DNA from: a virus
Reading direction: 5' to 3' (one strand)
Length of the DNA: 64,000 nt
IMG/VR virus record: IMGVR_UViG_3300001846_000239
Coordinates: 48,995 to 112,994 of that record
Shown here: piece by piece, positions 1 to 64,000 of the stretch
How positions within the stretch are numbered: position 1 is the first letter of the stretch
Layout of the letters: each line of letters begins with the position of its first letter
Position numbers and translations under genes: made by a program
The notes under the pieces: model-generated
What the model saw: only the letters and a program-made list of their open reading frames with translations
Told to the model about the DNA's origin: nothing
The model's database searches: none

Positions 1-680
1 TCGAAACGATGAGAGCTGAGTTTGGAAGAGAAATCGTTCCAAAATTAAGAAAATCTAAAAGCGTATGGATGCAAGATGCAACATTACCCGATCTATCTGG
101 TACTGCTACATTGACAAAAGCTGAAACTGACGAACTCAATAAGAACCTATCTAATGCTGGTAAAATGTTTAAGAAGATTGCAGCTAGCACATTGAAAGAT
201 ATTGAATCGAATAAAGAGCTCAATATGATTATTAATATATACAATAATCGTAAGGTAAGAGAAGGTCAAAGAATCACGGATACAAAGAAACATGCAACCG
301 GCCTTATTATGTTTGTGCAAGATCGTTATCAAAAAGAAATCGATAAAAGATCAAGTCAAGCTGGTAAAGATGTACAAATTGCAAAAAGAGACGAATTACT
401 TAAGTTTTTTGATAAAAAGAATCTAAAAAACTTGCAAAATGTGTTCGATTTGCAAAATTTTGTTATTGATAGCAAATTAATTATTATAAATAAACTAAAC
501 AAACTGAACAAAATTGGGACGTTTGTCAAAACTAAGTCCGGATTTAAGGTAACCAACCCAGAGGGTTTTGTTGCCATAGATCGTATGGAAGGTGGAGCAG
601 TTAAGCTTGTTGATAGATTAGAATTTTCTACTAACAACTTTAGCAAAGATATTATAAAAGGTTGGGACAATCCTAACTAA
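1..680 (+). CDS. C-terminal part of DUF6267-like phage protein (5' end outside window)
   Basis: The frame is open from the window edge through the first ATG at 9, so the gene almost certainly begins upstream and about 225 C-terminal residues are visible. The visible part is lysine-rich, predicted mainly helical, and ends with conserved-looking segments (GFVAIDRMEGGAVKLVDRLE near the C-terminus). From memory this matches the C-terminal half of a large protein annotated DUF6267 in marine T4-like phages, which sits beside the same nucleotidyltransferase gene and often starts with a capsid-targeting-like N-terminus. The function is unknown. The start cannot be judged here. Confidence 0.6.
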   Translation, partial: ETMRAEFGREIVPKLRKSKSVWMQDATLPDLSGTATLTKAETDELNKNLSNAGKMFKKIAASTLKDIESNKELNMIINIYNNRKVREGQRITDTKKHATGLIMFVQDRYQKEIDKRSSQAGKDVQIAKRDELLKFFDKKNLKNLQNVFDLQNFVIDSKLIIINKLNKLNKIGTFVKTKSGFKVTNPEGFVAIDRMEGGAVKLVDRLEFSTNNFSKDIIKGWDNPN

Positions 681-697
681 TGGGAACCGAGGATCAG

Positions 698-1081
698 ATG
701 AAATCTTTTAAAGAGCACAGCGCAGAACTATCTGAAGAAAGCGTAGACTTCTCTGAAGCTATGTCTTTGCAGCATAGAATGAAAATGAAAGCTGCATTCA
801 GAAAAAATAAAGCAAAGATTGCGCTAGGTAAAAAGAAAGCCGAACGTAAATTAGCGACTCCAGAAAAGCTTCAAAAACGAGCCGAGAGACACGCTCGTGA
901 TTTACTAGTTAAGAAAATCCTTAAGGATAAAGATAAGAGTGATCTATCTTATGCAGGCCGTGAAGGTATCGAAAAGAAATTAAAGAATAAAAAAGCAGCA
1001 ATCAAAAAGATTGCTAGAAAACTATTACCTCAAATTAAGAAGGCTGATAGAGCTAAATTAAAACAAAAAGGTGGTGAATAA
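698..1081 (+). CDS. Basic coiled protein with capsid-targeting-like N-terminus
   Basis: I prefer the ATG at 698 because GAGG lies 5-6 bases upstream and the protein then opens MKSFKEHSAELSEES, which carries the shared signature of this island (M-K-S-F-K-E followed by L-S-E). The 127 residues are very rich in Lys, Arg and Ala and predicted helical. Similar small basic proteins accompany the DUF6267-like and nucleotidyltransferase genes in marine T4-like phages, as I recall. The basic composition would suit a DNA-associated or core protein inside the prohead; that is inference. No enzyme motif is visible. Confidence 0.7.
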   Translation: MKSFKEHSAELSEESVDFSEAMSLQHRMKMKAAFRKNKAKIALGKKKAERKLATPEKLQKRAERHARDLLVKKILKDKDKSDLSYAGREGIEKKLKNKKAAIKKIARKLLPQIKKADRAKLKQKGGE

Positions 1082-1085
1082 TATT

Positions 1086-2399
1086 ATGGAATTTAAGAGT
1101 TTTAGTGACTATTTGACGGAACAAAAGGGTGAAATTACTTTTGTATTTGGCCGATTTAATCCACCTACGACAGGACATGAAAAGCTTTTCGAGAAACTAA
1201 AGAAAGTTTCTGGAGGGTCATATCGAATATACGCGTCAAAATCGCAAGATCCAAAAAAGAACCCACTACCATTTAAAGTAAAAATTAAGTTTATGCGCAA
1301 AATGTTTCCTAAGCATGCGCGAAACATTATGGCTGATGCAGATGTAAGAACTGTATTGGATATTGCAGTAAAGCTTTATGATCAAGGGTTTACTAAAGTC
1401 CAAATGGTTGCTGGTAGTGATAGAGTAAAAGAATTTGATACACTATTAAACAAATATAATGGTGTAAAAGCAAGACACGGTTTCTATAATTTTGAAGAAG
1501 GTGTTAAAGTTATTTCAGCTGGCGAAAGAGATCCAGACGCTGAAGGTGTTGCTGGTATGTCGGCCTCAAAATTGAGAGCCTTTGTTGCCGCAGGTGATCT
1601 ACAAGGATTTGCTGATAATTCATTAGAAATTCCAGGTGATGGAATACAAACCTTATACTATGCCTTAAGAAAAGGCATGGGCCTCAAAAAAGAATCAACG
1701 AGAAAGCACATAGAATTACAACCAGTTTCTGAACATAGAGAAAAGTTTGTAGAAGGTTCTCTATTTAAAGCCGGTGATGAAGTTGTGTTAAAAGAAACAA
1801 ATCAAGTTGGTATTATCGAAAGATGCGGAACAAACTTTCTTGTAGTTGAGTTCGGTCAATGGAAAAAGAGAGTCTGGTTAGATCAAGTCGAACTTGTAGA
1901 AAAGTGCGGTAGTGATCATAAGAAGCCGGCTAAAGAAGATAAAGAACCACAAAAGCGCAAAGCTGCATATCATAAAGATTTAAGTAAATCTACTCAAGAT
2001 AAGCGTCAAGCTCATTTCAATAAGCAAGCAAAAAAAGATGACGATGATCCTAGTGCGTATAAACCTGCACCAGGTGATGCTCAAGCAAAAACAAAGCCAT
2101 CTAAACATACTAAAAAATATCAACAAATGTTTGGTGAAGAAACTCTTTCACTGGCTGACTTTTTACTTGATGAAGGCCAGGCTGATGCAGCATTAAAGAA
2201 AAAAGCTGAAAAGACTGGTATGCCATTAGGTATTCTAAGAAAGGTATTTGATAGAGGTGTTGCTGCATGGAGAACAGGTCATAGACCTGGAACAAATTCA
2301 ATTCAATGGGGATTAGCGAGAGTTAATTCTTTTGTTACTAAATCAAAAGGTACCTGGGGCGGGGCTGATAAAGACCTTGCTGCTAAAGTAAGGAGTTAA
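1086..2399 (+). CDS. Nucleotidyltransferase-DUF5824-like fusion, putative virion-internal protein
   Basis: With the start at ATG 1086 the protein begins MEFKSFSDYLTE, the island's targeting-like signature (an in-frame GTG at 1071 would lose it). Residues about 17-200 form a cytidylyltransferase-like domain: FGRFNPPTTGHEKL carries the HxGH-type motif with the first His replaced by Thr, and MSASKLR resembles the second nucleotide-binding motif. Residues about 225-275 look like a small KOW/SH3-type barrel. The last 75 residues (TGMPLGILRKVFDRG, later GTWGGADKDL) match what I remember as DUF5824 of T4-like phages. Nucleotidyl transfer is known for the family; the substrate and the role in this phage are unknown. 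Confidence 0.8.
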   Translation: MEFKSFSDYLTEQKGEITFVFGRFNPPTTGHEKLFEKLKKVSGGSYRIYASKSQDPKKNPLPFKVKIKFMRKMFPKHARNIMADADVRTVLDIAVKLYDQGFTKVQMVAGSDRVKEFDTLLNKYNGVKARHGFYNFEEGVKVISAGERDPDAEGVAGMSASKLRAFVAAGDLQGFADNSLEIPGDGIQTLYYALRKGMGLKKESTRKHIELQPVSEHREKFVEGSLFKAGDEVVLKETNQVGIIERCGTNFLVVEFGQWKKRVWLDQVELVEKCGSDHKKPAKEDKEPQKRKAAYHKDLSKSTQDKRQAHFNKQAKKDDDDPSAYKPAPGDAQAKTKPSKHTKKYQQMFGEETLSLADFLLDEGQADAALKKKAEKTGMPLGILRKVFDRGVAAWRTGHRPGTNSIQWGLARVNSFVTKSKGTWGGADKDLAAKVRS

Positions 2400-2400
2400 A

Positions 2401-3018
2401 ATGCAAAGGTTTAAAGATATTAAAGAATTAAAAGGTATAGTTGAAAATTACGACTATATCAACGAAATGACTGATACTCAACTTGACGAGTATGTTAGAG
2501 GTTTAAGCGAAGAACAGCTTGACGAATTAATCGGTAGGTTGGTAAAAGGCGTTGGTAGACTAGCGGCTAAAGGTGCTAAAGCTGGTGGTAGCCTAGCAGT
2601 TAAGGGAGCCAAGGCCGGAGCCAAAAGAATGTCTGCTGACGGTAGAGCCGCTGCTGCTGAAAAGAAAGCTGCTAAACTAGAAAAGAAAAGAAAAGCTTTA
2701 GAGCGAATCCAAGCTGCGCGTGATAAAATCAGAGCAGAAAAAGAAGCTATTAAAAAGAAAAAAGATTCAATGCCACCAAATACTTTGGCTAAACTAAGAG
2801 CGAAACTAAAGCAAAAAGTTTCTAAAGTAAATGATGCAGAAAATAAACTAAAAGAATATAAAGAAGAAGACGAGGAAGAAGTAGAAGAGTCTTCAGCTTC
2901 ATGGGCTAAGTCTTTAGAGAAGATCGCTAAGCAGAGACAGCTAGATAAAATCTCTGATAAAGATAAAGAAACCTTAATGAAGATTGCTGCAATGATGGCT
3001 AAAGAAAAGAAGAAGTAA
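2401..3018 (+). CDS. Ala/Lys-rich coiled-coil protein of the prohead-core-like island
   Basis: 205 residues starting MQRFKDIKELKG, a looser version of the signature shared by its neighbours. A Gly/Ala/Lys segment (about 50-80) is followed by a long charged helix (about 85-165) and an acidic patch, then a short basic tail. It starts one base after the preceding stop and ends one base before the next start, so translation is probably coupled. Composition resembles scaffold or internal-core proteins rather than an enzyme. No family is recognised. Confidence 0.65.
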   Translation: MQRFKDIKELKGIVENYDYINEMTDTQLDEYVRGLSEEQLDELIGRLVKGVGRLAAKGAKAGGSLAVKGAKAGAKRMSADGRAAAAEKKAAKLEKKRKALERIQAARDKIRAEKEAIKKKKDSMPPNTLAKLRAKLKQKVSKVNDAENKLKEYKEEDEEEVEESSASWAKSLEKIAKQRQLDKISDKDKETLMKIAAMMAKEKKK

Positions 3019-3019
3019 T

Positions 3020-3256
3020 ATGAAATCTTTTAAAGAACAAGCTAATTTAGATGAAGCTCCATTAGTCATGAAAGACTTAGATATGGTTAAGACTTTATTT
3101 CATAAAATTGAATCAGACTTAGCAAAAAATGTAAGATCCAATAAAAGTGAAAAGAACTGGCCTATTCTAAAGCAATTAGCTAGTATTGCAGGTTATGGTA
3201 TTACTAAAAAAGGCCAGACTTCAGGCAAGTCTTACAGATATGATTTAAAAAAATGA
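3020..3256 (+). CDS. Small protein with capsid-targeting-like N-terminus
   Basis: 78 residues opening MKSFKEQANLDEAP, containing the M-K-S-F-K-E signature and an L-x-E (LDE) that fits the T4 gp21 cleavage rule. The rest is a short basic domain ending in GKSYRYDLKK with no recognised family. It overlaps the next gene by four bases (ATGA). The shared N-terminus is the main clue that it is packaged into the head; that is inference. Confidence 0.65.
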   Translation: MKSFKEQANLDEAPLVMKDLDMVKTLFHKIESDLAKNVRSNKSEKNWPILKQLASIAGYGITKKGQTSGKSYRYDLKK

Positions 3257-3771
3257 TTACGTTTAAAGACTACATTACTGAGCAAAAAAAGATTAAGTGG
3301 CTTAAAAAGCCCGATGGCTATATTGGTAATAATAAAAAAGTATTTAAACACGTTTCTTCAGATGGTAAGTTTGAGATTCGTTTATCTGGTATGGATAGTT
3401 CTCGTAAGAACAAAGATGGTAGTCAGAAAGTAATGCCTACATTGTTTGATATGAGTGGCCATACACCAAGGCATCCAGTTACAGCATATAAAAATGTAGC
3501 TGCAGCTAAGAAAGATGCTCAAATATGGGCAGATAGACATTGGACTATTACTGAAGGCGAAGGTAAATATAAAGGCGAAACATGGGAAGATGGTTATAAA
3601 AGGCGAGTTGTAAAAACAACCGATCCTGAGCATAAAGAAAAAGGATATAATTGGAGAATCAAAGGCAAAGAAAGACCTGAGATTTCAATTAAATTATATA
3701 AACAAAAACCAGATTTTGCTGAATTTAAAAAGCAAATGAAGCGAGTTGCGGGGCACGAATTCGGTGGATAG
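3253..3771 (+). CDS. Unknown protein with capsid-targeting-like N-terminus
   Basis: 172 residues beginning MITFKDYITEQKK, one of the clearest copies of the island signature, with ITE as the candidate protease site. The remainder is basic and mixed alpha/beta, with a Lys/Trp/Tyr-rich C-terminal part (KWLKKPDGYIG early, GYNWRIKGKERPEISIKL late). I recognise no domain. Its end overlaps the GTG start of the P-loop kinase gene, suggesting co-translation. It could be a virion-injected DNA- or protein-binding factor, but nothing in the sequence proves it. Confidence 0.65.
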   Translation: MITFKDYITEQKKIKWLKKPDGYIGNNKKVFKHVSSDGKFEIRLSGMDSSRKNKDGSQKVMPTLFDMSGHTPRHPVTAYKNVAAAKKDAQIWADRHWTITEGEGKYKGETWEDGYKRRVVKTTDPEHKEKGYNWRIKGKERPEISIKLYKQKPDFAEFKKQMKRVAGHEFGG

Positions 3772-4432
3772 TTTTAAAGAACATTATGATATAATGGAAG
3801 GTGTTAATGATCCTGCTATATTTAAAGCAATATTTTTAGCAGGTGGCCCAGGAAGCGGTAAATCGTTTGTTGTGGGTAAAACATCTTTGATGGCATTAGG
3901 ATTTAAATTAATTAATTCCGATGATGCCTTTGAAAAAGGTTTGAAAAAAGCTGGATTGACAATGAATCCAGAAGATATATTTTCAGTTCAAGGCCAGGAA
4001 GTAAGAGCTAAAGCGAAAGCGCTTACTGGTAAAAAAATGAATATGGCTTTGAGAGGAAGAAACGGCATTGTAATCGATGGTACTGGTAAAGACTATGCTA
4101 AGATTAAAAAGCAAGTTGATATGCTAAGAAATATCGGTTATGCTGTTCATATGATTTTTGTAAATACAGATTTAGAAACAGCTTTAGACAGAAATCAGTC
4201 TAGACCAAGAAGTCTACCTGATGCGGAAGTCGAAAAGATGTGGAAAAATGTACAAAAGAATATCGGTAAATTCCAAGGGCTATTTAGGAATAGACTGATT
4301 ATTGTTGATAACTCTAAGGGAGCAGATATTGAAACTGCAACTTTAGAAGCTTATAAAGATATTATGGCATGGTCAAAAAGACCACCCGAAAACGCAATAG
4401 CAATTAAATGGATAAAGAGTCAAACAAAATGA
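3764..4432 (+). CDS. Zeta-toxin-like P-loop kinase with capsid-targeting-like N-terminus
   Basis: I choose the GTG at 3764 over the TTG at 3746 because it gives (M)DSFKEHYDIMEG, matching the island signature, with a purine-rich GGGG about 10 bases upstream. Residues 27-34 are a Walker A motif (GGPGSGKS); LINSDDAFEK, GIVIDGTGKD and VHMIFVNTDLETALDRNQSR follow the order seen in zeta-toxin/AAA_33-type small-molecule kinases. The family phosphorylates nucleotides, UDP-sugars or RNA ends; the substrate here is unknown. The combination with a cleavable head-targeting-like leader suggests an injected enzyme. No antitoxin-like partner is evident next to it. Confidence 0.8.
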   Translation: MDSFKEHYDIMEGVNDPAIFKAIFLAGGPGSGKSFVVGKTSLMALGFKLINSDDAFEKGLKKAGLTMNPEDIFSVQGQEVRAKAKALTGKKMNMALRGRNGIVIDGTGKDYAKIKKQVDMLRNIGYAVHMIFVNTDLETALDRNQSRPRSLPDAEVEKMWKNVQKNIGKFQGLFRNRLIIVDNSKGADIETATLEAYKDIMAWSKRPPENAIAIKWIKSQTK

Positions 4433-4638
4433 AAAATTTTAAAACAATAAGAGAAGCCTTGAAGAATCCTTACAAAGGAAAACCAGAACGTGATCTAAAG
4501 CGCAAGCTCGATTCCTTTGAATCGCAACTTCAAGACTTAATTAAAAAGAGTCGAGGACGTCAGCGAAGAGAAATCGAAGGTGAAATCCGAGATATGGAAA
4601 CAAAAGTGCAACAGGTTAGAGCTGCACTAAAGGATTAA
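4429..4638 (+). CDS. Short coiled-coil protein with targeting-like N-terminus
   Basis: The ATG at 4429 overlaps the previous stop (ATGA) and gives MKNFKTIREALKN, fitting the island signature with IRE as candidate cleavage site; the upstream in-frame ATG at 4408 would add seven residues that spoil it. The 69 residues are almost entirely a charged amphipathic helix (LKRKLDSFESQLQDLIKKSR). No enzyme motif is present. Probably an internal or scaffold-type small protein; function unknown. Confidence 0.65.
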   Translation: MKNFKTIREALKNPYKGKPERDLKRKLDSFESQLQDLIKKSRGRQRREIEGEIRDMETKVQQVRAALKD

Positions 4639-4642
4639 TATA

Positions 4643-5011
4643 ATGCATTCTTTTTTAGAACATATAGAAGAGAGGTTTGGTCTATATGAAGGTGTTCATG
4701 TACCATTGGAACAACCAATGATTGAAATCGAAGAGCAAGAGCTGAATAAGCCAAAACGCTCTAGCGGTAAAAAGAAGTATGTAGTATATGTTAAAAATCC
4801 TAAAACAGGGAATATTAAGAAAATAGAATTTGGGGACGAAAAAGGTGGTCTTACTTCAAAAATTAACGATAGAGAAGCAGCTAGAAACTTCGCATCACGA
4901 CATAACTGCGATACGAAGACAGATAAATTATCTCCAGGATATTGGGCTTGCAGATTGCCTAAATATGCGAAAGACTTGGGACTTAAAGGCGGTGGAAACT
5001 ATTTTTGGTAA
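4643..5011 (+). CDS. Conserved phage protein with targeting-like N-terminus
   Basis: 122 residues starting MHSFLEHIEERFG, a variant of the island signature with IEE as candidate site. The C-terminal 75 residues look like a compact conserved domain: KKYVVYVKNPKTG, then FGDEKGGLTSKINDREAARN, ASRHNCD and a terminal GGGNYFW. I recall this C-terminal domain from several marine T4-like phage proteins of unknown function. The two Cys are not arranged as a zinc ribbon. The last 20 bases overlap the next gene. Confidence 0.7.
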   Translation: MHSFLEHIEERFGLYEGVHVPLEQPMIEIEEQELNKPKRSSGKKKYVVYVKNPKTGNIKKIEFGDEKGGLTSKINDREAARNFASRHNCDTKTDKLSPGYWACRLPKYAKDLGLKGGGNYFW

Positions 5012-5282
5012 GCCATATTGGGAAAACGGAGAAATTCGTATCTTCGACCCTACGGTTGAGGATAGCGAATTTGTTTGGCATAGAGATGATGAAAACAGAG
5101 AAATAGAGATTTTAGAAGGCGAGGGTTGGCAATTCCAACTTCAAGGTTGTTTACCTTGGCTTTTAAAAAAGGGTATGGTATTTAGAATTACTAAATTAGA
5201 ATATCATCGATTAATAAAAGGCGTTACGCCACTAAAATGTAGGGTGTGTAGATATGACCACAGCAGCACAACAACGGGCTGA
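4992..5282 (+). CDS. Small cupin-like protein, function unknown
   Basis: The likely start is GTG 4992 (AAGG five bases upstream), giving (M)ETIFGKPYWENG; ATG 4965 is an alternative that overlaps its neighbour more. The protein of about 96 residues has the order WHRDDENREIEILEG...GWQFQL...EYHRLIKG, in which two His and acidic residues sit on predicted beta strands as in small cupins. A metal-binding fold is inference from spacing, not a family match. It lacks the targeting-like N-terminus. The 3' end overlaps the next gene by 29 bases. Confidence 0.6.
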   Translation: METIFGKPYWENGEIRIFDPTVEDSEFVWHRDDENREIEILEGEGWQFQLQGCLPWLLKKGMVFRITKLEYHRLIKGVTPLKCRVCRYDHSSTTTG

Positions 5283-5553
5283 ACAAGCGGCAAGACTTGA
5301 CAGAATCGAAGAAAAAATCGATAAAATGTCAGACGTTATTATTTCTTTAGCAAGAGCTGAAGAAAGAATTGCTACTATGGCCGAATTTGGTAAACAACAA
5401 GGAGAGCAGATTCTAACTCTTATAAATAGAGTTGATAGGCTTGAAATATTGGTGAGGGAGAATGCCCAAACCGTAAACGTAATTAATAAATTATTCTGGA
5501 TAGTAATTGCTGGCGCCGCCACAGCTATCACAGGAATGCTTTTCATACAATAG
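5254..5553 (+). CDS. XhlA-like coiled-coil protein with C-terminal membrane anchor
   Basis: 99 residues. Residues 1-70 are a long amphipathic helix (RLDRIEEKIDKMSDVI...GEQILTLINRVDRLE) and about 78-97 form a single hydrophobic span (FWIVIAGAATAITGMLFIQ) at the very C-terminus. This architecture matches XhlA/hemolysin-like accessory proteins of phage lysis cassettes, which are tail-anchored in the inner membrane. It lies about 2 kb before the spanin genes. Family placement is by architecture only. Confidence 0.6.
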   Translation: MTTAAQQRAEQAARLDRIEEKIDKMSDVIISLARAEERIATMAEFGKQQGEQILTLINRVDRLEILVRENAQTVNVINKLFWIVIAGAATAITGMLFIQ

Positions 5554-5563
5554 GAGAACTAAT

Positions 5564-6274
5564 ATGAAACTTAAAGATGCAAAAACTTTGAGCATTGCTG
5601 AGGCCGTTAGCGATGTACTCGAAGGTAAAGTAAAAAAGGAAGAAGTAAAATATCCACACGATATGTTTCATCCAGAAACTGGTGAGAAAGAAGTAGCCAA
5701 AAACGAAGCAGAGCATAAAGCCCTTGCTAAGAAAGGTTACACTCACGAGAAACCAGAAGTTGACGAAGTAGCAGAGCCTAAAGCTAAAGGTGAAAAAGAC
5801 TTTAAAGACGCTCATGTTGCAGCTGTGTCTGGTGAAAAAGAAGATGGTACAGTTGTTAAAGAAGCTGAAGAAAAAGAAGAAGAAGAAGAAGAAGAAGTTG
5901 AAGAAGCTAAATCTAAGTTTTCAAAGTCGCTTCTTAAGAAAGCAAGTGACATCGCTCTTTCAATGAGTGGTAACATGACTGGTGCTGTTAAGAAAATCGA
6001 AAAAATTAAAAAAGGTTTGTCTGACGACCCAGAAGTTAAAGCTGCATTGCAACTAGCTAACGAAGAAGTAACTAAAGAAATTATGGATGAAGCTTATGCA
6101 ATGAATGAAGCCAAAGATAAAGTTGCAGAAGATAAAGAAAGATATCAAAAATTCTTCCAAAAAGCACTGAAAAAGTTTGGTGTTGATTCACCTGCTCAAC
6201 TCAAAGGTGATAAAAAGAAAGAGTTTTTTGATTACGTAGATGCAAACTACGAGGCTGATGACGAAGAAGACTAA
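5564..6274 (+). CDS. Acidic prohead-core/scaffold-like protein
   Basis: The ATG at 5564 is preceded by AGGAG at the right distance; the longer frame from 5507 has no such site. 236 residues: MKLKDAKTLSIAEAV carries an I-A-E candidate cleavage site near the start, a highly acidic region around residues 95-125 includes a run of Glu, then a helical C-terminal half ends with a conserved-looking ALKKFGVDSPAQLKGDKKK block. That terminal block recurs in structural or prohead proteins of T4-like marine phages, as I remember. Acidic plus helical composition fits a scaffold or internal core protein. Assignment to gp22 itself is not claimed. Confidence 0.65.
   Translation: MKLKDAKTLSIAEAVSDVLEGKVKKEEVKYPHDMFHPETGEKEVAKNEAEHKALAKKGYTHEKPEVDEVAEPKAKGEKDFKDAHVAAVSGEKEDGTVVKEAEEKEEEEEEEVEEAKSKFSKSLLKKASDIALSMSGNMTGAVKKIEKIKKGLSDDPEVKAALQLANEEVTKEIMDEAYAMNEAKDKVAEDKERYQKFFQKALKKFGVDSPAQLKGDKKKEFFDYVDANYEADDEED
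5876..5896 (+). repeat. (GAA)7 triplet repeat encoding poly-Glu
   Basis: Seven uninterrupted GAA codons inside the acidic prohead-core-like gene. Slippage here would change the length of the Glu tract without breaking the frame. Confidence 0.85.
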
Positions 6275-6296
6275 AATTATCTGATATAGATAATAT

Positions 6297-6668
6297 ATGA
6301 TGAAAATATTTGACGAGTTGACAAACAGGAACTTTGAGCTCTATGCGTCACAGCATTACAATAACCCGGAATGCTGTGACGTTGAAGAGTTCAAGGAAGA
6401 TTTAACCAGGTTTAAGTATCTAAAAAGATTACTTAGACGCTATGAGCAATCTGGTGATCTGCAAGAGCGATTAATACTAAATCACATTATTGTTATTTTT
6501 AATGTATTTGGTATTAAAGCAGCAAATAGAATGATTTGGTTCAAAGTAGAACCTGAACATTATTCTACGCTAAAAACATTTTTAGTGTTCTTGCATTATA
6601 TGCCAGAGGATTATAAAGTAGAAATCCCTCTAGATAAAAACGTTATTGAGAGGTTAAGGAAAATTTAA
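6297..6668 (+). CDS. Conserved marine T4-like phage protein, unknown function
   Basis: 123 residues (start at 6297 or the adjacent in-frame ATG at 6300; no strong ribosome site to decide). Features include YNNPECCDVEEFKEDL, a charged RFKYLKRLLRRYE segment and a hydrophobic ILNHIIVIFNVFGI core, ending IPLDKNVIERLRKI. I recall close relatives in cyanophages, always paired with the next gene. Not membrane-spanning by eye. It shares the last base of its stop with the next start. No function can be assigned. Confidence 0.65.
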   Translation: MMKIFDELTNRNFELYASQHYNNPECCDVEEFKEDLTRFKYLKRLLRRYEQSGDLQERLILNHIIVIFNVFGIKAANRMIWFKVEPEHYSTLKTFLVFLHYMPEDYKVEIPLDKNVIERLRKI

Positions 6669-7261
6669 TGAGTATAGTATCAAGAACAGCTGATTTATTC
6701 TATGCGTTTAGATTCCTAAAGCTATTAGTAACGCCTTGGGAAAAAACTACTGCATTTGAATTAGGCATTATCGATAAAGATGGTAACACCTTAAAGAAAA
6801 GCAAAGATAGAACTACTTCTCAAGAAAGGTCTGCATATACTGTTTTTCATAGATTAGTATTTAATCTGAAAAGACTATTGGGCAAAGTGCCAGGTGGTTC
6901 ATCAAGATTAGCTACTTATGCTTCGGCTTTGTTTTTAATTAAAGAACATGCTAATCTAACTGAAGATGAAATCAGAGATGTACTAAACAATATATTTGAA
7001 GATCTTGAAGAAACAATTGATCTATCAGAAAGTAGTGCATGGTTTGAAAAGAATAATAAACTTGCGCCAGGAACTTATAAGCTGGTTCAAGAAGTAGCAT
7101 CACCACAAACTGGTGAAGTTATTGCGCATATAAATACTAATGTTAAGGCATTAGATTTTGTAGAACCTCACGGTTCTATATTTGGTTTAAATGTATACCA
7201 AGTGGAACATACATTAACAAAACAAAAAATACTTATTACGAGTATGGATATAAAAAGATGA
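6668..7261 (+). CDS. Conserved marine T4-like phage protein, unknown function
   Basis: 197 residues, overlapping both neighbours by one to four bases (coupled translation). Helical N-terminus (LFYAFRFLKLLVTPWEKTTA), central FHRLVFNLKRLLGKVPGG, and a beta-rich C-terminal third. I remember this protein pair (with the preceding gene) from cyanophage structural-gene regions. It lacks the targeting-like N-terminus of its neighbours. No catalytic motif is visible. Confidence 0.65.
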   Translation: MSIVSRTADLFYAFRFLKLLVTPWEKTTAFELGIIDKDGNTLKKSKDRTTSQERSAYTVFHRLVFNLKRLLGKVPGGSSRLATYASALFLIKEHANLTEDEIRDVLNNIFEDLEETIDLSESSAWFEKNNKLAPGTYKLVQEVASPQTGEVIAHINTNVKALDFVEPHGSIFGLNVYQVEHTLTKQKILITSMDIKR

Positions 7262-7470
7262 AGACATTTAAAGACATGTGGGAAGACGCGGCAGCTACAT
7301 CAGTAGCGTCAGGTGACATTGCTTTACCTGCCGATGCAGTTCATGATAAAAAGAAAAAGAAAAAAGATTTGTATGACGGGAGAACGAAAGCCGGTCGTGC
7401 GTTCATAGAAAGGATATTGGCTAGAAGAAAAGCCGCTGAACAGAAAAGGATCGATAATGAAGAAGTTTAA
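7258..7470 (+). CDS. Small basic protein with capsid-targeting-like N-terminus
   Basis: 70 residues opening MKTFKDMWEDAAATS, very close to the T4 internal-protein leader (M-K-T-Y-Q-E-F-I-A-E-A) in pattern. A Lys run (HDKKKKKKD) and a basic helix follow, ending in RRKAAEQKRIDNEEV. Removal of the leader would leave a strongly basic peptide, as in T4 internal proteins. It overlaps the preceding gene by ATGA and the next by 14 bases. Confidence 0.65.
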   Translation: MKTFKDMWEDAAATSVASGDIALPADAVHDKKKKKKDLYDGRTKAGRAFIERILARRKAAEQKRIDNEEV

Positions 7471-7687
7471 TGATATTAGAGAAGACGCTTTTGATAAATC
7501 AAAAGAAAAGAATGTTGACCAACTGAATAAAAAGCTTCAGAGTATGTCTCAGCATATTAACAACTTAGAAAAGTTGGACAAGCAAGGTGAAGGCAAAGGC
7601 GAAATGGCTAAAGAGATTAAAGTCTTCAAATCTAAATTCTTTGAACTGAATAAGGCTTTAGCAAAATTAGAAAATAGATTAGTGTAA
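7457..7687 (+). CDS. Small coiled-coil protein with capsid-targeting-like N-terminus
   Basis: 76 residues starting MKKFNDIREDAFDKS; IRE followed by D-A is the candidate cleavage point. The remainder is one predicted charged helix. It is the last member of the targeting-signature series and ends five bases before the spanin gene. No family is recognised; internal head peptide is inferred from the leader. Confidence 0.65.
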   Translation: MKKFNDIREDAFDKSKEKNVDQLNKKLQSMSQHINNLEKLDKQGEGKGEMAKEIKVFKSKFFELNKALAKLENRLV

Positions 7688-7691
7688 AATT

Positions 7692-8084
7692 ATGTCAAAA
7701 ATATTGATTGGAATTATTGTTGCTATGGGTTTGTCAGGTATATTATATTACCAATTCTCCGTAGTACCTATGAAAAATAAAATCGAAGAACAGGGTAAGG
7801 TTATCCTTGCCCAAGATCTTCGTAATCAAGAACAAATTGCTACAATCGAAGCAATTCAGACTCGGATGGAGCAAACTACAATTGCTCTGACCGACATGCA
7901 AAACGAAAATCAAAGAATTGAAGCAGAAATGTCAGAATATCTTGATATATTCAGACGACATAATACTACTAAATTAGCAAGTGCTAAACCTGGATTGATG
8001 GAAAAACGAATTAATAATGCAACCAAGGGGGTATTCGATGCAATTGAAAATGATAGCAAGCGCATTTCTAGTCTTAATGATTAG
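7692..8084 (+). CDS. Putative inner-membrane spanin (i-spanin, Rz-like)
   Basis: 130 residues with a single N-terminal membrane segment (about 4-22, ILIGIIVAMGLSGILYYQF) followed by a long periplasmic coiled coil rich in Gln, Glu and Asn. This Nin-Cout topology and the embedded overlap with a downstream lipoprotein gene (8038) are the classic arrangement of Rz/Rz1 spanin pairs. Spanins fuse inner and outer membranes at the last step of lysis. Sequence similarity to Rz is not obvious; the call is based on topology and gene order. Confidence 0.7.
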   Translation: MSKILIGIIVAMGLSGILYYQFSVVPMKNKIEEQGKVILAQDLRNQEQIATIEAIQTRMEQTTIALTDMQNENQRIEAEMSEYLDIFRRHNTTKLASAKPGLMEKRINNATKGVFDAIENDSKRISSLND

Positions 8085-8535
8085 TGGATGTAGCTTACTC
8101 CAACAACCTCCAAGAGAAGTAGAAATAATCACAAAACCGGTTCAAATTGAAATTGTTCAACCGGTAATGCCAAGACCATTAGATTTAAAAGAACCAAAAT
8201 GGTATGTAGTTTCTGACTCTGTAATCATTGAAGAATGTATTAGGAATCAAGAAACTAAAGAAAGAGATTGTAAACTGGGTAAGGAAGATTTGTATCCTGA
8301 GGGATACACATATCTAGACCGGTTTATTGATAGTATAAAAAAGAAGCACGGAGGCGATATTGTATTTGTCGCAATGACTGTTGATGATTATGAATTAATG
8401 TCCTATAATACTCAGGAAATTAAAAGATATATAAATCAATTAGGTGAAGTTATAGTGTATTACAGGAATGTAACAATAGGTGATGAAGATGCTGGAGCAG
8501 TTGAAATTAAAGTGGAGAAAAAGGAAGATGAGTAG
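8038..8535 (+). CDS. Putative outer-membrane spanin lipoprotein (o-spanin, Rz1-like)
   Basis: ATG 8038 follows AAGGGGG at good spacing and yields MQLKMIASAFLVLMISGCSLL, a lipoprotein signal with lipobox ISGC, so Cys17-18 would be lipidated. The mature N-terminus is proline-rich (QQPPREVEIITKPVQIE), as in o-spanins. It starts inside the i-spanin gene in another frame. At about 165 residues it is longer than most o-spanins, with an additional globular C-terminal domain. Confidence 0.75.
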   Translation: MQLKMIASAFLVLMISGCSLLQQPPREVEIITKPVQIEIVQPVMPRPLDLKEPKWYVVSDSVIIEECIRNQETKERDCKLGKEDLYPEGYTYLDRFIDSIKKKHGGDIVFVAMTVDDYELMSYNTQEIKRYINQLGEVIVYYRNVTIGDEDAGAVEIKVEKKEDE

Positions 8536-8536
8536 A

Positions 8537-9283
8537 ATGAAAGATAAATTAACGGTATGGCAAAGGGCAGAGATAGCAGCTAAGTTATCAGCCATTGCTT
8601 ATATGAACCCAAAACCAGCTGAAACTGCATGTAAGAAATTAGGATTTGCGTCAGGAAAGATTATTAGTAGAGACGGTGCAGAGGTACTAATCGCAAAGGA
8701 TAGAAACGATTTGTGGTTTGCTTTTAGAGGAACAGAACCATCAAAACTAAATGATGTGATGGCCGATCTAAAAGTAATTAAAAATACTGCCAAAGCTGGT
8801 GGTAAAGTCCATGGCGGATTTCAAGAAGAAGTCAACGACCTATGGATGGATATTGTAAAAGAACTAGAACATAACGATCAACTTAAGGTAAGAAAAGATG
8901 TATACTTTACTGGTCATAGTCTTGGTGCTGCTATGGCTACCATTAGCGCAACGCGTTATCAACCGGAAGAATTGTTTACGTTCGGATCCCCGAGGGTCGG
9001 AGGTAAATACTTCATCAAGAATATAAAGTGTGATCATTATAGGTTTATGAACAATAATGATATTGTTTGTAGAATCCCACCGGCTTGGTTGGGTTTTAAG
9101 CATCATGGAGAAATGATTTATTTCGATAGAAATGGAAGTAGAGCTTTAAAACCAACTTGGGCTGATATGTTTTACGGTATTTTAAATAGCTGGAAAAGAT
9201 TTAAATTCTTTGACGGAATTGTAGATCACGGAATGCCTAATTATGTAAAGGCTATTAAGAAATTTGCTAAGGAAGCAGAATAA
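8537..9283 (+). CDS. Class 3 lipase-like alpha/beta hydrolase
   Basis: I choose ATG 8537 because AAGGAAG (8521-8527) is correctly spaced for it and abuts the alternative ATG at 8528. The protein (248 residues) has the lipase-3 layout: FRGTEPSKLNDVMADL, VHGGFQEE, the nucleophile elbow GHSLGAAMA, FGSPRVGG, NNDIVCRIPP (candidate catalytic Asp) and DHGM near the end (candidate catalytic His). All three triad positions are present. No signal peptide is seen, so access to membrane lipid would need lysis or virion delivery. It sits directly after the spanins. Confidence 0.85.
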   Translation: MKDKLTVWQRAEIAAKLSAIAYMNPKPAETACKKLGFASGKIISRDGAEVLIAKDRNDLWFAFRGTEPSKLNDVMADLKVIKNTAKAGGKVHGGFQEEVNDLWMDIVKELEHNDQLKVRKDVYFTGHSLGAAMATISATRYQPEELFTFGSPRVGGKYFIKNIKCDHYRFMNNNDIVCRIPPAWLGFKHHGEMIYFDRNGSRALKPTWADMFYGILNSWKRFKFFDGIVDHGMPNYVKAIKKFAKEAE

Positions 9284-9399
9284 TGGATCCCGTAAATGCT
9301 TGGAATAGTCTAACATATGTCGACGGTGTATTATTCACCGTTTGGCTTGGTATACTTTATTACGGAAAATGCTGGATAGACAGCAAATTTAAGGATTAA
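9283..9399 (+). CDS. Tiny single-pass membrane protein
   Basis: A 38-residue frame (MDPVNAWNSLTYVDG, then VLFTVWLGILYYGKCW) with AAGGAAG about six bases upstream of its ATG, which overlaps the lipase stop codon. Residues about 14-31 are hydrophobic enough to span a membrane once. Position between the lipase and another membrane-associated gene suggests a lysis-cassette role (holin accessory or inhibitor), by location only. Confidence 0.6.
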   Translation: MDPVNAWNSLTYVDGVLFTVWLGILYYGKCWIDSKFKD

Positions 9400-9401
9400 C
9401 A

Positions 9402-9701
9402 ATGAGCTGGCTTATAACACTTACACTAAAATCAATTTTGTCTTCTATTATTGGTAGTTCTTTTTACGCTTGGTTTCAAGGCACAACACTTGGCATCTGG
9501 TTTCAAAAGCAAGTAGATAAATTTATGCAGTACTTTGCAGAGAAGTATGAACTAGAATTAATGAAAAAAGATGCAAAGTTTAGAAAACAGTATCCACTTC
9601 AGGCTGAAAGATTAGATCATCTTGAAGCTGATGTGCAGACCTTCTTTGAACTTCCAATAGTTCAAAAGGCCCTTCAGGCTGAATTAAAAAAGAAAAAATA
9701 A
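9402..9701 (+). CDS. Small protein with N-terminal hydrophobic segment
   Basis: 99 residues. Residues about 3-32 (LITLTLKSILSSIIGSSFYA and onward) are hydrophobic and could be a membrane anchor or signal, followed by an amphipathic charged region ending in a Lys tail. Similar proteins occur in cyanophages as I recall, without known function. It ends the run of co-oriented genes before the early promoter at 9705. Confidence 0.55.
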   Translation: MSWLITLTLKSILSSIIGSSFYAWFQGTTLGIWFQKQVDKFMQYFAEKYELELMKKDAKFRKQYPLQAERLDHLEADVQTFFELPIVQKALQAELKKKK

Positions 9702-9704
9702 CTA

Positions 9705-9733
9705 TGTACAAAATTTAGCTTTCGTGTTATAAT
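9705..9733 (+). promoter_or_regulatory. Early sigma70-type promoter for nrdA
   Basis: TGTACA (9705-9710), 17-bp spacer, TATAAT (9728-9733) preceded by TGT. Predicted start near 9740, about 23 bases before the ATG at 9763. Confidence 0.85.
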
Positions 9734-9762
9734 ATATAATATTATTATTTAACTAACTGACA

Positions 9763-12081
9763 ATGAATGACGGACTAAAACTTATGACGATGCACGTAAC
9801 TAAGCGTGACGGCTCGACGCAGGACTTTGACTTAGAAAAAGTACACAAGGTCTTAGAATGGGCTACCGCTGACATTTCTGGAGTTTCGATTTCTGAGATC
9901 GAACTCAAGGCAAACATACAACTATATGACAAGATTCCAGCTTATGATATTCATGAGCTTCTTATTAAATCTGCCGCAGAACTAATTTCTGAGCATACTC
10001 CAAATTACCAATTTGTAGCAGCTCGATTAGTTTCTTATAAACTTCGAAAAGAAGTATACGGAGATTATAAACCTTGGCCACTAAAGCAAATCATTATTGA
10101 GAATGTAAGTAATAATATTTACGATGGTGGTATTATGGAATCTTATAATCCAGATGAAATCGACGAACTAGACGCTTACATCAAACACGATCGTGACGAT
10201 AATTTTACCTATGCTGGTATGGAACAGTTTAGAGGTAAATATCTAGTACAAGATCGAAGAACAAAACAACATTTTGAAACTCCTCAAGTGTTGTATATGA
10301 TGATTGCGGCTACGTTATTTTCTAACTATCCAAAAGAAACTCGTATGAAATACGTAAAGGACTACTACGATGCAATTTCTCAATTTTATATTTCATTACC
10401 TACACCAATTATGGCAGGAGTTCGAACTCCAACAAGACAATTCTCAAGTTGTGTACTCATTGAATCTGGTGATAGCCTCGATTCTATTAATTCTACTGCT
10501 ACGAGTATTGTCAAATATATAAGTAAAAAAGCAGGTATTGGTATTGGCGCGGGTTCTATTCGAGCAGAAGGTGCACGAGTTGGTGATGGATCAGTTGTCC
10601 ATACCGGTTTGATTCCGTTTCTAAAATATTTTCAGGCTGCAGTTAAGTCATGTTCACAAGGTGGTGTTCGAGGTGGTGCTGCTACGGTATATCTACCTAT
10701 TTGGCACTATGAATTTGAAGATCTAGTAGTACTTAAAAATAATAAAGGTATTGAAGAGAATCGGGTTCGTCACATGGATTATGCATTCCAGTTGAACAAA
10801 CTGATGTATGAACGACTTCTTACTGGTGGTAATATAACTTTCTTTGATCCGAATGATGTCCCAGGGTTATATGACGCATTCTTTGATGATCAAGATAAGT
10901 TTAAAGAATTGTATGAAAAATACGAACGAGCATATTCGATTCGTAAGAAAACATTACCAGCTACAGAAGTATTTTCTCAACTTATTCAACAAAGAAAAGA
11001 TACTGGTAGAATCTATATAATGAATGTAGATCACGCAAACGAACATGGTGCATTTGATCCTAAACAAGCACCAATTAAGATGAGTAATCTATGTTGTGAA
11101 ATTGATCTACCTACAAGTCCATTGTCAGACAATCCGGATGAAGGTGAGATTTCATTATGTACACTATCAGCAATTAATTGGGGATTAATTAATGAACCAT
11201 CAGAATTTGAAAAATATTGCAACCTGTCTGTTCGTGCTCTCGATGAGTTGCTTGACTATCAGTCTTATCCTGTACGTGCGGCAGAACGTGGGACTATGAA
11301 TCGTAGACCGCTGGGTATTGGTATTATTAACCTAGCATATTTCTTAGCTAAACGTGGTCTTAAATATGATGAATCAGCCTTTGAAATTGTTGATGAGTAC
11401 GCAGAAGCATGGTCATATTACTTAATTAAGGCTTCTCAGCAATTAGCTGAAGAAAAAGGTGAAATAAATTTAAAAAATCATACAAAATATGCCGGTGGAG
11501 TTCTCCCAATTGATACATATAAACGAGAGCTAGATAATTTAATAGAGCATAAAGAAAGACTACCGTGGAACGAGCTTAGAGAAAAACTCCTAGAAACGGG
11601 AACTCGCAATTCTACTCTAATGGCATTAATGCCTGCTGAAACAAGCGCTCAAATTTCTAATAGCACGAATGGTATTGAACCACCTCGAGCATTAGTTAGT
11701 TACAAACAGAGTAAAGATGGAGTTATGGCTCAGGTTGTACCTGGTTATCACCATCTAAAAAATAAATATGATCTTCTGTGGGATCAAAAATCTCCAGATG
11801 GATATTTAAAAATTTGTGGAATTTTACAAAAATATATTGATCAGGGGATCAGTGTAAATACCTCTTATAACCCTGAACATTATGAAGATAATAAAATTCC
11901 GATGTCTGTAATGTTGACTGATCTTGTTACAGCATATAAGTATGGCCTAAAACAGCTCTACTACTTTAATACGTACGACGGAGCCGGTGAAATAACTGAC
12001 AATGAAACGCATCACGCGTATGATGGTGAAAGTGAACAACCAACATATGACAACGAAGAATGCGATAGTTGTACTATCTAA
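9763..12081 (+). CDS. nrdA: Class Ia ribonucleoside-diphosphate reductase, large subunit
   Basis: Reduces NDPs to dNDPs with the NrdB radical subunit. Strong full-length similarity to E. coli/T4 NrdA: N-terminal ATP-cone (VTKRDGSTQDFDLEKVHKVL), active-site Cys in FSSCVL, SNLCCE and SLCTLSA, the radical-transfer Tyr pair in LYYFNT, and a C-terminal redox pair (CDSC). Length 772 is normal. No clear ribosome site precedes ATG 9763; ATG 9784 has a CGGA nearby and also fits the family start. The reducing partner is probably the glutaredoxin gene downstream. Confidence 0.97.
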   Translation: MNDGLKLMTMHVTKRDGSTQDFDLEKVHKVLEWATADISGVSISEIELKANIQLYDKIPAYDIHELLIKSAAELISEHTPNYQFVAARLVSYKLRKEVYGDYKPWPLKQIIIENVSNNIYDGGIMESYNPDEIDELDAYIKHDRDDNFTYAGMEQFRGKYLVQDRRTKQHFETPQVLYMMIAATLFSNYPKETRMKYVKDYYDAISQFYISLPTPIMAGVRTPTRQFSSCVLIESGDSLDSINSTATSIVKYISKKAGIGIGAGSIRAEGARVGDGSVVHTGLIPFLKYFQAAVKSCSQGGVRGGAATVYLPIWHYEFEDLVVLKNNKGIEENRVRHMDYAFQLNKLMYERLLTGGNITFFDPNDVPGLYDAFFDDQDKFKELYEKYERAYSIRKKTLPATEVFSQLIQQRKDTGRIYIMNVDHANEHGAFDPKQAPIKMSNLCCEIDLPTSPLSDNPDEGEISLCTLSAINWGLINEPSEFEKYCNLSVRALDELLDYQSYPVRAAERGTMNRRPLGIGIINLAYFLAKRGLKYDESAFEIVDEYAEAWSYYLIKASQQLAEEKGEINLKNHTKYAGGVLPIDTYKRELDNLIEHKERLPWNELREKLLETGTRNSTLMALMPAETSAQISNSTNGIEPPRALVSYKQSKDGVMAQVVPGYHHLKNKYDLLWDQKSPDGYLKICGILQKYIDQGISVNTSYNPEHYEDNKIPMSVMLTDLVTAYKYGLKQLYYFNTYDGAGEITDNETHHAYDGESEQPTYDNEECDSCTI

Positions 12082-12095
12082 CAAGAGGTAATATT

Positions 12096-12263
12096 ATGAA
12101 GAAACGACCAAAGATTAAATTTAAGAGTAGTGGCGAATGGGATGCATTAACTTCTGCCAAGAAATTTTACTGCTATCTTACAAAACCAGGTATTTCTAAG
12201 CGAATAAAAAGGATATATAATAAACGCTTTAGAAAACTGGGCAAAGATGAGTGTGTCTCGTGA
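12096..12263 (+). CDS. Small basic protein between nrdA and nrdB
   Basis: 55 residues from ATG 12096 (AAGAGG upstream): MKKRPKIKFKSSGEWDALTS then a basic helix ending KRIKRIYNKRFRKLG. Its stop overlaps a GTG start (GTGA). Function unknown; the charge suggests nucleic-acid binding but no motif supports it. Confidence 0.55.
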   Translation: MKKRPKIKFKSSGEWDALTSAKKFYCYLTKPGISKRIKRIYNKRFRKLGKDECVS

Positions 12264-12652
12264 AATGGTTAGCCGTAACACTAGCGTGTTTACTGTCGGG
12301 CACAGTAATGGCAAACGAAGCCCAAGAATTAGTCTTACCTGAAACATCCGAATGGTTACCTTTAACTGCATCATGTAGCTTTACAGATCAAGGTCCAATG
12401 TTGGAAGAACGGCATGGTGAAATCGCATTAGTTGGCGGCCGAATGGTCGTCGTTATACCAGATGAAAAACGACTTCCTGGTAGACTTAGATTTTATATTA
12501 ATACAGAAACAGGCTCTTTCACTATAGTATTTGTAGTTGAGGGACAAAGAAATATTCACTGTATTATTGCCTCAGGTCTAGAACTAGAGCCACTAAAGTA
12601 TAAAAGCACATTAAACATATTAAAAAAGAAATTAAAAGGAACATTAACGTAA
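12260..12652 (+). CDS. Putative secreted periplasmic protein
   Basis: GTG 12260 gives MKWLAVTLACLLSGTVMA, a typical Sec signal peptide with cleavage expected after A-M-A-like VMA (before NEAQE). The mature part (about 112 residues) is beta-rich with two Cys that could form a disulfide in the periplasm. It resembles no family I know. A secreted protein inserted between the two ribonucleotide reductase subunits is unusual and suggests a later insertion into an older operon. Confidence 0.6.
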   Translation: MKWLAVTLACLLSGTVMANEAQELVLPETSEWLPLTASCSFTDQGPMLEERHGEIALVGGRMVVVIPDEKRLPGRLRFYINTETGSFTIVFVVEGQRNIHCIIASGLELEPLKYKSTLNILKKKLKGTLT

Positions 12653-13726
12653 ATGGCAGTATTGAAAAAGAATAGAAAATCTCATCTAACAAAGAATATG
12701 TTTTTAGATGAAGCGGTTGATATTCAACGTTATGATGAAGTAAAATACCCACAAATGGATAAAATCACAGATAGACAACTTGGTTTCTTTTGGAGACCTG
12801 AAGAAGTTGATGTATCTAAAGACAAAAAGGATTTTAACGCTCTTACAGAGAATGAACAACACATCTTTACTAGTAATCTGAAAAGACAGATTCTACTTGA
12901 TAGTGTACAAGGCCGAGCTCCTAACTTGGCATTTCTTCCAATCGTATCTTTACCTGAAGTAGAGAATTGGATTGAAACATGGTCATTTTCTGAAACGATT
13001 CATAGTAGATCATATACACATATTATTCGTAATATCTATCCAGATCCATCATTTGTATTTGATGGCTTACTAGAAGAAAAGAATATTATGGATTGTGGTA
13101 AATCAATCGCAAAATATTACGACGATCTAATCATATGTAATAATGGTCCGACAAATAAAATAGATCATAAGAGAGCGATTTGGATGGCATTGATGAGTGC
13201 TAATGCTTTAGAAGGTGTTAGATTCTATGTATCATTTGCTTGTTCATGGGCTTTTGCTGAATTGAAGAAGATGGAAGGGAACGCAAAAATTATTAAGTTG
13301 ATTGCACGTGATGAGAATGTTCATCTAGCATCAACTACAACTATGCTCAAGCTTCTTAAAAAAGAAGATAAAGATTTCGAAAAGATCGCGAAAGAAATGG
13401 AGCAAAAATGTATTGATCTATATGTTGAAGTTATTGATCAAGAAAAAGAATGGGCTAAATACCTATTCAAAAACGGTTCAATGATCGGACTAAATGAAAA
13501 GATTTTGGCTGATTATATCGAATGGATCGGATGTAAGAGAATGAGGGCAATCGGGTTACCATGTCCTTATGTAGTACCACAAGCAAATCCACTACCATGG
13601 ACTGAAAAATGGATCGGAGGCGGTAACGTACAAGTTGCTCCTCAAGAGACTGAAATCAGTTCTTATATTATTGGTGGTGTTAAACAAGATATTGATAACG
13701 ACGCATTAAAAGGATTAAGTTTATGA
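12653..13726 (+). CDS. nrdB: Class Ia ribonucleoside-diphosphate reductase, small (radical) subunit
   Basis: Houses the di-iron/tyrosyl radical used by NrdA. Motifs in order: LLDSVQGRAPN (Asp ligand), FSETIHSRSYTHIIRN (Glu and His ligands plus the radical Tyr), NALEGVRFYVSFA (Glu ligand), ARDENVHLA (Glu and His ligands), and NVQVAPQETEISSY near the C-terminus that docks to NrdA. All ligands and the radical Tyr are retained, so it should be active. 357 residues is normal. It overlaps the glutaredoxin gene by four bases. Confidence 0.97.
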   Translation: MAVLKKNRKSHLTKNMFLDEAVDIQRYDEVKYPQMDKITDRQLGFFWRPEEVDVSKDKKDFNALTENEQHIFTSNLKRQILLDSVQGRAPNLAFLPIVSLPEVENWIETWSFSETIHSRSYTHIIRNIYPDPSFVFDGLLEEKNIMDCGKSIAKYYDDLIICNNGPTNKIDHKRAIWMALMSANALEGVRFYVSFACSWAFAELKKMEGNAKIIKLIARDENVHLASTTTMLKLLKKEDKDFEKIAKEMEQKCIDLYVEVIDQEKEWAKYLFKNGSMIGLNEKILADYIEWIGCKRMRAIGLPCPYVVPQANPLPWTEKWIGGGNVQVAPQETEISSYIIGGVKQDIDNDALKGLSL

Positions 13727-13950
13727 ACATAGAAATTTATAGTAAGGATGGTTGCCCCAGCTGTGTTGTAGCAGAAGCAAAAGCTTCGATGCTTAAAAGA
13801 GCATCGTACAAAGTCTACAAATTAGGTGTAGATTTCACTCGAGAAGAATTGTTAGCAAAATTTCCAACGGCTAGAACATTCCCTCAAATCACAATCGATG
13901 GTAAATCAATCGGTGGTGCACAAGAATTTCTAGAAATGGAGATTGTGTAA
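13723..13950 (+). CDS. Glutaredoxin-like redox protein
   Basis: 75 residues with CPSC at positions 11-14 in the loop after the first strand (MNIEIYSKDGCPSC), the cis-Pro region TFPQITI and GGAQEF near the end, as in glutaredoxins/T4 NrdC. CPSC differs from the usual CPYC. It follows nrdB with a four-base overlap and is the likely reductant for the ribonucleotide reductase. Confidence 0.88.
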   Translation: MNIEIYSKDGCPSCVVAEAKASMLKRASYKVYKLGVDFTREELLAKFPTARTFPQITIDGKSIGGAQEFLEMEIV

Positions 13951-14090
13951 TGAAACGAACGGTTGTAGATTGTGATTATTGCTATAATAAATCTATAATT
14001 GCTCATAGTGAGGATGATGTAGTATTATTCTGTCCTCACTGTGGAGAGGCCCAAGGAGATGATCTAGAAGAACTAGATTTTGATGAGTAA
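13950..14090 (+). CDS. Tiny zinc-ribbon protein
   Basis: 46 residues with two Cys pairs, CDYC and CPHC, about 18 residues apart, then an acidic tail (GDDLEELDFDE). GGAG lies about nine bases upstream, and the ATG overlaps the glutaredoxin stop. Two CxxC knuckles predict one structural zinc. Role unknown; such ribbons in T4-like phages often act in transcription or nucleic-acid binding. Confidence 0.65.
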   Translation: MKRTVVDCDYCYNKSIIAHSEDDVVLFCPHCGEAQGDDLEELDFDE

Positions 14091-14513
14091 ATGACATGGC
14101 ACTACAAAGGCAAAGAATGGCAGCCGCCAGAAGAGTTCAATCCCAAAGACGCTTATGGCTTTGTTTACATGATAACGAACAGAGCGACCAACCGCAAGTA
14201 TATCGGAAAGAAGTTCTTTTGGAACCAGAAAACTCTTCCTATAACGAAAACTCGGAAGAGGCGAAAAAGAACGTTAGTTGAATCTGATTGGAGAGAATAC
14301 TACGGATCTAATAAACATCTTAATGAAGATGTAAACAAACAAGGCGAAGATTTCTTTTATAGAGAGATACTTCACTTTTGTAAAACTAAAGGAGAATGTT
14401 CTTACATGGAAGCAAAAGAACAATTCGATCGAGGTGTACTTTTAACGGATGATTACTATAATGGAATCATTCAAATAAGACTTGGCGGAAACGCTATTAA
14501 GAAAATTAAGTAA
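14091..14513 (+). CDS. GIY-YIG-like nuclease superfamily protein
   Basis: 140 residues. GFVYMITNRATNRKYIGKK matches the GIY-YIG motif pair (GFVY...YIG) at the start of the fold, followed by a basic stretch (KTRKRRKRTL) and EYYGSNKHL. Seg-type endonucleases of T4 share this core but are longer and have extra DNA-binding modules, absent here. The gene lies in the metabolism operon rather than as an obvious intron or intergenic homing insertion. Nuclease activity is plausible but unproven. Start ATG 14091 directly follows the previous stop. Confidence 0.7.
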   Translation: MTWHYKGKEWQPPEEFNPKDAYGFVYMITNRATNRKYIGKKFFWNQKTLPITKTRKRRKRTLVESDWREYYGSNKHLNEDVNKQGEDFFYREILHFCKTKGECSYMEAKEQFDRGVLLTDDYYNGIIQIRLGGNAIKKIK

Positions 14514-14522
14514 GGATTTATA

Positions 14523-15128
14523 ATGCTAGAAACAATTTGTGAAGTGATGAAACATTCATACGATAAAGGTATGATTAGTACAAGGGATGGTAATGTATCG
14601 ATTCGACATAAAGATAGAGATTATTTTCATGTAACACCATCGGGTGTAAGAAAGCAAGTCATTCAATATGACATGTTTAAAAAATTAAAAGCGGTAGACT
14701 GTGAAGAAATGTATTTTACAGATATCGCATCGGGATTGAAACCAACAGGAGAATTGCCACTTCATTGGGGACTACAGAAAAATATACCGACTGATACAAG
14801 AGTTGTATTACATACTCATCCGACGTATATTGTAGCAGCAATGCATGCGGGAATACAACTAAACGAATTAGTTGATAAATTTCCAGAGCTTGGTCGCTAT
14901 TCAAAAGTGGCAGCGAATGTTCCAGACGTTCCACCTATTTCACAAGAGTTGGCTGATAAATGTTTTGAAAACCTTGGACTACAAGAAGATGGAAGTTGCT
15001 ATTTTGATATTGTAGGAATTAAAGGCCACGGAGTAGTAGCTATTGACGAAACTCCATGGAGAGCATTTGAACATATTGAAAGGCTTGAGCACATTTGTAA
15101 GATTGTGTTGATGTCTGGAAATTACTAA
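14523..15128 (+). CDS. Class II aldolase/adducin-family protein
   Basis: 201 residues with family landmarks: GNVSIRHK, TPSGVRK, PTGELPLHWGL (Glu that acts in fuculose aldolase), HTHPTY (two zinc-binding His) and KGHGVVA (third His). All metal ligands are kept, so a zinc aldolase or epimerase is possible; the substrate cannot be read from sequence. Members occur in some marine T4-like phages. It lies between the nrd operon and the early promoter at 15137. Confidence 0.87.
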   Translation: MLETICEVMKHSYDKGMISTRDGNVSIRHKDRDYFHVTPSGVRKQVIQYDMFKKLKAVDCEEMYFTDIASGLKPTGELPLHWGLQKNIPTDTRVVLHTHPTYIVAAMHAGIQLNELVDKFPELGRYSKVAANVPDVPPISQELADKCFENLGLQEDGSCYFDIVGIKGHGVVAIDETPWRAFEHIERLEHICKIVLMSGNY

Positions 15129-15136
15129 AATAACTG

Positions 15137-15165
15137 TGTACATTTATAGAAAGGTGTGTTATAAT
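15137..15165 (+). promoter_or_regulatory. Early sigma70-type promoter, near-leaderless
   Basis: TGTACA (15137-15142), 17-bp spacer, TATAAT (15160-15165) with TG upstream of the box. Predicted +1 is about 15172, only three bases before the ATG at 15175. Confidence 0.85.
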
Positions 15166-15174
15166 ATATAGATT

Positions 15175-15504
15175 ATGGATAACAATATAATTGAATTTCC
15201 TATAAAAAGGAGAATGCAAGAAATTGCAGATGAACGTGAAGAGCTTCAAATTGAATTTGAGTTCTTCGCTGATGAATGTAGAGAAGCGGCACAATTAGTG
15301 CTGATGATGATGGAAGAATTTTTCGCGAATGACGCGAGCTCTTTTGACGAACTGGATTTTAGAGATAGTCTAATGCCAGAATCTCGAGACGCTTTCGTTA
15401 TTGTAAATTTGATTTCATCTATGCTACTCAGGTATGGTGGTGCAAAACATTTCCTACAAGAATACTTAGATGTGATATACGAAAAATTGATGGATGCAAA
15501 ATAA
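15175..15504 (+). CDS. Conserved acidic phage protein, unknown function
   Basis: 109 residues, acidic and helical (EREELQIEFEFFADE, AAQLVLMMMEEFFAND), ending YLDVIYEKLMDAK. Similar proteins precede RNase H in marine T4-like phages as I recall. The start codon lies only nine bases after the -10 box, leaving no room for a ribosome-binding site on that transcript. The stop overlaps the RNase H start by one base. Confidence 0.65.
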   Translation: MDNNIIEFPIKRRMQEIADEREELQIEFEFFADECREAAQLVLMMMEEFFANDASSFDELDFRDSLMPESRDAFVIVNLISSMLLRYGGAKHFLQEYLDVIYEKLMDAK

Positions 15505-16358
15505 TGATTTTACTTGATTATAGTCAGATTGCGCTAAGCAATATTATAGTGCAAAAACTGAATGATGAAAATATGATACGACATATGATACTAAACAGTA
15601 TACGTATGTACAATAAGAAATACCGTGATGAGTATGGCCAAATGGTAATTTGTGCAGACGGTATTAATACTTGGAGAAAAGAATATTTTCCATTGTATAA
15701 AGCGCATCGTAAAAAGAGCAGGGATAACTCTGATCAGGATTGGACAGAAATATTTAGGATTCTTAATTTGGTACGAGAAGAAATAAAAGAGAACTTGCCA
15801 TATAAAGTTATACACCTTGAAGGTTGTGAAGCTGATGATATTATTGGCACTCTTACAGCTCAAACGCAAGAGTTTGGTCAACATGAACCAGTGATGATTA
15901 TTTCTTCGGATAAAGATTTTATACAACTACACAAGTATAAAAATGTCAAGCAATATTCACCTATTCAAAAGAAAATGCTCGTAGATAAAAATCCAAGAAG
16001 CTATTGTTTTGAACATATTTGTAGAGGTGATAAAGGAGATGGTATACCTAACGTACTATCACCGGATAACGCAATCGTTGAAGGTTTGCGTCAAACTGCA
16101 ATGACTAAAAAGAAAATAGAACATTGGGCCGAAAATGTAGATAAGCTAAAAGAGATAATGTCCCATGAGGAATATAGGAATTATCAAAGAAATAAGAAGC
16201 TAATCGATTTAGGTGAAATCCCAGAGGCTATACAATCGACTATTATAAATACTTTTGTGGAACAAAAACCAGCAATGAAAATGAAGGTTTTAAATTACTT
16301 AATTAAGAAACGATGCAATCTATTGATTGAATGTGCGGAGGAATTTTACAATGGATAA
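15504..16358 (+). CDS. rnh: RNase H / 5'-3' exonuclease, T4 Rnh-like
   Basis: FEN-1-type nuclease that removes RNA primers and adjacent DNA from Okazaki fragments. Acidic metal ligands appear in order: LLDYSQIA, VICADGINTWR, EGCEADDIIG, SSDKDFIQL, and the helix-hairpin-helix region after RGDKGDGIPN. 284 residues is close to T4 RNase H (305). It overlaps the next gene by eight bases. Confidence 0.93.
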   Translation: MILLDYSQIALSNIIVQKLNDENMIRHMILNSIRMYNKKYRDEYGQMVICADGINTWRKEYFPLYKAHRKKSRDNSDQDWTEIFRILNLVREEIKENLPYKVIHLEGCEADDIIGTLTAQTQEFGQHEPVMIISSDKDFIQLHKYKNVKQYSPIQKKMLVDKNPRSYCFEHICRGDKGDGIPNVLSPDNAIVEGLRQTAMTKKKIEHWAENVDKLKEIMSHEEYRNYQRNKKLIDLGEIPEAIQSTIINTFVEQKPAMKMKVLNYLIKKRCNLLIECAEEFYNG

Positions 16359-16776
16359 ACCATTAATATCTGAAATTTTAGCGCAAGCTAATAAATTAGG
16401 ATCTAAAGATAAAAGGATCGAGTATTTAAGAGAACAGTCATGTACTGCTCTTAAAGACATTTTACGTATCGGTTTAGACGATACTATTCAACTATCACTT
16501 CCAGAAGGTGCACCACCTTTTAAGAAGTTCGATGTCGAAGGCAACAAGAAACCTAAAGAGCTTAGGTTTGTATATACCGAATTTGCCAAGTTTGTTAAAG
16601 CAGCAACACCAAATTTAAATCAATTTAAGCGTGAAACCGCTTTTATTGAATTGCTAGAATCTATTCACCCGGATGATGCCAAGCTTTTTTGTGACGCCAA
16701 AGATAAAAATCTTAAATACAAATATATCACAAAGACGTTAGTTAAAGCCGCATTTCCAAATTTGATTAAAAAATAG
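16351..16776 (+). CDS. Conserved RNase H-neighbour protein (DUF6433-like)
   Basis: ATG 16351 has CGGAGGAA upstream, better than the GTG-type extension at 16327. 141 residues, helical, with DILRIGLDDTIQLSLPEGAPP in the middle and a basic C-terminus. From memory it belongs to a family (DUF6433) that follows RNase H in T4-like cyanophages. Function unknown; the neighbourhood suggests a role in replication. Confidence 0.7.
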   Translation: MDKPLISEILAQANKLGSKDKRIEYLREQSCTALKDILRIGLDDTIQLSLPEGAPPFKKFDVEGNKKPKELRFVYTEFAKFVKAATPNLNQFKRETAFIELLESIHPDDAKLFCDAKDKNLKYKYITKTLVKAAFPNLIKK

Positions 16777-16799
16777 GAGATTAATTACGATACACTCTA

Positions 16800-16805
16800 T
16801 ATAAT
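16800..16805 (+). promoter_or_regulatory. Possible weak promoter -10 (TATAAT)
   Basis: TATAAT in the gap before 16843, but no recognisable -35 hexamer 16-18 bases upstream, unlike the nine other promoters here. Confidence 0.35.
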
Positions 16806-16842
16806 GATAGTTTTTCAATTCACTTTAACCCGGAGATTGCTT

Positions 16843-17013
16843 ATGAGTTATATTCAAATTGAACGCCTTAAAAAAGACAGAAACGAGGCACTATACTATC
16901 AAAGAAAACTGTTAAAAAAAGGTAAGTCAGTGTTAGCATATAAGATGGAAAAAAAGATTGCGCATTTAAATCATTACCTGCAGGATATGGAGGAAGTAAC
17001 TAAAACCCATTAG
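16843..17013 (+). CDS. Small charged helical protein
   Basis: 56 residues from ATG 16843 (CGGAGA upstream): MSYIQIERLKKDRNEALYYQ then a Lys-rich helix. It is followed 12 bases later by a strong terminator, so it closes the transcription unit. No family recognised. Confidence 0.55.
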   Translation: MSYIQIERLKKDRNEALYYQRKLLKKGKSVLAYKMEKKIAHLNHYLQDMEEVTKTH

Positions 17014-17025
17014 ATAAGCAAACTG

Positions 17026-17064
17026 CCCCTCGGTAAAACTTTTTTTACTGAGGGGTTTACTTTT
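17026..17064 (+). terminator. Intrinsic terminator
   Basis: CCCCTCGGTAAAA (17026-17038) pairs with TTTTACTGAGGGG (17043-17055), one G-T wobble, followed by a T-rich tract. The tract overlaps the -35 of the next promoter. Confidence 0.88.
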
Positions 17065-17084
17065 GATTGAAAGCATGTTATAAT
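17056..17084 (+). promoter_or_regulatory. Early sigma70-type promoter, leaderless
   Basis: TTTACT (17056-17061), 17-bp spacer, extended -10 TGTTATAAT with TATAAT at 17079-17084. Predicted +1 about 17091, one base before ATG 17092. Confidence 0.8.
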
Positions 17085-17091
17085 ATAGATT

Positions 17092-17661
17092 ATGAATATA
17101 TTTGTTTTAGATGATGATCCAACAATTGCAGCCCAACTCCAGTGCGACAAACACGTCGTAAAAATGATAGTTGAGTCTGCGCAAATGTTATCAACAGTAC
17201 ATCGTATGGTTGATGGAGTAATGGAACGTAGACCTTCAAAGTCTGGTTCAATGCTTCAGTATTACAAGCTAGATGATGAAAGAGAAAATCTTCTCTATAA
17301 AGCTTGTCATTATAATCATCCGTCTACAGTATGGACTCGTGAGAGCTGTTGTAATTATAGTTGGCACTATGAGCACTTCAAAGCATTATGTGACGAGTAT
17401 ACATATCGTTATGGAAAAGTTCATGCGACAGATATTAAATTAAGAGAAGTATTAAAAGCTTTACCGGTTAACATTAATAGAATGGCCGGTAAAACGCCAT
17501 TTAAATTGGCTATGAGCTCTAATCCAGAGTGTGTAGTTCATGATTTAGGTGGAACTAATGCTGTAGAATCGTATCGTAATTTTTATAAAACTAAACAAAA
17601 AAGGTTCAAAATGGTTTGGACCAAACGTAAAATACCGGAGTGGTTTAATGCCATTATATGA
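17092..17661 (+). CDS. Conserved T4-like phage protein, unknown function
   Basis: 189 residues. The N-terminus MNIFVLDDDPTIAAQLQCDK followed by HVVKMIVESAQMLSTVHR is a strongly conserved pattern I remember from many marine phages, sometimes annotated as pyrimidine-dimer-glycosylase-related, without similarity to T4 DenV that I can verify. Later WTRESCCNYSWHYEHFKALCDEY holds His/Cys residues. A nucleic-acid enzyme is possible. The mRNA is predicted to begin at or next to the start codon. Confidence 0.6.
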   Translation: MNIFVLDDDPTIAAQLQCDKHVVKMIVESAQMLSTVHRMVDGVMERRPSKSGSMLQYYKLDDERENLLYKACHYNHPSTVWTRESCCNYSWHYEHFKALCDEYTYRYGKVHATDIKLREVLKALPVNINRMAGKTPFKLAMSSNPECVVHDLGGTNAVESYRNFYKTKQKRFKMVWTKRKIPEWFNAII

Positions 17662-17893
17662 TTTTGAAAATAAAGAGACAGGCGAAGTCGTGACAAAGAT
17701 GATGTCTATTGCTGACAAAGCTACGTATCTTGAAGAAAATCCAAATATGAGACAGGTTATTAGTGCGCCAAATCTTATTGGTGAGACTGGTGGATCTGTA
17801 TTAAAAAAGGCTGGTGACGGCTGGAAAGAAGTACAAGACCGAATTAAACGTGGATTACCACCATCACTTAAGGATAATATCAATACAAAATGA
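17648..17893 (+). CDS. FmdB-like small protein lacking the zinc-ribbon Cys
   Basis: 81 residues beginning MPLYDFENKETGEVVTKMM, which follows the beta-hairpin pattern of FmdB-type regulators (M-P-x-Y-x-F/Y) but has no Cys at all, so the zinc ribbon is lost. The C-terminal half (DGWKEVQDRIKRGLPPSLKD) matches relatives in cyanophages as I recall. Overlaps both neighbours by 14 and 4 bases. Confidence 0.7.
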   Translation: MPLYDFENKETGEVVTKMMSIADKATYLEENPNMRQVISAPNLIGETGGSVLKKAGDGWKEVQDRIKRGLPPSLKDNINTK

Positions 17894-18573
17894 AGAAACC
17901 TAACGTTTTAAAGCTCGAACATTTAGTTAAATTAGATCCATTAACAGAAAACCAGAAACTAGCATTTGACGCATTCGAATCGGGCAGTCACATGTGTCTT
18001 GATGGATCGGCGGGTACGGGTAAGACTTTTATATCTTTATATTTGGCACTTGAAGCCGTATTGAAAAAAGATTATGAAAAAGTCGTGATTGTAAGATCTG
18101 CGGTACCGACAAGGGATATGGGCTTTCTTCCAGGAACTCAAGAAGAAAAGGAAGATGCTTATACTCAACCTTATAAAGCTATCGTAAGTGATTTATTTGA
18201 TGATAGTGAAGCTTGGGATAAGCTGACCCGATTAAATAAAAAAGTTGAATTTTTAACCACATCATTTATTCGTGGTTTAACTATTAAGAATGCAGTTGTT
18301 ATTGTGGACGAATCACAAAACTGCAATTATCATGAGTTGTGTTCTGTTATTACAAGGCTTGGTGAAGATTGTAGATTCATTATGGCAGGTGATTATTATC
18401 AATCTGATTTTACTCGTAAGGGAGATCAAGATGGTATAAAAGACTTTATCAATATCATTAAACATATGAATCAATTTGAACACATTGAATTTAAATGGGA
18501 AGATATTGTCAGAAGCGGTTTTGTGAGAGACTTTATTATGACAAAGGAACTATATGAAAATGGGAAACTTTAA
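17890..18573 (+). CDS. phoH: PhoH-like P-loop ATPase
   Basis: 227 residues with Walker A DGSAGTGKTF (residues about 38-46), conserved VVIVRSAVPTRDMGFLPGT, Walker B VVIVDESQN and GDYYQSD. This is the PhoH core common in marine phages; the family combines ATPase and in some bacteria RNA-unwinding or nuclease functions, but the phage role is not settled. Overlaps both neighbours. Confidence 0.92.
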   Translation: MKKPNVLKLEHLVKLDPLTENQKLAFDAFESGSHMCLDGSAGTGKTFISLYLALEAVLKKDYEKVVIVRSAVPTRDMGFLPGTQEEKEDAYTQPYKAIVSDLFDDSEAWDKLTRLNKKVEFLTTSFIRGLTIKNAVVIVDESQNCNYHELCSVITRLGEDCRFIMAGDYYQSDFTRKGDQDGIKDFINIIKHMNQFEHIEFKWEDIVRSGFVRDFIMTKELYENGKL

Positions 18574-19237
18574 ACATGAAAAGATTGATCTTGGATACGA
18601 AGACATGGATGCTAACACTACTCCCGATGGGAGAAAGTATTCTGCTCCTAATGGTAGGAAGTATCCTTCTATTACTACCGTACTTTCAATTTTAAGTGAA
18701 GATGCAATAAGAGAATGGCGCGCACGCGTCGGAGAAGAAGAGGCTAATAGAGTATCTCATAGAGCCTCAACTCGTGGTACCGCAGTTCACGAAGTTTTAG
18801 AAAGATACGTTGATAATGAGGAGGATTACTACAAAGATTGTAACCTCGTAGTCAAATCTAACTTCATGGAAGTGAAAGATATTCTTGATAAAAACCTTAC
18901 AACAGTTTATGCTCAAGAAGCTCCACTTTATTCGGAGCATCTAGGTGTAGCCGGAAGAGTAGATTGTGTCGGTATTTGGAATGGTAAACCTTCTATTATC
19001 GATTACAAGACATCGGCTAAACCTAAAAAGAAAAGCTATTGTGAAAATTACTTTATTCAAGAAACCGCGTATGCTATTATGTGGGAAGAAAGAACAGGTA
19101 TGCCAATTACACAGTTGGTAACACTCATTGCTGGTGATCAAGGCGCTCAAGTTTTTATTGAGCATCGTGATAACTGGACAGAAAAATTATTGGATACTAT
19201 ATCAGAGTTCAATATGAGAAAATTATTTGGGAGATAA
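18554..19237 (+). CDS. PD-(D/E)XK exonuclease (RecB/MGME1-like)
   Basis: 227 residues. The nuclease core is readable: TRGTAVHEVLERY (helix with the conserved Glu), HLGVAGRVDCVG then PSIIDYKTS (catalytic D...D-x-K), and QETAYAIMWEE (QxxxY-type motif). This pattern fits Cas4/RecB/MGME1 single-strand exonucleases found in T4-like phages. AAGGA six bases upstream supports ATG 18554. It overlaps phoH by 20 bases. Confidence 0.85.
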   Translation: MKMGNFKHEKIDLGYEDMDANTTPDGRKYSAPNGRKYPSITTVLSILSEDAIREWRARVGEEEANRVSHRASTRGTAVHEVLERYVDNEEDYYKDCNLVVKSNFMEVKDILDKNLTTVYAQEAPLYSEHLGVAGRVDCVGIWNGKPSIIDYKTSAKPKKKSYCENYFIQETAYAIMWEERTGMPITQLVTLIAGDQGAQVFIEHRDNWTEKLLDTISEFNMRKLFGR

Positions 19238-19238
19238 T

Positions 19239-19448
19239 ATGAAAAATCTAAGGGACCAATTGGTCAAAACATCAATTCATTATTTGCAAGGACAAGCAGA
19301 GAAACATAGAATGAATATTGAACTTATTCTAAGTAATCCTGTCGCAGTTCCGGAACATCCGAATATCATGGAAACACTTGAGGGTGAACTTGGTAAGATG
19401 GCTGAGTACCATGATAAGATTGAAATGATGCAAAAATATTTTAAATAA
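19239..19448 (+). CDS. Small helical protein, unknown
   Basis: 69 residues from ATG 19239 (GGGAGA upstream), MKNLRDQLVKTSIHYLQGQA onward, all-helical, ending KIEMMQKYFK. Relatives follow the nuclease gene in other marine T4-like phages as I recall. It ends 14 bases before the next promoter. Confidence 0.55.
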   Translation: MKNLRDQLVKTSIHYLQGQAEKHRMNIELILSNPVAVPEHPNIMETLEGELGKMAEYHDKIEMMQKYFK

Positions 19449-19462
19449 TTTACAAAAAAGTG

Positions 19463-19491
19463 TTTACAAACCCTTCAAAGTGTGGTATAAT
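19463..19491 (+). promoter_or_regulatory. Early sigma70-type promoter
   Basis: TTTACA (19463-19468), 17-bp spacer, TATAAT (19486-19491). Followed by an AAGGAG site and ATG 19521. Confidence 0.88.
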
Positions 19492-19520
19492 ACCACTATA
19501 GATTGATGAAGGAGTTTATT

Positions 19521-19742
19521 ATGGAAAGTAAAATTGTGGGAAGACCAGTGCATAATCCTGTACTGGCAGTTATGGAAATCCCACTGAATAGTAAAGAGCT
19601 AGTAGAGCTAGCCATATCAAAAGAGATCGATGCGTGGGATATCCTTTGCGAAAAACTTAAAGATCAAGGTTACATGGATCCAAGAGGTAATATGCACATA
19701 GATTATTTAGTAATTAATGGTATAAGGAAGGTGTTTCACTAA
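19521..19742 (+). CDS. Small protein, unknown
   Basis: 73 residues from ATG 19521, chosen for AAGGAG at 19509-19514 (an ATG at 19503 lies upstream of that site). MESKIVGRPVHNPVLAVMEI begins a mixed alpha/beta domain. First gene after an early promoter. No family recognised. Confidence 0.6.
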   Translation: MESKIVGRPVHNPVLAVMEIPLNSKELVELAISKEIDAWDILCEKLKDQGYMDPRGNMHIDYLVINGIRKVFH

Positions 19743-20335
19743 TGAAAAAGAATATGAAAGATAACATAATTTTAGTAGATTGTGATGGAGTTTTATGTGA
19801 TTGGGAATACTCATTTACCCAATACATGAATCATAAAGGATATCCAACAGTTGATGATCAACAATATAATGTTGCGAAAAGGTTCGGTCTAACTCTAGAA
19901 CAAGGTAAAGCCTTTGTTGCGGAGTTTAATGATTCGGCTGCTATTGCGTTTTTGCCTCCTTTGAGGGACGCGGTATATTATATGAAAAGATTGAATATGT
20001 TGCATGGATATAGGTTCCATTGTATCACATCTTTGTCTACAAATAAGTATGCACAAAAGCTAAGAATCCAAAATTTAGAATTACTATTTGGTAAAGAATT
20101 ATGGGATGATTTTATCTTCCTCGGATGTGGTGAAGATAAAGATGAAGAACTGGCTAAGTACAAAGATACTAATTGCTGGTGGATTGAAGATAAGCCTGTG
20201 AATGCTGAAGTTGGTGAAATGTTTGGTTTAGATCCAATCATTGTTGCGCATGATCATAATGCTTATTACAAAGGCGATATTCCTAGATACTGGAAGTGGA
20301 AGGATATATATAAACATATAACTGGAGAAATCTAA
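19742..20335 (+). CDS. HAD-superfamily phosphatase, possible 5'(3')-nucleotidase
   Basis: 197 residues. HAD motif I is VDCDGVLCDW (Asp13 nucleophile and Asp15), motif II lies in CITSLSTN, and motif IV in WWIEDKPVNAEVG with later DHNAYY. This layout matches NT5C-type deoxynucleotidases, which would fit nucleotide metabolism beside ribonucleotide reductase, but substrate specificity is not readable. A four-base-spaced cascade of overlapping genes follows. Confidence 0.8.
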   Translation: MKKNMKDNIILVDCDGVLCDWEYSFTQYMNHKGYPTVDDQQYNVAKRFGLTLEQGKAFVAEFNDSAAIAFLPPLRDAVYYMKRLNMLHGYRFHCITSLSTNKYAQKLRIQNLELLFGKELWDDFIFLGCGEDKDEELAKYKDTNCWWIEDKPVNAEVGEMFGLDPIIVAHDHNAYYKGDIPRYWKWKDIYKHITGEI

Positions 20336-20505
20336 TGCCTGTAAAATTTAAAGAAACTGTAAAAAATAGAGACGGATCCGTACAAAACTATTATATGAGA
20401 TCTACACCAACTGATGAGTTAATTGAGGCATTGGAAAATCACAACACTCCAAAAAAGAAGAAGCAAAAAATTCGTAATGAATTAATTAAACGTGGCCATG
20501 CTTAA
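20335..20505 (+). CDS. Tiny basic protein
   Basis: 56 residues, MPVKFKETVKNRDGSVQNYY then a helix and a Lys-rich segment KKKKQKIRNELIKRGHA. The start overlaps the HAD gene stop (TAATG). The composition and conserved gene position suggest it is real. Confidence 0.6.
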   Translation: MPVKFKETVKNRDGSVQNYYMRSTPTDELIEALENHNTPKKKKQKIRNELIKRGHA

Positions 20506-20680
20506 AAAATGGTGGAGAATATGGGCTAAGAGCCTGGGCGAGAAAGTCGGAGAAACTGATAAACAAGCAAATACCATTGCTGCTATACGAACAGTATGGT
20601 GGATTACACACATGGCAACTTGCTTGTTTATTATATTAAATGCCATAGCCAATCATGGTTGGGCATTATTTGGATTATGA
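20498..20680 (+). CDS. Small single-pass membrane protein
   Basis: 60 residues from ATG 20498 (GTG 20492 is possible). A basic N-terminus (MLKKWWRIWAKSLGEKVGE) precedes a hydrophobic span about residues 32-52 (WWITHMATCLFIILNAIA). Relatives are common in marine T4-like phages as I recall. Function unknown. Confidence 0.6.
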   Translation: MLKKWWRIWAKSLGEKVGETDKQANTIAAIRTVWWITHMATCLFIILNAIANHGWALFGL

Positions 20681-20790
20681 AAATAAATATTAATATTGAA
20701 ATAGATACGGAAAATTCCCAAGACATATCAACAATAGAAGAACTGATTGAAGCGCTAAAACAATTAAAGCTTCAATCAGAATCAGAGTAA
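20677..20790 (+). CDS. Tiny acidic protein
   Basis: 37 residues, MKINININIEIDTENSQDIS then an acidic helix. Start overlaps the previous stop (ATGA). Last gene before the late promoter at 20815. Too short for family assignment. Confidence 0.45.
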   Translation: MKININIEIDTENSQDISTIEELIEALKQLKLQSESE

Positions 20791-20814
20791 TTTGAAAATT
20801 AGCTTTTCTTTATG

Positions 20815-20822
20815 TATAAATA
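20815..20822 (+). promoter_or_regulatory. T4-type late promoter (TATAAATA)
   Basis: Perfect TATAAATA in the 50-base gap before 20841; +1 expected about 20828, followed by AAAGGAGAG and the ATG. It starts the long operon carrying the Hint protein, lysozyme and curli-like genes. Confidence 0.9.
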
Positions 20823-20840
20823 ACAGTAAAGGAGAGTTAT

Positions 20841-21104
20841 ATGAGCGAATTATTAGACTTTGATTTCGGCTTTACGGCTGTCGATGAAGACGAGCTGGAG
20901 GCTGTACAATCCGTAAAAAATGAAGCTTCAGATGCTTCTGCAACCGCACAAGAATTAGAGGATAAGTTAAATAGACTTTATAACTCAATTCTTCCTTTAC
21001 TTACAAATTTAAAAAAGAATCCAGAAAAAGAATATATTCTTTGGCCGAATAGAGTCGAGAAGATAGAACAATTTGAAGATTTAATATCGGGGATAATAAA
21101 GTAA
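20841..21104 (+). CDS. Small acidic virion-associated-like protein
   Basis: 87 residues, acidic N-terminus (MSELLDFDFGFTAVDEDELE), a coiled helix around ATAQELEDKLNRLYNSILP, and EYILWPNRVEKIEQF near the end. The C-terminal WPNR pattern is familiar from small proteins encoded next to tail-fibre genes in cyanophages. First gene after a late promoter, so expressed with structural genes; function unknown. Confidence 0.65.
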   Translation: MSELLDFDFGFTAVDEDELEAVQSVKNEASDASATAQELEDKLNRLYNSILPLLTNLKKNPEKEYILWPNRVEKIEQFEDLISGIIK

Positions 21105-23254
21105 TGGCATATATGAATGCATCAGGTGCTATTGGCCTGAAAGACGCTGGGTATGACTATACATCTGATTGGGAAGCCTTAAGCACGACGATAACTAGTG
21201 GTTCTAGAAGTATTGAAATGAACGTAGCAGTTTATTACTCATGTATACCACAAAGTAGTGGATATACAGCTATTCATCGTGGAGCGGCTGGAGCAATGTA
21301 TGGTTATGCGTTATCTTTGGATACAAGTCATGCTGATATCCAACTTGGATATTCGGTTCATAGAGGCGCCGTAGCCGCTGGTTCTGGTACATTTTACTCG
21401 TCAGATCTAGGAACTAATATTTACGGTTCAGATTACCGAAGCAGCGCTGGATATACTACTAGTAATTGGACGCACCGATCATGGCCCGAATCTACAAATG
21501 CCAATGAAGCTATTTGTCCGGCAAATATTTCATGTTTTTCTTCTATATCTGGATTATATTCTAGTTCGGGTTCTGCAATAGGTTCTCTTGGTTCAGGATG
21601 GAATGGAACATATACATCTGAAAATGGTACAGGATGGAAAGTAACTCAAATATTATGGCATCAAGATACTGTTACATCAGCAGGTACAAATAAGACATGG
21701 GAAAATATAAGTGGTGGCACTTTATATGGAGGAACCCATAATACTTCTACAGATGCTGGTAACTTTTTTACAATATCAATGAAAAGAACAGATGGTGGAA
21801 CAATTACCAGTTCGGATATCGCGGCTGAAGATACATTTAAAAAAATTCTAATGGGTAACCAATATTTTTATCATTATAATTGTGATAGTATTATCTACAG
21901 TGGTTCTTACATTAATTTCAGATGGAAGATAACTGATGCCGTAAGAGCTTCGATCGGTAGTACAGGTAGTAAAACATTTAAAATATATGGTAATACTCAG
22001 ACACCTAAAAATGGAATTGCTGAACTTCATGGCGGTAATGATACAACCAACATTGCTCTTTCAGAGTATTATAGCGGTGGAGCATATACGCATAGTTCTA
22101 ATACTAGTGTACCAACTAGTGGCGCGATATCTATGGGTGATTTTTATGATACTATACACGGCGATCCAACTTACATGAATACATCTAACATTAATATAAC
22201 CGCTGGGTTTAATGAGATTCATGGTGGTGGATCAACAACACAACGTGCTGGAACCAGAGCTGACGTTACGTTTAAGCCAACTGGCATAGATATAAATTTT
22301 AGGGATTATGATACAACCTCTAGCTATCTCGATTATACTGCCAATATATTATTTAGTGGTGGACGGGATTCAATGCCTGGAACAATAACTCCGGAAGATG
22401 GTACTTATATTACTTCAATAAGAATGCGTTGGAGACTTCATAATTATGGAGTAGATCATACTGGAACAAGCGGCGGTGGTACTAGGACGACCTATATGTA
22501 TGGTCATGATTCGGGTACAGGATATACATGGATCGACTCTGATTGGTCCGAGTCTTTATCTGCTCATACACCAAATAATACAAGTGTATATAGTTCTTGG
22601 AGAACATATAGCTTTCCTAATGGAATTACTAGTAACCAAAATCGTACTATAGGCTTAGAATGCCGGGCAAACGCAGGCGGTCCTAATGGTGTAAATGTTG
22701 CGGTCTCACAATTATATGCTAATAGCGGAGGATATTTCCGATTAGAAATTGAGGTATTTAGTGAAGGTACTTCTGATACAATAACTTATACAAGAAATTA
22801 TGTTGATAGTAATACTCCTAAGCTTTCTGCACAATCGACTGATTCTAATTTCTCATGTATTTTACCTGATACAATTGTTGAAGAATGTACAAAAGGATTT
22901 ATCCCAGCAAGCGAGGTTGAACAAGGAGACAAAATAAAAGCTAAAGGCGATTTAAATGATCCAACAGTTGAAGACCAATATGTTCGTGTGTTAGGTATAG
23001 AAGAGCATCCTAGATCAGGTTATTATGATCTTATGGGAGTTGGTATTACAGGAGATCACCCGATTAGATTACTAAATGCTAATGAATGGATTAAAGTCGA
23101 AGACTTAAATGATGATGTTGACTGTGAATATGTAGAAGAATCTTGTACTCCTTTGTATATAAGAACTGCCCCGGGTTGGTTCTACGTATATCATCCAGGT
23201 GATGATTATATGAAAACAACTGTGAGCGGCGATTATGCGCAAGGATCTGATTAA
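21104..23254 (+). CDS. Fibre/adhesin-like protein with C-terminal Hint (intein-like) domain
   Basis: 716 residues. About 1-580 are Gly/Ser/Thr/Tyr-rich beta-type sequence without Cys clusters, as in secreted or tail-fibre proteins. From Cys585 the sequence becomes a Hint domain: CILPDTIVEECTKGFIPASE then VEQGDKIKAKG (N-block with the self-splicing Cys), and GITGDHPIRL (T-x-x-H block). The terminal His-Asn needed for full splicing is absent, so hedgehog-like N-S shift and cleavage or ligation after Ser584 is the expected chemistry, by family knowledge. It is preceded by a late promoter operon start and overlaps a nucleotidyltransferase gene by 20 bases. Confidence 0.8.
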   Translation: MAYMNASGAIGLKDAGYDYTSDWEALSTTITSGSRSIEMNVAVYYSCIPQSSGYTAIHRGAAGAMYGYALSLDTSHADIQLGYSVHRGAVAAGSGTFYSSDLGTNIYGSDYRSSAGYTTSNWTHRSWPESTNANEAICPANISCFSSISGLYSSSGSAIGSLGSGWNGTYTSENGTGWKVTQILWHQDTVTSAGTNKTWENISGGTLYGGTHNTSTDAGNFFTISMKRTDGGTITSSDIAAEDTFKKILMGNQYFYHYNCDSIIYSGSYINFRWKITDAVRASIGSTGSKTFKIYGNTQTPKNGIAELHGGNDTTNIALSEYYSGGAYTHSSNTSVPTSGAISMGDFYDTIHGDPTYMNTSNINITAGFNEIHGGGSTTQRAGTRADVTFKPTGIDINFRDYDTTSSYLDYTANILFSGGRDSMPGTITPEDGTYITSIRMRWRLHNYGVDHTGTSGGGTRTTYMYGHDSGTGYTWIDSDWSESLSAHTPNNTSVYSSWRTYSFPNGITSNQNRTIGLECRANAGGPNGVNVAVSQLYANSGGYFRLEIEVFSEGTSDTITYTRNYVDSNTPKLSAQSTDSNFSCILPDTIVEECTKGFIPASEVEQGDKIKAKGDLNDPTVEDQYVRVLGIEEHPRSGYYDLMGVGITGDHPIRLLNANEWIKVEDLNDDVDCEYVEESCTPLYIRTAPGWFYVYHPGDDYMKTTVSGDYAQGSD

Positions 23255-23690
23255 ATATTTAATAGAAGATTGTAATCTCATTGAGAGGTTCCCTGGACAT
23301 AAAATCTATAAATGGGGAACCTACGGTGAACCAGGAGCCAGTGATTTAGATATAGTTTTTGTGGGAGAGATATCTAAAAACGTCGCTCTTGATATACGTG
23401 ACATTTGGCTAAATGCCGATGTCGGATTAGATTTAGATATAACAATATTGCCGGATCATACATTGTTTAATCATATAGATCGATTTAATGAATGTAAAGA
23501 TGATCTATATTTTTTTAATGAAACGATTATAAGATATAAATTATGGCCATTATCTAATAATGATGTTCATGGAAGAATAATTGAAGATAAAGGTGTTTAT
23601 TGGAAAGTGACTCAAATGTTTGCAAATAAAGCATTTAAGTATAAAGATAAAGGATGGCCAAAACCGATATTATTGAAAGATTATGTTTGA
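23235..23690 (+). CDS. Nucleotidyltransferase-fold protein (pol-beta superfamily)
   Basis: 151 residues. WGTYGEPGASDLDIVFVG contains the G-S-x-x-D-x-D type signature of minimal nucleotidyltransferases (here GASDLDIV), with a further acidic pair in LDLDITILPD, enough for a metal-dependent active site. The remainder is helical with no antitoxin (HEPN) domain fused. Its start lies inside the Hint-protein gene, so both are translated from the same late message. Target unknown. Confidence 0.75.
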   Translation: MRKDLIKYLIEDCNLIERFPGHKIYKWGTYGEPGASDLDIVFVGEISKNVALDIRDIWLNADVGLDLDITILPDHTLFNHIDRFNECKDDLYFFNETIIRYKLWPLSNNDVHGRIIEDKGVYWKVTQMFANKAFKYKDKGWPKPILLKDYV

Positions 23691-24297
23691 TATAGATTAT
23701 TTAAGAAAGAATATTATTAGTGAGAAATGGCCAGTAGAAACTGGAATAGGATCTCCGCCTCAACCATATTATCATGGTTTAGGTTGTATAAGATTAGCAA
23801 TGAAGGATAAAAGTTTTATTAATTTTTATTCTAAGGACATAGAGGCTGAGACTAAATTTTTACATACTCATAGAGAGAATTTTTGGTCTAAAAGCTTACA
23901 TGGAAGCTATAAGAATATATTATACGACGTAGTTCCAACGAATTATGATACAGGTTGGAAACAAGTCAATATAGTATGTCAGTCAGGTAAAAATCCAACT
24001 GATGTATTTAGTAATGTAAAAGTTACTAAAATGGATGAATTTGTATTAGAAGAAGGAAAAGAGCTATTTCATAATTATAGTGATTTTCATGATATTGAAT
24101 TATTGACAGATCATGTGATAACTCAAGTAAAATTTGATTTTTCACCACCATATCCTGTCAACTATAGATTTAATATTCTTCCAAAATTGGTTGTGCCAAA
24201 TGAGGCACAAAATATTAACGCTTTGAATAATTATGGAAATGAAGAAAATAACTGGGAAATCATTTCTGGAATTTTAAATAGCATAAATAAAACATAA
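23683..24297 (+). CDS. Cupin-like protein, unknown function
   Basis: 204 residues, overlapping the nucleotidyltransferase gene by eight bases. FLHTHRENFWSKSLHGSYKN followed by ILYDVVP resembles the first metal-binding motif of cupins (H-x-H...), and further beta strands follow. I recall related H-x-H proteins in cyanophages annotated only as hypothetical. It forms a three-gene set with the Hint protein and the nucleotidyltransferase. Confidence 0.55.
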   Translation: MFDIDYLRKNIISEKWPVETGIGSPPQPYYHGLGCIRLAMKDKSFINFYSKDIEAETKFLHTHRENFWSKSLHGSYKNILYDVVPTNYDTGWKQVNIVCQSGKNPTDVFSNVKVTKMDEFVLEEGKELFHNYSDFHDIELLTDHVITQVKFDFSPPYPVNYRFNILPKLVVPNEAQNINALNNYGNEENNWEIISGILNSINKT

Positions 24298-24307
24298 AGG
24301 AGAAAAT

Positions 24308-24772
24308 ATGTTTTTCGGTAGAGACAAAGAAATTGATGTGGATCAGTTGAGGGAACAATTGATTATAGATGAGGGACAAGTAAATGAAATTTATCATGAC
24401 CATTTGGGTTATGCTACTTTTGGTATTGGACACTTGGTCATTGAAGGAGACCCAGAATATGGGTTACCGGTCGGTACTCCAGTGGCAGAGGATAGAGTTA
24501 TTACATGCTTTGAAAAGGATGTAGAAACTGTTATTGATGATTGTAAAAAATTACATGAAGGCTGGGAAGATTATCCTCAAGAAGTAAAACAGATCATTGC
24601 GAACATGATGTTCAACATGGGACTCACGCGCTTGAGTAAATTTAAAAAGCACAACGCAGCGCTGCAATGTGGTGATTGGAAGGAGGCTGCTGTAGAAGGC
24701 AGAGATTCAAGATGGTACAAACAAGTGACGAACAGAGCAGAGAGACTTATGTCGAGACTCGAGGCGGTGTAG
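24308..24772 (+). CDS. e: T4-type lysozyme (endolysin, GH24)
   Basis: 154 residues versus 164 in T4 lysozyme. The catalytic triad pattern Glu-8-Asp-5-Thr is seen in IIDEGQVNEIYHDHLGYATF, followed by GIGHLV; the C-terminus ANMMFNMGLTRLSKF and SRWYKQVTNRAERL is typical. It hydrolyses peptidoglycan. No signal sequence is present, so it would need a holin. AAGGAG precedes the ATG. The spike protein gp5 of this phage lacks a lysozyme domain, so this is the only recognisable muramidase in the window. Confidence 0.93.
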   Translation: MFFGRDKEIDVDQLREQLIIDEGQVNEIYHDHLGYATFGIGHLVIEGDPEYGLPVGTPVAEDRVITCFEKDVETVIDDCKKLHEGWEDYPQEVKQIIANMMFNMGLTRLSKFKKHNAALQCGDWKEAAVEGRDSRWYKQVTNRAERLMSRLEAV

Positions 24773-24903
24773 ATTATTATCACACTAATAAGCCACAAGA
24801 AACTAAAGGCTGGTTTTGGTGTTGTGAAAAACGAGGGTATTTTAGATACTCTGACTGGAATAAAAGTTTAGAAGAAATTTTAGGAGAAAAAAATGAAAAT
24901 TAG
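24712..24903 (+). CDS. Small protein overlapping lysozyme gene
   Basis: 63 residues from ATG 24712, beginning inside the last 60 bases of the lysozyme gene. KGWFWCCEKRGYFRYSDW is rich in aromatics and Cys. No clear ribosome site. The frame continues well past the lysozyme stop and ends in the start of the next gene, which supports it as coding. Confidence 0.5.
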   Translation: MVQTSDEQSRETYVETRGGVDYYHTNKPQETKGWFWCCEKRGYFRYSDWNKSLEEILGEKNEN

Positions 24904-25132
24904 ATTACAAGGTAGTCAAGGAGATCTGACTGCAGCCTCAAATGTAGGCTTTGCAACTGCTGTAAGAGTTTACAATAGCGGCGGAACAGATCTAGTATTG
25001 ACGCAAAAAGAAGGTGCTGCTGTTGTCGGCACAATCACTATTGCTAAATATACCTCTGAAGTAATTGTTAAACAACCTGCTGATACCTTAGAAGGCGGCG
25101 CGGCATTAAAAGTTGTGTCTATTGCTCAATAA
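24893..25132 (+). CDS. Small beta-rich protein, possible virion protein
   Basis: 79 residues (MKIRLQGSQGDLTAASNVGF onward), low in charge, beta-strand and Gly/Ala/Val-rich, ending LKVVSIAQ. TTAGGAGAAA precedes the ATG. I recall similar small proteins in marine T4-like phages near lysis and fibre genes. Function unknown. Confidence 0.6.
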   Translation: MKIRLQGSQGDLTAASNVGFATAVRVYNSGGTDLVLTQKEGAAVVGTITIAKYTSEVIVKQPADTLEGGAALKVVSIAQ

Positions 25133-25141
25133 ACATAAGTT

Positions 25142-25438
25142 ATGACTGATGTTTTTGGTATTATAAATGATGTAGGATTACCTATTGCTGGTGCGATGGC
25201 ATCCGGCTTTTTTATATTTACCATTATTAAACAAATGTTAGCTGGTGTTCTTGAGCAAATAGACACATTAAATATGTTTACTAAAAGCTTAGAGAATCGA
25301 GCTCGCACTATGAACAACGAGATTATAAAAATCGATATGTTAGTTTCTAGTGCATTGGAATTAACTCCACCTACAGATAGGATAGCGAGGGCGGAAAACT
25401 TTGTCGAAGACGGCAAAATAGATACTAGACGGGATTAA
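25142..25438 (+). CDS. Small membrane protein, holin candidate
   Basis: 98 residues with one hydrophobic segment about residues 11-34 (VGLPIAGAMASGFFIFTIIK) and a charged helical tail ending RRD. Position after the lysozyme makes it a candidate holin or holin partner, but a single segment is at the lower limit of known holins. The next gene is similar in architecture. Confidence 0.55.
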   Translation: MTDVFGIINDVGLPIAGAMASGFFIFTIIKQMLAGVLEQIDTLNMFTKSLENRARTMNNEIIKIDMLVSSALELTPPTDRIARAENFVEDGKIDTRRD

Positions 25439-25440
25439 TT

Positions 25441-25722
25441 ATGGAATCCTTAAATCCCGTTGAGTTGATAGAACAATATGGTTTTACTACTGTAGCTATT
25501 GTAGCTATGGGGTATTTTGTGTATTTCGTTTGGAAATATGTTAATGAACAATTGAATCCCAAACTAGAAGAAATGCACATGGGCCTTATTCGACTAATAG
25601 ATCAAATTAGGATGCTTGATCAAGATATGATTAGACTACAAGAAAAAGTGAAAGTAGTTTTGGAGTATAGGGAAAGACAAAAACAAATGAGTGAAAATAA
25701 AAATGAAGAGAGTAAAAAATAG
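25441..25722 (+). CDS. Small membrane protein with coiled-coil tail
   Basis: 93 residues, hydrophobic span about 14-32 (TTVAIVAMGYFVYFVWKYV) followed by a cytoplasmic or periplasmic coiled coil (LIDQIRMLDQDMIRLQEKV) and a charged tail. Starts two bases after the previous stop and overlaps the CsgF-like gene by 20 bases. Possibly a holin-type pair with its neighbour; placement directly before csgF also allows a role in the export cassette. Confidence 0.55.
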   Translation: MESLNPVELIEQYGFTTVAIVAMGYFVYFVWKYVNEQLNPKLEEMHMGLIRLIDQIRMLDQDMIRLQEKVKVVLEYRERQKQMSENKNEESKK

Positions 25723-26197
25723 TATAGTATTATCATGCGCGTTTATCATGATATCTGGGATAGTTCATTCCCAAGAAATCGTACACGAGTTTAAAAATCC
25801 ATCTTTTAGTGGTATAGGAACTGGTGCACATTATCTTACAATTGAAAACCAAGAACATAGTAGGAAAAAAGCTATTGAGGATGCTTTGGAAGCCGCAAGA
25901 AAAGCTGCTGAAAGAGCTGAAGAAAATACAACACTAGCTAAGTTTATTCGTAACTTAGAAAGTAGAATATATGCTCAAATGGCTAAGCAATTAGTTGAAT
26001 CTATGTTTTCTAATGATAATGCTGTAAGGTTTGGTTCATTTACATTGGAAGGATCAATCATTACTTATGAAGTAATCACCAATGATGATGGTACAGAATT
26101 TATTAAAATGACCATTACAGGTGAAGATGGATCGGAAACAATAATCGAAATACCAGTAGGATCTGGCAATTTCGGCCAGGATCCAGACAATGGCTAG
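25703..26197 (+). CDS. csgF: CsgF-like curli assembly factor
   Basis: ATG 25703 gives MKRVKNSIVLSCAFIMISGI, a Sec signal ending near VHSQ. The mature N-terminus (EIVHEFKNPSFSGIGTGAHY) matches the E. coli CsgF segment F-x-F-R-N-P-x-F-G-G that inserts into the CsgG pore, followed by a helical region with a Gln/Glu/Ala heptad pattern and a beta C-terminus (TFTLEGSIITYEVI, MTITGEDGSETII) equivalent to the CsgF C-terminal domain. 164 residues versus 138 in E. coli. CsgF couples secretion to surface nucleation of curli. The gene overlaps csgG by eight bases. Confidence 0.85.
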   Translation: MKRVKNSIVLSCAFIMISGIVHSQEIVHEFKNPSFSGIGTGAHYLTIENQEHSRKKAIEDALEAARKAAERAEENTTLAKFIRNLESRIYAQMAKQLVESMFSNDNAVRFGSFTLEGSIITYEVITNDDGTEFIKMTITGEDGSETIIEIPVGSGNFGQDPDNG

Positions 26198-27131
26198 AAT
26201 TTTACTATTAGTTTTATTTTTGAGCGGATGTTCATCAATGCCTCAGTGGAGTCCTAATCCACAGGATTGTACACCTCCAGAAATAAAAGATGTTGTAACA
26301 TTAGCACAACAAGTAAAACGTAAATATATTTGTGTTGATATGCCTGAAGTAGTTAAACTACCAGCATACGTAGAATTATTAAATGTACCGCCGGCAAAAG
26401 AAATGCCAGTTGTTGCGGTATACGGTTTTACCGATAAAACGGGACAAAGAAAAGCTCGTGATGGTATTGCAGATTTTTCAACTGCAGTAACTCAAGGTGG
26501 AACCGAAATGTTAATTGATGCTTTGAAGACTGCCGGTGGTGGTACGTGGTTCAGAGTTGTTGAAAGACAAGGAATCGATAATCTTATAAGAGAAAGACAA
26601 ATAGTAAGGTCTACTCGAGAAGATGTCGCTAAAGCCCAGGGGACTGAGGCAAAAGGAGTTGGACCACTTCTATTCGCAGGAATGATAATAGAAGGTGGAA
26701 TAATTGGTTATGATTCTAATATCGAAACTGGAGGTCGAGGCGCAAGAACTCTAGGAATCGGTTTTAGTAAACAATATCGTAAGGACGTTGTAACAGTTTC
26801 TATAAGAGCGGTTTCTGTTTTAACGGGTGAAGTATTATTGAATGTCCAAAGTAGGAAATCGGTATTATCCTACGGATCAGGCGGGGATGTGTTTAGGTTT
26901 ATTGAACAGGGAACACAGCTTGTCGAATACGAGGACGGGGTGGGTAATAATGAGTCGGTGACATACGCGGTACGAACAGCTATTGAAGCTGGCGTGCTGG
27001 AACTAATATACCAGGGTCATGACCGTAAATTCTGGGATTTAACAGAGGGCCACCGTCATCCACACCAAAGGGATGGTAAGAATGATAGGCACTCACAAAA
27101 TGAGGAAAACAAAAATGAAGAAACTAATTAG
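26190..27131 (+). CDS. csgG: CsgG-like outer-membrane curli secretion channel lipoprotein
   Basis: 313 residues. Lipobox LSGC puts the lipidated residue at Cys14. Core landmarks of CsgG are present in order: VVAVYGFTDKTGQ, DFSTAVTQGG, WFRVVERQGIDNLIRERQIV, GMIIEGGIIGYDSNIETGG and GARTLGIG, VLSYGSGGDVFRFIE, and FWDLTE at the end. CsgG forms a nonameric export pore. The constriction loop differs: aligned to E. coli Tyr51-Asn55-Phe56, this protein has Asp, Asp and Phe. About 45 residues are inserted after the lipobox and a charged His/Asn/Glu tail is added at the C-terminus. Confidence 0.95.
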   Translation: MARILLLVLFLSGCSSMPQWSPNPQDCTPPEIKDVVTLAQQVKRKYICVDMPEVVKLPAYVELLNVPPAKEMPVVAVYGFTDKTGQRKARDGIADFSTAVTQGGTEMLIDALKTAGGGTWFRVVERQGIDNLIRERQIVRSTREDVAKAQGTEAKGVGPLLFAGMIIEGGIIGYDSNIETGGRGARTLGIGFSKQYRKDVVTVSIRAVSVLTGEVLLNVQSRKSVLSYGSGGDVFRFIEQGTQLVEYEDGVGNNESVTYAVRTAIEAGVLELIYQGHDRKFWDLTEGHRHPHQRDGKNDRHSQNEENKNEETN

Positions 27132-27849
27132 TATAGTTTTACTATTGTCGACATCATTCGTTTTTGCACAAGCCACAGATGATAATGAAATCATGATCGA
27201 ACAAAGTGGTGACACTTTGACATTATATATTGATCAAATTGGATATGGTAACAAAATTGGACTTGACGATTTTTCATCTTCAGGTTCTGATATGACTATC
27301 ACAGGTTCAGGTTTAACATTTGACCTTGATATGATTGGTAATCAAAATTTAATTTATGGCCCAGTTGTCATGGATTCATCTTCTTTGACTTTCTCTTTAA
27401 CGGGAGATTCAAATGAGGTGGACTGGAATATCGGCTATATCGGTAGTTCAGACGATTCTGATTATAATTTTGACATAACTGGCGATTCAAATACATTTGA
27501 TATCGATCAGGGATATGTTTACAGTGCGGAAAGATTAGATGCTGACTTAATATTAGTTGGTAGTTCTAATGTATTTGATTTAGATTTTGAATCTGATGAT
27601 AGTACATGGAATTTTGATATTACTGGTTCAAGCAATAATATTAATACACTTCAAAACGATGGAGCTCAATCACTTACAGTTGTATATGATGGAGATTCTG
27701 GTGATATTGATATTAATCAAATCAGTGGTACTTGTGCTACTGGTGCAAGTGTTGCTTGTTCAAGTCCAAATGCAACTATTAATTTAGATATTACATCTGA
27801 CAATGCAACAATACAAATCAATCAAAAAGATTCTGCAGGCGATTCATAA
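27115..27849 (+). CDS. Curlin-like secreted repeat protein 1
   Basis: ATG 27115 (AGGAA upstream) gives a signal peptide MKKLISIVLLLSTSFVFA. The mature part of about 225 residues is acidic, Ser/Asn/Asp/Gly-rich, with strand-turn repeats carrying curlin-like Q-x-G and N-x-x (DDNEIMIEQSGDTLTLYIDQ, IGYGNKI, ITGSSNNINTLQNDG, IDINQISG, IQINQKDS). It shares its first mature segment with the second curlin-like gene at 28962. Repeats are more degenerate than CsgA. One Cys pair occurs near the C-terminus. Likely a CsgG-exported amyloid-type subunit, by context and composition. Confidence 0.75.
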   Translation: MKKLISIVLLLSTSFVFAQATDDNEIMIEQSGDTLTLYIDQIGYGNKIGLDDFSSSGSDMTITGSGLTFDLDMIGNQNLIYGPVVMDSSSLTFSLTGDSNEVDWNIGYIGSSDDSDYNFDITGDSNTFDIDQGYVYSAERLDADLILVGSSNVFDLDFESDDSTWNFDITGSSNNINTLQNDGAQSLTVVYDGDSGDIDINQISGTCATGASVACSSPNATINLDITSDNATIQINQKDSAGDS

Positions 27850-28954
27850 TACGCGTCTAACGGCGACGATTAGGAATACTCTGTTACTTTTATTGGTTTA
27901 CACCAATGGGGTCAAAGCTGACTCCATTGGTGACATTGTTGAATCAACTGGTATAGGTTCTATTCTTAGGAACAATATAGAAATACCGCACGAAACAAAT
28001 ACATCAATTGAGCTAAACGATGAAGCTCGAACTGGTAATGGCCGTATGTTAATTATGTTTTTGGATAAAGCAGAATTAGCATTAAGAGAACATTCTGAAG
28101 TAATAATTGATGAGATATATTACGACCCAGATCCTTCATTATCAAAAATGAGTATGAAGTTTACGATGGGTACAGCAAGATTTGCTTCGGGTAGATTAGG
28201 ATTAGTTAATAAAGCTAATATTGATATTACCACACCTACAGCATCAATTGCTGTAAGAGGAACAGACTTTACTACAACAGTAGATGAGATAGGTCGGTCA
28301 CTTATAATTTTATTGCCAGATGACAAAGGTAATCCATCTGGTGAAATTACTGTTACAAATAAAGGTGGAACAGTAACGCTAAATCAAGCATATCAAGCAA
28401 CAATGGTATCTTCTTTAGATAGTAGACCAACACAAGCAGTTAAAGTAAATGGTATTACCCCAGCTTTAATTGATAATATGTTTATTGTATCTCCACCAAA
28501 AGAAGTGGAAGATAAAATAAAAGAAGAAATGGCCGAGGAAAGAGATGAAGATAGAGGTCTATTAGATGTAGACTATTTGGCCTTTGAAGAATTAGAAAAA
28601 GACGAATTAGAAGAAACAACTGAAGATTTAGAGTTTAGTGAATTAGATATCGATGAGCTAGATGTAGAATATTTAGTTGATGTATTGGATATAATTGATT
28701 CCTCTGACCTTTTTGATACTCTTGGAGAGTTTGATATTAAAGGTGCAGCACGAGGATTCAATGACGAATCACAATACAATGTTTATTTACAAGACGGAGA
28801 TTTAGTATTATATAGAAATGTAAATGGACTAATAAGAATTAAATTTGCGGCAGGAGGTAACTTTACTCTTGACACAAATACGCCAACATGGAGTGGTGCA
28901 ATAACAGGTAATGATGCCGAGGATGTATACATTTATATAAATCAACAGAACTGA
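27803..28954 (+). CDS. FecR-domain exported protein
   Basis: 383 residues; ATG 27803 lies inside the curlin gene, and a signal/anchor follows at about 24-40 (IRNTLLLLLVYTNGVKA). Residues about 75-165 are a FecR domain: RTGNGRMLIMFLDKAELALR, the polar strand pair, then MGTARFASGRLG and TTPTASIAVRGTDF. After residue 230 comes a very acidic helical region (about 235-310) and a beta C-terminal domain ending in EDVYIYINQQ. FecR domains act as periplasmic sensors or surface-protein modules. Here the gene is embedded between two curlin-like genes. Confidence 0.85.
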   Translation: MQQYKSIKKILQAIHNTRLTATIRNTLLLLLVYTNGVKADSIGDIVESTGIGSILRNNIEIPHETNTSIELNDEARTGNGRMLIMFLDKAELALREHSEVIIDEIYYDPDPSLSKMSMKFTMGTARFASGRLGLVNKANIDITTPTASIAVRGTDFTTTVDEIGRSLIILLPDDKGNPSGEITVTNKGGTVTLNQAYQATMVSSLDSRPTQAVKVNGITPALIDNMFIVSPPKEVEDKIKEEMAEERDEDRGLLDVDYLAFEELEKDELEETTEDLEFSELDIDELDVEYLVDVLDIIDSSDLFDTLGEFDIKGAARGFNDESQYNVYLQDGDLVLYRNVNGLIRIKFAAGGNFTLDTNTPTWSGAITGNDAEDVYIYINQQN

Positions 28955-28961
28955 GGTGATT

Positions 28962-29657
28962 ATGAAAAACTTAATAGTAAGCTTATTTTTATTTTCTAGC
29001 ATAGCAATTGCTCAAGATGATAACCAAATTACTATAAAACAATCTGGAGATAACTTCTATTTAGAAGTAGAACAAGTCGGATATGGTAATATTATTAAAC
29101 AATGGAGCTCTACTGAAGGAATTGATGGTGCTGATAATATGGTTATTATAAAACAAGCCAATGATAGAGGTAATTCAAACGACGAAAATATAGTAGAAAT
29201 CCGTAGAATTTGGGGAGACAGAAATACTCTTAAACTTGGCCAAGGGTATCAAGTTGGAACTAACGGAACTTTTTCTATGGATTATCAGGAATATGGAGAT
29301 ACCTTTGTACATATAAATGTTACAGGCGATGATAATACTATTCTCATGACACAAAGAACAAATAGTAGCTCCTCAGGTCATGAATATTGGCTACACCTCG
29401 AAGGAGACGATAATGATGTATATACTGTTCAAAGAGAAGGTGGAAGTCAATACATTAATTTAGATATTTACACCGATGGTAATGATGTTGACCTTATTCA
29501 AAAGAATGATGGTGATCATTACATGAGCGTTATATTAAGAGGAACAGAACCAACAGATATTGATGTTACTCAAAACAGCATTAATAATCAATCTTATAGT
29601 ATTACGAATTATTGTTATACGGTTGGAGGTTGTGTTGTGTCGGTAACTCAACAATGA
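28962..29657 (+). CDS. Curlin-like secreted repeat protein 2
   Basis: ATG 28962 (GAGGTG upstream) gives signal MKNLIVSLFLFSSIAIA. The mature 215 residues hold about seven curlin-type strand units ending in Gln: NQITIKQSGDNFYLEVEQ, NMVIIKQAN, NTLKLGQG, NTILMTQ, NDVYTVQ, NDVDLIQK, DIDVTQN and a terminal VVSVTQQ. The regular N-x-x-x-x-Q spacing is clearer than in curlin-like protein 1, with which it shares the N-terminal segment, so the two are paralogues. Two Cys near the C-terminus. Probable amyloid fibre subunit or nucleator. Confidence 0.8.
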   Translation: MKNLIVSLFLFSSIAIAQDDNQITIKQSGDNFYLEVEQVGYGNIIKQWSSTEGIDGADNMVIIKQANDRGNSNDENIVEIRRIWGDRNTLKLGQGYQVGTNGTFSMDYQEYGDTFVHINVTGDDNTILMTQRTNSSSSGHEYWLHLEGDDNDVYTVQREGGSQYINLDIYTDGNDVDLIQKNDGDHYMSVILRGTEPTDIDVTQNSINNQSYSITNYCYTVGGCVVSVTQQ

Positions 29658-31489
29658 AATATATAACGTCAATATGGGCAACACTATTATTTGGCGTTGC
29701 TCTTATCGGACTTAGGGTTATAGATCCTCCAATGGTAGAGCAACTCAGGCTCAATACCTTTGATTCATATATTCGTAGCATTCCTTCAAAGGAATCAAAT
29801 ATAGTATTATTGAATATTTCTGAAGATTCACTTGCTACACTCGGCCAATATCCATTTCCAAGACAAACTTATGCTCAAATGATATCTGATCTCAGGAATG
29901 CGAACGCTGGTATTATTGGCTTTACTATTATGTTTCCAGAAGCTGATAGATTCGGTGGAGATGAAGTGTTTGCTTCATGGGTAAAAGATAATGGTATCAT
30001 ATTGGCACAAGATGCGGATGAGGATGGTAGATCTACTTCAGCTCCTTATGTTGGTACAGCGGTATTTGGAACAGGAGATCCTTTAACCTATACAATCCGA
30101 TATAAAGGTTTAGTCACTAATATACCACAAATAGAAGAAGGTGCGTGGGGACACGGTCTTATTAATGGTATGCCAGAAGTAGACGGATTAGTCAGAAGAA
30201 TCCCGCTCATATCACAAATCAATGGACAACTATATCCATCATTTGCTTTAGAAACTATAAGAGTACTTAATGAAAAAATATCTTATACGGTAAAAGTGAA
30301 TGAAGTCGGAATCGAAGAAATAATACTTAGACCATTTAGAATACCAACTGATGCCAATGGTTCTATGTGGATTAATCCGAATTACACTTTTAAGGAAATA
30401 GACTACGTGTCCAATGAGTCACTACCCGATCTTCAGGGTGCAACTGTATTGGTGGGTCTGACGGCCAAAGGTCTAGCTGCACAGATTGCAACGCCTGCTG
30501 GGATGAGGTCTGCGCATCATCTACAAGCCTCTGTAATTCAGACCTTAATGGAGCAAGAAACTCTTCGTCGTCCCGTGTGGGCGGATCTTCTTGAGATTGT
30601 GGGAATGGTAGTTGGAGCTGTACTTCTTGTTTGTGCAGTTTATTATCTGCCAATTTGGATTTCATTTTCTATATTCTTCGCTATTGTTGGATTAAATAGT
30701 TATGGAGTCTATTACTTGTGGGACAAATCACAGATACTCCTCGACCTTAGCTATTCACTAATATTATATATACTTTTACTAACTTCAGCAAGCTTTAATA
30801 ATTTCTACAAACAGTTCATGCTGAGACAACAGATCAAGAAACAATTCGAAACATATCTTGATCCGAGACAAGTTTATTTATTACAAAAGAATCCAGACTT
30901 ATTAAAGCTCGGGGGTGAACGTAAAGAAATGACGTTCCTCTTTATGGATATATGTGGATTCACACCAGTTTCTGAATACTATAAAAACAATGATGATCCG
31001 GAAGGATTAGTATTACTCATTAATGATTTCTTAGATAATATGACGAAGATCATACTAAAGAATGGTGGAACGATTGACAAATATATGGGTGATTGTATTA
31101 TGGCGTTTTGGAATGCACCAATAGATTGTCCAAATCATGCGGATATGGCAGTTCAAGCAGCAATTGAAATAGAGGAAAAGACGAATGAACTTCGAAAAAT
31201 TTACAAAGAAAGAGGTCTTCCTGACATTAAAGTCGGCACTGGCATTAATACCGGTGATTGCATTGTGGGGAATATGGGAAGCGAATCAAGATTTGACTAT
31301 TCAGTCATTGGAGATGCGGTTAACCTCGCAGCAAGACTTGAGGCTACAGCGGCAAGGGGAGATTATATTGATTGCCCAACCATTATCTCAAGTTATACCG
31401 CAGATCAGTTAACAAGCGTAAAACCTAGACTGGTAGGTAATATCACGGTAAAGGGTAAAGAAGAACTCATAAAAATTTATTCCTTATAA
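29654..31489 (+). CDS. CHASE2-domain class III adenylyl cyclase
   Basis: ATG 29654 overlaps the curlin stop; MKYITSIWATLLFGVALIGL is the first membrane segment. Residues about 35-300 form an extracytoplasmic CHASE2 sensor (FDSYIRSIPSKESNIVLLNI, FPRQTYAQMI), then three hydrophobic spans about 305-385, and the cyclase from about 425. Catalytic features are intact: metal Asp in FLFMDICGFT (about 432) and DKYMGDCIMAFWN (about 480, with the adenine-selecting Lys), VGTGINTGDCIVGNMG, and YSVIGDAVNLAARLE (substrate Asp, transition-state Asn and Arg). It should make cAMP in the host cytoplasm in response to an envelope signal. Its stop ends the late operon. Confidence 0.93.
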   Translation: MKYITSIWATLLFGVALIGLRVIDPPMVEQLRLNTFDSYIRSIPSKESNIVLLNISEDSLATLGQYPFPRQTYAQMISDLRNANAGIIGFTIMFPEADRFGGDEVFASWVKDNGIILAQDADEDGRSTSAPYVGTAVFGTGDPLTYTIRYKGLVTNIPQIEEGAWGHGLINGMPEVDGLVRRIPLISQINGQLYPSFALETIRVLNEKISYTVKVNEVGIEEIILRPFRIPTDANGSMWINPNYTFKEIDYVSNESLPDLQGATVLVGLTAKGLAAQIATPAGMRSAHHLQASVIQTLMEQETLRRPVWADLLEIVGMVVGAVLLVCAVYYLPIWISFSIFFAIVGLNSYGVYYLWDKSQILLDLSYSLILYILLLTSASFNNFYKQFMLRQQIKKQFETYLDPRQVYLLQKNPDLLKLGGERKEMTFLFMDICGFTPVSEYYKNNDDPEGLVLLINDFLDNMTKIILKNGGTIDKYMGDCIMAFWNAPIDCPNHADMAVQAAIEIEEKTNELRKIYKERGLPDIKVGTGINTGDCIVGNMGSESRFDYSVIGDAVNLAARLEATAARGDYIDCPTIISSYTADQLTSVKPRLVGNITVKGKEELIKIYSL

Positions 31490-31517
31490 CAAAAAGTTAT
31501 AAGCTTATAACAAAAAA
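31484..31517 (+). repeat. Direct repeats and 16-bp perfect palindrome after the cyclase gene
   Basis: GTTATAAGCTTATAAC (31496-31511) is a perfect palindrome. TTATAACAAAAA occurs twice here and again after the SprT-like gene near 32371. The AT-only stem makes a weak terminator at best. Confidence 0.75.
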
Positions 31518-31541
31518 GTTTAAAAAAAGTGAAAAAAAGTG

Positions 31542-31570
31542 TGTACAAACCTTAAAAACCGCTGTATAAT
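31542..31570 (+). promoter_or_regulatory. Early sigma70-type promoter
   Basis: TGTACA (31542-31547), 17-bp spacer, TATAAT (31565-31570). The region through the next ATG is nearly duplicated at 32418-32486. Confidence 0.9.
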
Positions 31571-31606
31571 ATGCATATATTAACCAAATTGATAAGGACT
31601 TACATT

Positions 31607-31960
31607 ATGAAGACTTTTAACGAAGCAACAAATGAGCTACTAGATTTTATCTCTAGTGATTATGCTAACTGGTACAGTCGTACTGAATATTGTGACAGTC
31701 GTGACGAAGCAAACGAACGTGGTCAAGAGTTTCGTGAGCAGCTTGAAATTCGCGAAGGTCGTAAATATCTGAAGGTTGTTCGTGTTGATAATCAACAATC
31801 TGTATGGGGTTTTGTCGTGAAAGAAGATGACAAAAAATTCAAGAAAGGTGATATCCTTCTTGCGGCTGGTTTTAATGCACCAGCTCGAAACAAAGCTCGT
31901 GGTAATATCTTCGACGATGCTTTGAATGTTCGTTGGAGTGGTCCAGGATACTTATTTTAA
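31607..31960 (+). CDS. Conserved phage protein, unknown function
   Basis: 117 residues from ATG 31607 (ATAAGGA upstream). MKTFNEATNELLDFISSDYA and a C-terminal KKGDILLAAGFNAPARNKARG segment ending VRWSGPGYLF; the last part is familiar from cyanophage hypothetical proteins. Despite its MKTF start it follows an early promoter and lies outside the head-cargo island. The stop overlaps the next ATG. Confidence 0.65.
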   Translation: MKTFNEATNELLDFISSDYANWYSRTEYCDSRDEANERGQEFREQLEIREGRKYLKVVRVDNQQSVWGFVVKEDDKKFKKGDILLAAGFNAPARNKARGNIFDDALNVRWSGPGYLF

Positions 31961-32376
31961 TGCCAATCATTTTAATCAAAGGTCGAATCAAAAACAAAGC
32001 AAAGGTCCGGACTTATGTCGAGGACCTTTGCCGCGAACTAAAGATCAATCGAATGTGGTCTAAAGTGATCTTTCTACGATTCCATACTTCATTGAAAAAT
32101 GAAGCTCAAGGATTGTGTTGGGGAGATAAGCGTGAAGGTTATGTCGAGATCGATATAGCACGTAGGTCTGAAGGTAAAGATATTGACTATGATACAATCA
32201 TGCAGACACTTGCTCACGAAATGGTACATGCAAAGCAATATCTTCGTGGTGAACTGAATGGTTGGACTAATTCGTGGAAAGGTAAGAAACCACGTAATTA
32301 CAAATATGAGAATGCTCCATGGGAACGTGAGGCATATAAACTTGAAGAAAAGTTATATAAAAAGTGTTGGTTATAA
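31960..32376 (+). CDS. SprT-like zinc metalloprotease-family protein
   Basis: 138 residues. TLAHEMVHAKQYLRGEL contains the HExxH zinc motif (HEMVH), and WEREAYKLEEKL further on resembles the third-ligand helix of SprT-like proteins. SprT/Spartan domains cleave DNA-bound proteins; these phage versions are short single-domain forms common in marine T4-like phages as I recall. ATG 31960 overlaps the previous stop (TAATG). Confidence 0.8.
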   Translation: MPIILIKGRIKNKAKVRTYVEDLCRELKINRMWSKVIFLRFHTSLKNEAQGLCWGDKREGYVEIDIARRSEGKDIDYDTIMQTLAHEMVHAKQYLRGELNGWTNSWKGKKPRNYKYENAPWEREAYKLEEKLYKKCWL

Positions 32377-32417
32377 CAAAAAAGTCTAAAAAAAGCGCAT
32401 TTTTTTTAAAAAAAGTG

Positions 32418-32446
32418 TGTACAAACCTTAAAAACTGCTGTATAAT
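32418..32446 (+). promoter_or_regulatory. Early sigma70-type promoter (duplicate of 31542)
   Basis: TGTACA (32418-32423), 17 bp, TATAAT (32441-32446). Spacer and leader are nearly identical to those at 31542-31606. Confidence 0.9.
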
Positions 32447-32483
32447 ATACACATATTAAACAATTTGATAAGGAATCTACATT

Positions 32484-32756
32484 ATGAAAAAATCTATTTT
32501 GAATGCAATTAACTCAATCAGTTCAACGGACGAAATGAATGAAGTTATCGAACTAATTAAAATCAAACAAAAGCAGTTGAGGGCTTTTAAAGCGCAAAGC
32601 GTCAAGTCTTCTCTTTTTGTTGGTGCTCAAGTAAAGATCAATAGTAAATCTGGTGTTGAGCATGGTGAAGTGACTAAAATCAACAGGACTAAAGCTGTCG
32701 TGAAGATTAACGGTCAACTTTGGAACTGTCCACTCGGAATGTTGGAGGTAGCGTAA
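32484..32756 (+). CDS. KOW/SH3-like small protein
   Basis: 90 residues: helical first half (MKKSILNAINSISSTDEMNE), then FVGAQVKINSKSGVEHGEVT and KINRTKAVVKINGQLWNCP, which reads as a small SH3/KOW-type barrel. I remember this protein from cyanophages. Possible nucleic-acid or protein binding; no function known. Its stop overlaps the next ATG. Confidence 0.65.
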   Translation: MKKSILNAINSISSTDEMNEVIELIKIKQKQLRAFKAQSVKSSLFVGAQVKINSKSGVEHGEVTKINRTKAVVKINGQLWNCPLGMLEVA

Positions 32757-32977
32757 TGTTAACTACAAAAGAAAAAGTTCAATCAGTGTTAGCAGGTCTT
32801 GGACTTGCTTTCATCTTGGCTCTCTTCATTAATGCGGTAGAAAACGCAGTGAATATGCCTGATGTTTACGTCAGCTATTCTACTGGAGAGTGTGTAAAAG
32901 TTTTAAACTATGTCGAGGAAGATCAATACTCTTGTGAGAATCTTCCATCAAAATACAATCAAGTTTGGGTAAAATAA
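32756..32977 (+). CDS. Small membrane protein
   Basis: 73 residues from ATG 32756 (GGAGGTAG upstream). One membrane span about 13-32 (LAGLGLAFILALFINAVENA) and a periplasmic tail with two Cys (STGECVKVLNYVEEDQYSCE) that could pair. Known to me from other marine T4-like phages without function. Confidence 0.65.
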   Translation: MLTTKEKVQSVLAGLGLAFILALFINAVENAVNMPDVYVSYSTGECVKVLNYVEEDQYSCENLPSKYNQVWVK

Positions 32978-32978
32978 A

Positions 32979-33194
32979 ATGGCAAATCAAATCATCGCAG
33001 TTCGTACCTCACCTGTAACCGGTAAGGAAAACCAAATGGTAATCAATGCTACGAATGAGGAATTCATCGCGTGGCATGAAGGTGCTCTTATTCAAGACGC
33101 TATGCCAAATGCAACGGTGGATCAGCGTGAGTTTCTGATCTCAGGATGTACTCCTGATTGTTGGAACGCGATGTCTTCATCGTGGGAAGACTGA
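32979..33194 (+). CDS. Small conserved protein, unknown
   Basis: 71 residues (MANQIIAVRTSPVTGKENQM onward) with REFLISGCTPDCWNAM, a compact Cys-x-x-x-Cys. Expressed in the early small-gene cluster. Relatives in cyanophages as I recall. Overlaps the next start by one base. Confidence 0.6.
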   Translation: MANQIIAVRTSPVTGKENQMVINATNEEFIAWHEGALIQDAMPNATVDQREFLISGCTPDCWNAMSSSWED

Positions 33195-33349
33195 TGGATT
33201 ACTATGTATGGTGCGTCAGTTGGTATGACAAGAATAACGAACGTCATATTGAATGGAACGTACCAGACCCAGAGTTTTTGAAAAAGAAGTTAATCAAAGA
33301 TGGAATCGACGCAGAAACCATCGATATTTATGAGAAGGATGTATCATGA
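33194..33349 (+). CDS. Small acidic protein, unknown
   Basis: 51 residues from ATG 33194, which overlaps the previous stop; MDYYVWCVSWYDKNNERHIE then an amphipathic helix. The longer frame from 33158 would overlap its neighbour heavily. No family recognised. Confidence 0.55.
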   Translation: MDYYVWCVSWYDKNNERHIEWNVPDPEFLKKKLIKDGIDAETIDIYEKDVS

Positions 33350-33561
33350 AAGGTATGGCATATTGTGACTATATAGCTTATACTCTCGTTAAACCAGCGA
33401 TCGGTGCTGATGCCGAATCACTAGATGGTTTAATCGAAAGCGTTAGCGGCGTTAAAATGGACCTTCATAAAGAGGAAGGTTACATGCTCAGTACAAAAAA
33501 GACAATTGAATGTACTGACAAGAACGGTAAAAAATATAAAATTACTATTGAAGAAATTTAA
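33346..33561 (+). CDS. Small protein, unknown
   Basis: 71 residues, MKGMAYCDYIAYTLVKPAIG then a domain ending in strands KTIECTDKNGKKYKITIEEI. Overlaps the previous gene by ATGA. Last gene before the promoter at 33570. Confidence 0.55.
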   Translation: MKGMAYCDYIAYTLVKPAIGADAESLDGLIESVSGVKMDLHKEEGYMLSTKKTIECTDKNGKKYKITIEEI

Positions 33562-33569
33562 AAAAAGTG

Positions 33570-33598
33570 TGTACAACAGTGTAAAACTGTGATATAAT
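33570..33598 (+). promoter_or_regulatory. Early sigma70-type promoter
   Basis: TGTACA (33570-33575), 17 bp, TATAAT (33593-33598); AAAGGAG and ATG 33630 follow. Confidence 0.88.
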
Positions 33599-33629
33599 GG
33601 TACCCACAAAATGAGAAAAGGAGTATATT

Positions 33630-33899
33630 ATGGATCGTATGGCTATGATCAAAGCAGCCGCTGAAAAACAGCGAGCTCAAAAAGAATTTGACGAAACTGT
33701 AAAGAAGGTTTACAGTCGTCCAAAAAATGCGTATAGCAAACTAACGGCATCTGTCAAGAAAGCCGCACCTCAAGCACCAGGTAATCTGGACTGCTTCAAA
33801 GAAGAAAATATGTACTATTCAGATCGCGAGACTCAAGACTATCTTGCTGGTTCTTCCTATATGGATACGTACAATGCAATGAAAAACGATTGGGATTAA
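33630..33899 (+). CDS. Small protein, unknown
   Basis: 89 residues, first gene of a small early operon with an excellent AAAGGAG site. Helical basic N-terminal half (AMIKAAAEKQRAQKEFDETV) and a Tyr/Asp-rich C-terminal half (MYYSDRETQDYLAGSSYMDT). No family recognised. Confidence 0.6.
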   Translation: MDRMAMIKAAAEKQRAQKEFDETVKKVYSRPKNAYSKLTASVKKAAPQAPGNLDCFKEENMYYSDRETQDYLAGSSYMDTYNAMKNDWD

Positions 33900-33902
33900 G
33901 TT

Positions 33903-34121
33903 ATGACACAATATACTGATCAAGTAGCATATCAACAACGTAAAATGCAAGTCGAAGAATGGGCTGGCAAAATCGCCTACATTTTAGGACAAAATGGCTA
34001 TGTTGAAAAAGGCTACAATAGTGGATTGGTTACTCGTGAATATCGCGATGGTAGATTCGAAGTGATAGAAGAGTCTAAAGATATCGCTACATTGTTAACT
34101 GAAGCTCCGAGTAATTTATGA
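33903..34121 (+). CDS. Small protein, unknown
   Basis: 72 residues (MTQYTDQVAYQQRKMQVEEW onward), mixed alpha/beta. Overlaps the next gene by four bases. Position in the early cluster is all that can be said. Confidence 0.55.
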   Translation: MTQYTDQVAYQQRKMQVEEWAGKIAYILGQNGYVEKGYNSGLVTREYRDGRFEVIEESKDIATLLTEAPSNL

Positions 34122-34423
34122 ATTATACAAACTCACTGAGATACGATCAACACGGTCGTAAACGTAAGACAAAGGCTTTATCGACAAAACGTAAAGTCCA
34201 ACCGGAATTTAAGCCGCTAAAAGCACCAAAGACTTTTGCGCAACAGCAGATAGATGATCATCGAGAGAAGTATCCATCTGCGCCACTGACTAGTACATAT
34301 AGTCCATCACGCGATGACTCATGGAAAGCAGAGGCCTCAAAGAATTTTACAGTTGCTCCCGCGTATAACAAGGGTGCATACCAAGTCATACCACGTAAAG
34401 ACGTGGAACATATAGGAAAATAG
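34118..34423 (+). CDS. Small basic, probably disordered protein
   Basis: 101 residues, Lys/Arg/Pro/Ser-rich (RYDQHGRKRKTKALSTKRKV, APLTSTYSPSRDDSWKAE). The low complexity suggests disorder and perhaps nucleic-acid contact. Overlaps the previous gene by ATGA. Confidence 0.55.
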   Translation: MNYTNSLRYDQHGRKRKTKALSTKRKVQPEFKPLKAPKTFAQQQIDDHREKYPSAPLTSTYSPSRDDSWKAEASKNFTVAPAYNKGAYQVIPRKDVEHIGK

Positions 34424-34425
34424 CA

Positions 34426-34581
34426 ATGTTGGAAGATTTATTAGGAATAGTTATCCTTGTCTTTGTCGGTATTTTTGCTATTGTTGGTTCAATTGCAGCC
34501 GATCAAGAACGACAAATTCGTAGGAAAAATTATAAAGCTGGAACCCATGACTACTATGGGAATAAGATTAAGAATGACTAA
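34426..34581 (+). CDS. Tiny single-pass membrane protein
   Basis: 51 residues (MLEDLLGIVILVFVGIFAIV...), membrane span about 5-25, then a basic cytoplasmic tail. AGGAAA lies upstream of the ATG, and the stop overlaps the next ATG. Similar tiny membrane proteins are common in early phage operons. Confidence 0.6.
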   Translation: MLEDLLGIVILVFVGIFAIVGSIAADQERQIRRKNYKAGTHDYYGNKIKND

Positions 34582-34999
34582 CTTAGATGTGTTATTCGAA
34601 AGATTAAGAGAGGAGGGTTGGTACTGTGGATGGGCCCACATGTGTTGTTCTAACTGCGCATGGATGGATGTTCCTACCTATCATGAAGAAGGTCCCTTTA
34701 AAGGAGAGGAAGTAGATCTGGATAAGTGTCTGTTTAATCATGAACAAGACTGTGAAGACGAAGATGCTTATGAAGATATGGACGAAGATGCTTATGAAGA
34801 AATGCTCGATGAACAAGATGGAGCATGCTTCATAACTCTGAGTCCTGATCAACTCGGTGAAAGTTGTTTTAATTTTTCACCGAATAAAACTGGTGTTGCT
34901 AATTTGAAAGCAATCCTACCAATAATTGAAGAGTGCGGTTGCACATATAATTGGAATGGAAAAGGCGACACAAGAATATCAATCAATTGGGAGAAGTAA
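34574..34999 (+). CDS. Cys-rich acidic protein (DUF6891-like)
   Basis: 141 residues from ATG 34574, which overlaps the previous stop; the longer frame from 34457 would cover the membrane protein gene. REEGWYCGWAHMCCSNCAWM is a Cys cluster that could bind zinc, followed by an acidic repeat (CEDEDAYEDMDEDAYEEMLD) and FSPNKTGVANLKAILPIIEE. From memory it resembles the DUF6891 family. Function unknown. Confidence 0.6.
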   Translation: MTNLDVLFERLREEGWYCGWAHMCCSNCAWMDVPTYHEEGPFKGEEVDLDKCLFNHEQDCEDEDAYEDMDEDAYEEMLDEQDGACFITLSPDQLGESCFNFSPNKTGVANLKAILPIIEECGCTYNWNGKGDTRISINWEK

Positions 35000-35000
35000 G

Positions 35001-35225
35001 ATGTCAAATTATATGTTACTCAGTGAGTATTCAGGATCTGACAAATATTCGAATCGTAAAGCAGAAGTTCTACGATGCGTAGAAAATAATAACTTTGGCA
35101 TACGTATGTATATTGAAGGAGAGTCGTTAGGTATTGAATGGTACGAAGGTCATAGTGAAGCTTATGCGGAAAGCGCAGCTGAAAACTATGTCGTAGGTAT
35201 CAAAGATTACGAACGAACTATTTAG
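35001..35225 (+). CDS. Small protein, unknown
   Basis: 74 residues from ATG 35001 (GGGAGAAG upstream): MSNYMLLSEYSGSDKYSNRK, then GIEWYEGHSEAYAESAAENY. Compact and acidic; no family recognised. The stop lies just before a long inverted repeat. Confidence 0.55.
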   Translation: MSNYMLLSEYSGSDKYSNRKAEVLRCVENNNFGIRMYIEGESLGIEWYEGHSEAYAESAAENYVVGIKDYERTI

Positions 35226-35230
35226 TTTAT

Positions 35231-35284
35231 GGCGGGGTGCACTTTTATCTACTCCTTATCAATTGAAAAAAAGTGCATCCTGCC
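35231..35284 (+). terminator. Long inverted repeat, possible terminator
   Basis: The 5' arm starting GGCGGGGTGCACTTTT (35231-35246) pairs with AAAAAGTGCATCCTGCC (35268-35284) through about 16 pairs with two G-T wobbles and a loop of about 20 bases. There is no T-run after it, so it may be a structured 3' end or an upstream element of the adjacent promoter. Confidence 0.6.
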
Positions 35285-35286
35285 TG

Positions 35287-35315
35287 TTTACAAACGTAAA
35301 AAATCGTGTTATAAT
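35287..35315 (+). promoter_or_regulatory. Early sigma70-type promoter
   Basis: TTTACA (35287-35292), 17 bp, extended -10 TGTTATAAT with TATAAT at 35310-35315; AAAGGAG precedes ATG 35344. Confidence 0.9.
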
Positions 35316-35343
35316 ACACATTATATTATGAAAGGAGTAAACT

Positions 35344-36495
35344 ATGGCAGAAAATAAAGTAAGAACAAAGATGAGGAAAAACAGGGTAACCCTTGATGAT
35401 AAGCACATGGGTCCAGAACCTGCATTTTCTCCAGGCGAAACATCCGCTAACGTAGAAAACCGACTATCCATCTGGACAGGCGCGGCTCATTGGTATAACT
35501 ATTTCCTAAAAGCAAAAGACTACGTTCCATCTGTTCTTGCGTTTGCCAAAGATGTTTACGGTTATGATAAGGATAAAATCAAAACACTCAAAAAGTTAAA
35601 AGACTATGATCTTTCACCACTCGGTAAAGTTGCTAAGATACATTACCGTGGTTATGAGTATACTGAACAAGAATTTGAAAGGTTCGGACTTCAACTCGAA
35701 GAGATGTATAAAAAGGCATTAGTCACTGTAGAAGACATCGAAGAGAAAGCCGAAAAGAAACCTGTTATTACGATACAGCAAAGACAAAAAGCTAAAGTAC
35801 TTGATACTATTATGGACGACTGGGATGCAGTGGTCGATGGTTGGATCTATGGAGACTTTAAAGTCAAATTTGATGCGTATAAACTGTTTAAACATTATGA
35901 TCTAAAAGGTTCAGCTATTAACATGTTCAAAGACATGGTTATGAAAGAATACGAACCTTTGAAAGATGCGTATGAAAAGAAGTGTGATCAAGCAGTAGAA
36001 GCATTCTCACACGTCAAGAAAACGAATCAGAAAAAGATGTTAGTACTCATGGAAACCATCTTCGAAGATTTAGATAAGTTAAAAGCTGCTACTAAAGCGG
36101 CAAGAGTTCCAAGAGTCAAGAAGCCTAAAGCTTCGGATATACAGGTCAAAAACCTTAAGTTCAAGGTTGAAGATATCGATGCTAAGTTAGCTTCGATTAA
36201 TCCTGTGATGATTCCTGGTAAAGAGGTTTTATATGTTTATAATACTAAGACAAGGAAACTTACTCAGTATAAAACAAATTCAACCAAAGGGTTTGAGGTC
36301 AGCGGTACTACCATTAAGAATATCTGTACTAGTAGTAGAACAGCAACACTAAGGAAACCGGATGATATACTTCCATTGATCTTAAACAAAACTATTAAAC
36401 AAATCGACAAGCAAGTATGGGATACTTTGACTACAAAGATCAGTGTGCCGAATGGTAGAATCAATGCCGATTGTATACTACTTAGGGTATTATGA
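35344..36495 (+). CDS. Conserved T4-like phage protein, unknown function
   Basis: 383 residues. An N-terminal segment (RLSIWTGAAHWYNYFLKAKD) resembles a W-Y-N-Y pattern I recall in a large conserved protein of marine T4-like phages located near gp33/gp59/gp32. The middle is helical and basic (KKPVITIQQRQKAKVLDTIM; ARVPRVKKPKASD) and the last third is beta-rich (EVLYVYNTKTRKLTQYKTNS). The position in the replication/late-transcription cluster suggests a role there. Overlaps gp33 by four bases. Confidence 0.65.
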   Translation: MAENKVRTKMRKNRVTLDDKHMGPEPAFSPGETSANVENRLSIWTGAAHWYNYFLKAKDYVPSVLAFAKDVYGYDKDKIKTLKKLKDYDLSPLGKVAKIHYRGYEYTEQEFERFGLQLEEMYKKALVTVEDIEEKAEKKPVITIQQRQKAKVLDTIMDDWDAVVDGWIYGDFKVKFDAYKLFKHYDLKGSAINMFKDMVMKEYEPLKDAYEKKCDQAVEAFSHVKKTNQKKMLVLMETIFEDLDKLKAATKAARVPRVKKPKASDIQVKNLKFKVEDIDAKLASINPVMIPGKEVLYVYNTKTRKLTQYKTNSTKGFEVSGTTIKNICTSSRTATLRKPDDILPLILNKTIKQIDKQVWDTLTTKISVPNGRINADCILLRVL

Positions 36496-36734
36496 GTATA
36501 GATATAGAGCAAAAAATCATGACGAGAAAACGGTTCTCCACTGCCGTCGAACAATTAGTGGCAAGAGGAAATATGTCGTACATTGATGCAGCAACTTATA
36601 TTATTGAAGAGAGAGGTATGGACTATAGTAACTTAAAGAAGCTATTGACAGACTCACTTAAAGATAAGATGGAAGCTGAAGCAATGAGGCTTAATTTAAT
36701 CAGAGGCAAGAAAGGTAATAAACTACCAATTTAA
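36492..36734 (+). CDS. 33: Late-transcription co-activator gp33-like
   Basis: 80 residues. GNMSYIDAATYIIEERGMD and LKDKMEAEAMRLNLIR match the pattern of gp33 in T4-like marine phages (T4 gp33 is 112 residues). gp33 binds the RNA polymerase flap and couples it to the sliding clamp for late transcription, consistent with the TATAAATA promoters in this window. Gene order gp33-dsbA-gp59-gp32 is as in T4. Confidence 0.8.
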   Translation: MSIDIEQKIMTRKRFSTAVEQLVARGNMSYIDAATYIIEERGMDYSNLKKLLTDSLKDKMEAEAMRLNLIRGKKGNKLPI

Positions 36735-36747
36735 TAAGGAAAAATAT

Positions 36748-37008
36748 ATGAGTAATGTGATTATACCATCATCCGATGCAGATAAGCAACGTGTCAAAGA
36801 CTGTATTATTGAGATCAGTAATGCTCTGACTTTGATAGATGCGCAGCGTGACTTCATTAAAGAAGCCATTGCATCGTGTTGTGATGAGGTTGATGTTGAT
36901 AAAAAATACTTGCGTAAAATGGCTAAGATTTATCATAAACAAAACCTACATGAAGTTGTTGGTGAAGTTGAAGATGTTGAAGCACTTTACGAAGGAGTAA
37001 TGGTGTAA
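36748..37008 (+). CDS. dsbA: DsbA-like double-stranded DNA-binding protein
   Basis: 86 residues. The helical pattern with LTLIDAQRDFIKEAIASCCDE, VDKKYLRKMAKIYHKQN and EVEDVEALYEGVM parallels T4 DsbA (89 residues), which binds DNA near late promoters. AAGGAAAA precedes the ATG. Supported by T4-like gene order. Not related to the thiol oxidase of the same name. Confidence 0.85.
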   Translation: MSNVIIPSSDADKQRVKDCIIEISNALTLIDAQRDFIKEAIASCCDEVDVDKKYLRKMAKIYHKQNLHEVVGEVEDVEALYEGVMV

Positions 37009-37115
37009 TGTTTAAATTGCTAACAGCAATAGTTGAGGGATCATTTAAACTTGCAGGTTGGATCATTCTATCATCAGTAGTTCTATTGATATATATGACC
37101 TGGGTTGGAGTGTAA
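37008..37115 (+). CDS. Tiny hydrophobic membrane protein
   Basis: 35 residues (MFKLLTAIVEGSFKLAGWII...) with one membrane span about 16-33. GAAGGAG lies about 14 bases upstream, and both ends overlap neighbouring genes by one base. It interrupts the T4 order between dsbA and gp59. Confidence 0.55.
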   Translation: MFKLLTAIVEGSFKLAGWIILSSVVLLIYMTWVGV

Positions 37116-37702
37116 TGGATCCGTTTGAATCTTATAAATTGTACAATGCACTTAAGTTGCATTTTGAATCTGGGTATGATGCTGTTAAATACAACTTTAA
37201 ATCTAATGTAACACCTGCGTCTTTTTTTAAGAGACGCGACAAATATTTTTTCGCTAAATTGGCGAAGAAACATAATAATAATTTGAAAGACTATTATATC
37301 TCAAACTTCAAAGTCGGACTAAGTTATGTCGGTGACATGATAGATGAAGAAGGTGAGAACAACTACAAAGAGCACAAAAGAATACAAGAAAGTATTCATC
37401 GAGTGTTCGCAGTTGATATAAATAGATTAGATGACCACAATATAGGTGTCGAGTTCAACAAACTCTTTGAGAGTTCTGACGGACAACTACCTGAGGTCAT
37501 AAAGTTATGGATGCAAGAAGAAATATCATTGGAAACTGTGGTCATTCTTAATTCCATATTGGGGTTCGTACCTCGTGAATCTAAACGGATAACAGATACC
37601 ATCATCTGGCCTGATATCCAACGGAAGATCGAAAAGTACACTCCATTTGTAAACTTTAATGTTAACAAGTGTAAGACAATGTTAACAAATAAGTTTACTT
37701 AA
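37115..37702 (+). CDS. 59: Helicase loader gp59
   Basis: 195 residues from ATG 37115 (T4 gp59 is 217). MDPFESYKLYNALKLHFESG and YDAVKYNFKSNVTPASFF then RRDKYFFAKLAKK are the conserved N-terminal HMG-like region; the C-terminal domain follows. gp59 loads gp41 helicase onto gp32-coated DNA and targets forks. Adjacent to gp32 as in T4. Confidence 0.92.
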   Translation: MDPFESYKLYNALKLHFESGYDAVKYNFKSNVTPASFFKRRDKYFFAKLAKKHNNNLKDYYISNFKVGLSYVGDMIDEEGENNYKEHKRIQESIHRVFAVDINRLDDHNIGVEFNKLFESSDGQLPEVIKLWMQEEISLETVVILNSILGFVPRESKRITDTIIWPDIQRKIEKYTPFVNFNVNKCKTMLTNKFT

Positions 37703-37728
37703 TGTAAAGATGGTATATCATTTAATTA

Positions 37729-37757
37729 TGTACAAACCATCAAAAGTGTGTTATAAT
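37729..37757 (+). promoter_or_regulatory. Early sigma70-type promoter for gene 32
   Basis: TGTACA (37729-37734), 17 bp, extended -10 TGTTATAAT with TATAAT at 37752-37757. A leader of about 85 bases, AT-rich, precedes the gp32 ATG and could hold an autoregulatory element as in T4. Confidence 0.88.
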
Positions 37758-37849
37758 ATACGGTATATCTGTATTAAATAATACAAAATTTAGATTATGT
37801 ATTAAGTGGATAATTCAGAAAATACAATGCAATACAAGGAGAATATACA

Positions 37850-38749
37850 ATGTCATTTGCAAATTTAAAGAGCTCACGAGGCTCGTCAATCGACAAACTC
37901 GTAAAAGCAGCTGAAGCTGTATCTACTAAAACTGAAACTAAATCATATGATGATGATAGGTTTTGGAAACCCTCGAAGGATAAAGCAGGTAATGGTTATG
38001 CCGTTATTAGATTCCTACCCGCTCAAGAAGGTGAAGATCTTCCATGGGTAAGGTATTGGGATCACGGATTTAAAGGTCCAACTGGTTTATGGTATATCGA
38101 GAATAGTCTAACTACAATCGGTCAAGATGATCCAGTATCTGAAGCTAATTCAGTACTGTGGAATAGTGGTCGTGATGAAGATAAGGCTATCGCACGGGAA
38201 AGAAAAAGACGTCTACACTATGTATCAAACATCTTAGTCGTTTCTGATCCTGCAAATCCACAAAACGAAGGTAAGGTATTCCTTTACAAATTTGGTAAAA
38301 AGATCTTTGACAAAATCATGGATGTAATGCAGCCACAATTTGCAGATGAAGATCCTGTGAATCCTTATGATTTTTGGGAAGGTGCGGACTTTAAAATTAA
38401 GATCCGTAAAGTTGAAGGTTGGGTGAACTATGATAAATCAGAGTTTGCTAGTGCTGCGCCACTATACAATGGTGACGAGGCTCGACTAGAAGAAGTATAC
38501 AACAAGCTATACTCACTTAACGACTTTGTTGATCCTAAAAACTATAAGTCTTATGATGAACTCAAAGCTAAGTTGAATAAAGTATTGGGTGTTGATGCCG
38601 GTCATGCGGCTGTTGAAGCTCCAATGGTTGAAGCGCCAGTAGTTGAACAACCTACTATTGCTTCGGCTGATTCAGCTCCGTTTAGTACAAGCGATGAGGC
38701 TGAAGAAGATACACTGTCTTACTTCGACAAACTAGCCCAACAGGGATAA
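37850..38749 (+). CDS. 32: Single-stranded DNA-binding protein gp32
   Basis: 299 residues (T4: 301). Core motifs: NGYAVIRFLPAQ, DHGFKGPTGLWYIENSLTTI, VSNILVVSDPANPQNEGKVF, LYKFGKKIFDKI, and an acidic tail ending DEAEEDTLSYFDKLAQQ. The zinc-binding loop is changed: where T4 has His and three Cys, this protein has DDPVSEANSVLWNSG, and I see no Cys in the whole protein. It coats ssDNA in replication and recombination. AAGGAG precedes the ATG. Confidence 0.95.
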   Translation: MSFANLKSSRGSSIDKLVKAAEAVSTKTETKSYDDDRFWKPSKDKAGNGYAVIRFLPAQEGEDLPWVRYWDHGFKGPTGLWYIENSLTTIGQDDPVSEANSVLWNSGRDEDKAIARERKRRLHYVSNILVVSDPANPQNEGKVFLYKFGKKIFDKIMDVMQPQFADEDPVNPYDFWEGADFKIKIRKVEGWVNYDKSEFASAAPLYNGDEARLEEVYNKLYSLNDFVDPKNYKSYDELKAKLNKVLGVDAGHAAVEAPMVEAPVVEQPTIASADSAPFSTSDEAEEDTLSYFDKLAQQG

Positions 38750-38801
38750 CAATAAGATCCTCATGAGAGGGCAGGGGAGATTTCGGTCTCCCCACTTATT
38801 G
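38750..38801 (+). promoter_or_regulatory. Structured RNA element after gene 32
   Basis: CAATAAG (38750-38756) pairs exactly with CTTATTG (38795-38801), enclosing the stem GGGGAGA/TCTCCCC (38774-38793) and a CTCATGAG palindrome (38759-38766). The fold looks like a closed multi-branch structure. There is no T-run, so it may stabilise the gp32 message 3' end rather than terminate. Confidence 0.55.
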
Positions 38802-38879
38802 TAAAGCGTGATCCGCTTGGTAGATCCGCATTGGTTCATGCGTTAAAAGAATCGTATAATCCAGAATAGGAGAATTACG

Positions 38880-38966
38880 ATGACTGTAGAACTAACTTAC
38901 AGAGGCGTATCGTACACCAAAAAAGTTGCTAAAAAAGCATCAGGTGTTGAAAAAGCCTCTAAATAA
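38880..38966 (+). CDS. Tiny DUF4278-like peptide
   Basis: 28 residues with AGGAG seven bases upstream: MTVELTYRGVSYTKK then a Lys/Ala tail. LTYRGVSY matches the core of DUF4278 peptides known from cyanobacteria. The strong ribosome site supports translation. Function unknown. Confidence 0.55.
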   Translation: MTVELTYRGVSYTKKVAKKASGVEKASK

Positions 38967-39001
38967 CTAAACTAGGAGAAACAATAAAAACCGGAAGGTA
39001 T

Positions 39002-39076
39002 ATGACTCGTAAAAAAGCTTATGCTGAGATGGTAATGTTTGAGGGTCCCTGCAAAAGGGACCCTTTTTTTATTTAG
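39002..39076 (+). CDS. Possible tiny peptide running through terminator
   Basis: 24 codons (MTRKKAYAEMVMFEGPCKRD...) with GGAAGG upstream. Its last third is encoded by the terminator stem, which is unusual; it may be a chance frame. Confidence 0.3.
   Translation: MTRKKAYAEMVMFEGPCKRDPFFI
39042..39070 (+). terminator. Intrinsic terminator after the gene 32 unit
   Basis: AGGGTCCCT (39042-39050) and AGGGACCCT (39056-39064) form a perfect 9-bp stem with a five-base loop, followed by seven T. It separates the plus-strand gp32 unit from the convergent minus-strand tail genes ending at 39073. Confidence 0.93.
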
Positions 39077-40980
39077 AAGGATACTGTTTGAGATACTCTG
39101 TTGACTGGAGTTTGGTTGATAATACTAATATTTTGCTTAGTACTACTATCAGAGCTTGCTACTGTGACTGGAGCACTTGTTTCAACCGGTCTTTCTGGCA
39201 TTCTTAATTCAATATTTTCAGCTGATAGATTGATTACCGCATCACCCTGTATGCTAGGAGAATTTTGTACTGCCGCAGATGGGGTTGAAGGGTTTTGAAT
39301 AAGCTGTAACATTTCGTTTGCTTTTTTGATTGTCGCAACGGCTGCTTCAGCATCATCACCAAGGTTAGCAAGACCTTTTGTCTTAAAGTCTCTACCTTCA
39401 TAGATTGTTCCACCCGACATAATGACTTCTAATACCTTCATGTATTCGGCCAGATCTTCAACCATATCGTCAAGATCTAATGTCAATCCATCCATCTTGG
39501 TAAGTTTAGCAAATGACTCAGCAAAGTGATCAAACGCAGTGGCACCGTCCTCGATAAGTTGTGCATTCTCACCAACCTTCATAGCGGCTTCAATAGGACT
39601 TTCACCACCTACAAAGAATTTAACAATACCTGCACCAAGATCAGCAATCGCATTTAGACCTTTACTTGCAGCAAATGTTGATAAGCCTGCACTCAAACTT
39701 AGCAATGCATCGTTAGCTCGTGATGTTCTTTCATAGTCTGCATCTTCACCGATAGACAATAAGGTATTTACCTGTTCTTTAATTGTATCAGCAAAATCAC
39801 CTTCGGTAAATTTATCAATAGCATCTGCAGTACTATTAGCACCTTTACCTATCGCAAATGCGACAAGACCAAGTGACAATCCACTCATTGTTTTACGGAA
39901 TGCAGTTGTATCACCAGCCTTACCTAAATCAATCGATAAAAGTGTTTCAACCTCACGCTTAATATCTTCGGCAAAGTTTTCGCCAGAGAATTTAGTTATC
40001 GCATCACCAACGCCAGAACCAGTTTTACCTATGGCAAAGGCTACAAGACCAAGAGCTAAACCGCCCATAGTCAATGCGAAGTCACCAACTTGACCAGCAG
40101 TACCAGTATCGATAGAGATTAATGTTTCTACTTCTCTCTTGATATTGTCTGCAAAGTTTTCACCTGATGTAAATTTGGTTACTGCGTCAGCAACACCGGA
40201 TCCAGCTTTACCTACTGCGAATGCAGCAAGACCAAGACCCAATGCACCCAGTGTAAGAGATACTCCAGCCACACGCTCGGGTGTCATATTTTCTAGATCA
40301 GCAATGGCTAGCAAATCATCAATATTACCTCTGATGTTTTGAATCCAATCGCCATTACCTTCGAATCTACTTACGGCTTTACTTGCTACTTCACCTAATG
40401 AGAATGCGGCAAGGCCTAAACCGAGAGCACCCATTGTAGCAGAAACAGAGGCTACATTTGCTACGGTCATTCGGTCAGATTCGGCTATACTTAAAAGCTC
40501 ATCAACGTTTTCTTTAATCTTTTCTGTATCTAATTCACCAAATTGTTCCATGGCATAGGTCAAACCAGCTGCACCAACACCAAGACCAGCAAGTAATGCA
40601 CCTGCACCCATTGCAATTGGTCCCATCATACCGCCTAGTTTACTTAATATGCCACTACTCTTCCTGGCTTCTGCACTATCTGGAGAAGCTTTTGTAGTAA
40701 TACCATCGGCCAATAGATCTTTAATCTCTTCGAATATAAGACCTGATTCTCTATTCTTTTCGATCTCTGCAAGGCGACTATTATCCATTGACTCAAAGAA
40801 GTCATTAAATACAACATTCAGGCTTGCACTTGTTTCTAGTGCAACCTGTTGCATTTTCTTTAATTCCAAAAGATGCCGACGGGTATTTCTGCCATCACGT
40901 TCAATCTCGCCAGTGGCGCGATTGTTTTCTGACATTAAATCAATTAATTCTCTTATATCGTTTCGATTTTCGTCGGCCAT
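39073..40980 (-). CDS. Putative tail tape-measure protein (gp29-like)
   Basis: 635 residues. N-terminal helical region (1-110), a hydrophobic Gly/Ala stretch (about 113-145), then five tandem repeats of about 60 residues from about 157 to 460, each with a helix ending in LLSI/LISI, a hydrophobic GLGLAAFxxGK segment and a linker such as GENFADNIKREVE. The C-terminal part is acidic, then low-complexity. T4 gp29 (590 residues) measures a tail of similar length; repeats and hydrophobic segments are typical of tape measures. Synteny with gp26-like and tail-tube-fold genes supports the call; direct similarity to gp29 is not claimed. AGGAAG precedes the ATG. Confidence 0.6.
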   Translation of the reverse strand: MADENRNDIRELIDLMSENNRATGEIERDGRNTRRHLLELKKMQQVALETSASLNVVFNDFFESMDNSRLAEIEKNRESGLIFEEIKDLLADGITTKASPDSAEARKSSGILSKLGGMMGPIAMGAGALLAGLGVGAAGLTYAMEQFGELDTEKIKENVDELLSIAESDRMTVANVASVSATMGALGLGLAAFSLGEVASKAVSRFEGNGDWIQNIRGNIDDLLAIADLENMTPERVAGVSLTLGALGLGLAAFAVGKAGSGVADAVTKFTSGENFADNIKREVETLISIDTGTAGQVGDFALTMGGLALGLVAFAIGKTGSGVGDAITKFSGENFAEDIKREVETLLSIDLGKAGDTTAFRKTMSGLSLGLVAFAIGKGANSTADAIDKFTEGDFADTIKEQVNTLLSIGEDADYERTSRANDALLSLSAGLSTFAASKGLNAIADLGAGIVKFFVGGESPIEAAMKVGENAQLIEDGATAFDHFAESFAKLTKMDGLTLDLDDMVEDLAEYMKVLEVIMSGGTIYEGRDFKTKGLANLGDDAEAAVATIKKANEMLQLIQNPSTPSAAVQNSPSIQGDAVINLSAENIELRMPERPVETSAPVTVASSDSSTKQNISIINQTPVNRVSQTVSF

Positions 40981-40990
40981 ATCTTACTTC

Positions 40991-41314
40991 CTACTTTTTA
41001 CCAAAGTTTTGTGTTCCAAAGAAAGCTGCTACAATACCAGCAACTGCAACAAAATATGTTGGAGCCATATCACCCAGTACTTCCATTGCCTGATCTAAAC
41101 CAACCAGGGATGCAACTACAACTGCGAATGGATATAGTAATAGTCCACCTAATGCAAACCATGTCATTTTACGTTGCGCATCACGCATTGCATCTGCATC
41201 ATCGAGTTCTTTACGTTTGAACTCAAGATACATCGCATGTTCTTCGTCAGATACTTTACCATCACCGTTTGTATCTGCTGGATGGTCAGGCTTCATTTTT
41301 ACTTCTTCTGTCAT
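40991..41314 (-). CDS. EF-hand membrane protein in tail gene cluster
   Basis: 107 residues. DTNGDGKVSDEEH (about 14-26) is a canonical EF-hand calcium loop, followed by a charged helix and two hydrophobic segments about 50-72 (MTWFALGGLLLYPFAVVVAS) and 83-100 (YFVAVAGIVAAFFGTQ). I recall similar proteins in cyanophages. Calcium-dependent membrane interaction during infection, or a holin-like role, are both possible. Its ATG overlaps the stop of the frameshift extension. Confidence 0.75.
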   Translation of the reverse strand: MTEEVKMKPDHPADTNGDGKVSDEEHAMYLEFKRKELDDADAMRDAQRKMTWFALGGLLLYPFAVVVASLVGLDQAMEVLGDMAPTYFVAVAGIVAAFFGTQNFGKK

Positions 41315-41499
41315 CGTCTTGTCCTTTGTTTAATTTTTTCGTTTTCGTCTTCAATATGTTGCTGCAATAGGCTAACATATATCTGCCTCTCCCATGGTAA
41401 CATATTATCAAGCTCTGTTAAACTATACTTGTGATGTTGAACTAATGCGAAGTTTGTCTTATAATGATTGGTCAAACTCTCATGTGAGAGGCCTATGAA
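41311..41499 (-). CDS. C-terminal extension read by -1 frameshift from the gp26-like gene
   Basis: 62 codons plus stop in the -1 frame relative to the upstream gene, beginning at the T8 run. The peptide is well-formed: HHKYSLTELDNMLPWERQIY then VSLLQQHIEDENEKIKQ. This frame has no ATG or GTG before its conserved part (only an internal TTG), and upstream it is closed by a stop just before the slip site, so access by frameshifting is the simplest explanation. The charged W-E-R-Q-I-Y helix pattern resembles the second-frame domains of tail-assembly chaperones. The stop overlaps the next ATG. Confidence 0.65.
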   Translation of the reverse strand, partial: FIGLSHESLTNHYKTNFALVQHHKYSLTELDNMLPWERQIYVSLLQQHIEDENEKIKQRTRR

Positions 41500-42194
41500 A
41501 AAAAACTTTGTAGACCTCTTAGCTCTACGTTAGATTTCTCTCCACACTTATGGCAAGTGATTTCATCTTTATATTCAACAGCCGGTATAGCTTGGAAGAA
41601 TGTTTGCAATTTCTTGAATTGCGTAGAGTTTAAGTTTTCAATAAACTCTTGTACCTCTTCCTTACTGGTCTGACTTCTGTCATATACCGCATCTTCATCA
41701 AATATACAATCAACACAACTTACTAGTAAGTCCATCACACCTTCAACGCTGTCAAGTTTTTCTATATCTAATTCACCAAATGTTGCAACAGATGGATAAG
41801 ACATCTTGACACCAATATCATCAGTTAACATGATAACGTTATCATCTTTTACATTTGCCATTTTTACATCATCAACGTTGATAGTCAGTGGATTAAGTTC
41901 TTCACAGTGTTCGCACTTAATCTGTAGGTTCATTTCTTCGCCAACTGACTTGCCTCGCAATTGCAAGAACATATATTCAATGTCAAATGTAGTTAATTTA
42001 GTGACATCATCCAAACCATAACATGATTGGATAACATCTTTTACCGCGTTGGAAATCTGCAGAGGATCCGCTGATTCCATTGCGACCATCAATACCTTCT
42101 CTTCTTTCACAAGATAAGGTCTCATCTTGAGCGTTTCGCCGGTAGACGGCAACTTAATGTCGTACCTTGGTACGCTCATCTTGGGTAAAGCCAT
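41493..42194 (-). CDS. 26: Baseplate hub/tail assembly protein gp26-like
   Basis: 233 residues. IKLPSTGETLKMRPYLVKEE and TTFDIEYMFLQLRGKSVGEE are the hallmark segments of the gp26-like family in T4-like phages. Two CxxC pairs (CEHCEE and CHKCGE) predict a zinc ribbon. The gene ends SFFS just after a T8 tract; a -1 slip there would continue for 62 residues. AGGAG precedes the ATG. Neighbour of tail-tube-fold and tape-measure genes. Confidence 0.8.
   Translation of the reverse strand: MALPKMSVPRYDIKLPSTGETLKMRPYLVKEEKVLMVAMESADPLQISNAVKDVIQSCYGLDDVTKLTTFDIEYMFLQLRGKSVGEEMNLQIKCEHCEELNPLTINVDDVKMANVKDDNVIMLTDDIGVKMSYPSVATFGELDIEKLDSVEGVMDLLVSCVDCIFDEDAVYDRSQTSKEEVQEFIENLNSTQFKKLQTFFQAIPAVEYKDEITCHKCGEKSNVELRGLQSFFS
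41498..41505 (-). other. T8 slippery site for predicted -1 ribosomal frameshift
   Basis: On the minus strand the codons AGT TTT TTT TCA TAG contain T-TTT-TTT-T immediately before the zero-frame stop. Slippage by -1 gives TTT TTC ATA GGC and a long open frame. Confidence 0.65.
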
Positions 42195-42219
42195 TATATT
42201 CTCCTATTGTAATAATATC

Positions 42220-42870
42220 TTAATTAAATATTGTACCAACCGCAGACAATGTAGATTGAACCGGCCCTTCTGGTACATAGTTTTCGTAACTCAAAGTCAC
42301 ACTCATTTTCTGAACAGTATTTTCAGCATTACTGTCCAGGTTTACCGCATTCACAGTGATTGGAAATGCACCTTCCAATCTAACCGCATATACTGGTACG
42401 TTATCCTGATTTAGCTGTTGTATAACTATATCAGTCTGAAAATCTTTTTTATAACCTGCTCTGTATGTATTCATATCAATGATACCACTCATCCATGTGT
42501 CAAACATTTTCTTGACATAGTAATCATTGGTAAGCAGGAATGTCATTGTCACATCTTCATTGATTACTGTATATGGCACCTTGATCGTTTGTTTATCGGC
42601 AGTGTAATCAATCGTTGCAATCTGTCTTCCAGGCAATTGTACTGACTCGCATAGAATAGAGATATCTCTTGGGTCAGGTATAATATTAGTAGGCGACGCA
42701 CCTGCAATTGCATTTCTTGCAAGATCACCAACAAGAGAACCAATACTCGAGTTCAAGAGTGACTTGAATGAATTGGATGTCGGGGGTGTAAAGAACACAT
42801 TAAAACGGTTTTGCATTGCAATACCGCCCTTCTTAGCAATTGTTGATTTAAGATCGTCTATACTGTTCAT
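42220..42870 (-). CDS. Tail-tube-fold protein (gp54/gp19-like)
   Basis: 216 residues. QNRFNVFFTPP near the N-terminus, CESVQLPGRQIATIDYTAD and TVINEDVTMTFLLTNDYYVK in the middle and MSVTLSYENYVPEG near the end follow the tail-tube fold shared by T4 gp19 and gp54. Being away from the sheath/tube genes and next to hub genes, it is more likely a tube initiator (gp54-like) than the main tube protein. Start overlaps the stop of the upstream gene. Confidence 0.75.
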   Translation of the reverse strand: MNSIDDLKSTIAKKGGIAMQNRFNVFFTPPTSNSFKSLLNSSIGSLVGDLARNAIAGASPTNIIPDPRDISILCESVQLPGRQIATIDYTADKQTIKVPYTVINEDVTMTFLLTNDYYVKKMFDTWMSGIIDMNTYRAGYKKDFQTDIVIQQLNQDNVPVYAVRLEGAFPITVNAVNLDSNAENTVQKMSVTLSYENYVPEGPVQSTLSAVGTIFN

Positions 42871-43454
42871 TGTGCGTATGCCTTCCTAGAGTATCGCCAC
42901 ACAGATTGTGCTTTGACCTTTCTAAATTCTTCTGTTGGTAAAAAGATTGCAATTTCCCATTCAGTCATAGGTACTCTTACGATCTTCGACTTAACATGAT
43001 CCATCAGGTAATGCTTGAAGCAAGGCTCAAATTCTCTATACTTCTTGACACCTTTCAATGTTTTGTATCTCATTCGCTGCAGACGTGTCGTGTCTGTCAT
43101 ATTCTTTGGGGCTAACTTCATTAGCTCATCAAGGAATCTTGCACGTACACCAGGCGATAGGTAATGTAGATTCAATCCATAGAAACCGCCTGGAGCAGGT
43201 TCGACCATAATGGTCAATGGGAATCTATCATAGTATGGTAACTCTGCCTTATACTTGGGATCATAGAAATACATCATCATGTCACCAATACGTGGCTTCG
43301 TAGTAGTCACCAATGCCTCATCTTTCAGCAATGAACGGTTGTTAATATCGCCAAGCTTCTTCACATTACGTTGAAACCAACGCTGTGATTCCTTCGTTCT
43401 TGGAGAGACGCCTGCCCTAAATGCCTGTGCTTGTAGTGTATCGAATAAACTCAT
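42867..43454 (-). CDS. Conserved baseplate-associated phage protein
   Basis: 195 residues. KPRIGDMMMYFYDPKYKAEL, FPLTIMVEPAPGGFYGLNLH and the helical VKKYREFEPCFKHYLMDHVK followed by MTEWEIAIFLPTEEF are strongly patterned and familiar from cyanophage tail gene clusters; no T4 name can be given with confidence. A TATAAATA lies so close upstream that the predicted mRNA begins at the ATG. Confidence 0.7.
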   Translation of the reverse strand: MSLFDTLQAQAFRAGVSPRTKESQRWFQRNVKKLGDINNRSLLKDEALVTTTKPRIGDMMMYFYDPKYKAELPYYDRFPLTIMVEPAPGGFYGLNLHYLSPGVRARFLDELMKLAPKNMTDTTRLQRMRYKTLKGVKKYREFEPCFKHYLMDHVKSKIVRVPMTEWEIAIFLPTEEFRKVKAQSVWRYSRKAYAQ

Positions 43455-43459
43455 ATCTT

Positions 43460-43467
43460 TATTTATA
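43460..43467 (-). promoter_or_regulatory. T4-type late promoter, predicted leaderless
   Basis: TATAAATA on the minus strand; with the box at -13 to -6, +1 falls exactly on the A of ATG 43454. It lies in the 13-base gap after gp4. Confidence 0.75.
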
Positions 43468-43911
43468 CTATCCTTTCAACACTTTGATACCTAAATTGCG
43501 TAAAGTATCTTCGGTCCAGATCTGAAACTTCCATCCCTTATGGTGTGCGAACTGCTGAGCCGCTTCCCACTTGGATGTATTCTTGATATATGTGGTCACC
43601 TCATTCAAATGCTTCTTCGTCTTACGTTTACCTTTGGGAGGTTGGGTCTGTTTCTTTGGCTTGATTTCAACCAATATCACATCACCATTACTCATCTCAA
43701 GTAACATATCAACGAAATAACGATGCAGCTTATTATCCGTCTTACACTTGTATGGTATAACAATCTCTTCACTGTTCCATGCACGTACCTGTGGATTTGT
43801 CTCTGCCCAACGAAATGCATTGCGTTCCCATAGCGATCTGTATGTCACCTTGGACCAATCGCCCGCATATTTGCTCTTATTCTTGACTGTGTATTTACCT
43901 TTGTATGCCAA
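43468..43911 (-). CDS. 4: Head completion protein gp4
   Basis: 147 residues (T4 gp4: 150). YKGKYTVKNKSKYAGD, VTYRSLWERNAFRWAE, VIPYKCKTDNKLHRYFVDM and VILVEIKPKKQTQPPKGK followed by TSKWEAAQQFAHHKGWKF align well with T4 gp4, including the nuclease-like D...ExK (VDM and VEIKPK). It completes DNA-filled heads. The start is TTG 43911 with GGAG seven bases upstream; the family N-terminus M-A-Y supports it. Separated from gp48 by a divergent region with two late promoters. Confidence 0.93.
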   Translation of the reverse strand: MAYKGKYTVKNKSKYAGDWSKVTYRSLWERNAFRWAETNPQVRAWNSEEIVIPYKCKTDNKLHRYFVDMLLEMSNGDVILVEIKPKKQTQPPKGKRKTKKHLNEVTTYIKNTSKWEAAQQFAHHKGWKFQIWTEDTLRNLGIKVLKG

Positions 43912-43928
43912 AACTCATCTCCAAAACA

Positions 43929-43936
43929 TATAAATA
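43929..43936 (+). promoter_or_regulatory. T4-type late promoter driving the baseplate operon
   Basis: Perfect TATAAATA, plus strand, about 50 bases before ATG 43987. Predicted +1 about 43942. Confidence 0.88.
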
Positions 43937-43963
43937 GTTGTAATAAAGTAATTAATCTATCAC

Positions 43964-43971
43964 TATTTATA
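43964..43971 (-). promoter_or_regulatory. T4-type late promoter driving gp4 and minus-strand tail genes
   Basis: Perfect TATAAATA on the minus strand, about 53 bases before the TTG start of gp4. Predicted +1 about 43958, so its transcript overlaps the 5' end of the plus-strand one. Confidence 0.88.
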
Positions 43972-43986
43972 TAGGTAAAAAGAAGC

Positions 43987-44823
43987 ATGAAAATATTAAC
44001 ATTTCCGGAATCACTGAGGGATAAGGTCACAAACGAAGGTTTTCCTTATGTGTCATTCACGATGGCTCGCCAAGGGGCTCCTGAATTTCAACAGATCTGC
44101 CTATTCATACCTGCAGGTATGGGATCTGCCGATGGAATGAATTATAACCAATCAGAGCTAGGTATGTTCGGTATGGGTGCGGCCCAGTTGGCGCAAGGCA
44201 AGAATGTCAATATGGCAGATATCGCCTCTAATGTCATCAAAGAAGTAGGTAAACACGTCGCACCCGGTCTTACAACTGCGGCAACACTCAAGTCTGGCCT
44301 TGTGGTCAATCCATATATGGCGACGACATTCGAGGGTGCCACAGTTCGCCAATTCGGATTCGAGTTCAAGCTTGTACCTACCTCAAAAGAAGAATCATTG
44401 ACTGCCCATCAGATCGAGAATGCATTCCGCAAATACATGTATCCAAAAGAGAGGGGTGCCGGTTCGCTGGAATATCCACCCACGTTTCGTATCAAATTCA
44501 TGGCCGGAACAGGAATCAACAAGTATATGCCAAGAATCATTGACTCATATCTGACTGCAATGACGGCGACATATAATGCGACCGGCAATTCGTTTCATTC
44601 TAATGATGGTAACCTGGGTGCTGCACCTGTAGAGATAGATATTAACCTGACATTCCAAGAAGTACGGGCGATCACACGTGATGATCTGTATAACGAATCC
44701 GGACTCACATACAAAGATGGATACGAGTCTGCCGGGCATGTGGTTGGAGCACCGGTCGATAATGAAGGGGATAACCCATTCCTTGGTATCGAGACAACAA
44801 CCAATCCAGAGGGAGGACAATAA
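43987..44823 (+). CDS. 48: Tail-tube cap / baseplate protein gp48-like
   Basis: 278 residues. SLRDKVTNEGFPYVSFTMAR, CLFIPAGM, VVNPYMATTFEGATVRQFGF, EFKLVPTSKEESLTA, FRKYMYPK and FRIKFMAGTG follow the gp48 pattern in marine T4-like phages. gp48 caps the hub and starts tail-tube polymerisation. Shorter than T4 gp48 (364). The gene opens the plus-strand baseplate operon and is visibly richer in GC than the early genes. Confidence 0.82.
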   Translation: MKILTFPESLRDKVTNEGFPYVSFTMARQGAPEFQQICLFIPAGMGSADGMNYNQSELGMFGMGAAQLAQGKNVNMADIASNVIKEVGKHVAPGLTTAATLKSGLVVNPYMATTFEGATVRQFGFEFKLVPTSKEESLTAHQIENAFRKYMYPKERGAGSLEYPPTFRIKFMAGTGINKYMPRIIDSYLTAMTATYNATGNSFHSNDGNLGAAPVEIDINLTFQEVRAITRDDLYNESGLTYKDGYESAGHVVGAPVDNEGDNPFLGIETTTNPEGGQ

Positions 44824-44826
44824 ACC

Positions 44827-45648
44827 GTGAGCTATTTCAAACAATTCCCATCGGCGAACTATGACTTCGATCGCAATGGTATCATACAAAAGGTGGTCGA
44901 TATCTATCGTTCTGCCAGACCCCTGGATACCTACCTGGATGATCTCAATGCATATTCATTCTATCAGGTCAAGAACGGAGAGCGACCTGATATCGTTTCG
45001 CAAAGACTGTATGGCACACCTGCATTCTATTGGACATTCTTCATCGTGAATGACTTCCTGCATGATGGACTCGCCGCCTGGCCTATGTCCCAGGAAAAGC
45101 TGCATGACTATATGGCCCAGGAGTTCGAAGGAGTGGTGATCACGACCAATCCAAGTGTGGATGAGACCGGCGACCCGGGTGTCATATCCTCATATCCGAA
45201 TAGTCTGGCCGGAAGATTCGAGTTAGATGAACAAATCGTAGGCCTGACCTCATTTGCAGAGGGTACCCTGACAAAGAAAATCGTTGATATGAACCAACTG
45301 GTGATCCAAAACGTCACTGGGTCATTCATTGGCAACTCCTCCCCAGGCCCCCTAAACAGTACAGAAAAGGTGACAGGCTCAAAAACAGAAGATACAGTAG
45401 ATACCTATGACGTATATCAGTATATAGACGCCCCACATTCATATTATCGCACAGACGATCCAGAAAAAAGAGTAGTCACGAACGGTGTATTCATAACTGG
45501 AGGAGAGCCAGCCGGACAACTATCATTCCGCACCAATAGAGAGTATCTATTCGATACAAATGAGGCAAGATCACAAATAAGAGTAGTAGATCCTAAGTAT
45601 ATCACACAATTTGCAGACAAATATGAGGCAATAATCAATAATGAGTAA
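44827..45648 (+). CDS. 53: Baseplate wedge protein gp53-like
   Basis: 273 residues (T4 gp53: 196). YFKQFPSANYDFD then YSFYQVKNGERPDIVSQRLY followed by GTPAFYWTFFIVNDFLHDG is the conserved LysM-like core of gp53. The start is GTG with GGAGG at 44813. The C-terminal portion after about residue 110 is longer than in T4. Overlaps gp27 by eight bases. Elevated GC: 34 of 60 bases in 45061-45120. Confidence 0.88.
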   Translation: MSYFKQFPSANYDFDRNGIIQKVVDIYRSARPLDTYLDDLNAYSFYQVKNGERPDIVSQRLYGTPAFYWTFFIVNDFLHDGLAAWPMSQEKLHDYMAQEFEGVVITTNPSVDETGDPGVISSYPNSLAGRFELDEQIVGLTSFAEGTLTKKIVDMNQLVIQNVTGSFIGNSSPGPLNSTEKVTGSKTEDTVDTYDVYQYIDAPHSYYRTDDPEKRVVTNGVFITGGEPAGQLSFRTNREYLFDTNEARSQIRVVDPKYITQFADKYEAIINNE

Positions 45649-46951
45649 GGTGAATAGTAAACTGGTCAATGGTTCTGACGCTATTGTACCATCATCATAT
45701 GAGGTAGAGAGTATAATACTGACTGCCAGTAATGGAGATGAGTATGATATAAAGGCAGTCGTGGCGACAATTTCAGTCACTGAATCACTGTATGCAGGAT
45801 CCTTGCAGGCAGAGTTCGGTATACTAGATGCTGCAAATATGCTCGAAAAACTAAAAGTCGTGAGTGGAGAGGTACTGCACCTCAGAGTGACGCGAAGACT
45901 AACCGGCGAACAAAAAGACACTTACGATCACACATTCAGGATAGCAGAGGTCCACAGTTACAGTAAACTGAGCCCAGGCACACAGACATATTACTTCAGG
46001 TGTGTATCAGAACATGCCATGGTGAGCCAAACCAAGACGATTTCGAAGCGGTTCAATGATGTACCTGGTGCGCTCATAGAACGCCTCTGTACTGACGAGC
46101 TCAATATAGACCCAGAAGAGCTTTCTATTAACACAGAGACGAAACAGACAGTCAAGGGTGTGTATCCACGCATGAGGCCAATGGTGTTGATTAATTGGTT
46201 AAAGAATAAGGCCTATGATAATGGATCACCGTTCTTCTTCTATGAGACATTGGGACAGGGTATTATATTTGATTCCTATGAGAATATGATCAATAAGGAC
46301 ACATATAAAGAGTATATGCACAGTCCTATACACAATCACAATGTGGGTAGTAAAGAGAACATTACTCATTTAGCCTCGAAGGTGTTGACGTTGTCCTCAG
46401 AGATGAATATGAGCAAGTATATCAACACTGGTAATGGTGCCTACAGCTCTACTCTACACACTCTTGATACAAGTACTAAGTCATATAATGTGAAAGCCTA
46501 TGACTATAATCGCGATAATAAGTATACACTGAATAAGAATGGAGTGCTTCCTACTGGGGTAAAAGTCAATGATATTTCCCTGGGAGAACATAGCGGTTCG
46601 ACTAACTTTTATGTGAGTTTAAACGCGCTGGCCCATAACGGTGGGTCTAACATCCATGCACCAAATGATAGTGATATACTCGCGGCAAATGCCTATATGG
46701 AGAATATGGATACCCTCTCTCTGACTGTAGAGATCTATGGTGATTTTAAGTTATGTGTGGGTACTCCTATTGATATATCAGTGGTCAAGTCTGTGGAGAC
46801 CGATGAGGATAAACGTGGTAATGATAAGTTGCTCTCTGGTAGATATCTTGTTACATCCATTGAGCATATCTTTGGAGAAGAGTATAAGATGAAAATGTTG
46901 TGTAAGAAAGACTCATTCACAGAGTCATTAGATAATATAATAAAGGTATAA
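45641..46951 (+). CDS. 27: Baseplate hub protein gp27-like
   Basis: 436 residues (T4 gp27: 391). Features include EVESIILTASNGDEYDIK, LYAGSLQAEFGILDAANML, YYFRCVSEHAMVSQTKTISK followed by RFNDVPGALIERL, MRPMVLINWLKNKAYDNGSP and YLVTSIEHIFGEEYKMKM, matching hub proteins that form a trimeric tail-end torus and dock gp5. Overlaps gp53; gp5 follows five bases after its stop. Confidence 0.88.
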   Translation: MSKVNSKLVNGSDAIVPSSYEVESIILTASNGDEYDIKAVVATISVTESLYAGSLQAEFGILDAANMLEKLKVVSGEVLHLRVTRRLTGEQKDTYDHTFRIAEVHSYSKLSPGTQTYYFRCVSEHAMVSQTKTISKRFNDVPGALIERLCTDELNIDPEELSINTETKQTVKGVYPRMRPMVLINWLKNKAYDNGSPFFFYETLGQGIIFDSYENMINKDTYKEYMHSPIHNHNVGSKENITHLASKVLTLSSEMNMSKYINTGNGAYSSTLHTLDTSTKSYNVKAYDYNRDNKYTLNKNGVLPTGVKVNDISLGEHSGSTNFYVSLNALAHNGGSNIHAPNDSDILAANAYMENMDTLSLTVEIYGDFKLCVGTPIDISVVKSVETDEDKRGNDKLLSGRYLVTSIEHIFGEEYKMKMLCKKDSFTESLDNIIKV

Positions 46952-46955
46952 GAAT

Positions 46956-48257
46956 ATGGATAGAATGGATCAATTTGTTGGTGGACAGTTTGCCTGGTTT
47001 ACGGGTGTAGTAGAGGATCGTTTTGATCCAGAAGAGATGAATCGTGTCAAGGTACGTTGCTTTGGTTATCATACAGAGAATATGGCATTGGTTGATACTG
47101 ATGATCTACCTTGGGCCACTGTATTGTTACCTACTACCTCTGCTGGTACCTCAGGTATAGGGGATACGCCTCATGGTCTGATGGAAGGATCATGGGTCGT
47201 CGGATTCTTTCGTGACGGGCCTTCTGCACAGGATCCAATCATTCTGGGCGCCATCGCATCCAAGAATGAGGAGACCCCACGGTCCAAGGCGCTGGGCTTC
47301 ACCGGTGATCATTATCCTTCCCATGAATATGATGGTGAGTCTGATGTGAACTTTGGTGGCCGGGTTTCCAGATATACAGAGTCCGATCAGATGGAGACAC
47401 GTTCCCAGGGCGCTTCTCCTTCCGATATACAGGTGGCGGTGCCACCACAGATTCCTTCCGTGGCCGAGAATAAGGCGGATGCCTATTATGCAGAGGCTCC
47501 CTGGCGCGAACTCCCCCCAATGAATGACCACGTCCCTGACTATCCATATAATAAGGTGACACAGTCTGAGGGTGGCCACGTATCCGAGATCGATGATACT
47601 CCGGGGAATGAAAGGTTGCTCAGAATGCATACCAGTGGGTCCTATGAAGAGATCTATACAGACGGGACAAGACAGATTAAAATCGTCGGATCCGACTATG
47701 AGGTGGTCTTCGGTAATAAGAATATCCATATTAAGGGTAACTGTAGTATGACGGTGGACGGAGATCTACGTCAGATGGTCTATGGTAACTATCATCTACA
47801 GGTCGAAAAGGATATGACAATGAATATCAAAGGTTCGCAACAGACCAAGATCGGGGGTAACCAAGAATGTGAGGTGGTCCGTAGCCGTTCTACCAATATA
47901 GGTGTAGACGATAACCTGACCGTGATCAATAATATGACAGAGAATGTCCTGAACGATAAGTTATCCAATATAGGGAATAACTCTACGTATGCGATTACCA
48001 ATGATATGTCCATGACGGTATTGAATGATTTATCGATACTGAATGCGGCAGAATATAGTCATACTAGTTTGGGTAACTTTGTGCTGAGTATAGACGCTAA
48101 CCAGACAATCGGGGTCGTTGGCACCCTGGGTGAAACTGTGGATGGTAGTGTTACGGAAACATATAATAATAATCAGACGACAAATATTACAGGTACATTA
48201 GATCTAGATGCTTCTACTGAAGTTGATATTGATGCCGGTACAATTAACTTAAATTAG
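46956..48257 (+). CDS. 5: Central spike protein gp5-like, without lysozyme domain
   Basis: 433 residues. The N-terminal OB-fold is clear (FAWFTGVVEDRFDPEEMNRV, WATVLLPTTSAGTSGIGD, WVVGFFRDGPSAQDPIILGA). A linker with Pro-rich segments follows (about 155-205). The last 200 residues are a repetitive beta-helix spike (MTVDGDLRQMVYGNYHLQVE, MTMNIKGSQQTKIGGNQ, and many V-x-x-x-x-x-x-T turns). T4 gp5 has a lysozyme domain between OB-fold and helix; none is present here. It forms the membrane-piercing needle with the PAAR tip downstream. Confidence 0.92.
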   Translation: MDRMDQFVGGQFAWFTGVVEDRFDPEEMNRVKVRCFGYHTENMALVDTDDLPWATVLLPTTSAGTSGIGDTPHGLMEGSWVVGFFRDGPSAQDPIILGAIASKNEETPRSKALGFTGDHYPSHEYDGESDVNFGGRVSRYTESDQMETRSQGASPSDIQVAVPPQIPSVAENKADAYYAEAPWRELPPMNDHVPDYPYNKVTQSEGGHVSEIDDTPGNERLLRMHTSGSYEEIYTDGTRQIKIVGSDYEVVFGNKNIHIKGNCSMTVDGDLRQMVYGNYHLQVEKDMTMNIKGSQQTKIGGNQECEVVRSRSTNIGVDDNLTVINNMTENVLNDKLSNIGNNSTYAITNDMSMTVLNDLSILNAAEYSHTSLGNFVLSIDANQTIGVVGTLGETVDGSVTETYNNNQTTNITGTLDLDASTEVDIDAGTINLN

Positions 48258-48265
48258 AGGACATT

Positions 48266-48526
48266 ATGCCAGGTGTAACAAGAAACGGTGATACAGCAGG
48301 GGGAACTATTTCGAGTAGTCAATCCACTGTCAAGGCCAACAGTAAAAATATTATTGTCAATGGAGACAGCGTGGCCGGTCATGGTAGTGGTCCACATGCT
48401 GCTCCGACAATGACGGCCGGGAGTAATAACGTTTTTATCGGTGGTACGGCTGTCGTGAATGCGGGTGATTCTGCTACTTGTGGACATACGTCTAACGGTA
48501 GTAGTAATGTAAATGTAGGAGACTAA
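48266..48526 (+). CDS. PAAR-domain spike tip protein (gp5.4-like)
   Basis: 86 residues. MPGVTRNGDTAGG, NIIVNGDSVAGHGSGPH, NNVFIGGTAVVNAGDSATCG and HTSNGSSNVNVGD are the repeated beta-hairpins of PAAR tips, with His and Cys placed to bind a metal at the apex. It sharpens the gp5 spike, as T4 gp5.4 does. Nine bases after gp5. Confidence 0.9.
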   Translation: MPGVTRNGDTAGGTISSSQSTVKANSKNIIVNGDSVAGHGSGPHAAPTMTAGSNNVFIGGTAVVNAGDSATCGHTSNGSSNVNVGD

Positions 48527-48527
48527 T

Positions 48528-49436
48528 ATGAGTTGCGGTAGTAATACAGCATTAGATGCATTAAAGAATAAACAAAACGAATTGAATGCCAAGTTGAAAG
48601 GGGGTAAGGATGCCCTTGGTGATATACAAGGTAAATTAAATGAGATCAAGGCGGAGCTAGATGCGTTTAAGCCGACACTACCACAAACGCAGAGTCTACA
48701 GGATAAGATTAATGAATTATCCGGGACGACGAATCCAATTGATATTACCAGTAAGATTCAGGAAATGAAAGATAAGTTCGGCGCTGCGGTTCCTAACCTG
48801 GATCAGATCTTGGCCGACCTACAACTTGATCAGGAGAGTATGATAAAGAAACTGACCGGGGGTCTTCCCGCTACCAGTAAGTCTGATATCTGTGCTCTTG
48901 TCCCGAATGTAGAGGCCAGTGAAGATGGTACAGTCAAAGAACAACCAACTGAACCAAAGGTTCCGGAAGAACCACCTGCCGCCCCTGAACCTACTCCGGT
49001 GATTGAAAAAGATTTAGAAGAATTAAACAGAACACTTTTACAACAGGCATATAGTAATAATTTAAAATATATTGCTCATCGTGCAAATAGTATATTTGAT
49101 GGATTTGGATCAAGGAAAAAGAATCAGAAGTTTTATGATTCTACCTGGGAAGAACAATGGATAGAACTTCATGAGGCTGCCGGTGCTGACTATAATACCT
49201 ATAGAAAAAATAGTAGAACAAAAGAAGAATTAAGACTGGCCCAAAAGAAATTAAGTTCGAAATATCCAAAGGCAAAATGGGATTTCCAAAAGGAAGGACA
49301 AATATTAAAAGAAACTTATAATCTTGTAAAAGAGGCTAATCCACATTTATATGCGCAGGCTCAAGATTTTAATACGGCTGCAGCCGAATGGTTCGTAAGA
49401 AGAAAGGCTAAAATGGCTGAGAAAACAGCAACATAA
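48528..49436 (+). CDS. Baseplate-associated structural protein, coiled-coil plus helical domain
   Basis: 302 residues. Residues 1-125 are coiled coil (LKNKQNELNAKLKGGKDALG, LGDIQGKLNEIKAELDAFKP), then an acidic Pro-rich linker (KVPEEPPAAPEPTPVIEKDL, about 145-165) and a helical C-terminal domain (AAGADYNTYRKNSRTKEELR). MSCGSNTALDALKNKQ is familiar from marine T4-like phages. The DNA changes from GC-richer to AT-rich at about 49010, precisely at the linker, suggesting a recombined or chimeric gene. Confidence 0.75.
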   Translation: MSCGSNTALDALKNKQNELNAKLKGGKDALGDIQGKLNEIKAELDAFKPTLPQTQSLQDKINELSGTTNPIDITSKIQEMKDKFGAAVPNLDQILADLQLDQESMIKKLTGGLPATSKSDICALVPNVEASEDGTVKEQPTEPKVPEEPPAAPEPTPVIEKDLEELNRTLLQQAYSNNLKYIAHRANSIFDGFGSRKKNQKFYDSTWEEQWIELHEAAGADYNTYRKNSRTKEELRLAQKKLSSKYPKAKWDFQKEGQILKETYNLVKEANPHLYAQAQDFNTAAAEWFVRRKAKMAEKTAT

Positions 49437-49440
49437 GAGG

Positions 49441-49448
49441 TATAAATA
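49441..49448 (+). promoter_or_regulatory. T4-type late promoter, predicted leaderless gp25
   Basis: Perfect TATAAATA; with the box at -13 to -6, +1 falls on the A of ATG 49454. Same geometry as the minus-strand promoter at 43460. Confidence 0.8.
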
Positions 49449-49453
49449 GTATC

Positions 49454-49903
49454 ATGTCTACAGTAATTTTATCAGATAAATCAGTCATTGGGGACCTTAA
49501 AAAGGCATCTAAGTCTTCTCGTAAGAAAGAATGGACAGACCTAGATCTTAATTTAACGTTACACCCAATACGAAAAGACATTGTCCCATTAAGAGATGAT
49601 GCCGCAATTCGTTATGCGGTTAAAAATCTTCTCTTGACTAACTTTTATGAGAGACCATTTAATCTGGCAGTTGGCGCTAACTTAAGAGGCCTACTATTTG
49701 AACCAGCTGATAGTATTACAAAAGCAGCATTAAAGGAAAATATAGAAAGAACAATCGCGGAGCACGAGCAAAGAGTACAACTAGTTTTTATTGATGTTCA
49801 AGATGATCCGGATAATTACTCATATAGAATATTAGTAAAATTTAGAATCAAAGAATTCGATGCCACCGATCAGGTGGAAATCGTTTTAAAACGTTTAAGG
49901 TAA
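49454..49903 (+). CDS. 25: Baseplate wedge protein gp25
   Basis: 149 residues (T4 gp25: 132). WTDLDLNLTLHPIRKDIVPL, AIRYAVKNLLLTNFYERPFN, AVGANLRGLLFEP and a DNYSYRILVKFRIK end are diagnostic; the E-R-P-F motif is invariant in gp25/lysozyme-like wedge proteins including type VI secretion TssE. It links wedges to the sheath. From here on the DNA is AT-rich again. Confidence 0.95.
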   Translation: MSTVILSDKSVIGDLKKASKSSRKKEWTDLDLNLTLHPIRKDIVPLRDDAAIRYAVKNLLLTNFYERPFNLAVGANLRGLLFEPADSITKAALKENIERTIAEHEQRVQLVFIDVQDDPDNYSYRILVKFRIKEFDATDQVEIVLKRLR

Positions 49904-49909
49904 AATAAT

Positions 49910-51772
49910 ATGGCAACTAATTTAAATGTAACAGAGCTTGATTTTGATCAAATCAAAAACAACCTAAAAAATTATCTGAAGACTCAGAGCGAATTTAGTT
50001 CATACGATTTCGAGGGTTCTGGTCTATCAGCGCTTTTAGATGTGTTGGCATATAATACACACTATAATGCAATGACTGCACACTTTGCGTTGAATGAAGC
50101 ATTTTTAGATTCAGCTCAGATACGTGGTAATATTGTAACACGAGCAAAGTTGTTGGGTTATATTCCAAGGTCAGTCTTAGCACCTAGAGCGACAGTAACT
50201 ATTACAGTTGATGCGTCAGCAGAATCCGGTATTTTACCAACTACATTGACTCTTCCTCGAGGTGCTAAGCTTACAACTGAAGTCGATAGAAGAAACTTTA
50301 GATATGTAGTTCTAGAAGAACAATCAGCTACTCTTGATGGTAACCAACATTATGTTTTCGAAAATGTTGTTATTGCAGAAGGTACAAGAAAGAAACTTTT
50401 ATACAGAGTCGATAATGATATTGAAAACCAGAAGTATCAAATATCAGATGATGATGCAGATACAACAACGCTTAGAGTACTAGTCCAGGCAAATGAAGCT
50501 TCATCATCTTATGATAACTATACTAAGTTTGAATCACTGATCAATGTGGATTCAGCAAGTAGAGTATATTATCTTCAAGAAAATTCGAATGAATATTTTG
50601 AAGTTTACTTTGGTGATGGGGTAACTGGTAAGAAACCACTAAATAATAATATCGTCACACTAGACTATGTATTTACTCATGGTCCAGAATCTAATGGTGC
50701 GAATGCATTTACCATGGTAGATAATATTGGCGGATATTCTAATGTAACGATTCAAACTATTCAGGCTGCGTCTGGTGGTACGGAAAAAGAAACAAACGAA
50801 TCAATTCGATTTAATGCTCCACTTACTTTTACTTCACAGAATAGAGCGGTAACCTCTGATGATTATAGAGCAATTATCCAAAAAGAATTTACTAATATTA
50901 ATTCTATTTCTACTTGGGGTGGTGAAGATAATGATCCACCTGATTATGGGTCAATCTATATTTCTATTAAACCTCTTGTCGCAGAAACATTGACCGAAGC
51001 AGAAAAGAACGAGATTAAGAATACTATTTTGAAAGGTAAGAGTGTAGTATCTATTACTCCATATATTGTAGATCCTAACTTTACATATTTAGAATTAGAT
51101 GTTAACTTTAAATATAATCCGAACCTTACTGATAGAACGTCTGTTGAATTGCAGGCTGTTGTAAGAGATACTATTTCAGATTATAACTTTAACGAACTAA
51201 ATAAATTTGATGGTGTATTCAGACATTCTAGATTATTAAGAGCTATTGATAACGCGGATCCTGCTATTCAAAATAGTAATGTTCGTCCATATATGTTTAT
51301 GAATATCACACCTAATACTTCAAGCGATAACAAAGATAATAACTTTAGACTGGAGTTTACTGCACCGTTCTTTAATTCGGGTTCTTCTACTAACTTTATT
51401 ATCAGCTCTACTCCATTTTTAGTAAATGGCGAAACTGTATACTTTGGTGATATTCCAATTTCGGGATCAACTAATAGACAAGTTATCGTATATAAAATAT
51501 TAAACGGTGAGAATGTAACCGTAATTAATAATGCTGGAACTGTAGAAGTTGAAAAAGGTGTAATTACACTTAACAACTTTATTCCTGATGATGCGTCACC
51601 TGAACAAATTAGAATTACTGTTGTACCTAATTCACTTGACCTTGCTCCTAAGAGAGATCAGCTAATTGCTATTGATCCTCTACGTGTAGTAATTACTCCA
51701 AGTGTTGATACTATTTCAGTATCGGGGTCTTCTGGTACAATCGATTATTCAACGACCTCAAGGCTAAGATAA
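49910..51772 (+). CDS. 6: Baseplate wedge protein gp6
   Basis: 620 residues (T4: 660). DFDQIKNNLKNYLKTQSEFS, GLSALLDVLAYNTHYNAMTA, FLDSAQIRGNIVTRAKLLGY and EVYFGDGVTGKKPL, then FTSQNRAVTSDDYRAIIQKE are conserved gp6 (baseplate J-like) motifs. gp6 dimers form the iris that holds the wedges and switches on contraction. Six bases after gp25. Confidence 0.95.
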   Translation: MATNLNVTELDFDQIKNNLKNYLKTQSEFSSYDFEGSGLSALLDVLAYNTHYNAMTAHFALNEAFLDSAQIRGNIVTRAKLLGYIPRSVLAPRATVTITVDASAESGILPTTLTLPRGAKLTTEVDRRNFRYVVLEEQSATLDGNQHYVFENVVIAEGTRKKLLYRVDNDIENQKYQISDDDADTTTLRVLVQANEASSSYDNYTKFESLINVDSASRVYYLQENSNEYFEVYFGDGVTGKKPLNNNIVTLDYVFTHGPESNGANAFTMVDNIGGYSNVTIQTIQAASGGTEKETNESIRFNAPLTFTSQNRAVTSDDYRAIIQKEFTNINSISTWGGEDNDPPDYGSIYISIKPLVAETLTEAEKNEIKNTILKGKSVVSITPYIVDPNFTYLELDVNFKYNPNLTDRTSVELQAVVRDTISDYNFNELNKFDGVFRHSRLLRAIDNADPAIQNSNVRPYMFMNITPNTSSDNKDNNFRLEFTAPFFNSGSSTNFIISSTPFLVNGETVYFGDIPISGSTNRQVIVYKILNGENVTVINNAGTVEVEKGVITLNNFIPDDASPEQIRITVVPNSLDLAPKRDQLIAIDPLRVVITPSVDTISVSGSSGTIDYSTTSRLR

Positions 51773-51773
51773 T

Positions 51774-54257
51774 ATGGCAGGAACACATAACCCTACTAAC
51801 GCTCATTTTACTTCTGATATAACTTCACCAGGTTATATTCAGTCAGTAGCTTCTTCTAAATCAAAAACTAAGGAGAATCTTAGAACTCAAGAGTTAATGC
51901 CGGCCGAGATATTAGAAAACTCAGGCGGCATACAAATGCTGTTAGAAGCGTATTATACTTTCATGAATATGGAAGAATTTATCTATACGCAAAATGAAAC
52001 TTATACGGATATTGTATTAGATGACAAAGCAGTATTTAGGGTTGATGATCCTAATAATGCTAATGATCATTTTTTCGTAGATGCGGATGGCGGTGCTTCG
52101 ACGCTAACTTTAACAGATAACGCTGGCACAGTCACTTCTTATACTTTAACATCTACTGAAGTTAATATTACTAATGGTAATAATTTACCTGGTTCACTTG
52201 CGACTGCAACTACTCCGACCGGTAAAACTTTTAATGTCCAATTTAAAAGACCAACTGAAAGTGGTTATGTAAATTATAATACTCAGACTGCCGTACTTAC
52301 AACGCCCGTAAAATATTGGGCAGGCCCTGGTGCTTCATACGCTCTTAATACAATTGAAGAGTCTATGGATATTGATAGCACAGCCGCAGCTTATTTAGAA
52401 TTAATTCAAAAAGAGATTGCGGCTGTTATCCCAAGAAGTATTCCGGTAAATAAAAGAAACCTATATAAAGCAATTATTCAGTATTACCGAATAAGAGGTT
52501 CGGCTGATTCTATTGAGGTATTCTTTAGACTATTATTTGATGATGAGGTTGAAGTAAAATATCCGTGGGATGAAACTTTAATCCCTTCTTCAGGTAATTG
52601 GGAAGTAAACCCAGCATTACCTAAGGGTGGTATTTACTTGGATAAAAAAGGTTTCCTATCCGATACAATTAAAATACAAGATAGTTTGAGATATCAAAAA
52701 TTCTCGTATCTGATTAGAACTGGTCAAAACCTTTCTTCATGGGATTATTTCTATGAGAGATTAGTACACCCTGCAGGCTTCAAATATTTTGCTGAGATTC
52801 TGATTCAACTTATGATGACGAGAGAAGCACTTGGTGATGATCAAAAACTTTTAAGAGAACTAACATACGTTGGCGGTCCAAAGCATGGACAATTAACGGG
52901 TGAAAGTTTCTTTGGCTATGGAAGAACAAATAGATTTACATTATCGTCAATGCCTGACATTCAGCCAGGTGTTATTGGTATTGAAGATATTCCGTTATTA
53001 GTTGAAATATTTACGGCTATGTTCTTACCAGATACATCGGTACAGATACATGAATCAGCAAGACTATCTTTAACAGTAGAAACTACTCCTTCGGATCCTA
53101 ATTATGGTGAAGTTGTAGCAGTTGAAATTGTTGAACCAGGTTACGGATACCAGTCTGCACCTACAGTAACAGTAAATGGTATCGCTCAGTCAGGACAAAC
53201 AATTACCGATGCTGTTATTACATTGTCGATCGATTCGAATGGTAAAGTTGATGGTGCAACTATTACTAATGGCGGTGCTAATTATCAATCAGCATTTGCT
53301 TCGGTAACAGCTAACCCGAACATATCTAAGATTGCTAATATTGATGTGGTGCCTGATCAGAATAAAAAATATTCTACTACACCAAATATTATATTCGATG
53401 CTCCTACTTCGAAAGATTCTTTCGGTGTACTTTTACCGACAAACGTAACTGCTACCGGTAAATACCTATTAGAATCTACTTCTATTGATAGAATTGAAGT
53501 TACTAATGGCGGTTCTGGATATACATCAAGACCTCTAGTAATTATTACTCCACAAGCCGGTGGACCTGGTAGTGGTGCTTCAGCGATTGCGCATATTGAA
53601 AATGGTCAAGTATCATATGTCGAAGTTGTTAACGGCGGATCTGGATATATTGAAAATCCTACTATTACAATTATTGGTAGTGCAACAGCTGTTTCGCAGT
53701 TAGTACCTTCAAGAATTGCCTCAGCACAGATTATAAATCCTGGATTTGGATATGTACTTCCACCAAACGTATACATATCTTCTAAAGCTAAAAATGAAGA
53801 TAGAGCTAAGACAACTCCAGTTAAAAGATTAGTAGAATGTAATTTCTCGGACGTAGATCCAGCATATACTAAAATCACAAATCCGGTTCAGACTAGTGGA
53901 TCGGTAAGAGGAAGAACTCTTTTTGCGGCCCCATCCGGTACGGCCGAACCTTTAAGAGTTGGTGTACTTACTTCTGGTCAAGATTGGACTATATCACAGA
54001 CTGGTACATCTAATGATAAATCTATGGGAGGTTACGAAGTAACTGCAGTAGCTTCAGGTTATAGATCTAGACCGGAAAACAATTACTATAATTTAAAAAG
54101 TAATATATTAAACAATCACCAGTTGTACGGTTTTAACGCAACTTTAGAAGAATTAGGTGACGTAGAATTACAAAGTACTTCTATAAGTGATATAAATAAA
54201 CATAACGTTAACAGTTTTGAAGATTCATATAATTATCCAATGGATTTGAATCCTTAA
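51774..54257 (+). CDS. 7: Baseplate wedge protein gp7-like
   Basis: 827 residues (T4 gp7: 1032). MLLEAYYTFMNMEEF and IPVNKRNLYKAIIQYYRIRG followed by SADSIEVFFRLLF match gp7 of marine T4-like phages; placement between gp6 and gp8 is as in T4. Residues about 440-680 contain repeated units with the core (I/V)E(V/I)xNGGSGYxxxP, at least five copies, probably beta-structured decorations. The first third binds gp6/gp53 in T4. Confidence 0.82.
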   Translation: MAGTHNPTNAHFTSDITSPGYIQSVASSKSKTKENLRTQELMPAEILENSGGIQMLLEAYYTFMNMEEFIYTQNETYTDIVLDDKAVFRVDDPNNANDHFFVDADGGASTLTLTDNAGTVTSYTLTSTEVNITNGNNLPGSLATATTPTGKTFNVQFKRPTESGYVNYNTQTAVLTTPVKYWAGPGASYALNTIEESMDIDSTAAAYLELIQKEIAAVIPRSIPVNKRNLYKAIIQYYRIRGSADSIEVFFRLLFDDEVEVKYPWDETLIPSSGNWEVNPALPKGGIYLDKKGFLSDTIKIQDSLRYQKFSYLIRTGQNLSSWDYFYERLVHPAGFKYFAEILIQLMMTREALGDDQKLLRELTYVGGPKHGQLTGESFFGYGRTNRFTLSSMPDIQPGVIGIEDIPLLVEIFTAMFLPDTSVQIHESARLSLTVETTPSDPNYGEVVAVEIVEPGYGYQSAPTVTVNGIAQSGQTITDAVITLSIDSNGKVDGATITNGGANYQSAFASVTANPNISKIANIDVVPDQNKKYSTTPNIIFDAPTSKDSFGVLLPTNVTATGKYLLESTSIDRIEVTNGGSGYTSRPLVIITPQAGGPGSGASAIAHIENGQVSYVEVVNGGSGYIENPTITIIGSATAVSQLVPSRIASAQIINPGFGYVLPPNVYISSKAKNEDRAKTTPVKRLVECNFSDVDPAYTKITNPVQTSGSVRGRTLFAAPSGTAEPLRVGVLTSGQDWTISQTGTSNDKSMGGYEVTAVASGYRSRPENNYYNLKSNILNNHQLYGFNATLEELGDVELQSTSISDINKHNVNSFEDSYNYPMDLNP

Positions 54258-54288
54258 TTCAATAACATAAATTTAATAGGAAAGAAAA

Positions 54289-55674
54289 ATGACGGCAATA
54301 GTAACTTCGAAATTCAGAACTCTGAATGCAGAAAATTTTAAAGAGGACATCGCAAACGATAGCGTGTATGTAGCTATCGGTAAATCTGATGCATGGTCAA
54401 CTCAAACGGGTGATACTTCAGATGCGGAACCATTCACACCATACGATACATTAGACACTCTAACAGAAGCTAGAGAGCAAATCTTCGGTTTAAAGAAACT
54501 TGCTGCTGGTGATGCATCGCATGTTATTCCAAGACATACTTGGACTACTGGTACAAGATATTACGCTTGGGATTCTAATGATCCTGACATTTTCGATAAG
54601 CCTTTCTATGTAATTACTTCTGAGTTTAAAGTATACAAGTGTATCTTTTCTCCAGTAACTGGATCTACTCAAGAGCCTTCACAAACATTGACTAATCCAA
54701 CAGCCGAATCAGATGGTTATATTTGGAAATACATGTATACGGTTTCCGTCGCCGATGCAGAAAAGTTCCTTACAACCTCTTATATGCCTGTTAAAACTAT
54801 TGATATTGATTCTTATGCTAATGATGCAGCTGCAGAGCTTGCTTTATCAGAGGGTGATTATGCACAATACCTAAACCAAAAAGCTTCAAGAGATTCTACT
54901 ACAGCAGGTGGTATTGAAAGAATTGAAGTAACAGCTGGTGGTTCTGGCTATAATAATCCTTTTGATGGTGACGTTATAATTACTGGTTCAGGAACTGGAG
55001 CTACAGTTGCTGATGCGAACGTTACAGTTGATGGTTCTGGTGTTATTACTGGCATCGCACTTACAAATAAGGGAACAGATTATTCTGTTGCGCATATTCA
55101 AATTAAAGATGGCGGTGGTACTAGTGCGGCTGCTCGAGCTGTACTTTCTCCAGAAAATGGTCATGGTACAGATCCTGTTAAAGAACTTGGTGGTTTCTTT
55201 GCAGCAGTTAATACACTTCTAAGTGGTACAGATGGTGGTGATCTTACTGTCGGTAACGATTTTAGACAAATTACACTTGTTAAAAATCCATTTAATTTTG
55301 GTACAAGTACTGTTTCTACTGCGACAACATTACAAGCTAATGGCGCTTTGAACTTTGCTTCTACTACAAGTGCTTTCCAAGCAGACGAACTTATTGAGCA
55401 AGGTGATACAAAAGCTTTTGTTGTTCATGTTGATTCGGCCACTGGATATGTTTATTATACTCAAAATTCAAAAACTGGATACGGTAGTTTTGTGACTGGA
55501 TCAAACGTTTTAGGATTAACCTCTGGTGCTCAAGGTACGCCACCTAGTTCTGGATTCTTGATTGATCCAGAAGTTGATGTTCATAGTGGTGATATTATTT
55601 TCTTAGAGAATAGAAACCCAATTGATAGAACTGCATCACAGATTGAAGACATTAAAATTATTATTGAATTCTAA
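54289..55674 (+). CDS. 8: Baseplate wedge protein gp8
   Basis: 461 residues against 334 in T4. KFRTLNAENFKEDIANDSVY, VAIGKSDAW, PRHTWTTGTRYYAWDSNDPD and YVITSEFKVYKCIF followed by ESDGYIWKYMYTVSVADAEK are gp8 hallmarks. The extra length is largely an insertion about 205-290 carrying GGSGY-type units (IEVTAGGSGYNNPFDGDVII) like those in gp7. gp8 forms part of the wedge arm. AGGAAAG precedes the ATG. Confidence 0.92.
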   Translation: MTAIVTSKFRTLNAENFKEDIANDSVYVAIGKSDAWSTQTGDTSDAEPFTPYDTLDTLTEAREQIFGLKKLAAGDASHVIPRHTWTTGTRYYAWDSNDPDIFDKPFYVITSEFKVYKCIFSPVTGSTQEPSQTLTNPTAESDGYIWKYMYTVSVADAEKFLTTSYMPVKTIDIDSYANDAAAELALSEGDYAQYLNQKASRDSTTAGGIERIEVTAGGSGYNNPFDGDVIITGSGTGATVADANVTVDGSGVITGIALTNKGTDYSVAHIQIKDGGGTSAAARAVLSPENGHGTDPVKELGGFFAAVNTLLSGTDGGDLTVGNDFRQITLVKNPFNFGTSTVSTATTLQANGALNFASTTSAFQADELIEQGDTKAFVVHVDSATGYVYYTQNSKTGYGSFVTGSNVLGLTSGAQGTPPSSGFLIDPEVDVHSGDIIFLENRNPIDRTASQIEDIKIIIEF

Positions 55675-55677
55675 TAA

Positions 55678-55685
55678 TATAAATA
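55678..55685 (+). promoter_or_regulatory. T4-type late promoter
   Basis: Perfect TATAAATA right after the gp8 stop, 20 bases before ATG 55705, with AAAGAGAG between. Confidence 0.85.
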
Positions 55686-55704
55686 TTAGTTAAAGAGAGA
55701 ACTT

Positions 55705-58700
55705 ATGACAACTACTAACATAAAAGCATATAACGACGGCCCATACTTTGATGATTACTTCAGAGATTATAATGGTGAAAATGTCGAAACTAAAGGATAC
55801 CATAGAATCTTGTTTCGTCCTGGATTTGCTGTACAAGCTAGAGAGCTTACGCAAATGCAGACTATGTTACAAGCACAAATTGATAGACACGGTCAATACG
55901 CTTTCAAAGATGGTTCTAGGGTTGTTAATGGTGAACTGTCTCTTAATATCGAATATGATTACATTAAAGTAGAGCCGTTATTTACGTACGGCGGAAATAA
56001 TTATAATGCTAATAATTTAAATTTATTCGAGGGTACAACAATTACTGGTACATCAAATACCGGTAACCAAGTTACTGCTTTAGTTCTAAAAGCAGTTGTC
56101 ACTGAAAACGGTGATCCAGATACTCTATACATCAAATATCAAAAGTCAGGTGATACTGATAATAGTGTAGAAACTTTTGCTCCAGGTGAAGCTTTCATTT
56201 CAAACGGCGATCCTAATAAGTATGGTATGGTCGGCGGAGGTACTAATCCTCAAGGCGATGGTCAAGCTTCTACGATTTCAAATCCAGTTGGTAAAGGATC
56301 TGCAGTTTCTATTACAGAAGGTGTTTACTTTATTTCAGGATGTTTTATACAAGTTCCTGCGAATACTATTATTCTAGACAAGTATACAAATAGTCCTTCA
56401 TATATTATTGGTATGAAAGTTACTGAAAGTGTTATTACTTCAGCGAATGATTCTACACTTGTTGATAATGCTCAGAATGTTCCAAATACTTCAGCTCCTG
56501 GTGCCAATAGATATCAGATCTCCACTGAAATTATTAAAGAACCACTTAATATTGATAGCCGATCTGAAAATAGTTACATTACACTTTTGACTATTGAAAA
56601 TGGTGTAGTTCAGGTTGATAAAACAGATAAAACAAGTGATACTGGTCTTACACTAAGATTAGCGCAAAGAACTTTCGATGAGTCTGGCGATTATATTGTC
56701 AAACCATTTGAATTAGAAATTTTAGAGCATCTAAACACAGGTACTAACTTTGGTAAGTATACCGCTGCGGACGGTGGTGATGCAGATAAGATTGCAATCG
56801 GCATTGAACCTTCTACTGCTTATGTTCAGGGTTTTAGAAACCATAAAGTAGGAACTACTTATATCGACGTTGATAAGCCAAGAGGAAGCGATGCTACTGG
56901 ATTCTTTAATGGATCTACTACTCAAATTAATATTGGTAATTACATTAAGCTAAGTAAAACCGGCCTTCAAGGTATTCCTGATCTTGATACTTTTGAGCCT
57001 ATTGAATTAAAAACTGCAGGCGGTTCTAAGATTGGTACAGCTAGAGTTCGAGGTATGGAATCACTTGCTACTCATGTAAGGTTATACCTATTTGATATTA
57101 AGATGGACGGTTCAAACGTATTTGGTAGCGTTCATAAAGTTGCTTCCGCAGCTGGTGCAAGTATTGCATTCCAAGGTGATTTCCTAGCAGGTGAAGAAGG
57201 CACAAGATTTGATGTAGGTAATAATACTGCAATCTTCCAGCTACCATTTGCTGCAGTTAAAACTTTAGCGGATCCACAAAGAGACACGATCTATAAAATC
57301 AAAAGAGAGTTTACTGGTACTGTTACTGGTACATCAGGCAATGAACAACTTTCAATTACAACTTCTGTAGGTGAATTTTCAGATGTAACTGATATTATTA
57401 TTGCTCCTGTTGGTGCCGACATTAAAACTGAAAACTTGCAATATATAACATCAGGTGGTAATACTGATACTTCGATAGTATGGAACGCAAGTGCTTCTGG
57501 CTTGAATATTTCTAGTGGAACAGTATGTAATGTTATTGCTACTATTCAGAAAAATATACAACCAAAGTCTAAGACTGATACAACTCAAACGCTTCCTATT
57601 ACAGTGACTAATGGTAATCAATTGTCATACGATTTAGGAAAAGCTGACGTATATGAAATTGTGTCTATCACTGATGCTAATAATATTGACCATACTGCAG
57701 ACTTTACTCTTGACGACGGACAACGAGATAATTTCTACGAAGAAGCTAAAATGCTTAAATTGCCTGGAACAGCACCACTTCCATTAGGAAATCTAACTGT
57801 AGTATTTAAGTATTACAGCCACGGTTCTGGTGACTATTTCTGTGTTGACTCATATCCGACCGGCAATTATGCAAAGATTCCATCATACTCTGGTTCAGGC
57901 GGTACGTTCGAGCTTAGAGATTGTATCGACTTTAGGCCTGTTAAATCAGAACTTTCTGATGATTTTACAACTGGTAATGCTAGCTTATCTGGTGCACCTA
58001 AAATTGGACATGGTCTACTTGCTGATGTTAACTATTACTTACCAAGGGTTGATAAATTAATCATTAAACGTGACGGTTCATTTGAAATAATTAAAGGTGT
58101 GCCTTCAGATAATCCTCAACCTCCAGAAGATAAAAAAGATGGATTGACTTTATATCAATTGAGACTATTGCCTTATGTGTTTACGCTGAATGATATTACT
58201 CCGGTAATAAAAGATAACAAGCGTTATACTATGCGCGATATTGGTAAGCTAGAAAAAAGAATTAAGAATCTTGAATATTATACTTCGCTATCTTTGCTCG
58301 AACAATCTGCAGCAGATGTTCACATGGTAGATACAGCAGGCTTACCTAGATTTAAAAATGGTATTCTAGTAGATTCATTTAAAGACCAATCAGTGGCTGA
58401 TATGTCTCACCCAGAATGTAGCGAGTCGATTGATAAAGCAAATGGTGTTTTGAGACCAGAGTGTCCTACATCAAATGTAAACTTGATCACTTCCGCAACT
58501 ATTCCAGGAACTGCTCAAAAATCAGGTTCTGTTTGGACTATGCCTTTTACACAGGTAACTCACGTTAAACAGCCTTATGCTTCGGTTGCAATCAATGTTA
58601 ACCCATATAACGTATTTACTTGGAACGGTAGAGTTCAACTATCTCCTGAGTCTGATGAGTGGAAAGAAACCGACGTAAGACCTGATATTATTATCGATGA

Positions 58701-60993
58701 CGATGGTCAATACCAACAGTTTGTACAAAGAGCTAAAGAAGATGGTATCCTCGGTACTGTTTGGAATGAATGGGAAACTAACTGGACCGGTCAACAGGTT
58801 GAAGTTGAAACTACAAGAAGAACAAGAGATCGTGGCGGTCAATGGTGGAACCGAATGGGTGGAAACCGCTGGTGGCAACGTCCTGGTAGAATCGGAAGAA
58901 CAACAACTACAACTACAACTCTTACTCATAATCAGTCAAGATCTGGTTTAAGAACTGATGTTGCATTTGATACAGTAACGAGAGAATCGGCTAACAGAGT
59001 TGTTGAAGTTAATTTTGTTCCATTCATGAGATCAAGAAAGATTTACTTTAAAGCGTCTAGAATGAAGCCTAATACTAAGCTTTATGCATTCTTTAATGAC
59101 GTGAATGTTACAGCATTTTGTAAACAGGAAAGTTATCAGGAATGGTCAGAGACTTCTAATGTAGTAAATTATGCAAATGCCACTTCTCATCCGGATAGTG
59201 GTAGCGGCACGCTTACAACTGACGAAAGAGGCGCAATCGAAGGAACATTTATTATTCCTAGGAATAGTACTACGAAATTCAAGACTGGTACAAAGGAATT
59301 TAGATTATCTGATTCATCAGTTAATGATAAAACGACTGAAGGTACAGGTGCTGAAACTTTGTTCCATGCATCAGGTCTTATTGAATCAACTCAAAGAACT
59401 ATTACTAATACTAAAGTTCCTAGACTAGAAACAACTAGACTAAATCAAAATAGAGTTATAAGTGAAACCTTTACAAGAACAAGAACTACTTGGTCTGATC
59501 CATTGGCGCAAACAATCTTGATTGAAAAAACTGGTGGTATTTTCGCAACCTCTATTGATCTGTTCTTCAAAACTAAATATCAAATTAAGACTGATGATAA
59601 CGTAGAAATTCCAGTTTCAGTAAGTATTGTTACAAGTGAAAATGGTATTCCTACGCAAAATGTTGTACCTGGTACTGAGGTTGAGTTATATCCTGGTAGT
59701 GTTAATACTTCGGCTAATGCTACTTCAAGTACAAGATTTAATTTTGAGTTTCCAGTATATTTACAGCAAGACCAAGAATACGCGATTGTTATTCAATCAG
59801 ATTGTGATGAATATGAATGTTGGGTTGCTGAAATGGGTAAACAAGATGTTACAAATAACAACTTTAGAATTAATAAACAGCCACACGGCGGTTCGTTCTT
59901 TACTTCTCAAAACGCTTCTACTTGGACTCCTGATCAAAGTAAAGATCTTAAGTTTACTCTTAACAGAGCACAGTTTAGTACCTCGGTATCTAAGAATGTT
60001 ACATTCGTAAATGATGTTATTCCGGCTAAAGCTCTTAAAGCAGATCCTCTATCAACAACTAATGGTTCTGGAGTAATTACTGTTCAGCATCCTAACCATG
60101 GTATGTATGAATCAGGTTCCCAAGTTGTAATTGCTGGAGCAGTTGCTACTAATGGGATTGCGGCTAATAATATCAATGGTACACATAGTATTTCAAATAT
60201 AACACAGGATAGCTATACTATTACTGCTAAAAATAGTGATACAGCAAATGCTGATGGCTCGGGTGGTGATGTTGCAGTAACTGCAACTGAAAATAAACAC
60301 ATGGATGTATGTCACTTGATTGCGGAACAAGTTATTCTTCCTGGCACTGACATTAGATATTACTTAACTACTGTTACCGGTCAGGGCGCTGATGGAAATG
60401 AACAAGCATATCAAGTTTCTGATGAGATTGAGATTCTACCTAACATGAATGAGTTCTTCTCGGCTCCTAAGTTGATTGCATCAGCCATTAATGAAAACTC
60501 GAATAATAAGACGTTTATACTGAGAACAGTATTTACAAGTGAACAAGACCACTTAAGTCCAGTCCTTGATGCCAATAGATTGTCTGTTATTACTGTTCAA
60601 AACAGAATTGGTAATAACGGAAGTGTTGCTGAAACTAATGCATTTGGTGGTTCAGAACTATGTAAGTATATTACTAAGAAAGTTGATTTGGCTGAAGAAG
60701 CTGATGTAATCGATGTATATATTTCTGCTAACAGGCCTGCAGGTACTGACATTGATGTATATTACAAAACAATGCCGGCTGGTTCTGATGACGATTTTGT
60801 TAATTTAGATTGGGTACTAGCTCAGCCTAATACTGTGATTCCAACTAATGATCAAGGTACATATAGCGAAGTGAAATATTCAATAGATCCACCTGCAACA
60901 TTTGGTTCAATGGCGTTTAAGGTTGTTCTAAAATCATTTAATACATGTACGCCTCCGACACTTAAAGACTTTAGGGCGATTGCAGCTACATAA
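55705..60993 (+). CDS. Giant baseplate/fibre-platform protein with DUF4815-like N-terminus
   Basis: 1762 residues, the largest complete gene here. The N-terminus contains KGYHRILFRPGFAVQARELT followed by QMQTMLQAQIDRHGQ, the signature I know as DUF4815 in phage structural proteins. About residues 810-830 and 1025-1080 include an unusual Trp/Arg/Thr-rich stretch (GGQWWNRMGGNRWWQRPGRI, then a Thr run). Beta-rich domains fill the C-terminal half. In cyanophages it follows gp8 and is thought to be a wedge or fibre-attachment protein, in the place of T4 gp9/gp10. Has its own late promoter. Confidence 0.75.
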   Translation: MTTTNIKAYNDGPYFDDYFRDYNGENVETKGYHRILFRPGFAVQARELTQMQTMLQAQIDRHGQYAFKDGSRVVNGELSLNIEYDYIKVEPLFTYGGNNYNANNLNLFEGTTITGTSNTGNQVTALVLKAVVTENGDPDTLYIKYQKSGDTDNSVETFAPGEAFISNGDPNKYGMVGGGTNPQGDGQASTISNPVGKGSAVSITEGVYFISGCFIQVPANTIILDKYTNSPSYIIGMKVTESVITSANDSTLVDNAQNVPNTSAPGANRYQISTEIIKEPLNIDSRSENSYITLLTIENGVVQVDKTDKTSDTGLTLRLAQRTFDESGDYIVKPFELEILEHLNTGTNFGKYTAADGGDADKIAIGIEPSTAYVQGFRNHKVGTTYIDVDKPRGSDATGFFNGSTTQINIGNYIKLSKTGLQGIPDLDTFEPIELKTAGGSKIGTARVRGMESLATHVRLYLFDIKMDGSNVFGSVHKVASAAGASIAFQGDFLAGEEGTRFDVGNNTAIFQLPFAAVKTLADPQRDTIYKIKREFTGTVTGTSGNEQLSITTSVGEFSDVTDIIIAPVGADIKTENLQYITSGGNTDTSIVWNASASGLNISSGTVCNVIATIQKNIQPKSKTDTTQTLPITVTNGNQLSYDLGKADVYEIVSITDANNIDHTADFTLDDGQRDNFYEEAKMLKLPGTAPLPLGNLTVVFKYYSHGSGDYFCVDSYPTGNYAKIPSYSGSGGTFELRDCIDFRPVKSELSDDFTTGNASLSGAPKIGHGLLADVNYYLPRVDKLIIKRDGSFEIIKGVPSDNPQPPEDKKDGLTLYQLRLLPYVFTLNDITPVIKDNKRYTMRDIGKLEKRIKNLEYYTSLSLLEQSAADVHMVDTAGLPRFKNGILVDSFKDQSVADMSHPECSESIDKANGVLRPECPTSNVNLITSATIPGTAQKSGSVWTMPFTQVTHVKQPYASVAINVNPYNVFTWNGRVQLSPESDEWKETDVRPDIIIDDDGQYQQFVQRAKEDGILGTVWNEWETNWTGQQVEVETTRRTRDRGGQWWNRMGGNRWWQRPGRIGRTTTTTTTLTHNQSRSGLRTDVAFDTVTRESANRVVEVNFVPFMRSRKIYFKASRMKPNTKLYAFFNDVNVTAFCKQESYQEWSETSNVVNYANATSHPDSGSGTLTTDERGAIEGTFIIPRNSTTKFKTGTKEFRLSDSSVNDKTTEGTGAETLFHASGLIESTQRTITNTKVPRLETTRLNQNRVISETFTRTRTTWSDPLAQTILIEKTGGIFATSIDLFFKTKYQIKTDDNVEIPVSVSIVTSENGIPTQNVVPGTEVELYPGSVNTSANATSSTRFNFEFPVYLQQDQEYAIVIQSDCDEYECWVAEMGKQDVTNNNFRINKQPHGGSFFTSQNASTWTPDQSKDLKFTLNRAQFSTSVSKNVTFVNDVIPAKALKADPLSTTNGSGVITVQHPNHGMYESGSQVVIAGAVATNGIAANNINGTHSISNITQDSYTITAKNSDTANADGSGGDVAVTATENKHMDVCHLIAEQVILPGTDIRYYLTTVTGQGADGNEQAYQVSDEIEILPNMNEFFSAPKLIASAINENSNNKTFILRTVFTSEQDHLSPVLDANRLSVITVQNRIGNNGSVAETNAFGGSELCKYITKKVDLAEEADVIDVYISANRPAGTDIDVYYKTMPAGSDDDFVNLDWVLAQPNTVIPTNDQGTYSEVKYSIDPPATFGSMAFKVVLKSFNTCTPPTLKDFRAIAAT

Positions 60994-61007
60994 TAAGGAA
61001 TATATAA

Positions 61008-61238
61008 ATGGCCGCTAAAAAAGTAAAAGTAAAAGATAATCCTTCATTAGAAAGGGATACCGCATCTTCAGCTATTATAAATACTAATAGCGATGCATAT
61101 TCTGCACGAAGGTTACAAATTAAACTTACAAAAGAAAAACAAATTCTTGATGCGCAGCAGACTGAGGATATAAATAATCTAAAGAACGATGTAGCTGAGA
61201 TTAAGAAGATGCTACAGCAATTAACTGGTGGAAAATAA
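61008..61238 (+). CDS. Small coiled-coil protein before the tail fibre
   Basis: 76 residues: basic N-terminus (MAAKKVKVKDNPSLERDTAS), then a helix with heptads (QIKLTKEKQILDAQQTEDIN) ending KKMLQQLTGGK. It overlaps the start of the fibre gene by one base (TAATG). I recall the same small gene between the DUF4815-like and fibre genes in other marine T4-like phages; possibly a fibre-attachment or chaperone factor. Confidence 0.65.
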   Translation: MAAKKVKVKDNPSLERDTASSAIINTNSDAYSARRLQIKLTKEKQILDAQQTEDINNLKNDVAEIKKMLQQLTGGK

Positions 61239-64000
61239 TGGCTAATAAAGAAACTAGAATTTATAAAACGGATACATTAGAAAAACTCAGACAAAAGTCT
61301 AATGAGATTTCTTTACACTTAGGTGATAATGAGCAACTGAATGCTTTAATGGCCGATAAGACTTATGTATACTCTGCATCGGCGGGGGATACTTTGTTTG
61401 ATGGTCCTGACACTTCTAGTCCGGCTAAAACATCTAGATTCGAAATAAGTCCTGCGCATACTGTTGATAATACTGGTGGTACTATCATCTTAAGCGGTGC
61501 AACTATTACTAGTGAGTATGTCGCAAACGCAGTCATTTATCAAGGATCTAATTCAGCTCCAAGTTGGCAAGCATATATTGTATCTGCTTCAAACGATAAG
61601 CTTGTTGTAAGAGATTCATCTGGTACTTTTGATAGTGGTGAAACATTAAAAGTTGGTACTGATGTTGCAGACCAAATCACGTCTGATAAAATCTCTAGAA
61701 TCATTATTGAATCATATCCAGTTGGTATCGTAAGAGTATATAAAAATAATACTGAGTTGACTCAGGATATTTCACCTAATGGTTTCCATGTAGTAAATAT
61801 TAAAGCTACAATTTCACAAACTGGATCACCAACACTTACCGATTATACTGAAGGTGTTACAATTTACCAGGGCGATTCTCAAACCACTCAGTCTGGTGTT
61901 GAATCAAATGCCACTTGGTATGGTACTCTACATTCTGTTTCAAATGGTGTTATCCGAGTAAAAACATATAATGGAACCTTCAATGCAGGTACATTGATTA
62001 GAGCTTTAGGAAGTAGTGATACAATTATCGGTGCTAACCATGGTAATCTAGTACCAGTCGATGATACTTACGGATCTTATATTGAGTTAGTTACTCCTGC
62101 TTCGGCTTCAGATGAAATCAAAATCTTTTCACTAGATCTTGTAGCTGCAATTAATGAGTTACAAGATGACATTGGTACTGTTGAGAGTTTAACAACAGCG
62201 GCTAATGATTTGGTTCTTGCTATCAACGAACATGATGCAGAACTTGGAACAATCACTGCAGGAGCAATGGGAACATCTGCTTCAACAGTGAGTACTGCTA
62301 TTAGAGAGCATGAAGATCAAATTGGTAATGTAAATATTACTAGCATTGATTCAGCTACTGATACCATTACTGGCGCACTCGTACAATTACACGATGAAGT
62401 AGGTGATGTTACTTCCGGAAATCTTGGAACATCTGCTTCAAACTTAACATCAGCAATTAGAGAACATGAGGATCAGATTGGTAATCATACTGCTTTCCAC
62501 TCCATCTCTTCTACTGATAATACTATTTCAGAAGCACTTGGTCAACTTCATATAGAAGTTGGTGATCTTGCTCTTCATACAACGGCTACTGATTTAACCG
62601 AAGCCATTAATGAATTAGAAGAAGATCTATTTAATGCTGAAGGTGGTACAAAGAGAAATAGAAATGACCTTTTAACCACAGATAAAACTTCTATCCTAGA
62701 TGCTATTAACGAATTGCATACAGAATTATATACTTCTGGTGTAACATTTAGCGGATTGTCTTCCACAAATTTCCAAGATGGTCTTGAGGAATTAAGAACT
62801 GAACTTGGCAATCATAACAATCTTGGAACTAATGTAACTTCAAATGCAGTTGCGGCTATTACAGAATTAGAACAAGTAATCAGAGATGATAGTACAGCAA
62901 GAACCGGTTATTCATTTGGAACAAACGCCAAAAATATTATTGCTGCGATTAACGAATTAGAAAACGTTTTAAGAGGTGCAAATACTAATTACACAGTAAA
63001 TACTGCAGCTCAAAACTATCGTGATGCTATCAATGAACATGAAAGCCAAATTGGTAACATGACATTTGGCGCACTTGGTCCTGTAGATGATGCTAATTCA
63101 ACTACATTAACAGGTGCAGTAAATGTTCTAGATGCAGAGATTGGTAATACTGATTACTCAGCCCAAGGTGCTGATGTTTCAACTGCGTTGAAAAATCTGT
63201 ATGACGATATTAATACTGCTGGATCTTTGACAACTCTTAATACTGCTAATCAATATATTGTTGGTGCGATTAACGAATTAGAATCTGATTTGTTTAATCC
63301 TGAAGGTGGTGATAAGAGATCACTGGCTGATCTTAGTACCACAGATAAAACTTCTATCCTAGATGCTATTAATGAGATCTACGCAGATATTCATACGGCA
63401 GGTTCTGTTACTCTTGACACACAAGCTAATTACTTAGTTGGTGCTATTAATGAAATTGAAGGAGTCTTCGACGCTTCAACTTATGAAATTAGTGCTGGTG
63501 CTAATGCGTTTGATGTAACTTCAGGCACATTTACGGTTAATTCATCTGCTGATATTATATTAGATGCTGATGGTGCTGATGTTATCCTTAAAGATAATAA
63601 TGTAGAATTTGGTAGATTTACTCAGACCGGAAATCAATTAGTAATCTCATCTGGTGCTAATAACACTTTCCTAACTGCAAGTGATACAAATGCAACATTC
63701 GCTAATGATGTAACTGTAACAACCAACTTCTCTGTTGGTGGTACGGCCGGTGTTACTGGTGACGTTACATTAAGTAGTGCTACTCAATCTGGAGCGACTA
63801 CTACTGGTGCATTAACTGTTGCGGGTGGAGTTGGTATAGTAAAAAATCTTAATGTCGGTGGTAATGCTGATATTGATGGAACATTATATGTAAATGCTGC
63901 GACTACCCTTGCACAGACTTTATCTGTGACAGGTGATGTTGCTATTGGATCAAACAAGTTTAATGTTACTGCTGCAACTGGTAATACTCAAATCGATGGT
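61238..64000 (+). CDS. Partial long tail-fibre-like protein (runs off window)
   Basis: Open from ATG 61238 to the last base, at least 920 residues. It begins MANKETRIYKTDTLEKLRQK, then beta-rich sequence, and from about residue 300 to 740 contains many repeats of the form A-(I/V)-N-E-L-E-x-x-(I/L), A-I-R-E-H-E-D-Q-I-G-N, with T-T/S-A-x spacers about every 30-45 residues, as in trimeric phage fibres. Past about 750 come beta-helix-type turns (SADIILDADGADVILKDNN; TGALTVAGGVGIVKNLNVGG) that resemble fibre shaft ends. A proximal fibre (gp34-type) role is likely; the tip is outside the window. Confidence 0.85.
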   Translation, partial: MANKETRIYKTDTLEKLRQKSNEISLHLGDNEQLNALMADKTYVYSASAGDTLFDGPDTSSPAKTSRFEISPAHTVDNTGGTIILSGATITSEYVANAVIYQGSNSAPSWQAYIVSASNDKLVVRDSSGTFDSGETLKVGTDVADQITSDKISRIIIESYPVGIVRVYKNNTELTQDISPNGFHVVNIKATISQTGSPTLTDYTEGVTIYQGDSQTTQSGVESNATWYGTLHSVSNGVIRVKTYNGTFNAGTLIRALGSSDTIIGANHGNLVPVDDTYGSYIELVTPASASDEIKIFSLDLVAAINELQDDIGTVESLTTAANDLVLAINEHDAELGTITAGAMGTSASTVSTAIREHEDQIGNVNITSIDSATDTITGALVQLHDEVGDVTSGNLGTSASNLTSAIREHEDQIGNHTAFHSISSTDNTISEALGQLHIEVGDLALHTTATDLTEAINELEEDLFNAEGGTKRNRNDLLTTDKTSILDAINELHTELYTSGVTFSGLSSTNFQDGLEELRTELGNHNNLGTNVTSNAVAAITELEQVIRDDSTARTGYSFGTNAKNIIAAINELENVLRGANTNYTVNTAAQNYRDAINEHESQIGNMTFGALGPVDDANSTTLTGAVNVLDAEIGNTDYSAQGADVSTALKNLYDDINTAGSLTTLNTANQYIVGAINELESDLFNPEGGDKRSLADLSTTDKTSILDAINEIYADIHTAGSVTLDTQANYLVGAINEIEGVFDASTYEISAGANAFDVTSGTFTVNSSADIILDADGADVILKDNNVEFGRFTQTGNQLVISSGANNTFLTASDTNATFANDVTVTTNFSVGGTAGVTGDVTLSSATQSGATTTGALTVAGGVGIVKNLNVGGNADIDGTLYVNAATTLAQTLSVTGDVAIGSNKFNVTAATGNTQIDG

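Follow-up and report, generated by a model that had tools for sequence, protein, structure and literature searches.

A conserved eight-gene curli-type export block in a T4-like marine phage and its relatives, with signs of late transcription and of a curlin-linked sensor

The curli (type VIII) system of Enterobacteriaceae joins a CsgG pore and CsgF to Sec-exported N/Q repeat subunits, a combination that recurs in the phage locus described here. CsgE is the canonical gate of the curli system, though it is not universal outside Gammaproteobacteria. In phages, csgF and csgG were reported from pelagimyophages in 2020, when 'sibling capture' was proposed (PMC7029224). Two further studies appeared in 2022, one proposing a role in lysis for phage Melnitz, in which fibre genes were believed absent (PMC9004378), the other describing the full set, FecR and cyclase included, in podo- and myophages, together with its expression in ocean metatranscriptomes (PMC9599517). 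The latter read FecR as an iron regulator and placed a histidine kinase, sometimes two, before csgF.

The window analysed here is a 64,000-nucleotide stretch of a 112,994-base virus record from a T4-like marine phage, so classed on the PHROGs annotations of baseplate, tail, ribonucleotide reductase and single-strand binding genes in the record. A first-pass annotation made from the sequence alone had proposed a curli-type (type VIII) export cassette of six genes between 25703 and 31489, an assignment that our analysis upholds; all six genes were recovered at those positions, in one orientation and in the order csgF, csgG, curlin-like 1, fecR, curlin-like 2 and CHASE2-cyclase. With the start positions that best fit the sequence (27115 for curlin 1, 28962 for curlin 2 and 29654 for the cyclase), the features of the locus are as follows.

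24282..24289, + strand: candidate late promoter CATAAATA, one base off TATAAATA, 26 bp before the lysozyme ATG (from sequence)
24308..24772, + strand: T4-type lysozyme (Pfam Phage_lysozyme 2.7e-6), no evident signal peptide
25142..25438, + strand: tmA, 98 aa, first gene of the block (phrog_18771 3.2e-24; hydropathy)
25441..25722, + strand: tmB, 93 aa, paralogue of tmA (phrog_18771 2.9e-27; alignment)
25703..26197, + strand: CsgF-like protein (Pfam CsgF 1.6e-15; signal peptide, then EIVHEFKNPSFSG motif)
26190..27131, + strand: CsgG-like outer-membrane pore lipoprotein (Pfam CsgG 4.5e-51; lipobox LSGC)
27115..27849, + strand: curlin-like protein 1 (Curlin_rpt 0.0011; signal peptide; conserved N/Q positions)
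27803..28954, + strand: FecR-domain secreted protein (Pfam FecR 1.4e-7; AF2 model; PDB match; C-termini)
28962..29657, + strand: curlin-like protein 2 (signal peptide; N-x5-Q ladder; AF2; profile match to curlin 1)
29654..31489, + strand: CHASE2 sensor with class III nucleotide cyclase (Pfam CHASE2 1.2e-39, Guanylate_cyc 5.8e-18)

The genes had been called overlapping, which is correct for csgF/csgG (8 nt), csgG/curlin 1 (17 nt), curlin 1/fecR (47 nt) and curlin 2/cyclase (4 nt), while fecR and curlin 2 are separated by a 7-nt gap. The same six genes occur in identical order in HTVC008M (KC465899) and Melnitz (MZ577097), so that the earlier impression of an unrecorded set with sensors does not hold: PMC9599517 published the set in 2022, with csgF, csgG, a curlin repeat, FecR, a second curlin repeat and CHASE2-cyclase in one order. 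The gene set is therefore not novel as a kind, having already been described for phages that infect SAR11 and other ocean bacteria; what is new here are signs of a late promoter, of a fast-varying curlin 2 and of a piece of curlin on 'FecR'. Among approximately 50,700 phage records, the only true relatives of the window CsgG were those of HTVC008M and four Melnitz isolates, a seventh matching record being probable contamination. OR851715 (L083), labelled 'Salmonella phage', is a 1.5-kb contig without annotation, and its CsgG is near the enterobacterial type; it is most likely bacterial contamination, and for this reason was not counted as a phage. MW574966, one of the genomes of PMC9599517, gave no CsgG match in the search of phage records.

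The two export components are secure, and the motif-based calls made for them at first reading agree with Pfam. CsgG scores 173.6 bits against a cut-off of 20.8 and CsgF 57.9 bits against 25.8; in the CsgG alignment G13 and C14 of the lipobox are nearly invariant. CsgE had been listed as not seen, and indeed no PF10627 match was found in the possibly incomplete 113-kb record; the E. coli control was positive. In further difference from the enterobacterial system, CsgB and CsgC were not recognised, the curlin repeats are irregular, and FecR and a CHASE2-cyclase have been added. Nor was a separate nucleator recognised in the system of the window, and this, like the missing CsgE, counts against a curli operon model.

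Signal peptides and N/Q strand repeats had been ascribed to both curlin-like proteins; each has a signal peptide, and the N/Q columns are invariant or nearly so. Scores of the window proteins themselves are low, as curlin 1 lies just below the Curlin_rpt cut-off (19.2 versus 20.7 bits) and curlin 2 alone has no Pfam match. Among relatives, Curlin_rpt matches 46 of 47 curlin 1 sequences (best 1.9e-5) and 28 of 37 curlin 2 sequences (best 3.4e-9), and comparison of the two profiles links them at 99.4%. Both are thus predicted curlin-repeat subunits at the level of the family, though not by the window proteins' own scores. The N.h.h.Q motif occurs five times in curlin 2 against 0.15 expected (0/5000 shuffles) and twice in curlin 1 against 0.07 expected (P 0.0024 from shuffles). 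Of the columns conserved in all or nearly all of the 37 curlin 2 sequences, most are N or Q placed six residues apart, forming the pairs N21-Q27, N88-Q94, N125-Q131, N151-Q157 and N174-Q180 with the spacing of the curlin repeat. AlphaFold2 models curlin 2 (pLDDT 82.5, pTM 0.81) as strand pairs every 23–26 residues, that is, as stacked N/Q-lined beta-arcs rather than the unrelated fold that would have spoken against the first-pass annotation; the model is of a monomer, and fibre formation is beyond its reach. Among viral models, five of the six that it matches best bear the annotation 'Curlin associated' (prob 1.00). Foldseek against the PDB gave no significant match to curlin 2 (best E 0.31), a point against a curli operon, and sequence searches of the PDB with the curlin and FecR profiles returned nothing useful.

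Curlin 2 also departs from its neighbours in how fast it changes. Between the window and locus L001, curlin 2 is 43% identical, whereas csgG, fecR and curlin 1 are 91–94% identical, and over 98 full loci its identity is always the lowest of the block genes. Across the same 98 loci it follows its neighbours' identity least of the core genes (r 0.64, versus 0.92–0.93 for csgF and curlin 1), with tmA and tmB lower still (0.37 and 0.41). Judged by sequence identity, curlin 2 varies more than any other gene of the block; every other block gene has a dN/dS of 0.06–0.19, which denotes purifying selection.

Comparison of CsgG relatives in IMG/VR (377 confirmed stretches) confirmed the synteny expected across marine phages, as the genes are kept as a unit and not scattered. 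It also extended the block: the six genes first delimited are all present, but two upstream genes, tmA and tmB (25142–25722), belong with them. The order tmA-tmB-csgF-csgG-cur1-fecR-cur2-cyclase is found in 34 of the 35 loci with enough flanking sequence, the 35th differing only in having no recognised cur2, and the eight-gene block is likewise present in HTVC008M-type loci. The conserved block is therefore eight genes, not six. Hydropathy of tmA clearly gives one N-terminal hydrophobic helix, followed by a charged helix; the hydrophobic helix of tmB is weaker, and its conserved charged helix carries an invariant RMLDxDxIR motif in the alignment. In the loci examined, tmA is always upstream of tmB-csgF, and both genes were seen in phage-like loci only. 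These two one-helix/coiled-coil proteins of 93–98 aa occupy the slot of the published histidine kinase, and from that position we infer that they are the genes so named; Pfam detected a kinase domain in none of 35 tmB members.

Late expression had been assumed for the cassette, and the promoter data favour it in many relatives. Of 123 distinct related loci, 71 have an exact TATAAATA, the T4-type late promoter, within the 80 bp that precede tmA, against 1.5 expected from shuffles; before other block genes it is absent except for curlin 2 (2/97). Relatedness inflates these numbers, though the difference between tmA and the neighbouring genes holds irrespective of it. In the HTVC008M-type set, which was not deduplicated, the motif precedes tmA in 38 of 76 cases. 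The window has no exact copy upstream of tmA, the nearest candidate being the near match CATAAATA ahead of the lysozyme gene, a candidate start of the late transcript. Late expression is thus well supported for the family; for the phage of the window it can only be inferred, because the exact promoter found before tmA in relatives is absent. The lysozyme gene adjoins the block in about half of the near relatives of the window and is outside the conserved core. A late promoter before the lysozyme is not a general rule, being present in only 6 of 21 lysozyme-linked loci that do not have the tmA promoter.

The reading that we favour, with a probability of roughly 60%, is that these eight genes form a late-transcribed curli export operon producing a self-monitoring surface amyloid late in infection, with a FecR-CHASE2-cAMP read-out. 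Late in infection the phage would make a pore from the CsgG lipoprotein, its mouth occupied by CsgF, and the two Sec-exported curlin-like beta-arc proteins would exit through it. On the surface of the infected cell they would polymerise into amyloid-like fibres, with curlin 2 as the outer component that is free to change. FecR would be exported, acting as neither an iron nor a sigma regulator, and its curlin-like tail would touch curlin subunits or the growing fibre; its FecR domain would signal to the cyclase by way of CHASE2, the periplasmic domain of that enzyme, and cAMP would report export or assembly. TmA and TmB may be small inner-membrane additions by the phage. The presumed parts of this scheme are that the pore assembles, that fibres form, that FecR touches CHASE2, that cAMP serves as the read-out, and that the phage benefits.

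The arrangement around the lysozyme gene can be read in two other ways. One possible explanation, offered for Melnitz (PMC9004378), is that the CsgG-CsgF pore was repurposed for lysis timing as a gated secretin or a pinholin-like device, with fibres secondary or absent. The late promoter, the adjoining lysozyme without evident signal peptide in many near relatives and the two small inner-membrane proteins between lysozyme and csgF would all suit such a role. The proposal rested on missing fibre genes, however, whereas curlins are present and their N/Q positions are constrained; curlins, FecR and cyclase persist in the many loci without lysozyme beside the block, and CsgG belongs to a family of outer-membrane lipoproteins rather than inner-membrane holins, so that we regard this as unlikely. 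A second explanation takes tmA and tmB as the phage's holin pair, the curli genes merely following lysis genes on the late transcript. This agrees with their architecture of one hydrophobic and one charged helix, their position after the lysozyme in the window and very weak, sub-threshold holin profile matches for the tmB and tmA-like families; but tmA-tmB stay with csgF-csgG where the lysozyme is elsewhere, as in HTVC008M and Melnitz. Among the tmB matches listed, from a search seeded with curli-linked copies, csgF-csgG follow tmB immediately in 61 of 62 usable loci, and none is away from curli genes except L144, where the curli genes are inverted. We regard a holin pair as improbable.

The preferred reading, that of a self-monitoring amyloid operon, also takes in two sensor proteins. 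The FecR protein begins with a signal-peptide-like stretch; a FecR domain comes immediately after, then an acidic linker modelled with low confidence and C-terminal strands ending in YIYINQQN. The best PDB match of its model is the PupR cell-surface signalling domain (6ovk, probability 1.00, E 4.2e-3), but in contrast to PupR/FecR signalling proteins it has no cytoplasmic anti-sigma domain and no membrane helix before the FecR domain (Pfam finds FecR only), and no sigma factor was seen alongside. The last residues conform to [IVLF]x[IVLF]xQ, half a curlin repeat (NAITINQ in HTVC008M types). This tail is present in 42 of 42 and 34 of 35 distinct phage FecR C-termini in two sets (76/77 in total), in none of 13 FecR proteins outside curli loci, and in two of three curli-linked bacterial FecR proteins, both from Caulobacteraceae. 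Where PMC9599517 saw an iron regulator, we thus find an exported protein with a curlin-like tail, which may be a contact point with curlin subunits or fibres; in the AF2 model most of the C-terminal region has a pLDDT below 50, which weighs against the curli operon model. Uptake of nutrients or cofactors through the pore during infection, with FecR as an iron-related regulator, has been proposed (PMC7029224, PMC9599517) and agrees with the missing gate protein CsgE, but is very improbable for a block that keeps two curlins and CsgF and whose FecR, an exported protein with a curlin-like final strand, lacks the anti-sigma part.

The cyclase of the window retains the two metal-binding Asp, the substrate Lys, the Asp/Ser position and the transition-state Asn and Arg, and is by these residues a predicted class III adenylyl/guanylyl cyclase. 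The metal Asp and Lys are kept in 52 of the 52 relatives covering them, and the other catalytic residues in 50/51 or 51/51. No cAMP-binding protein was found in the incomplete 113-kb record, which counts against the curli operon model and means that a host target would be needed for cAMP.

The FecR and cyclase sensors are not phage-only, since three GTDB genomes carry csgF-csgG-curlin-fecR-CHASE2-cyclase: two Caulobacteraceae MAGs (L169 and L170) and Hyphomonas sp. TMED17 (L172), on contigs of 82, 32 and 706 kb, respectively. Operon neighbours in L169 and L172 are metabolic and transport genes, and such a fecR was seen in none of the approximately 60 other bacterial csgG loci examined. These operons share the phage gene set, and both Caulobacteraceae FecR proteins end phage-like in NVTQD; they differ in having no tmA/tmB, in placing fecR after the curlins instead of between them, and in the tail-less Hyphomonas FecR. 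In the CsgG tree the three bacteria join the phages in one clade (support 100/99) apart from other bacteria, which indicates that the sensors came within one operon lineage. Inside it the three bacterial CsgG fall among the phage sequences, nearest the clade of the window's phage, which would suit phage-to-bacterium transfer; yet the data do not reject a clade of phages alone (p-AU 0.115), and transfer may have run in either direction. FecR and CHASE2 genes also lie side by side in a few Caulobacterales loci that are not curli loci (L246, L250), too few to generalise to a common pair.

Two candidate benefits lead the field, one being adhesion or aggregation of cells and the other the exclusion of rival phages. 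Melnitz cultures showed no clumping (PMC9004378), which argues mildly against aggregation and is a point against the operon model. More tentatively, and with some doubt on our part, the system could be a closed-loop amyloid exporter. In it the exported FecR would use its curlin half-repeat to sense either the export of curlin or the growth of the fibre and would drive the CHASE2 cyclase, the rapidly diversifying curlin being the variable surface part; if true, this would be a cAMP circuit that senses curli, of a kind described from neither bacteria nor phages. Approximately 6 kb is spent by phages of the most abundant ocean bacteria on a surface amyloid system which, by published accounts, is missing from their SAR11 and OM43 hosts. 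The late promoter tells when to look for fibres, and the variable curlin points to the part that interacts with the outside. The curlin tail of FecR suggests a curli-sensing cAMP signal, which would extend to the alphaproteobacteria that share the operon.

Among relatives of the phage, the first genes of the curli block usually run tmA-tmB-csgF-csgG (tmA and tmB encode small one-helix proteins). By HMM, four loci (L306, L307, L314 and L317) instead gave the order tmB-csgF-tmA-csgG, which may be a true rearrangement or a mis-scored ORF. At a further locus (L144), the curli block after tmA-tmB is inverted relative to those two genes, which parts it from the late promoter.

Blocks of tmA/tmB and csg genes were found on contigs filed in Bacteroidota, Planctomycetota, Synechococcus, Rhodobacteraceae and Pelagibacter MAGs (L162-L168, L171, L173, L174, L178 and L182); these contigs appear to be of phage origin and to have been placed in bacterial bins. 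The record named Salmonella phage S.Kent 1-2-1 (L083; OR851715.1) is a 1.5-kb contig whose CsgG is of enterobacterial type, and is probably host contamination.

Features on either side of the cassette (window positions)
21104-23254, + strand, tail-fibre-like protein
24893-25132, + strand, beta-rich small protein of 79 aa, between lysozyme and tmA
31542-31570, + strand, sigma-70-like promoter, TGTACA-17 nt-TATAAT
32418-32446, + strand, sigma-70-like promoter, TGTACA-17 nt-TATAAT

By eye, the tail-fibre-like protein seems to end in a self-processing domain of the Hint/intein type (C-terminal part CILPDTIVEECTKGF...TGDHPIRL); no significant match came from Pfam or PHROGs. The 79-aa protein is possibly a virion decoration protein. 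Shortly 3′ of the cassette, the near-identical promoter pair precedes small genes and looks like early promoters for the next gene group.

Follow-up and report, generated by a model that had tools for sequence, protein, structure and literature searches.

A predicted -1 frameshift joining gp26-like and gp51-like tail assembly chaperone domains in a marine T4-like virus

The lambda chaperones gpG and gpGT occur at a molar ratio of 30:1; both bind the tape measure, and the binding partner of the T domain is the major tail protein (PMC5009743). The same 2016 review describes the G-T frameshift as a conserved feature of long-tailed phages 'except T4' (PMC5009743). Later papers credit the identification of the tail assembly chaperone (TAC) genes of T4-like phages to Vladimirov, Gautam & Davidson 2022 (Virology 566:9-15), which is cited in PMC12846349 for polyT slippery sequences in T4-like TAC-N genes, and in PMC10274946 for the existence of T4-like phages in which the short and the long form each have a gene. 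Hence, going by these citing papers, the frameshifted TAC arrangement is already known from T4-like phages, contrary to the first-pass annotation of the present locus, which was aware of no such description. The locus is a well-supported further case of this kind.

The 64-kb window analysed here is a fragment of a marine T4-like virus and corresponds to positions 48995-112994 of a record 112,994 bases long. A gene on its minus strand (41493..42194) encodes a 233 aa gp26-like protein of the T4_baseplate family. Profile searches match it to PF12322 (E=3e-63, 213.8 bits against a cut-off of 24.5, residues 9-232 of 233) and phrog_150 (E=6e-69). The zero frame ends CAA AGT TTT TTT TCA TAG, placing a T_TTT_TTT slippery heptamer (41499..41505, minus strand; zero-frame AGT TTT TTT) one codon ahead of the TAG stop (41493..41495, minus strand). 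The heptamer lies within a T8 run (41505..41498); the window has just one more homopolymer of 8 bases, likewise a T8, at 32400-32407 on the plus strand. A -1 slip after TTT TTT gives access to FIGLSHES...RTRR, a stretch of 62 codons (41499..41314) closed by a TGA at 41313..41311, such that the full extension occupies 41311..41499 on the minus strand. The TGA and the start codon of the next gene (ATG, 41314) overlap as ATGA. The predicted gp26/-1 fusion is 294 aa long, its junction reading ...GLQSFF up to the slip and FIGLSHESLTNHYK thereafter. All these elements agree with the first-pass annotation, which had given the same coordinates and named the gp26-like gene, its zero-frame end, the T8 run, the 62-codon extension and the stop overlapping the next ATG. 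Among window ORFs of at least 100 codons on both strands, the gp26-like ORF alone combines an X_XXY_YYZ heptamer in the last 20 codons with a -1 extension of at least 40 codons.

Conservation was assessed over 91 loci of this layout (79 from viral contigs and 12 from phage records), not counting the window. A T_TTT_TT(T/C/G) heptamer is found in 91 of 91, as TTTTTTT (76 loci), TTTTTTC (13) or TTTTTTG (2), and the window adds one further TTTTTTT. The relatives bearing it include KVP40 and rhizobiophages, with fusions ~30% identical. The first-pass annotation had suggested looking in homologues for a conserved T7-T8 run, the absence of which would speak against slippage: the heptamer is kept throughout, while the run itself varies from T6 to T8. 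The codon before the six Ts is AGT, AAT, GAT or TCT, with a varying amino acid (S/N/D), and its third base is T in each of the 26 lineages (<70% protein identity), against a T-ending share of ~76-80% for AAY, GAY and AGY codons in the rest of the same genes. Two rhizobiophages carry TTT TTG for TTT TTY, a change of the zero-frame F to L that retains the six Ts. The spacing of the TAG, one codon past the heptamer, is the same in nearly all relatives. Pelagibacter phage Mosig keeps T_TTT_TTC but lacks the usual TAG, with gp26 ending about nine codons later and the gp51 part annotated from an internal ATG.

The second-frame peptide, which the first-pass annotation had also proposed to compare in homologues, is likewise conserved. 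The extension measures 57-66 codons across all 91 loci, and it has a median dN/dS of 0.18 when translated in the -1 frame, whereas the two alternative frames give 1.3 and 2.5; the corresponding value for gp26 itself is 0.22. The -1 extension is under purifying selection. We consider the frameshift signal genuine and of ancient origin.

The -1 peptide matches phrog_634 (gp51, 'baseplate hub assembly catalyst') with E=1.2e-27 over 60 of 63 residues, and is the only phrog_634 match in the 113-kb record, which yielded no second gp51. In the T4 group (represented by phage ime09 as T4 proxy), Aeromonas Aes012 and Shewanella Thanatos-2, gp51 is encoded by itself, as a protein of 249 aa. Residues 1-201 of the T4-type gp51 are themselves a gp26-type PF12322 domain (E=3e-55), and hhalign aligns the predicted 294-aa fusion to T4-type gp51 over 239 columns, including the C-domain, with a probability of 99.1%. 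The fusion thus has the architecture of T4's single gene, and the extension is homologous to the T4 gp51 C-terminal domain. Cyanophage and marine vibriophage gp51 have been noted as short, truncated by ~200 residues (PMC3037559). This 'truncation' can be explained by the N-terminal part being gp26 in another frame. In many public records the gp26 and gp51 parts are entered as distinct genes, or the latter is left unannotated.

By sequence, no convincing relatives were found among solved structures. An AlphaFold model of gp26 (pLDDT 85) gave no significant match to the PDB with Foldseek alone. VIA re-alignment of the model placed 3fgx, 3klu (YqbN) and 2ob9 (HK97 TAC) first, with Z 7.5-7.7 over 82-84 residues, while the next row reached Z 3.2. 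We take 3fgx and YqbN to be TAC-like chains. A Z of 7.5 covers one domain of ~80 residues and, being below 8, lies at a level reachable by chance and is in itself no proof. The match is nevertheless persuasive because the only hits well separated from the remainder are three chains of chaperone type, suggesting a TAC-like fold for the gp26 model. The extension is predicted to form three helices, with moderate confidence (pLDDT 77).

Taken together, the heptamer, the -1 selection, the gp51 homology and the fold similarity to HK97 TAC make it very likely, with a probability of roughly 0.93, that the locus encodes a TAC-N/TAC-NC tail assembly chaperone pair made by -1 programmed frameshifting. 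The mechanism put forward by the first-pass annotation is thus strongly supported; expression, slippage itself, its rate and the chaperone function are inferred. The majority of ribosomes would halt at the TAG and produce TAC-N, the short form of 233 aa (gp26). The minority slipping by -1, with two tRNA-Phe on T_TTT_TTT, would re-pair on TTT TTT, pass the TAG out of frame and produce TAC-NC, a long form of 294 aa that ends in the 62-residue gp51 C-domain (TAC-C). If the pair works as gpG/gpGT do in lambda, TAC-N would coat the tape-measure protein and the C-domain of the rarer long form would recruit tail-tube subunits. The short:long ratio would follow slippage efficiency.

The second peptide could instead be a separate small gp51 with its own translation start, as in current GenBank annotation, whether at a TTG or other non-AUG codon or by reinitiation at the gp26 stop. 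Records do list 'baseplate hub assembly catalyst' ORFs in their own right, with varied starts. The window, however, has no ATG or GTG near the start of the -1 frame, as the first-pass annotation had noted. Its sole candidate there is a TTG at 41475 (54-aa ORF), which is not conserved, as many relatives have a different codon there; the extension contains a further ATG at its codon 34. ATG or GTG is missing near the slip point in 42 of 52 representatives, 27 of which have no TTG either, so that a strong start in the homologues, which the first-pass annotation had seen as counting against frameshifting, is absent from most. An ATG at extension codon 18-19 is common among relatives, but the window has V for M there, and the peptide is conserved directly from the heptamer on, ahead of any such ATG. 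In KVP40, Cr30, EniLVp02 and rhizobiophages an ATG overlaps the gp26 stop, which favours a separate gene; lineages with an ATG in this position nevertheless keep the heptamer, with the exception of the Ackermannviridae. Hence, in KVP40, Cr30, EniLVp02 and the rhizobiophages, reinitiation could add to slippage. No start codon of the extension's own is conserved, and we regard translation as a separate gp51 as very improbable.

Slightly less probable still is slippage of RNA polymerase, rather than the ribosome, on the T8 run to give a mixed mRNA population. Such slippage becomes possible at about the length of T8, but many relatives have only T6 or T7 (TTTTTTC; GTTTTTTTA), and the constant feature is the frame-specific X_XXY_YYZ heptamer as opposed to run length. 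Homopolymers are prone to sequencing error, but a misread run within one continuous gp26-gp51 gene is refuted by the relatives, as the same -1 relation recurs in the 91 loci, isolate genomes included, with T6, T7 and T8 in differing contexts.

Ribosomal frameshifting at the heptamer might be assisted by flanking elements. A Shine-Dalgarno-like AGAGG (41515..41519, minus strand) lies 9 nt upstream of the heptamer, where it could act as a stimulator; dnaX has an SD-like element in a similar placement. A peak of anti-SD pairing is seen at this site across 35 sequences. Measured against the demand of the encoded amino acids, there is no excess of pairing (mean z -0.35, 5 of 35 with p<0.05); AGAGG or AAGGG is suitably placed in most sequences but is accounted for by the coded K/R/E-G-L, and we rejected it as a stimulator. 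On the 3' side, a possible stem-loop, CTCTC-ACAT-GAGAG (41477..41490, minus strand), starts 8 nt past the heptamer. Across sequences, RNA structure 3' of the heptamer exceeds the synonymous-codon null: the 45 nt immediately downstream have a mean z of -1.7 against shuffles of synonymous codons, folding more stably at p<0.05 in 16 of 35 sequences, whereas 16 control stretches gave means of -0.02 to -0.93 and reached this level in 1-8 of 35. By the same null, the window's own CTCTC-ACAT-GAGAG hairpin alone is not significant (p=0.25). A conserved covarying stem-loop was discarded, with RNAalifold returning 7 weak pairs and zero compensatory changes.

The surrounding gene order is a tail-tube-type gene, gp26/gp51C, a 107-aa gene and a 635-aa gene. 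The first of these, directly upstream of the gp26-like gene (42220..42870, minus strand), is gp19/gp54-like, with matches to PF06841 (E=8e-10) and phrog_45 (E=2e-38). The 107-aa gene (40991..41314, minus strand) is the one sharing the ATGA overlap, and most close relatives have a gene of ~104-128 aa in its place. Its product shows a weak EF-hand-like match near the N-terminus (DTNGDGKVSDEE, E=0.009, under the cut-off), followed by two hydrophobic segments. The 635-aa gene (39073..40980, minus strand) is a candidate tape measure only by virtue of its position, since its place is conserved in relatives and the length there is usually ~560-760 aa; in Cr30, the gene in this place is annotated as tape measure. 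The protein has several internal repeats (…GALGLGLAAFxxGK… …IDDLLxI…). A search for tape-measure homology gave no match to profile libraries, Mosig or KVP40, and a marginal low-complexity match to Cr30. The first-pass placement of the chaperone gene next to the tape measure is therefore plausible only, with the 107-aa gene lying between the two and the 635-aa gene having no detectable tape-measure homology.

Six records from Ackermannviridae and similar Vibrio phages retain gp26 and a -1 ORF, with the heptamer replaced by NTT TTY NNN TAA. The -1 ORF has weak gp51 homology (E ~1e-3) in the two tested. A TAATG overlap occurs in four of the six, and no ATG is present at the gp26/-1 junction of Kuttervirus PhiSH19 and Klebsiella Croc_ER14. 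It is possible, if somewhat short of an even chance, that the gp26/gp51 family has switched its route to the long chaperone more than once, with T_TTT_TTY slippage in the window, cyanophages, KVP40 and rhizobiophages, two distinct genes in the T4 group, and Ackermannviridae following yet another route.

Among described systems, the TAC genes of Pakpunavirus and Vandenendeviridae belong to other myovirus families and are likened to the window by the arrangement of the site: a T-run -1 site, GTTTTT, at the 3' end of TAC-N, with the -1 frame open in all members (PMC12846349). HK97 TAC (2ob9), YqbN (3klu) and rbstp2171 (3fgx) superpose on gp26 residues ~1-86 with Z 7.5-7.7; gp26 differs from them in its roughly twofold length and additional beta-rich parts, and sequence identity is 1-12%. 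Lambda gpG/gpGT (Xu, Hendrix & Duda; PMC5009743) resembles the predicted pair in comprising a short chaperone and a rarer -1 extended form encoded in the tail module. No sequence homology between lambda G/T and the window proteins was detected within the profile libraries. The lambda slippery heptamer is G_GGA_AAG, in contrast to the T_TTT_TTT of the window.

The closest comparison is with T4-like gp26 and gp51, which share the gp26-like N domain and the gp51 C-domain with the window, T4 gp51 aligning with the whole predicted fusion. T4, Aes012 and Thanatos-2 differ in that each form has its own gene, 26 or 51, whereas the window would make both from one gene through a -1 slip. Vladimirov and colleagues are said to have found the frameshift conserved in several T4-like groups, with T4 itself reportedly using genes 26 and 51. 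For an abundant marine T4-like group, the present locus supports a predicted classic tail-chaperone frameshift among relatives of T4, the phage singled out as the exception in the 2016 review (PMC5009743).
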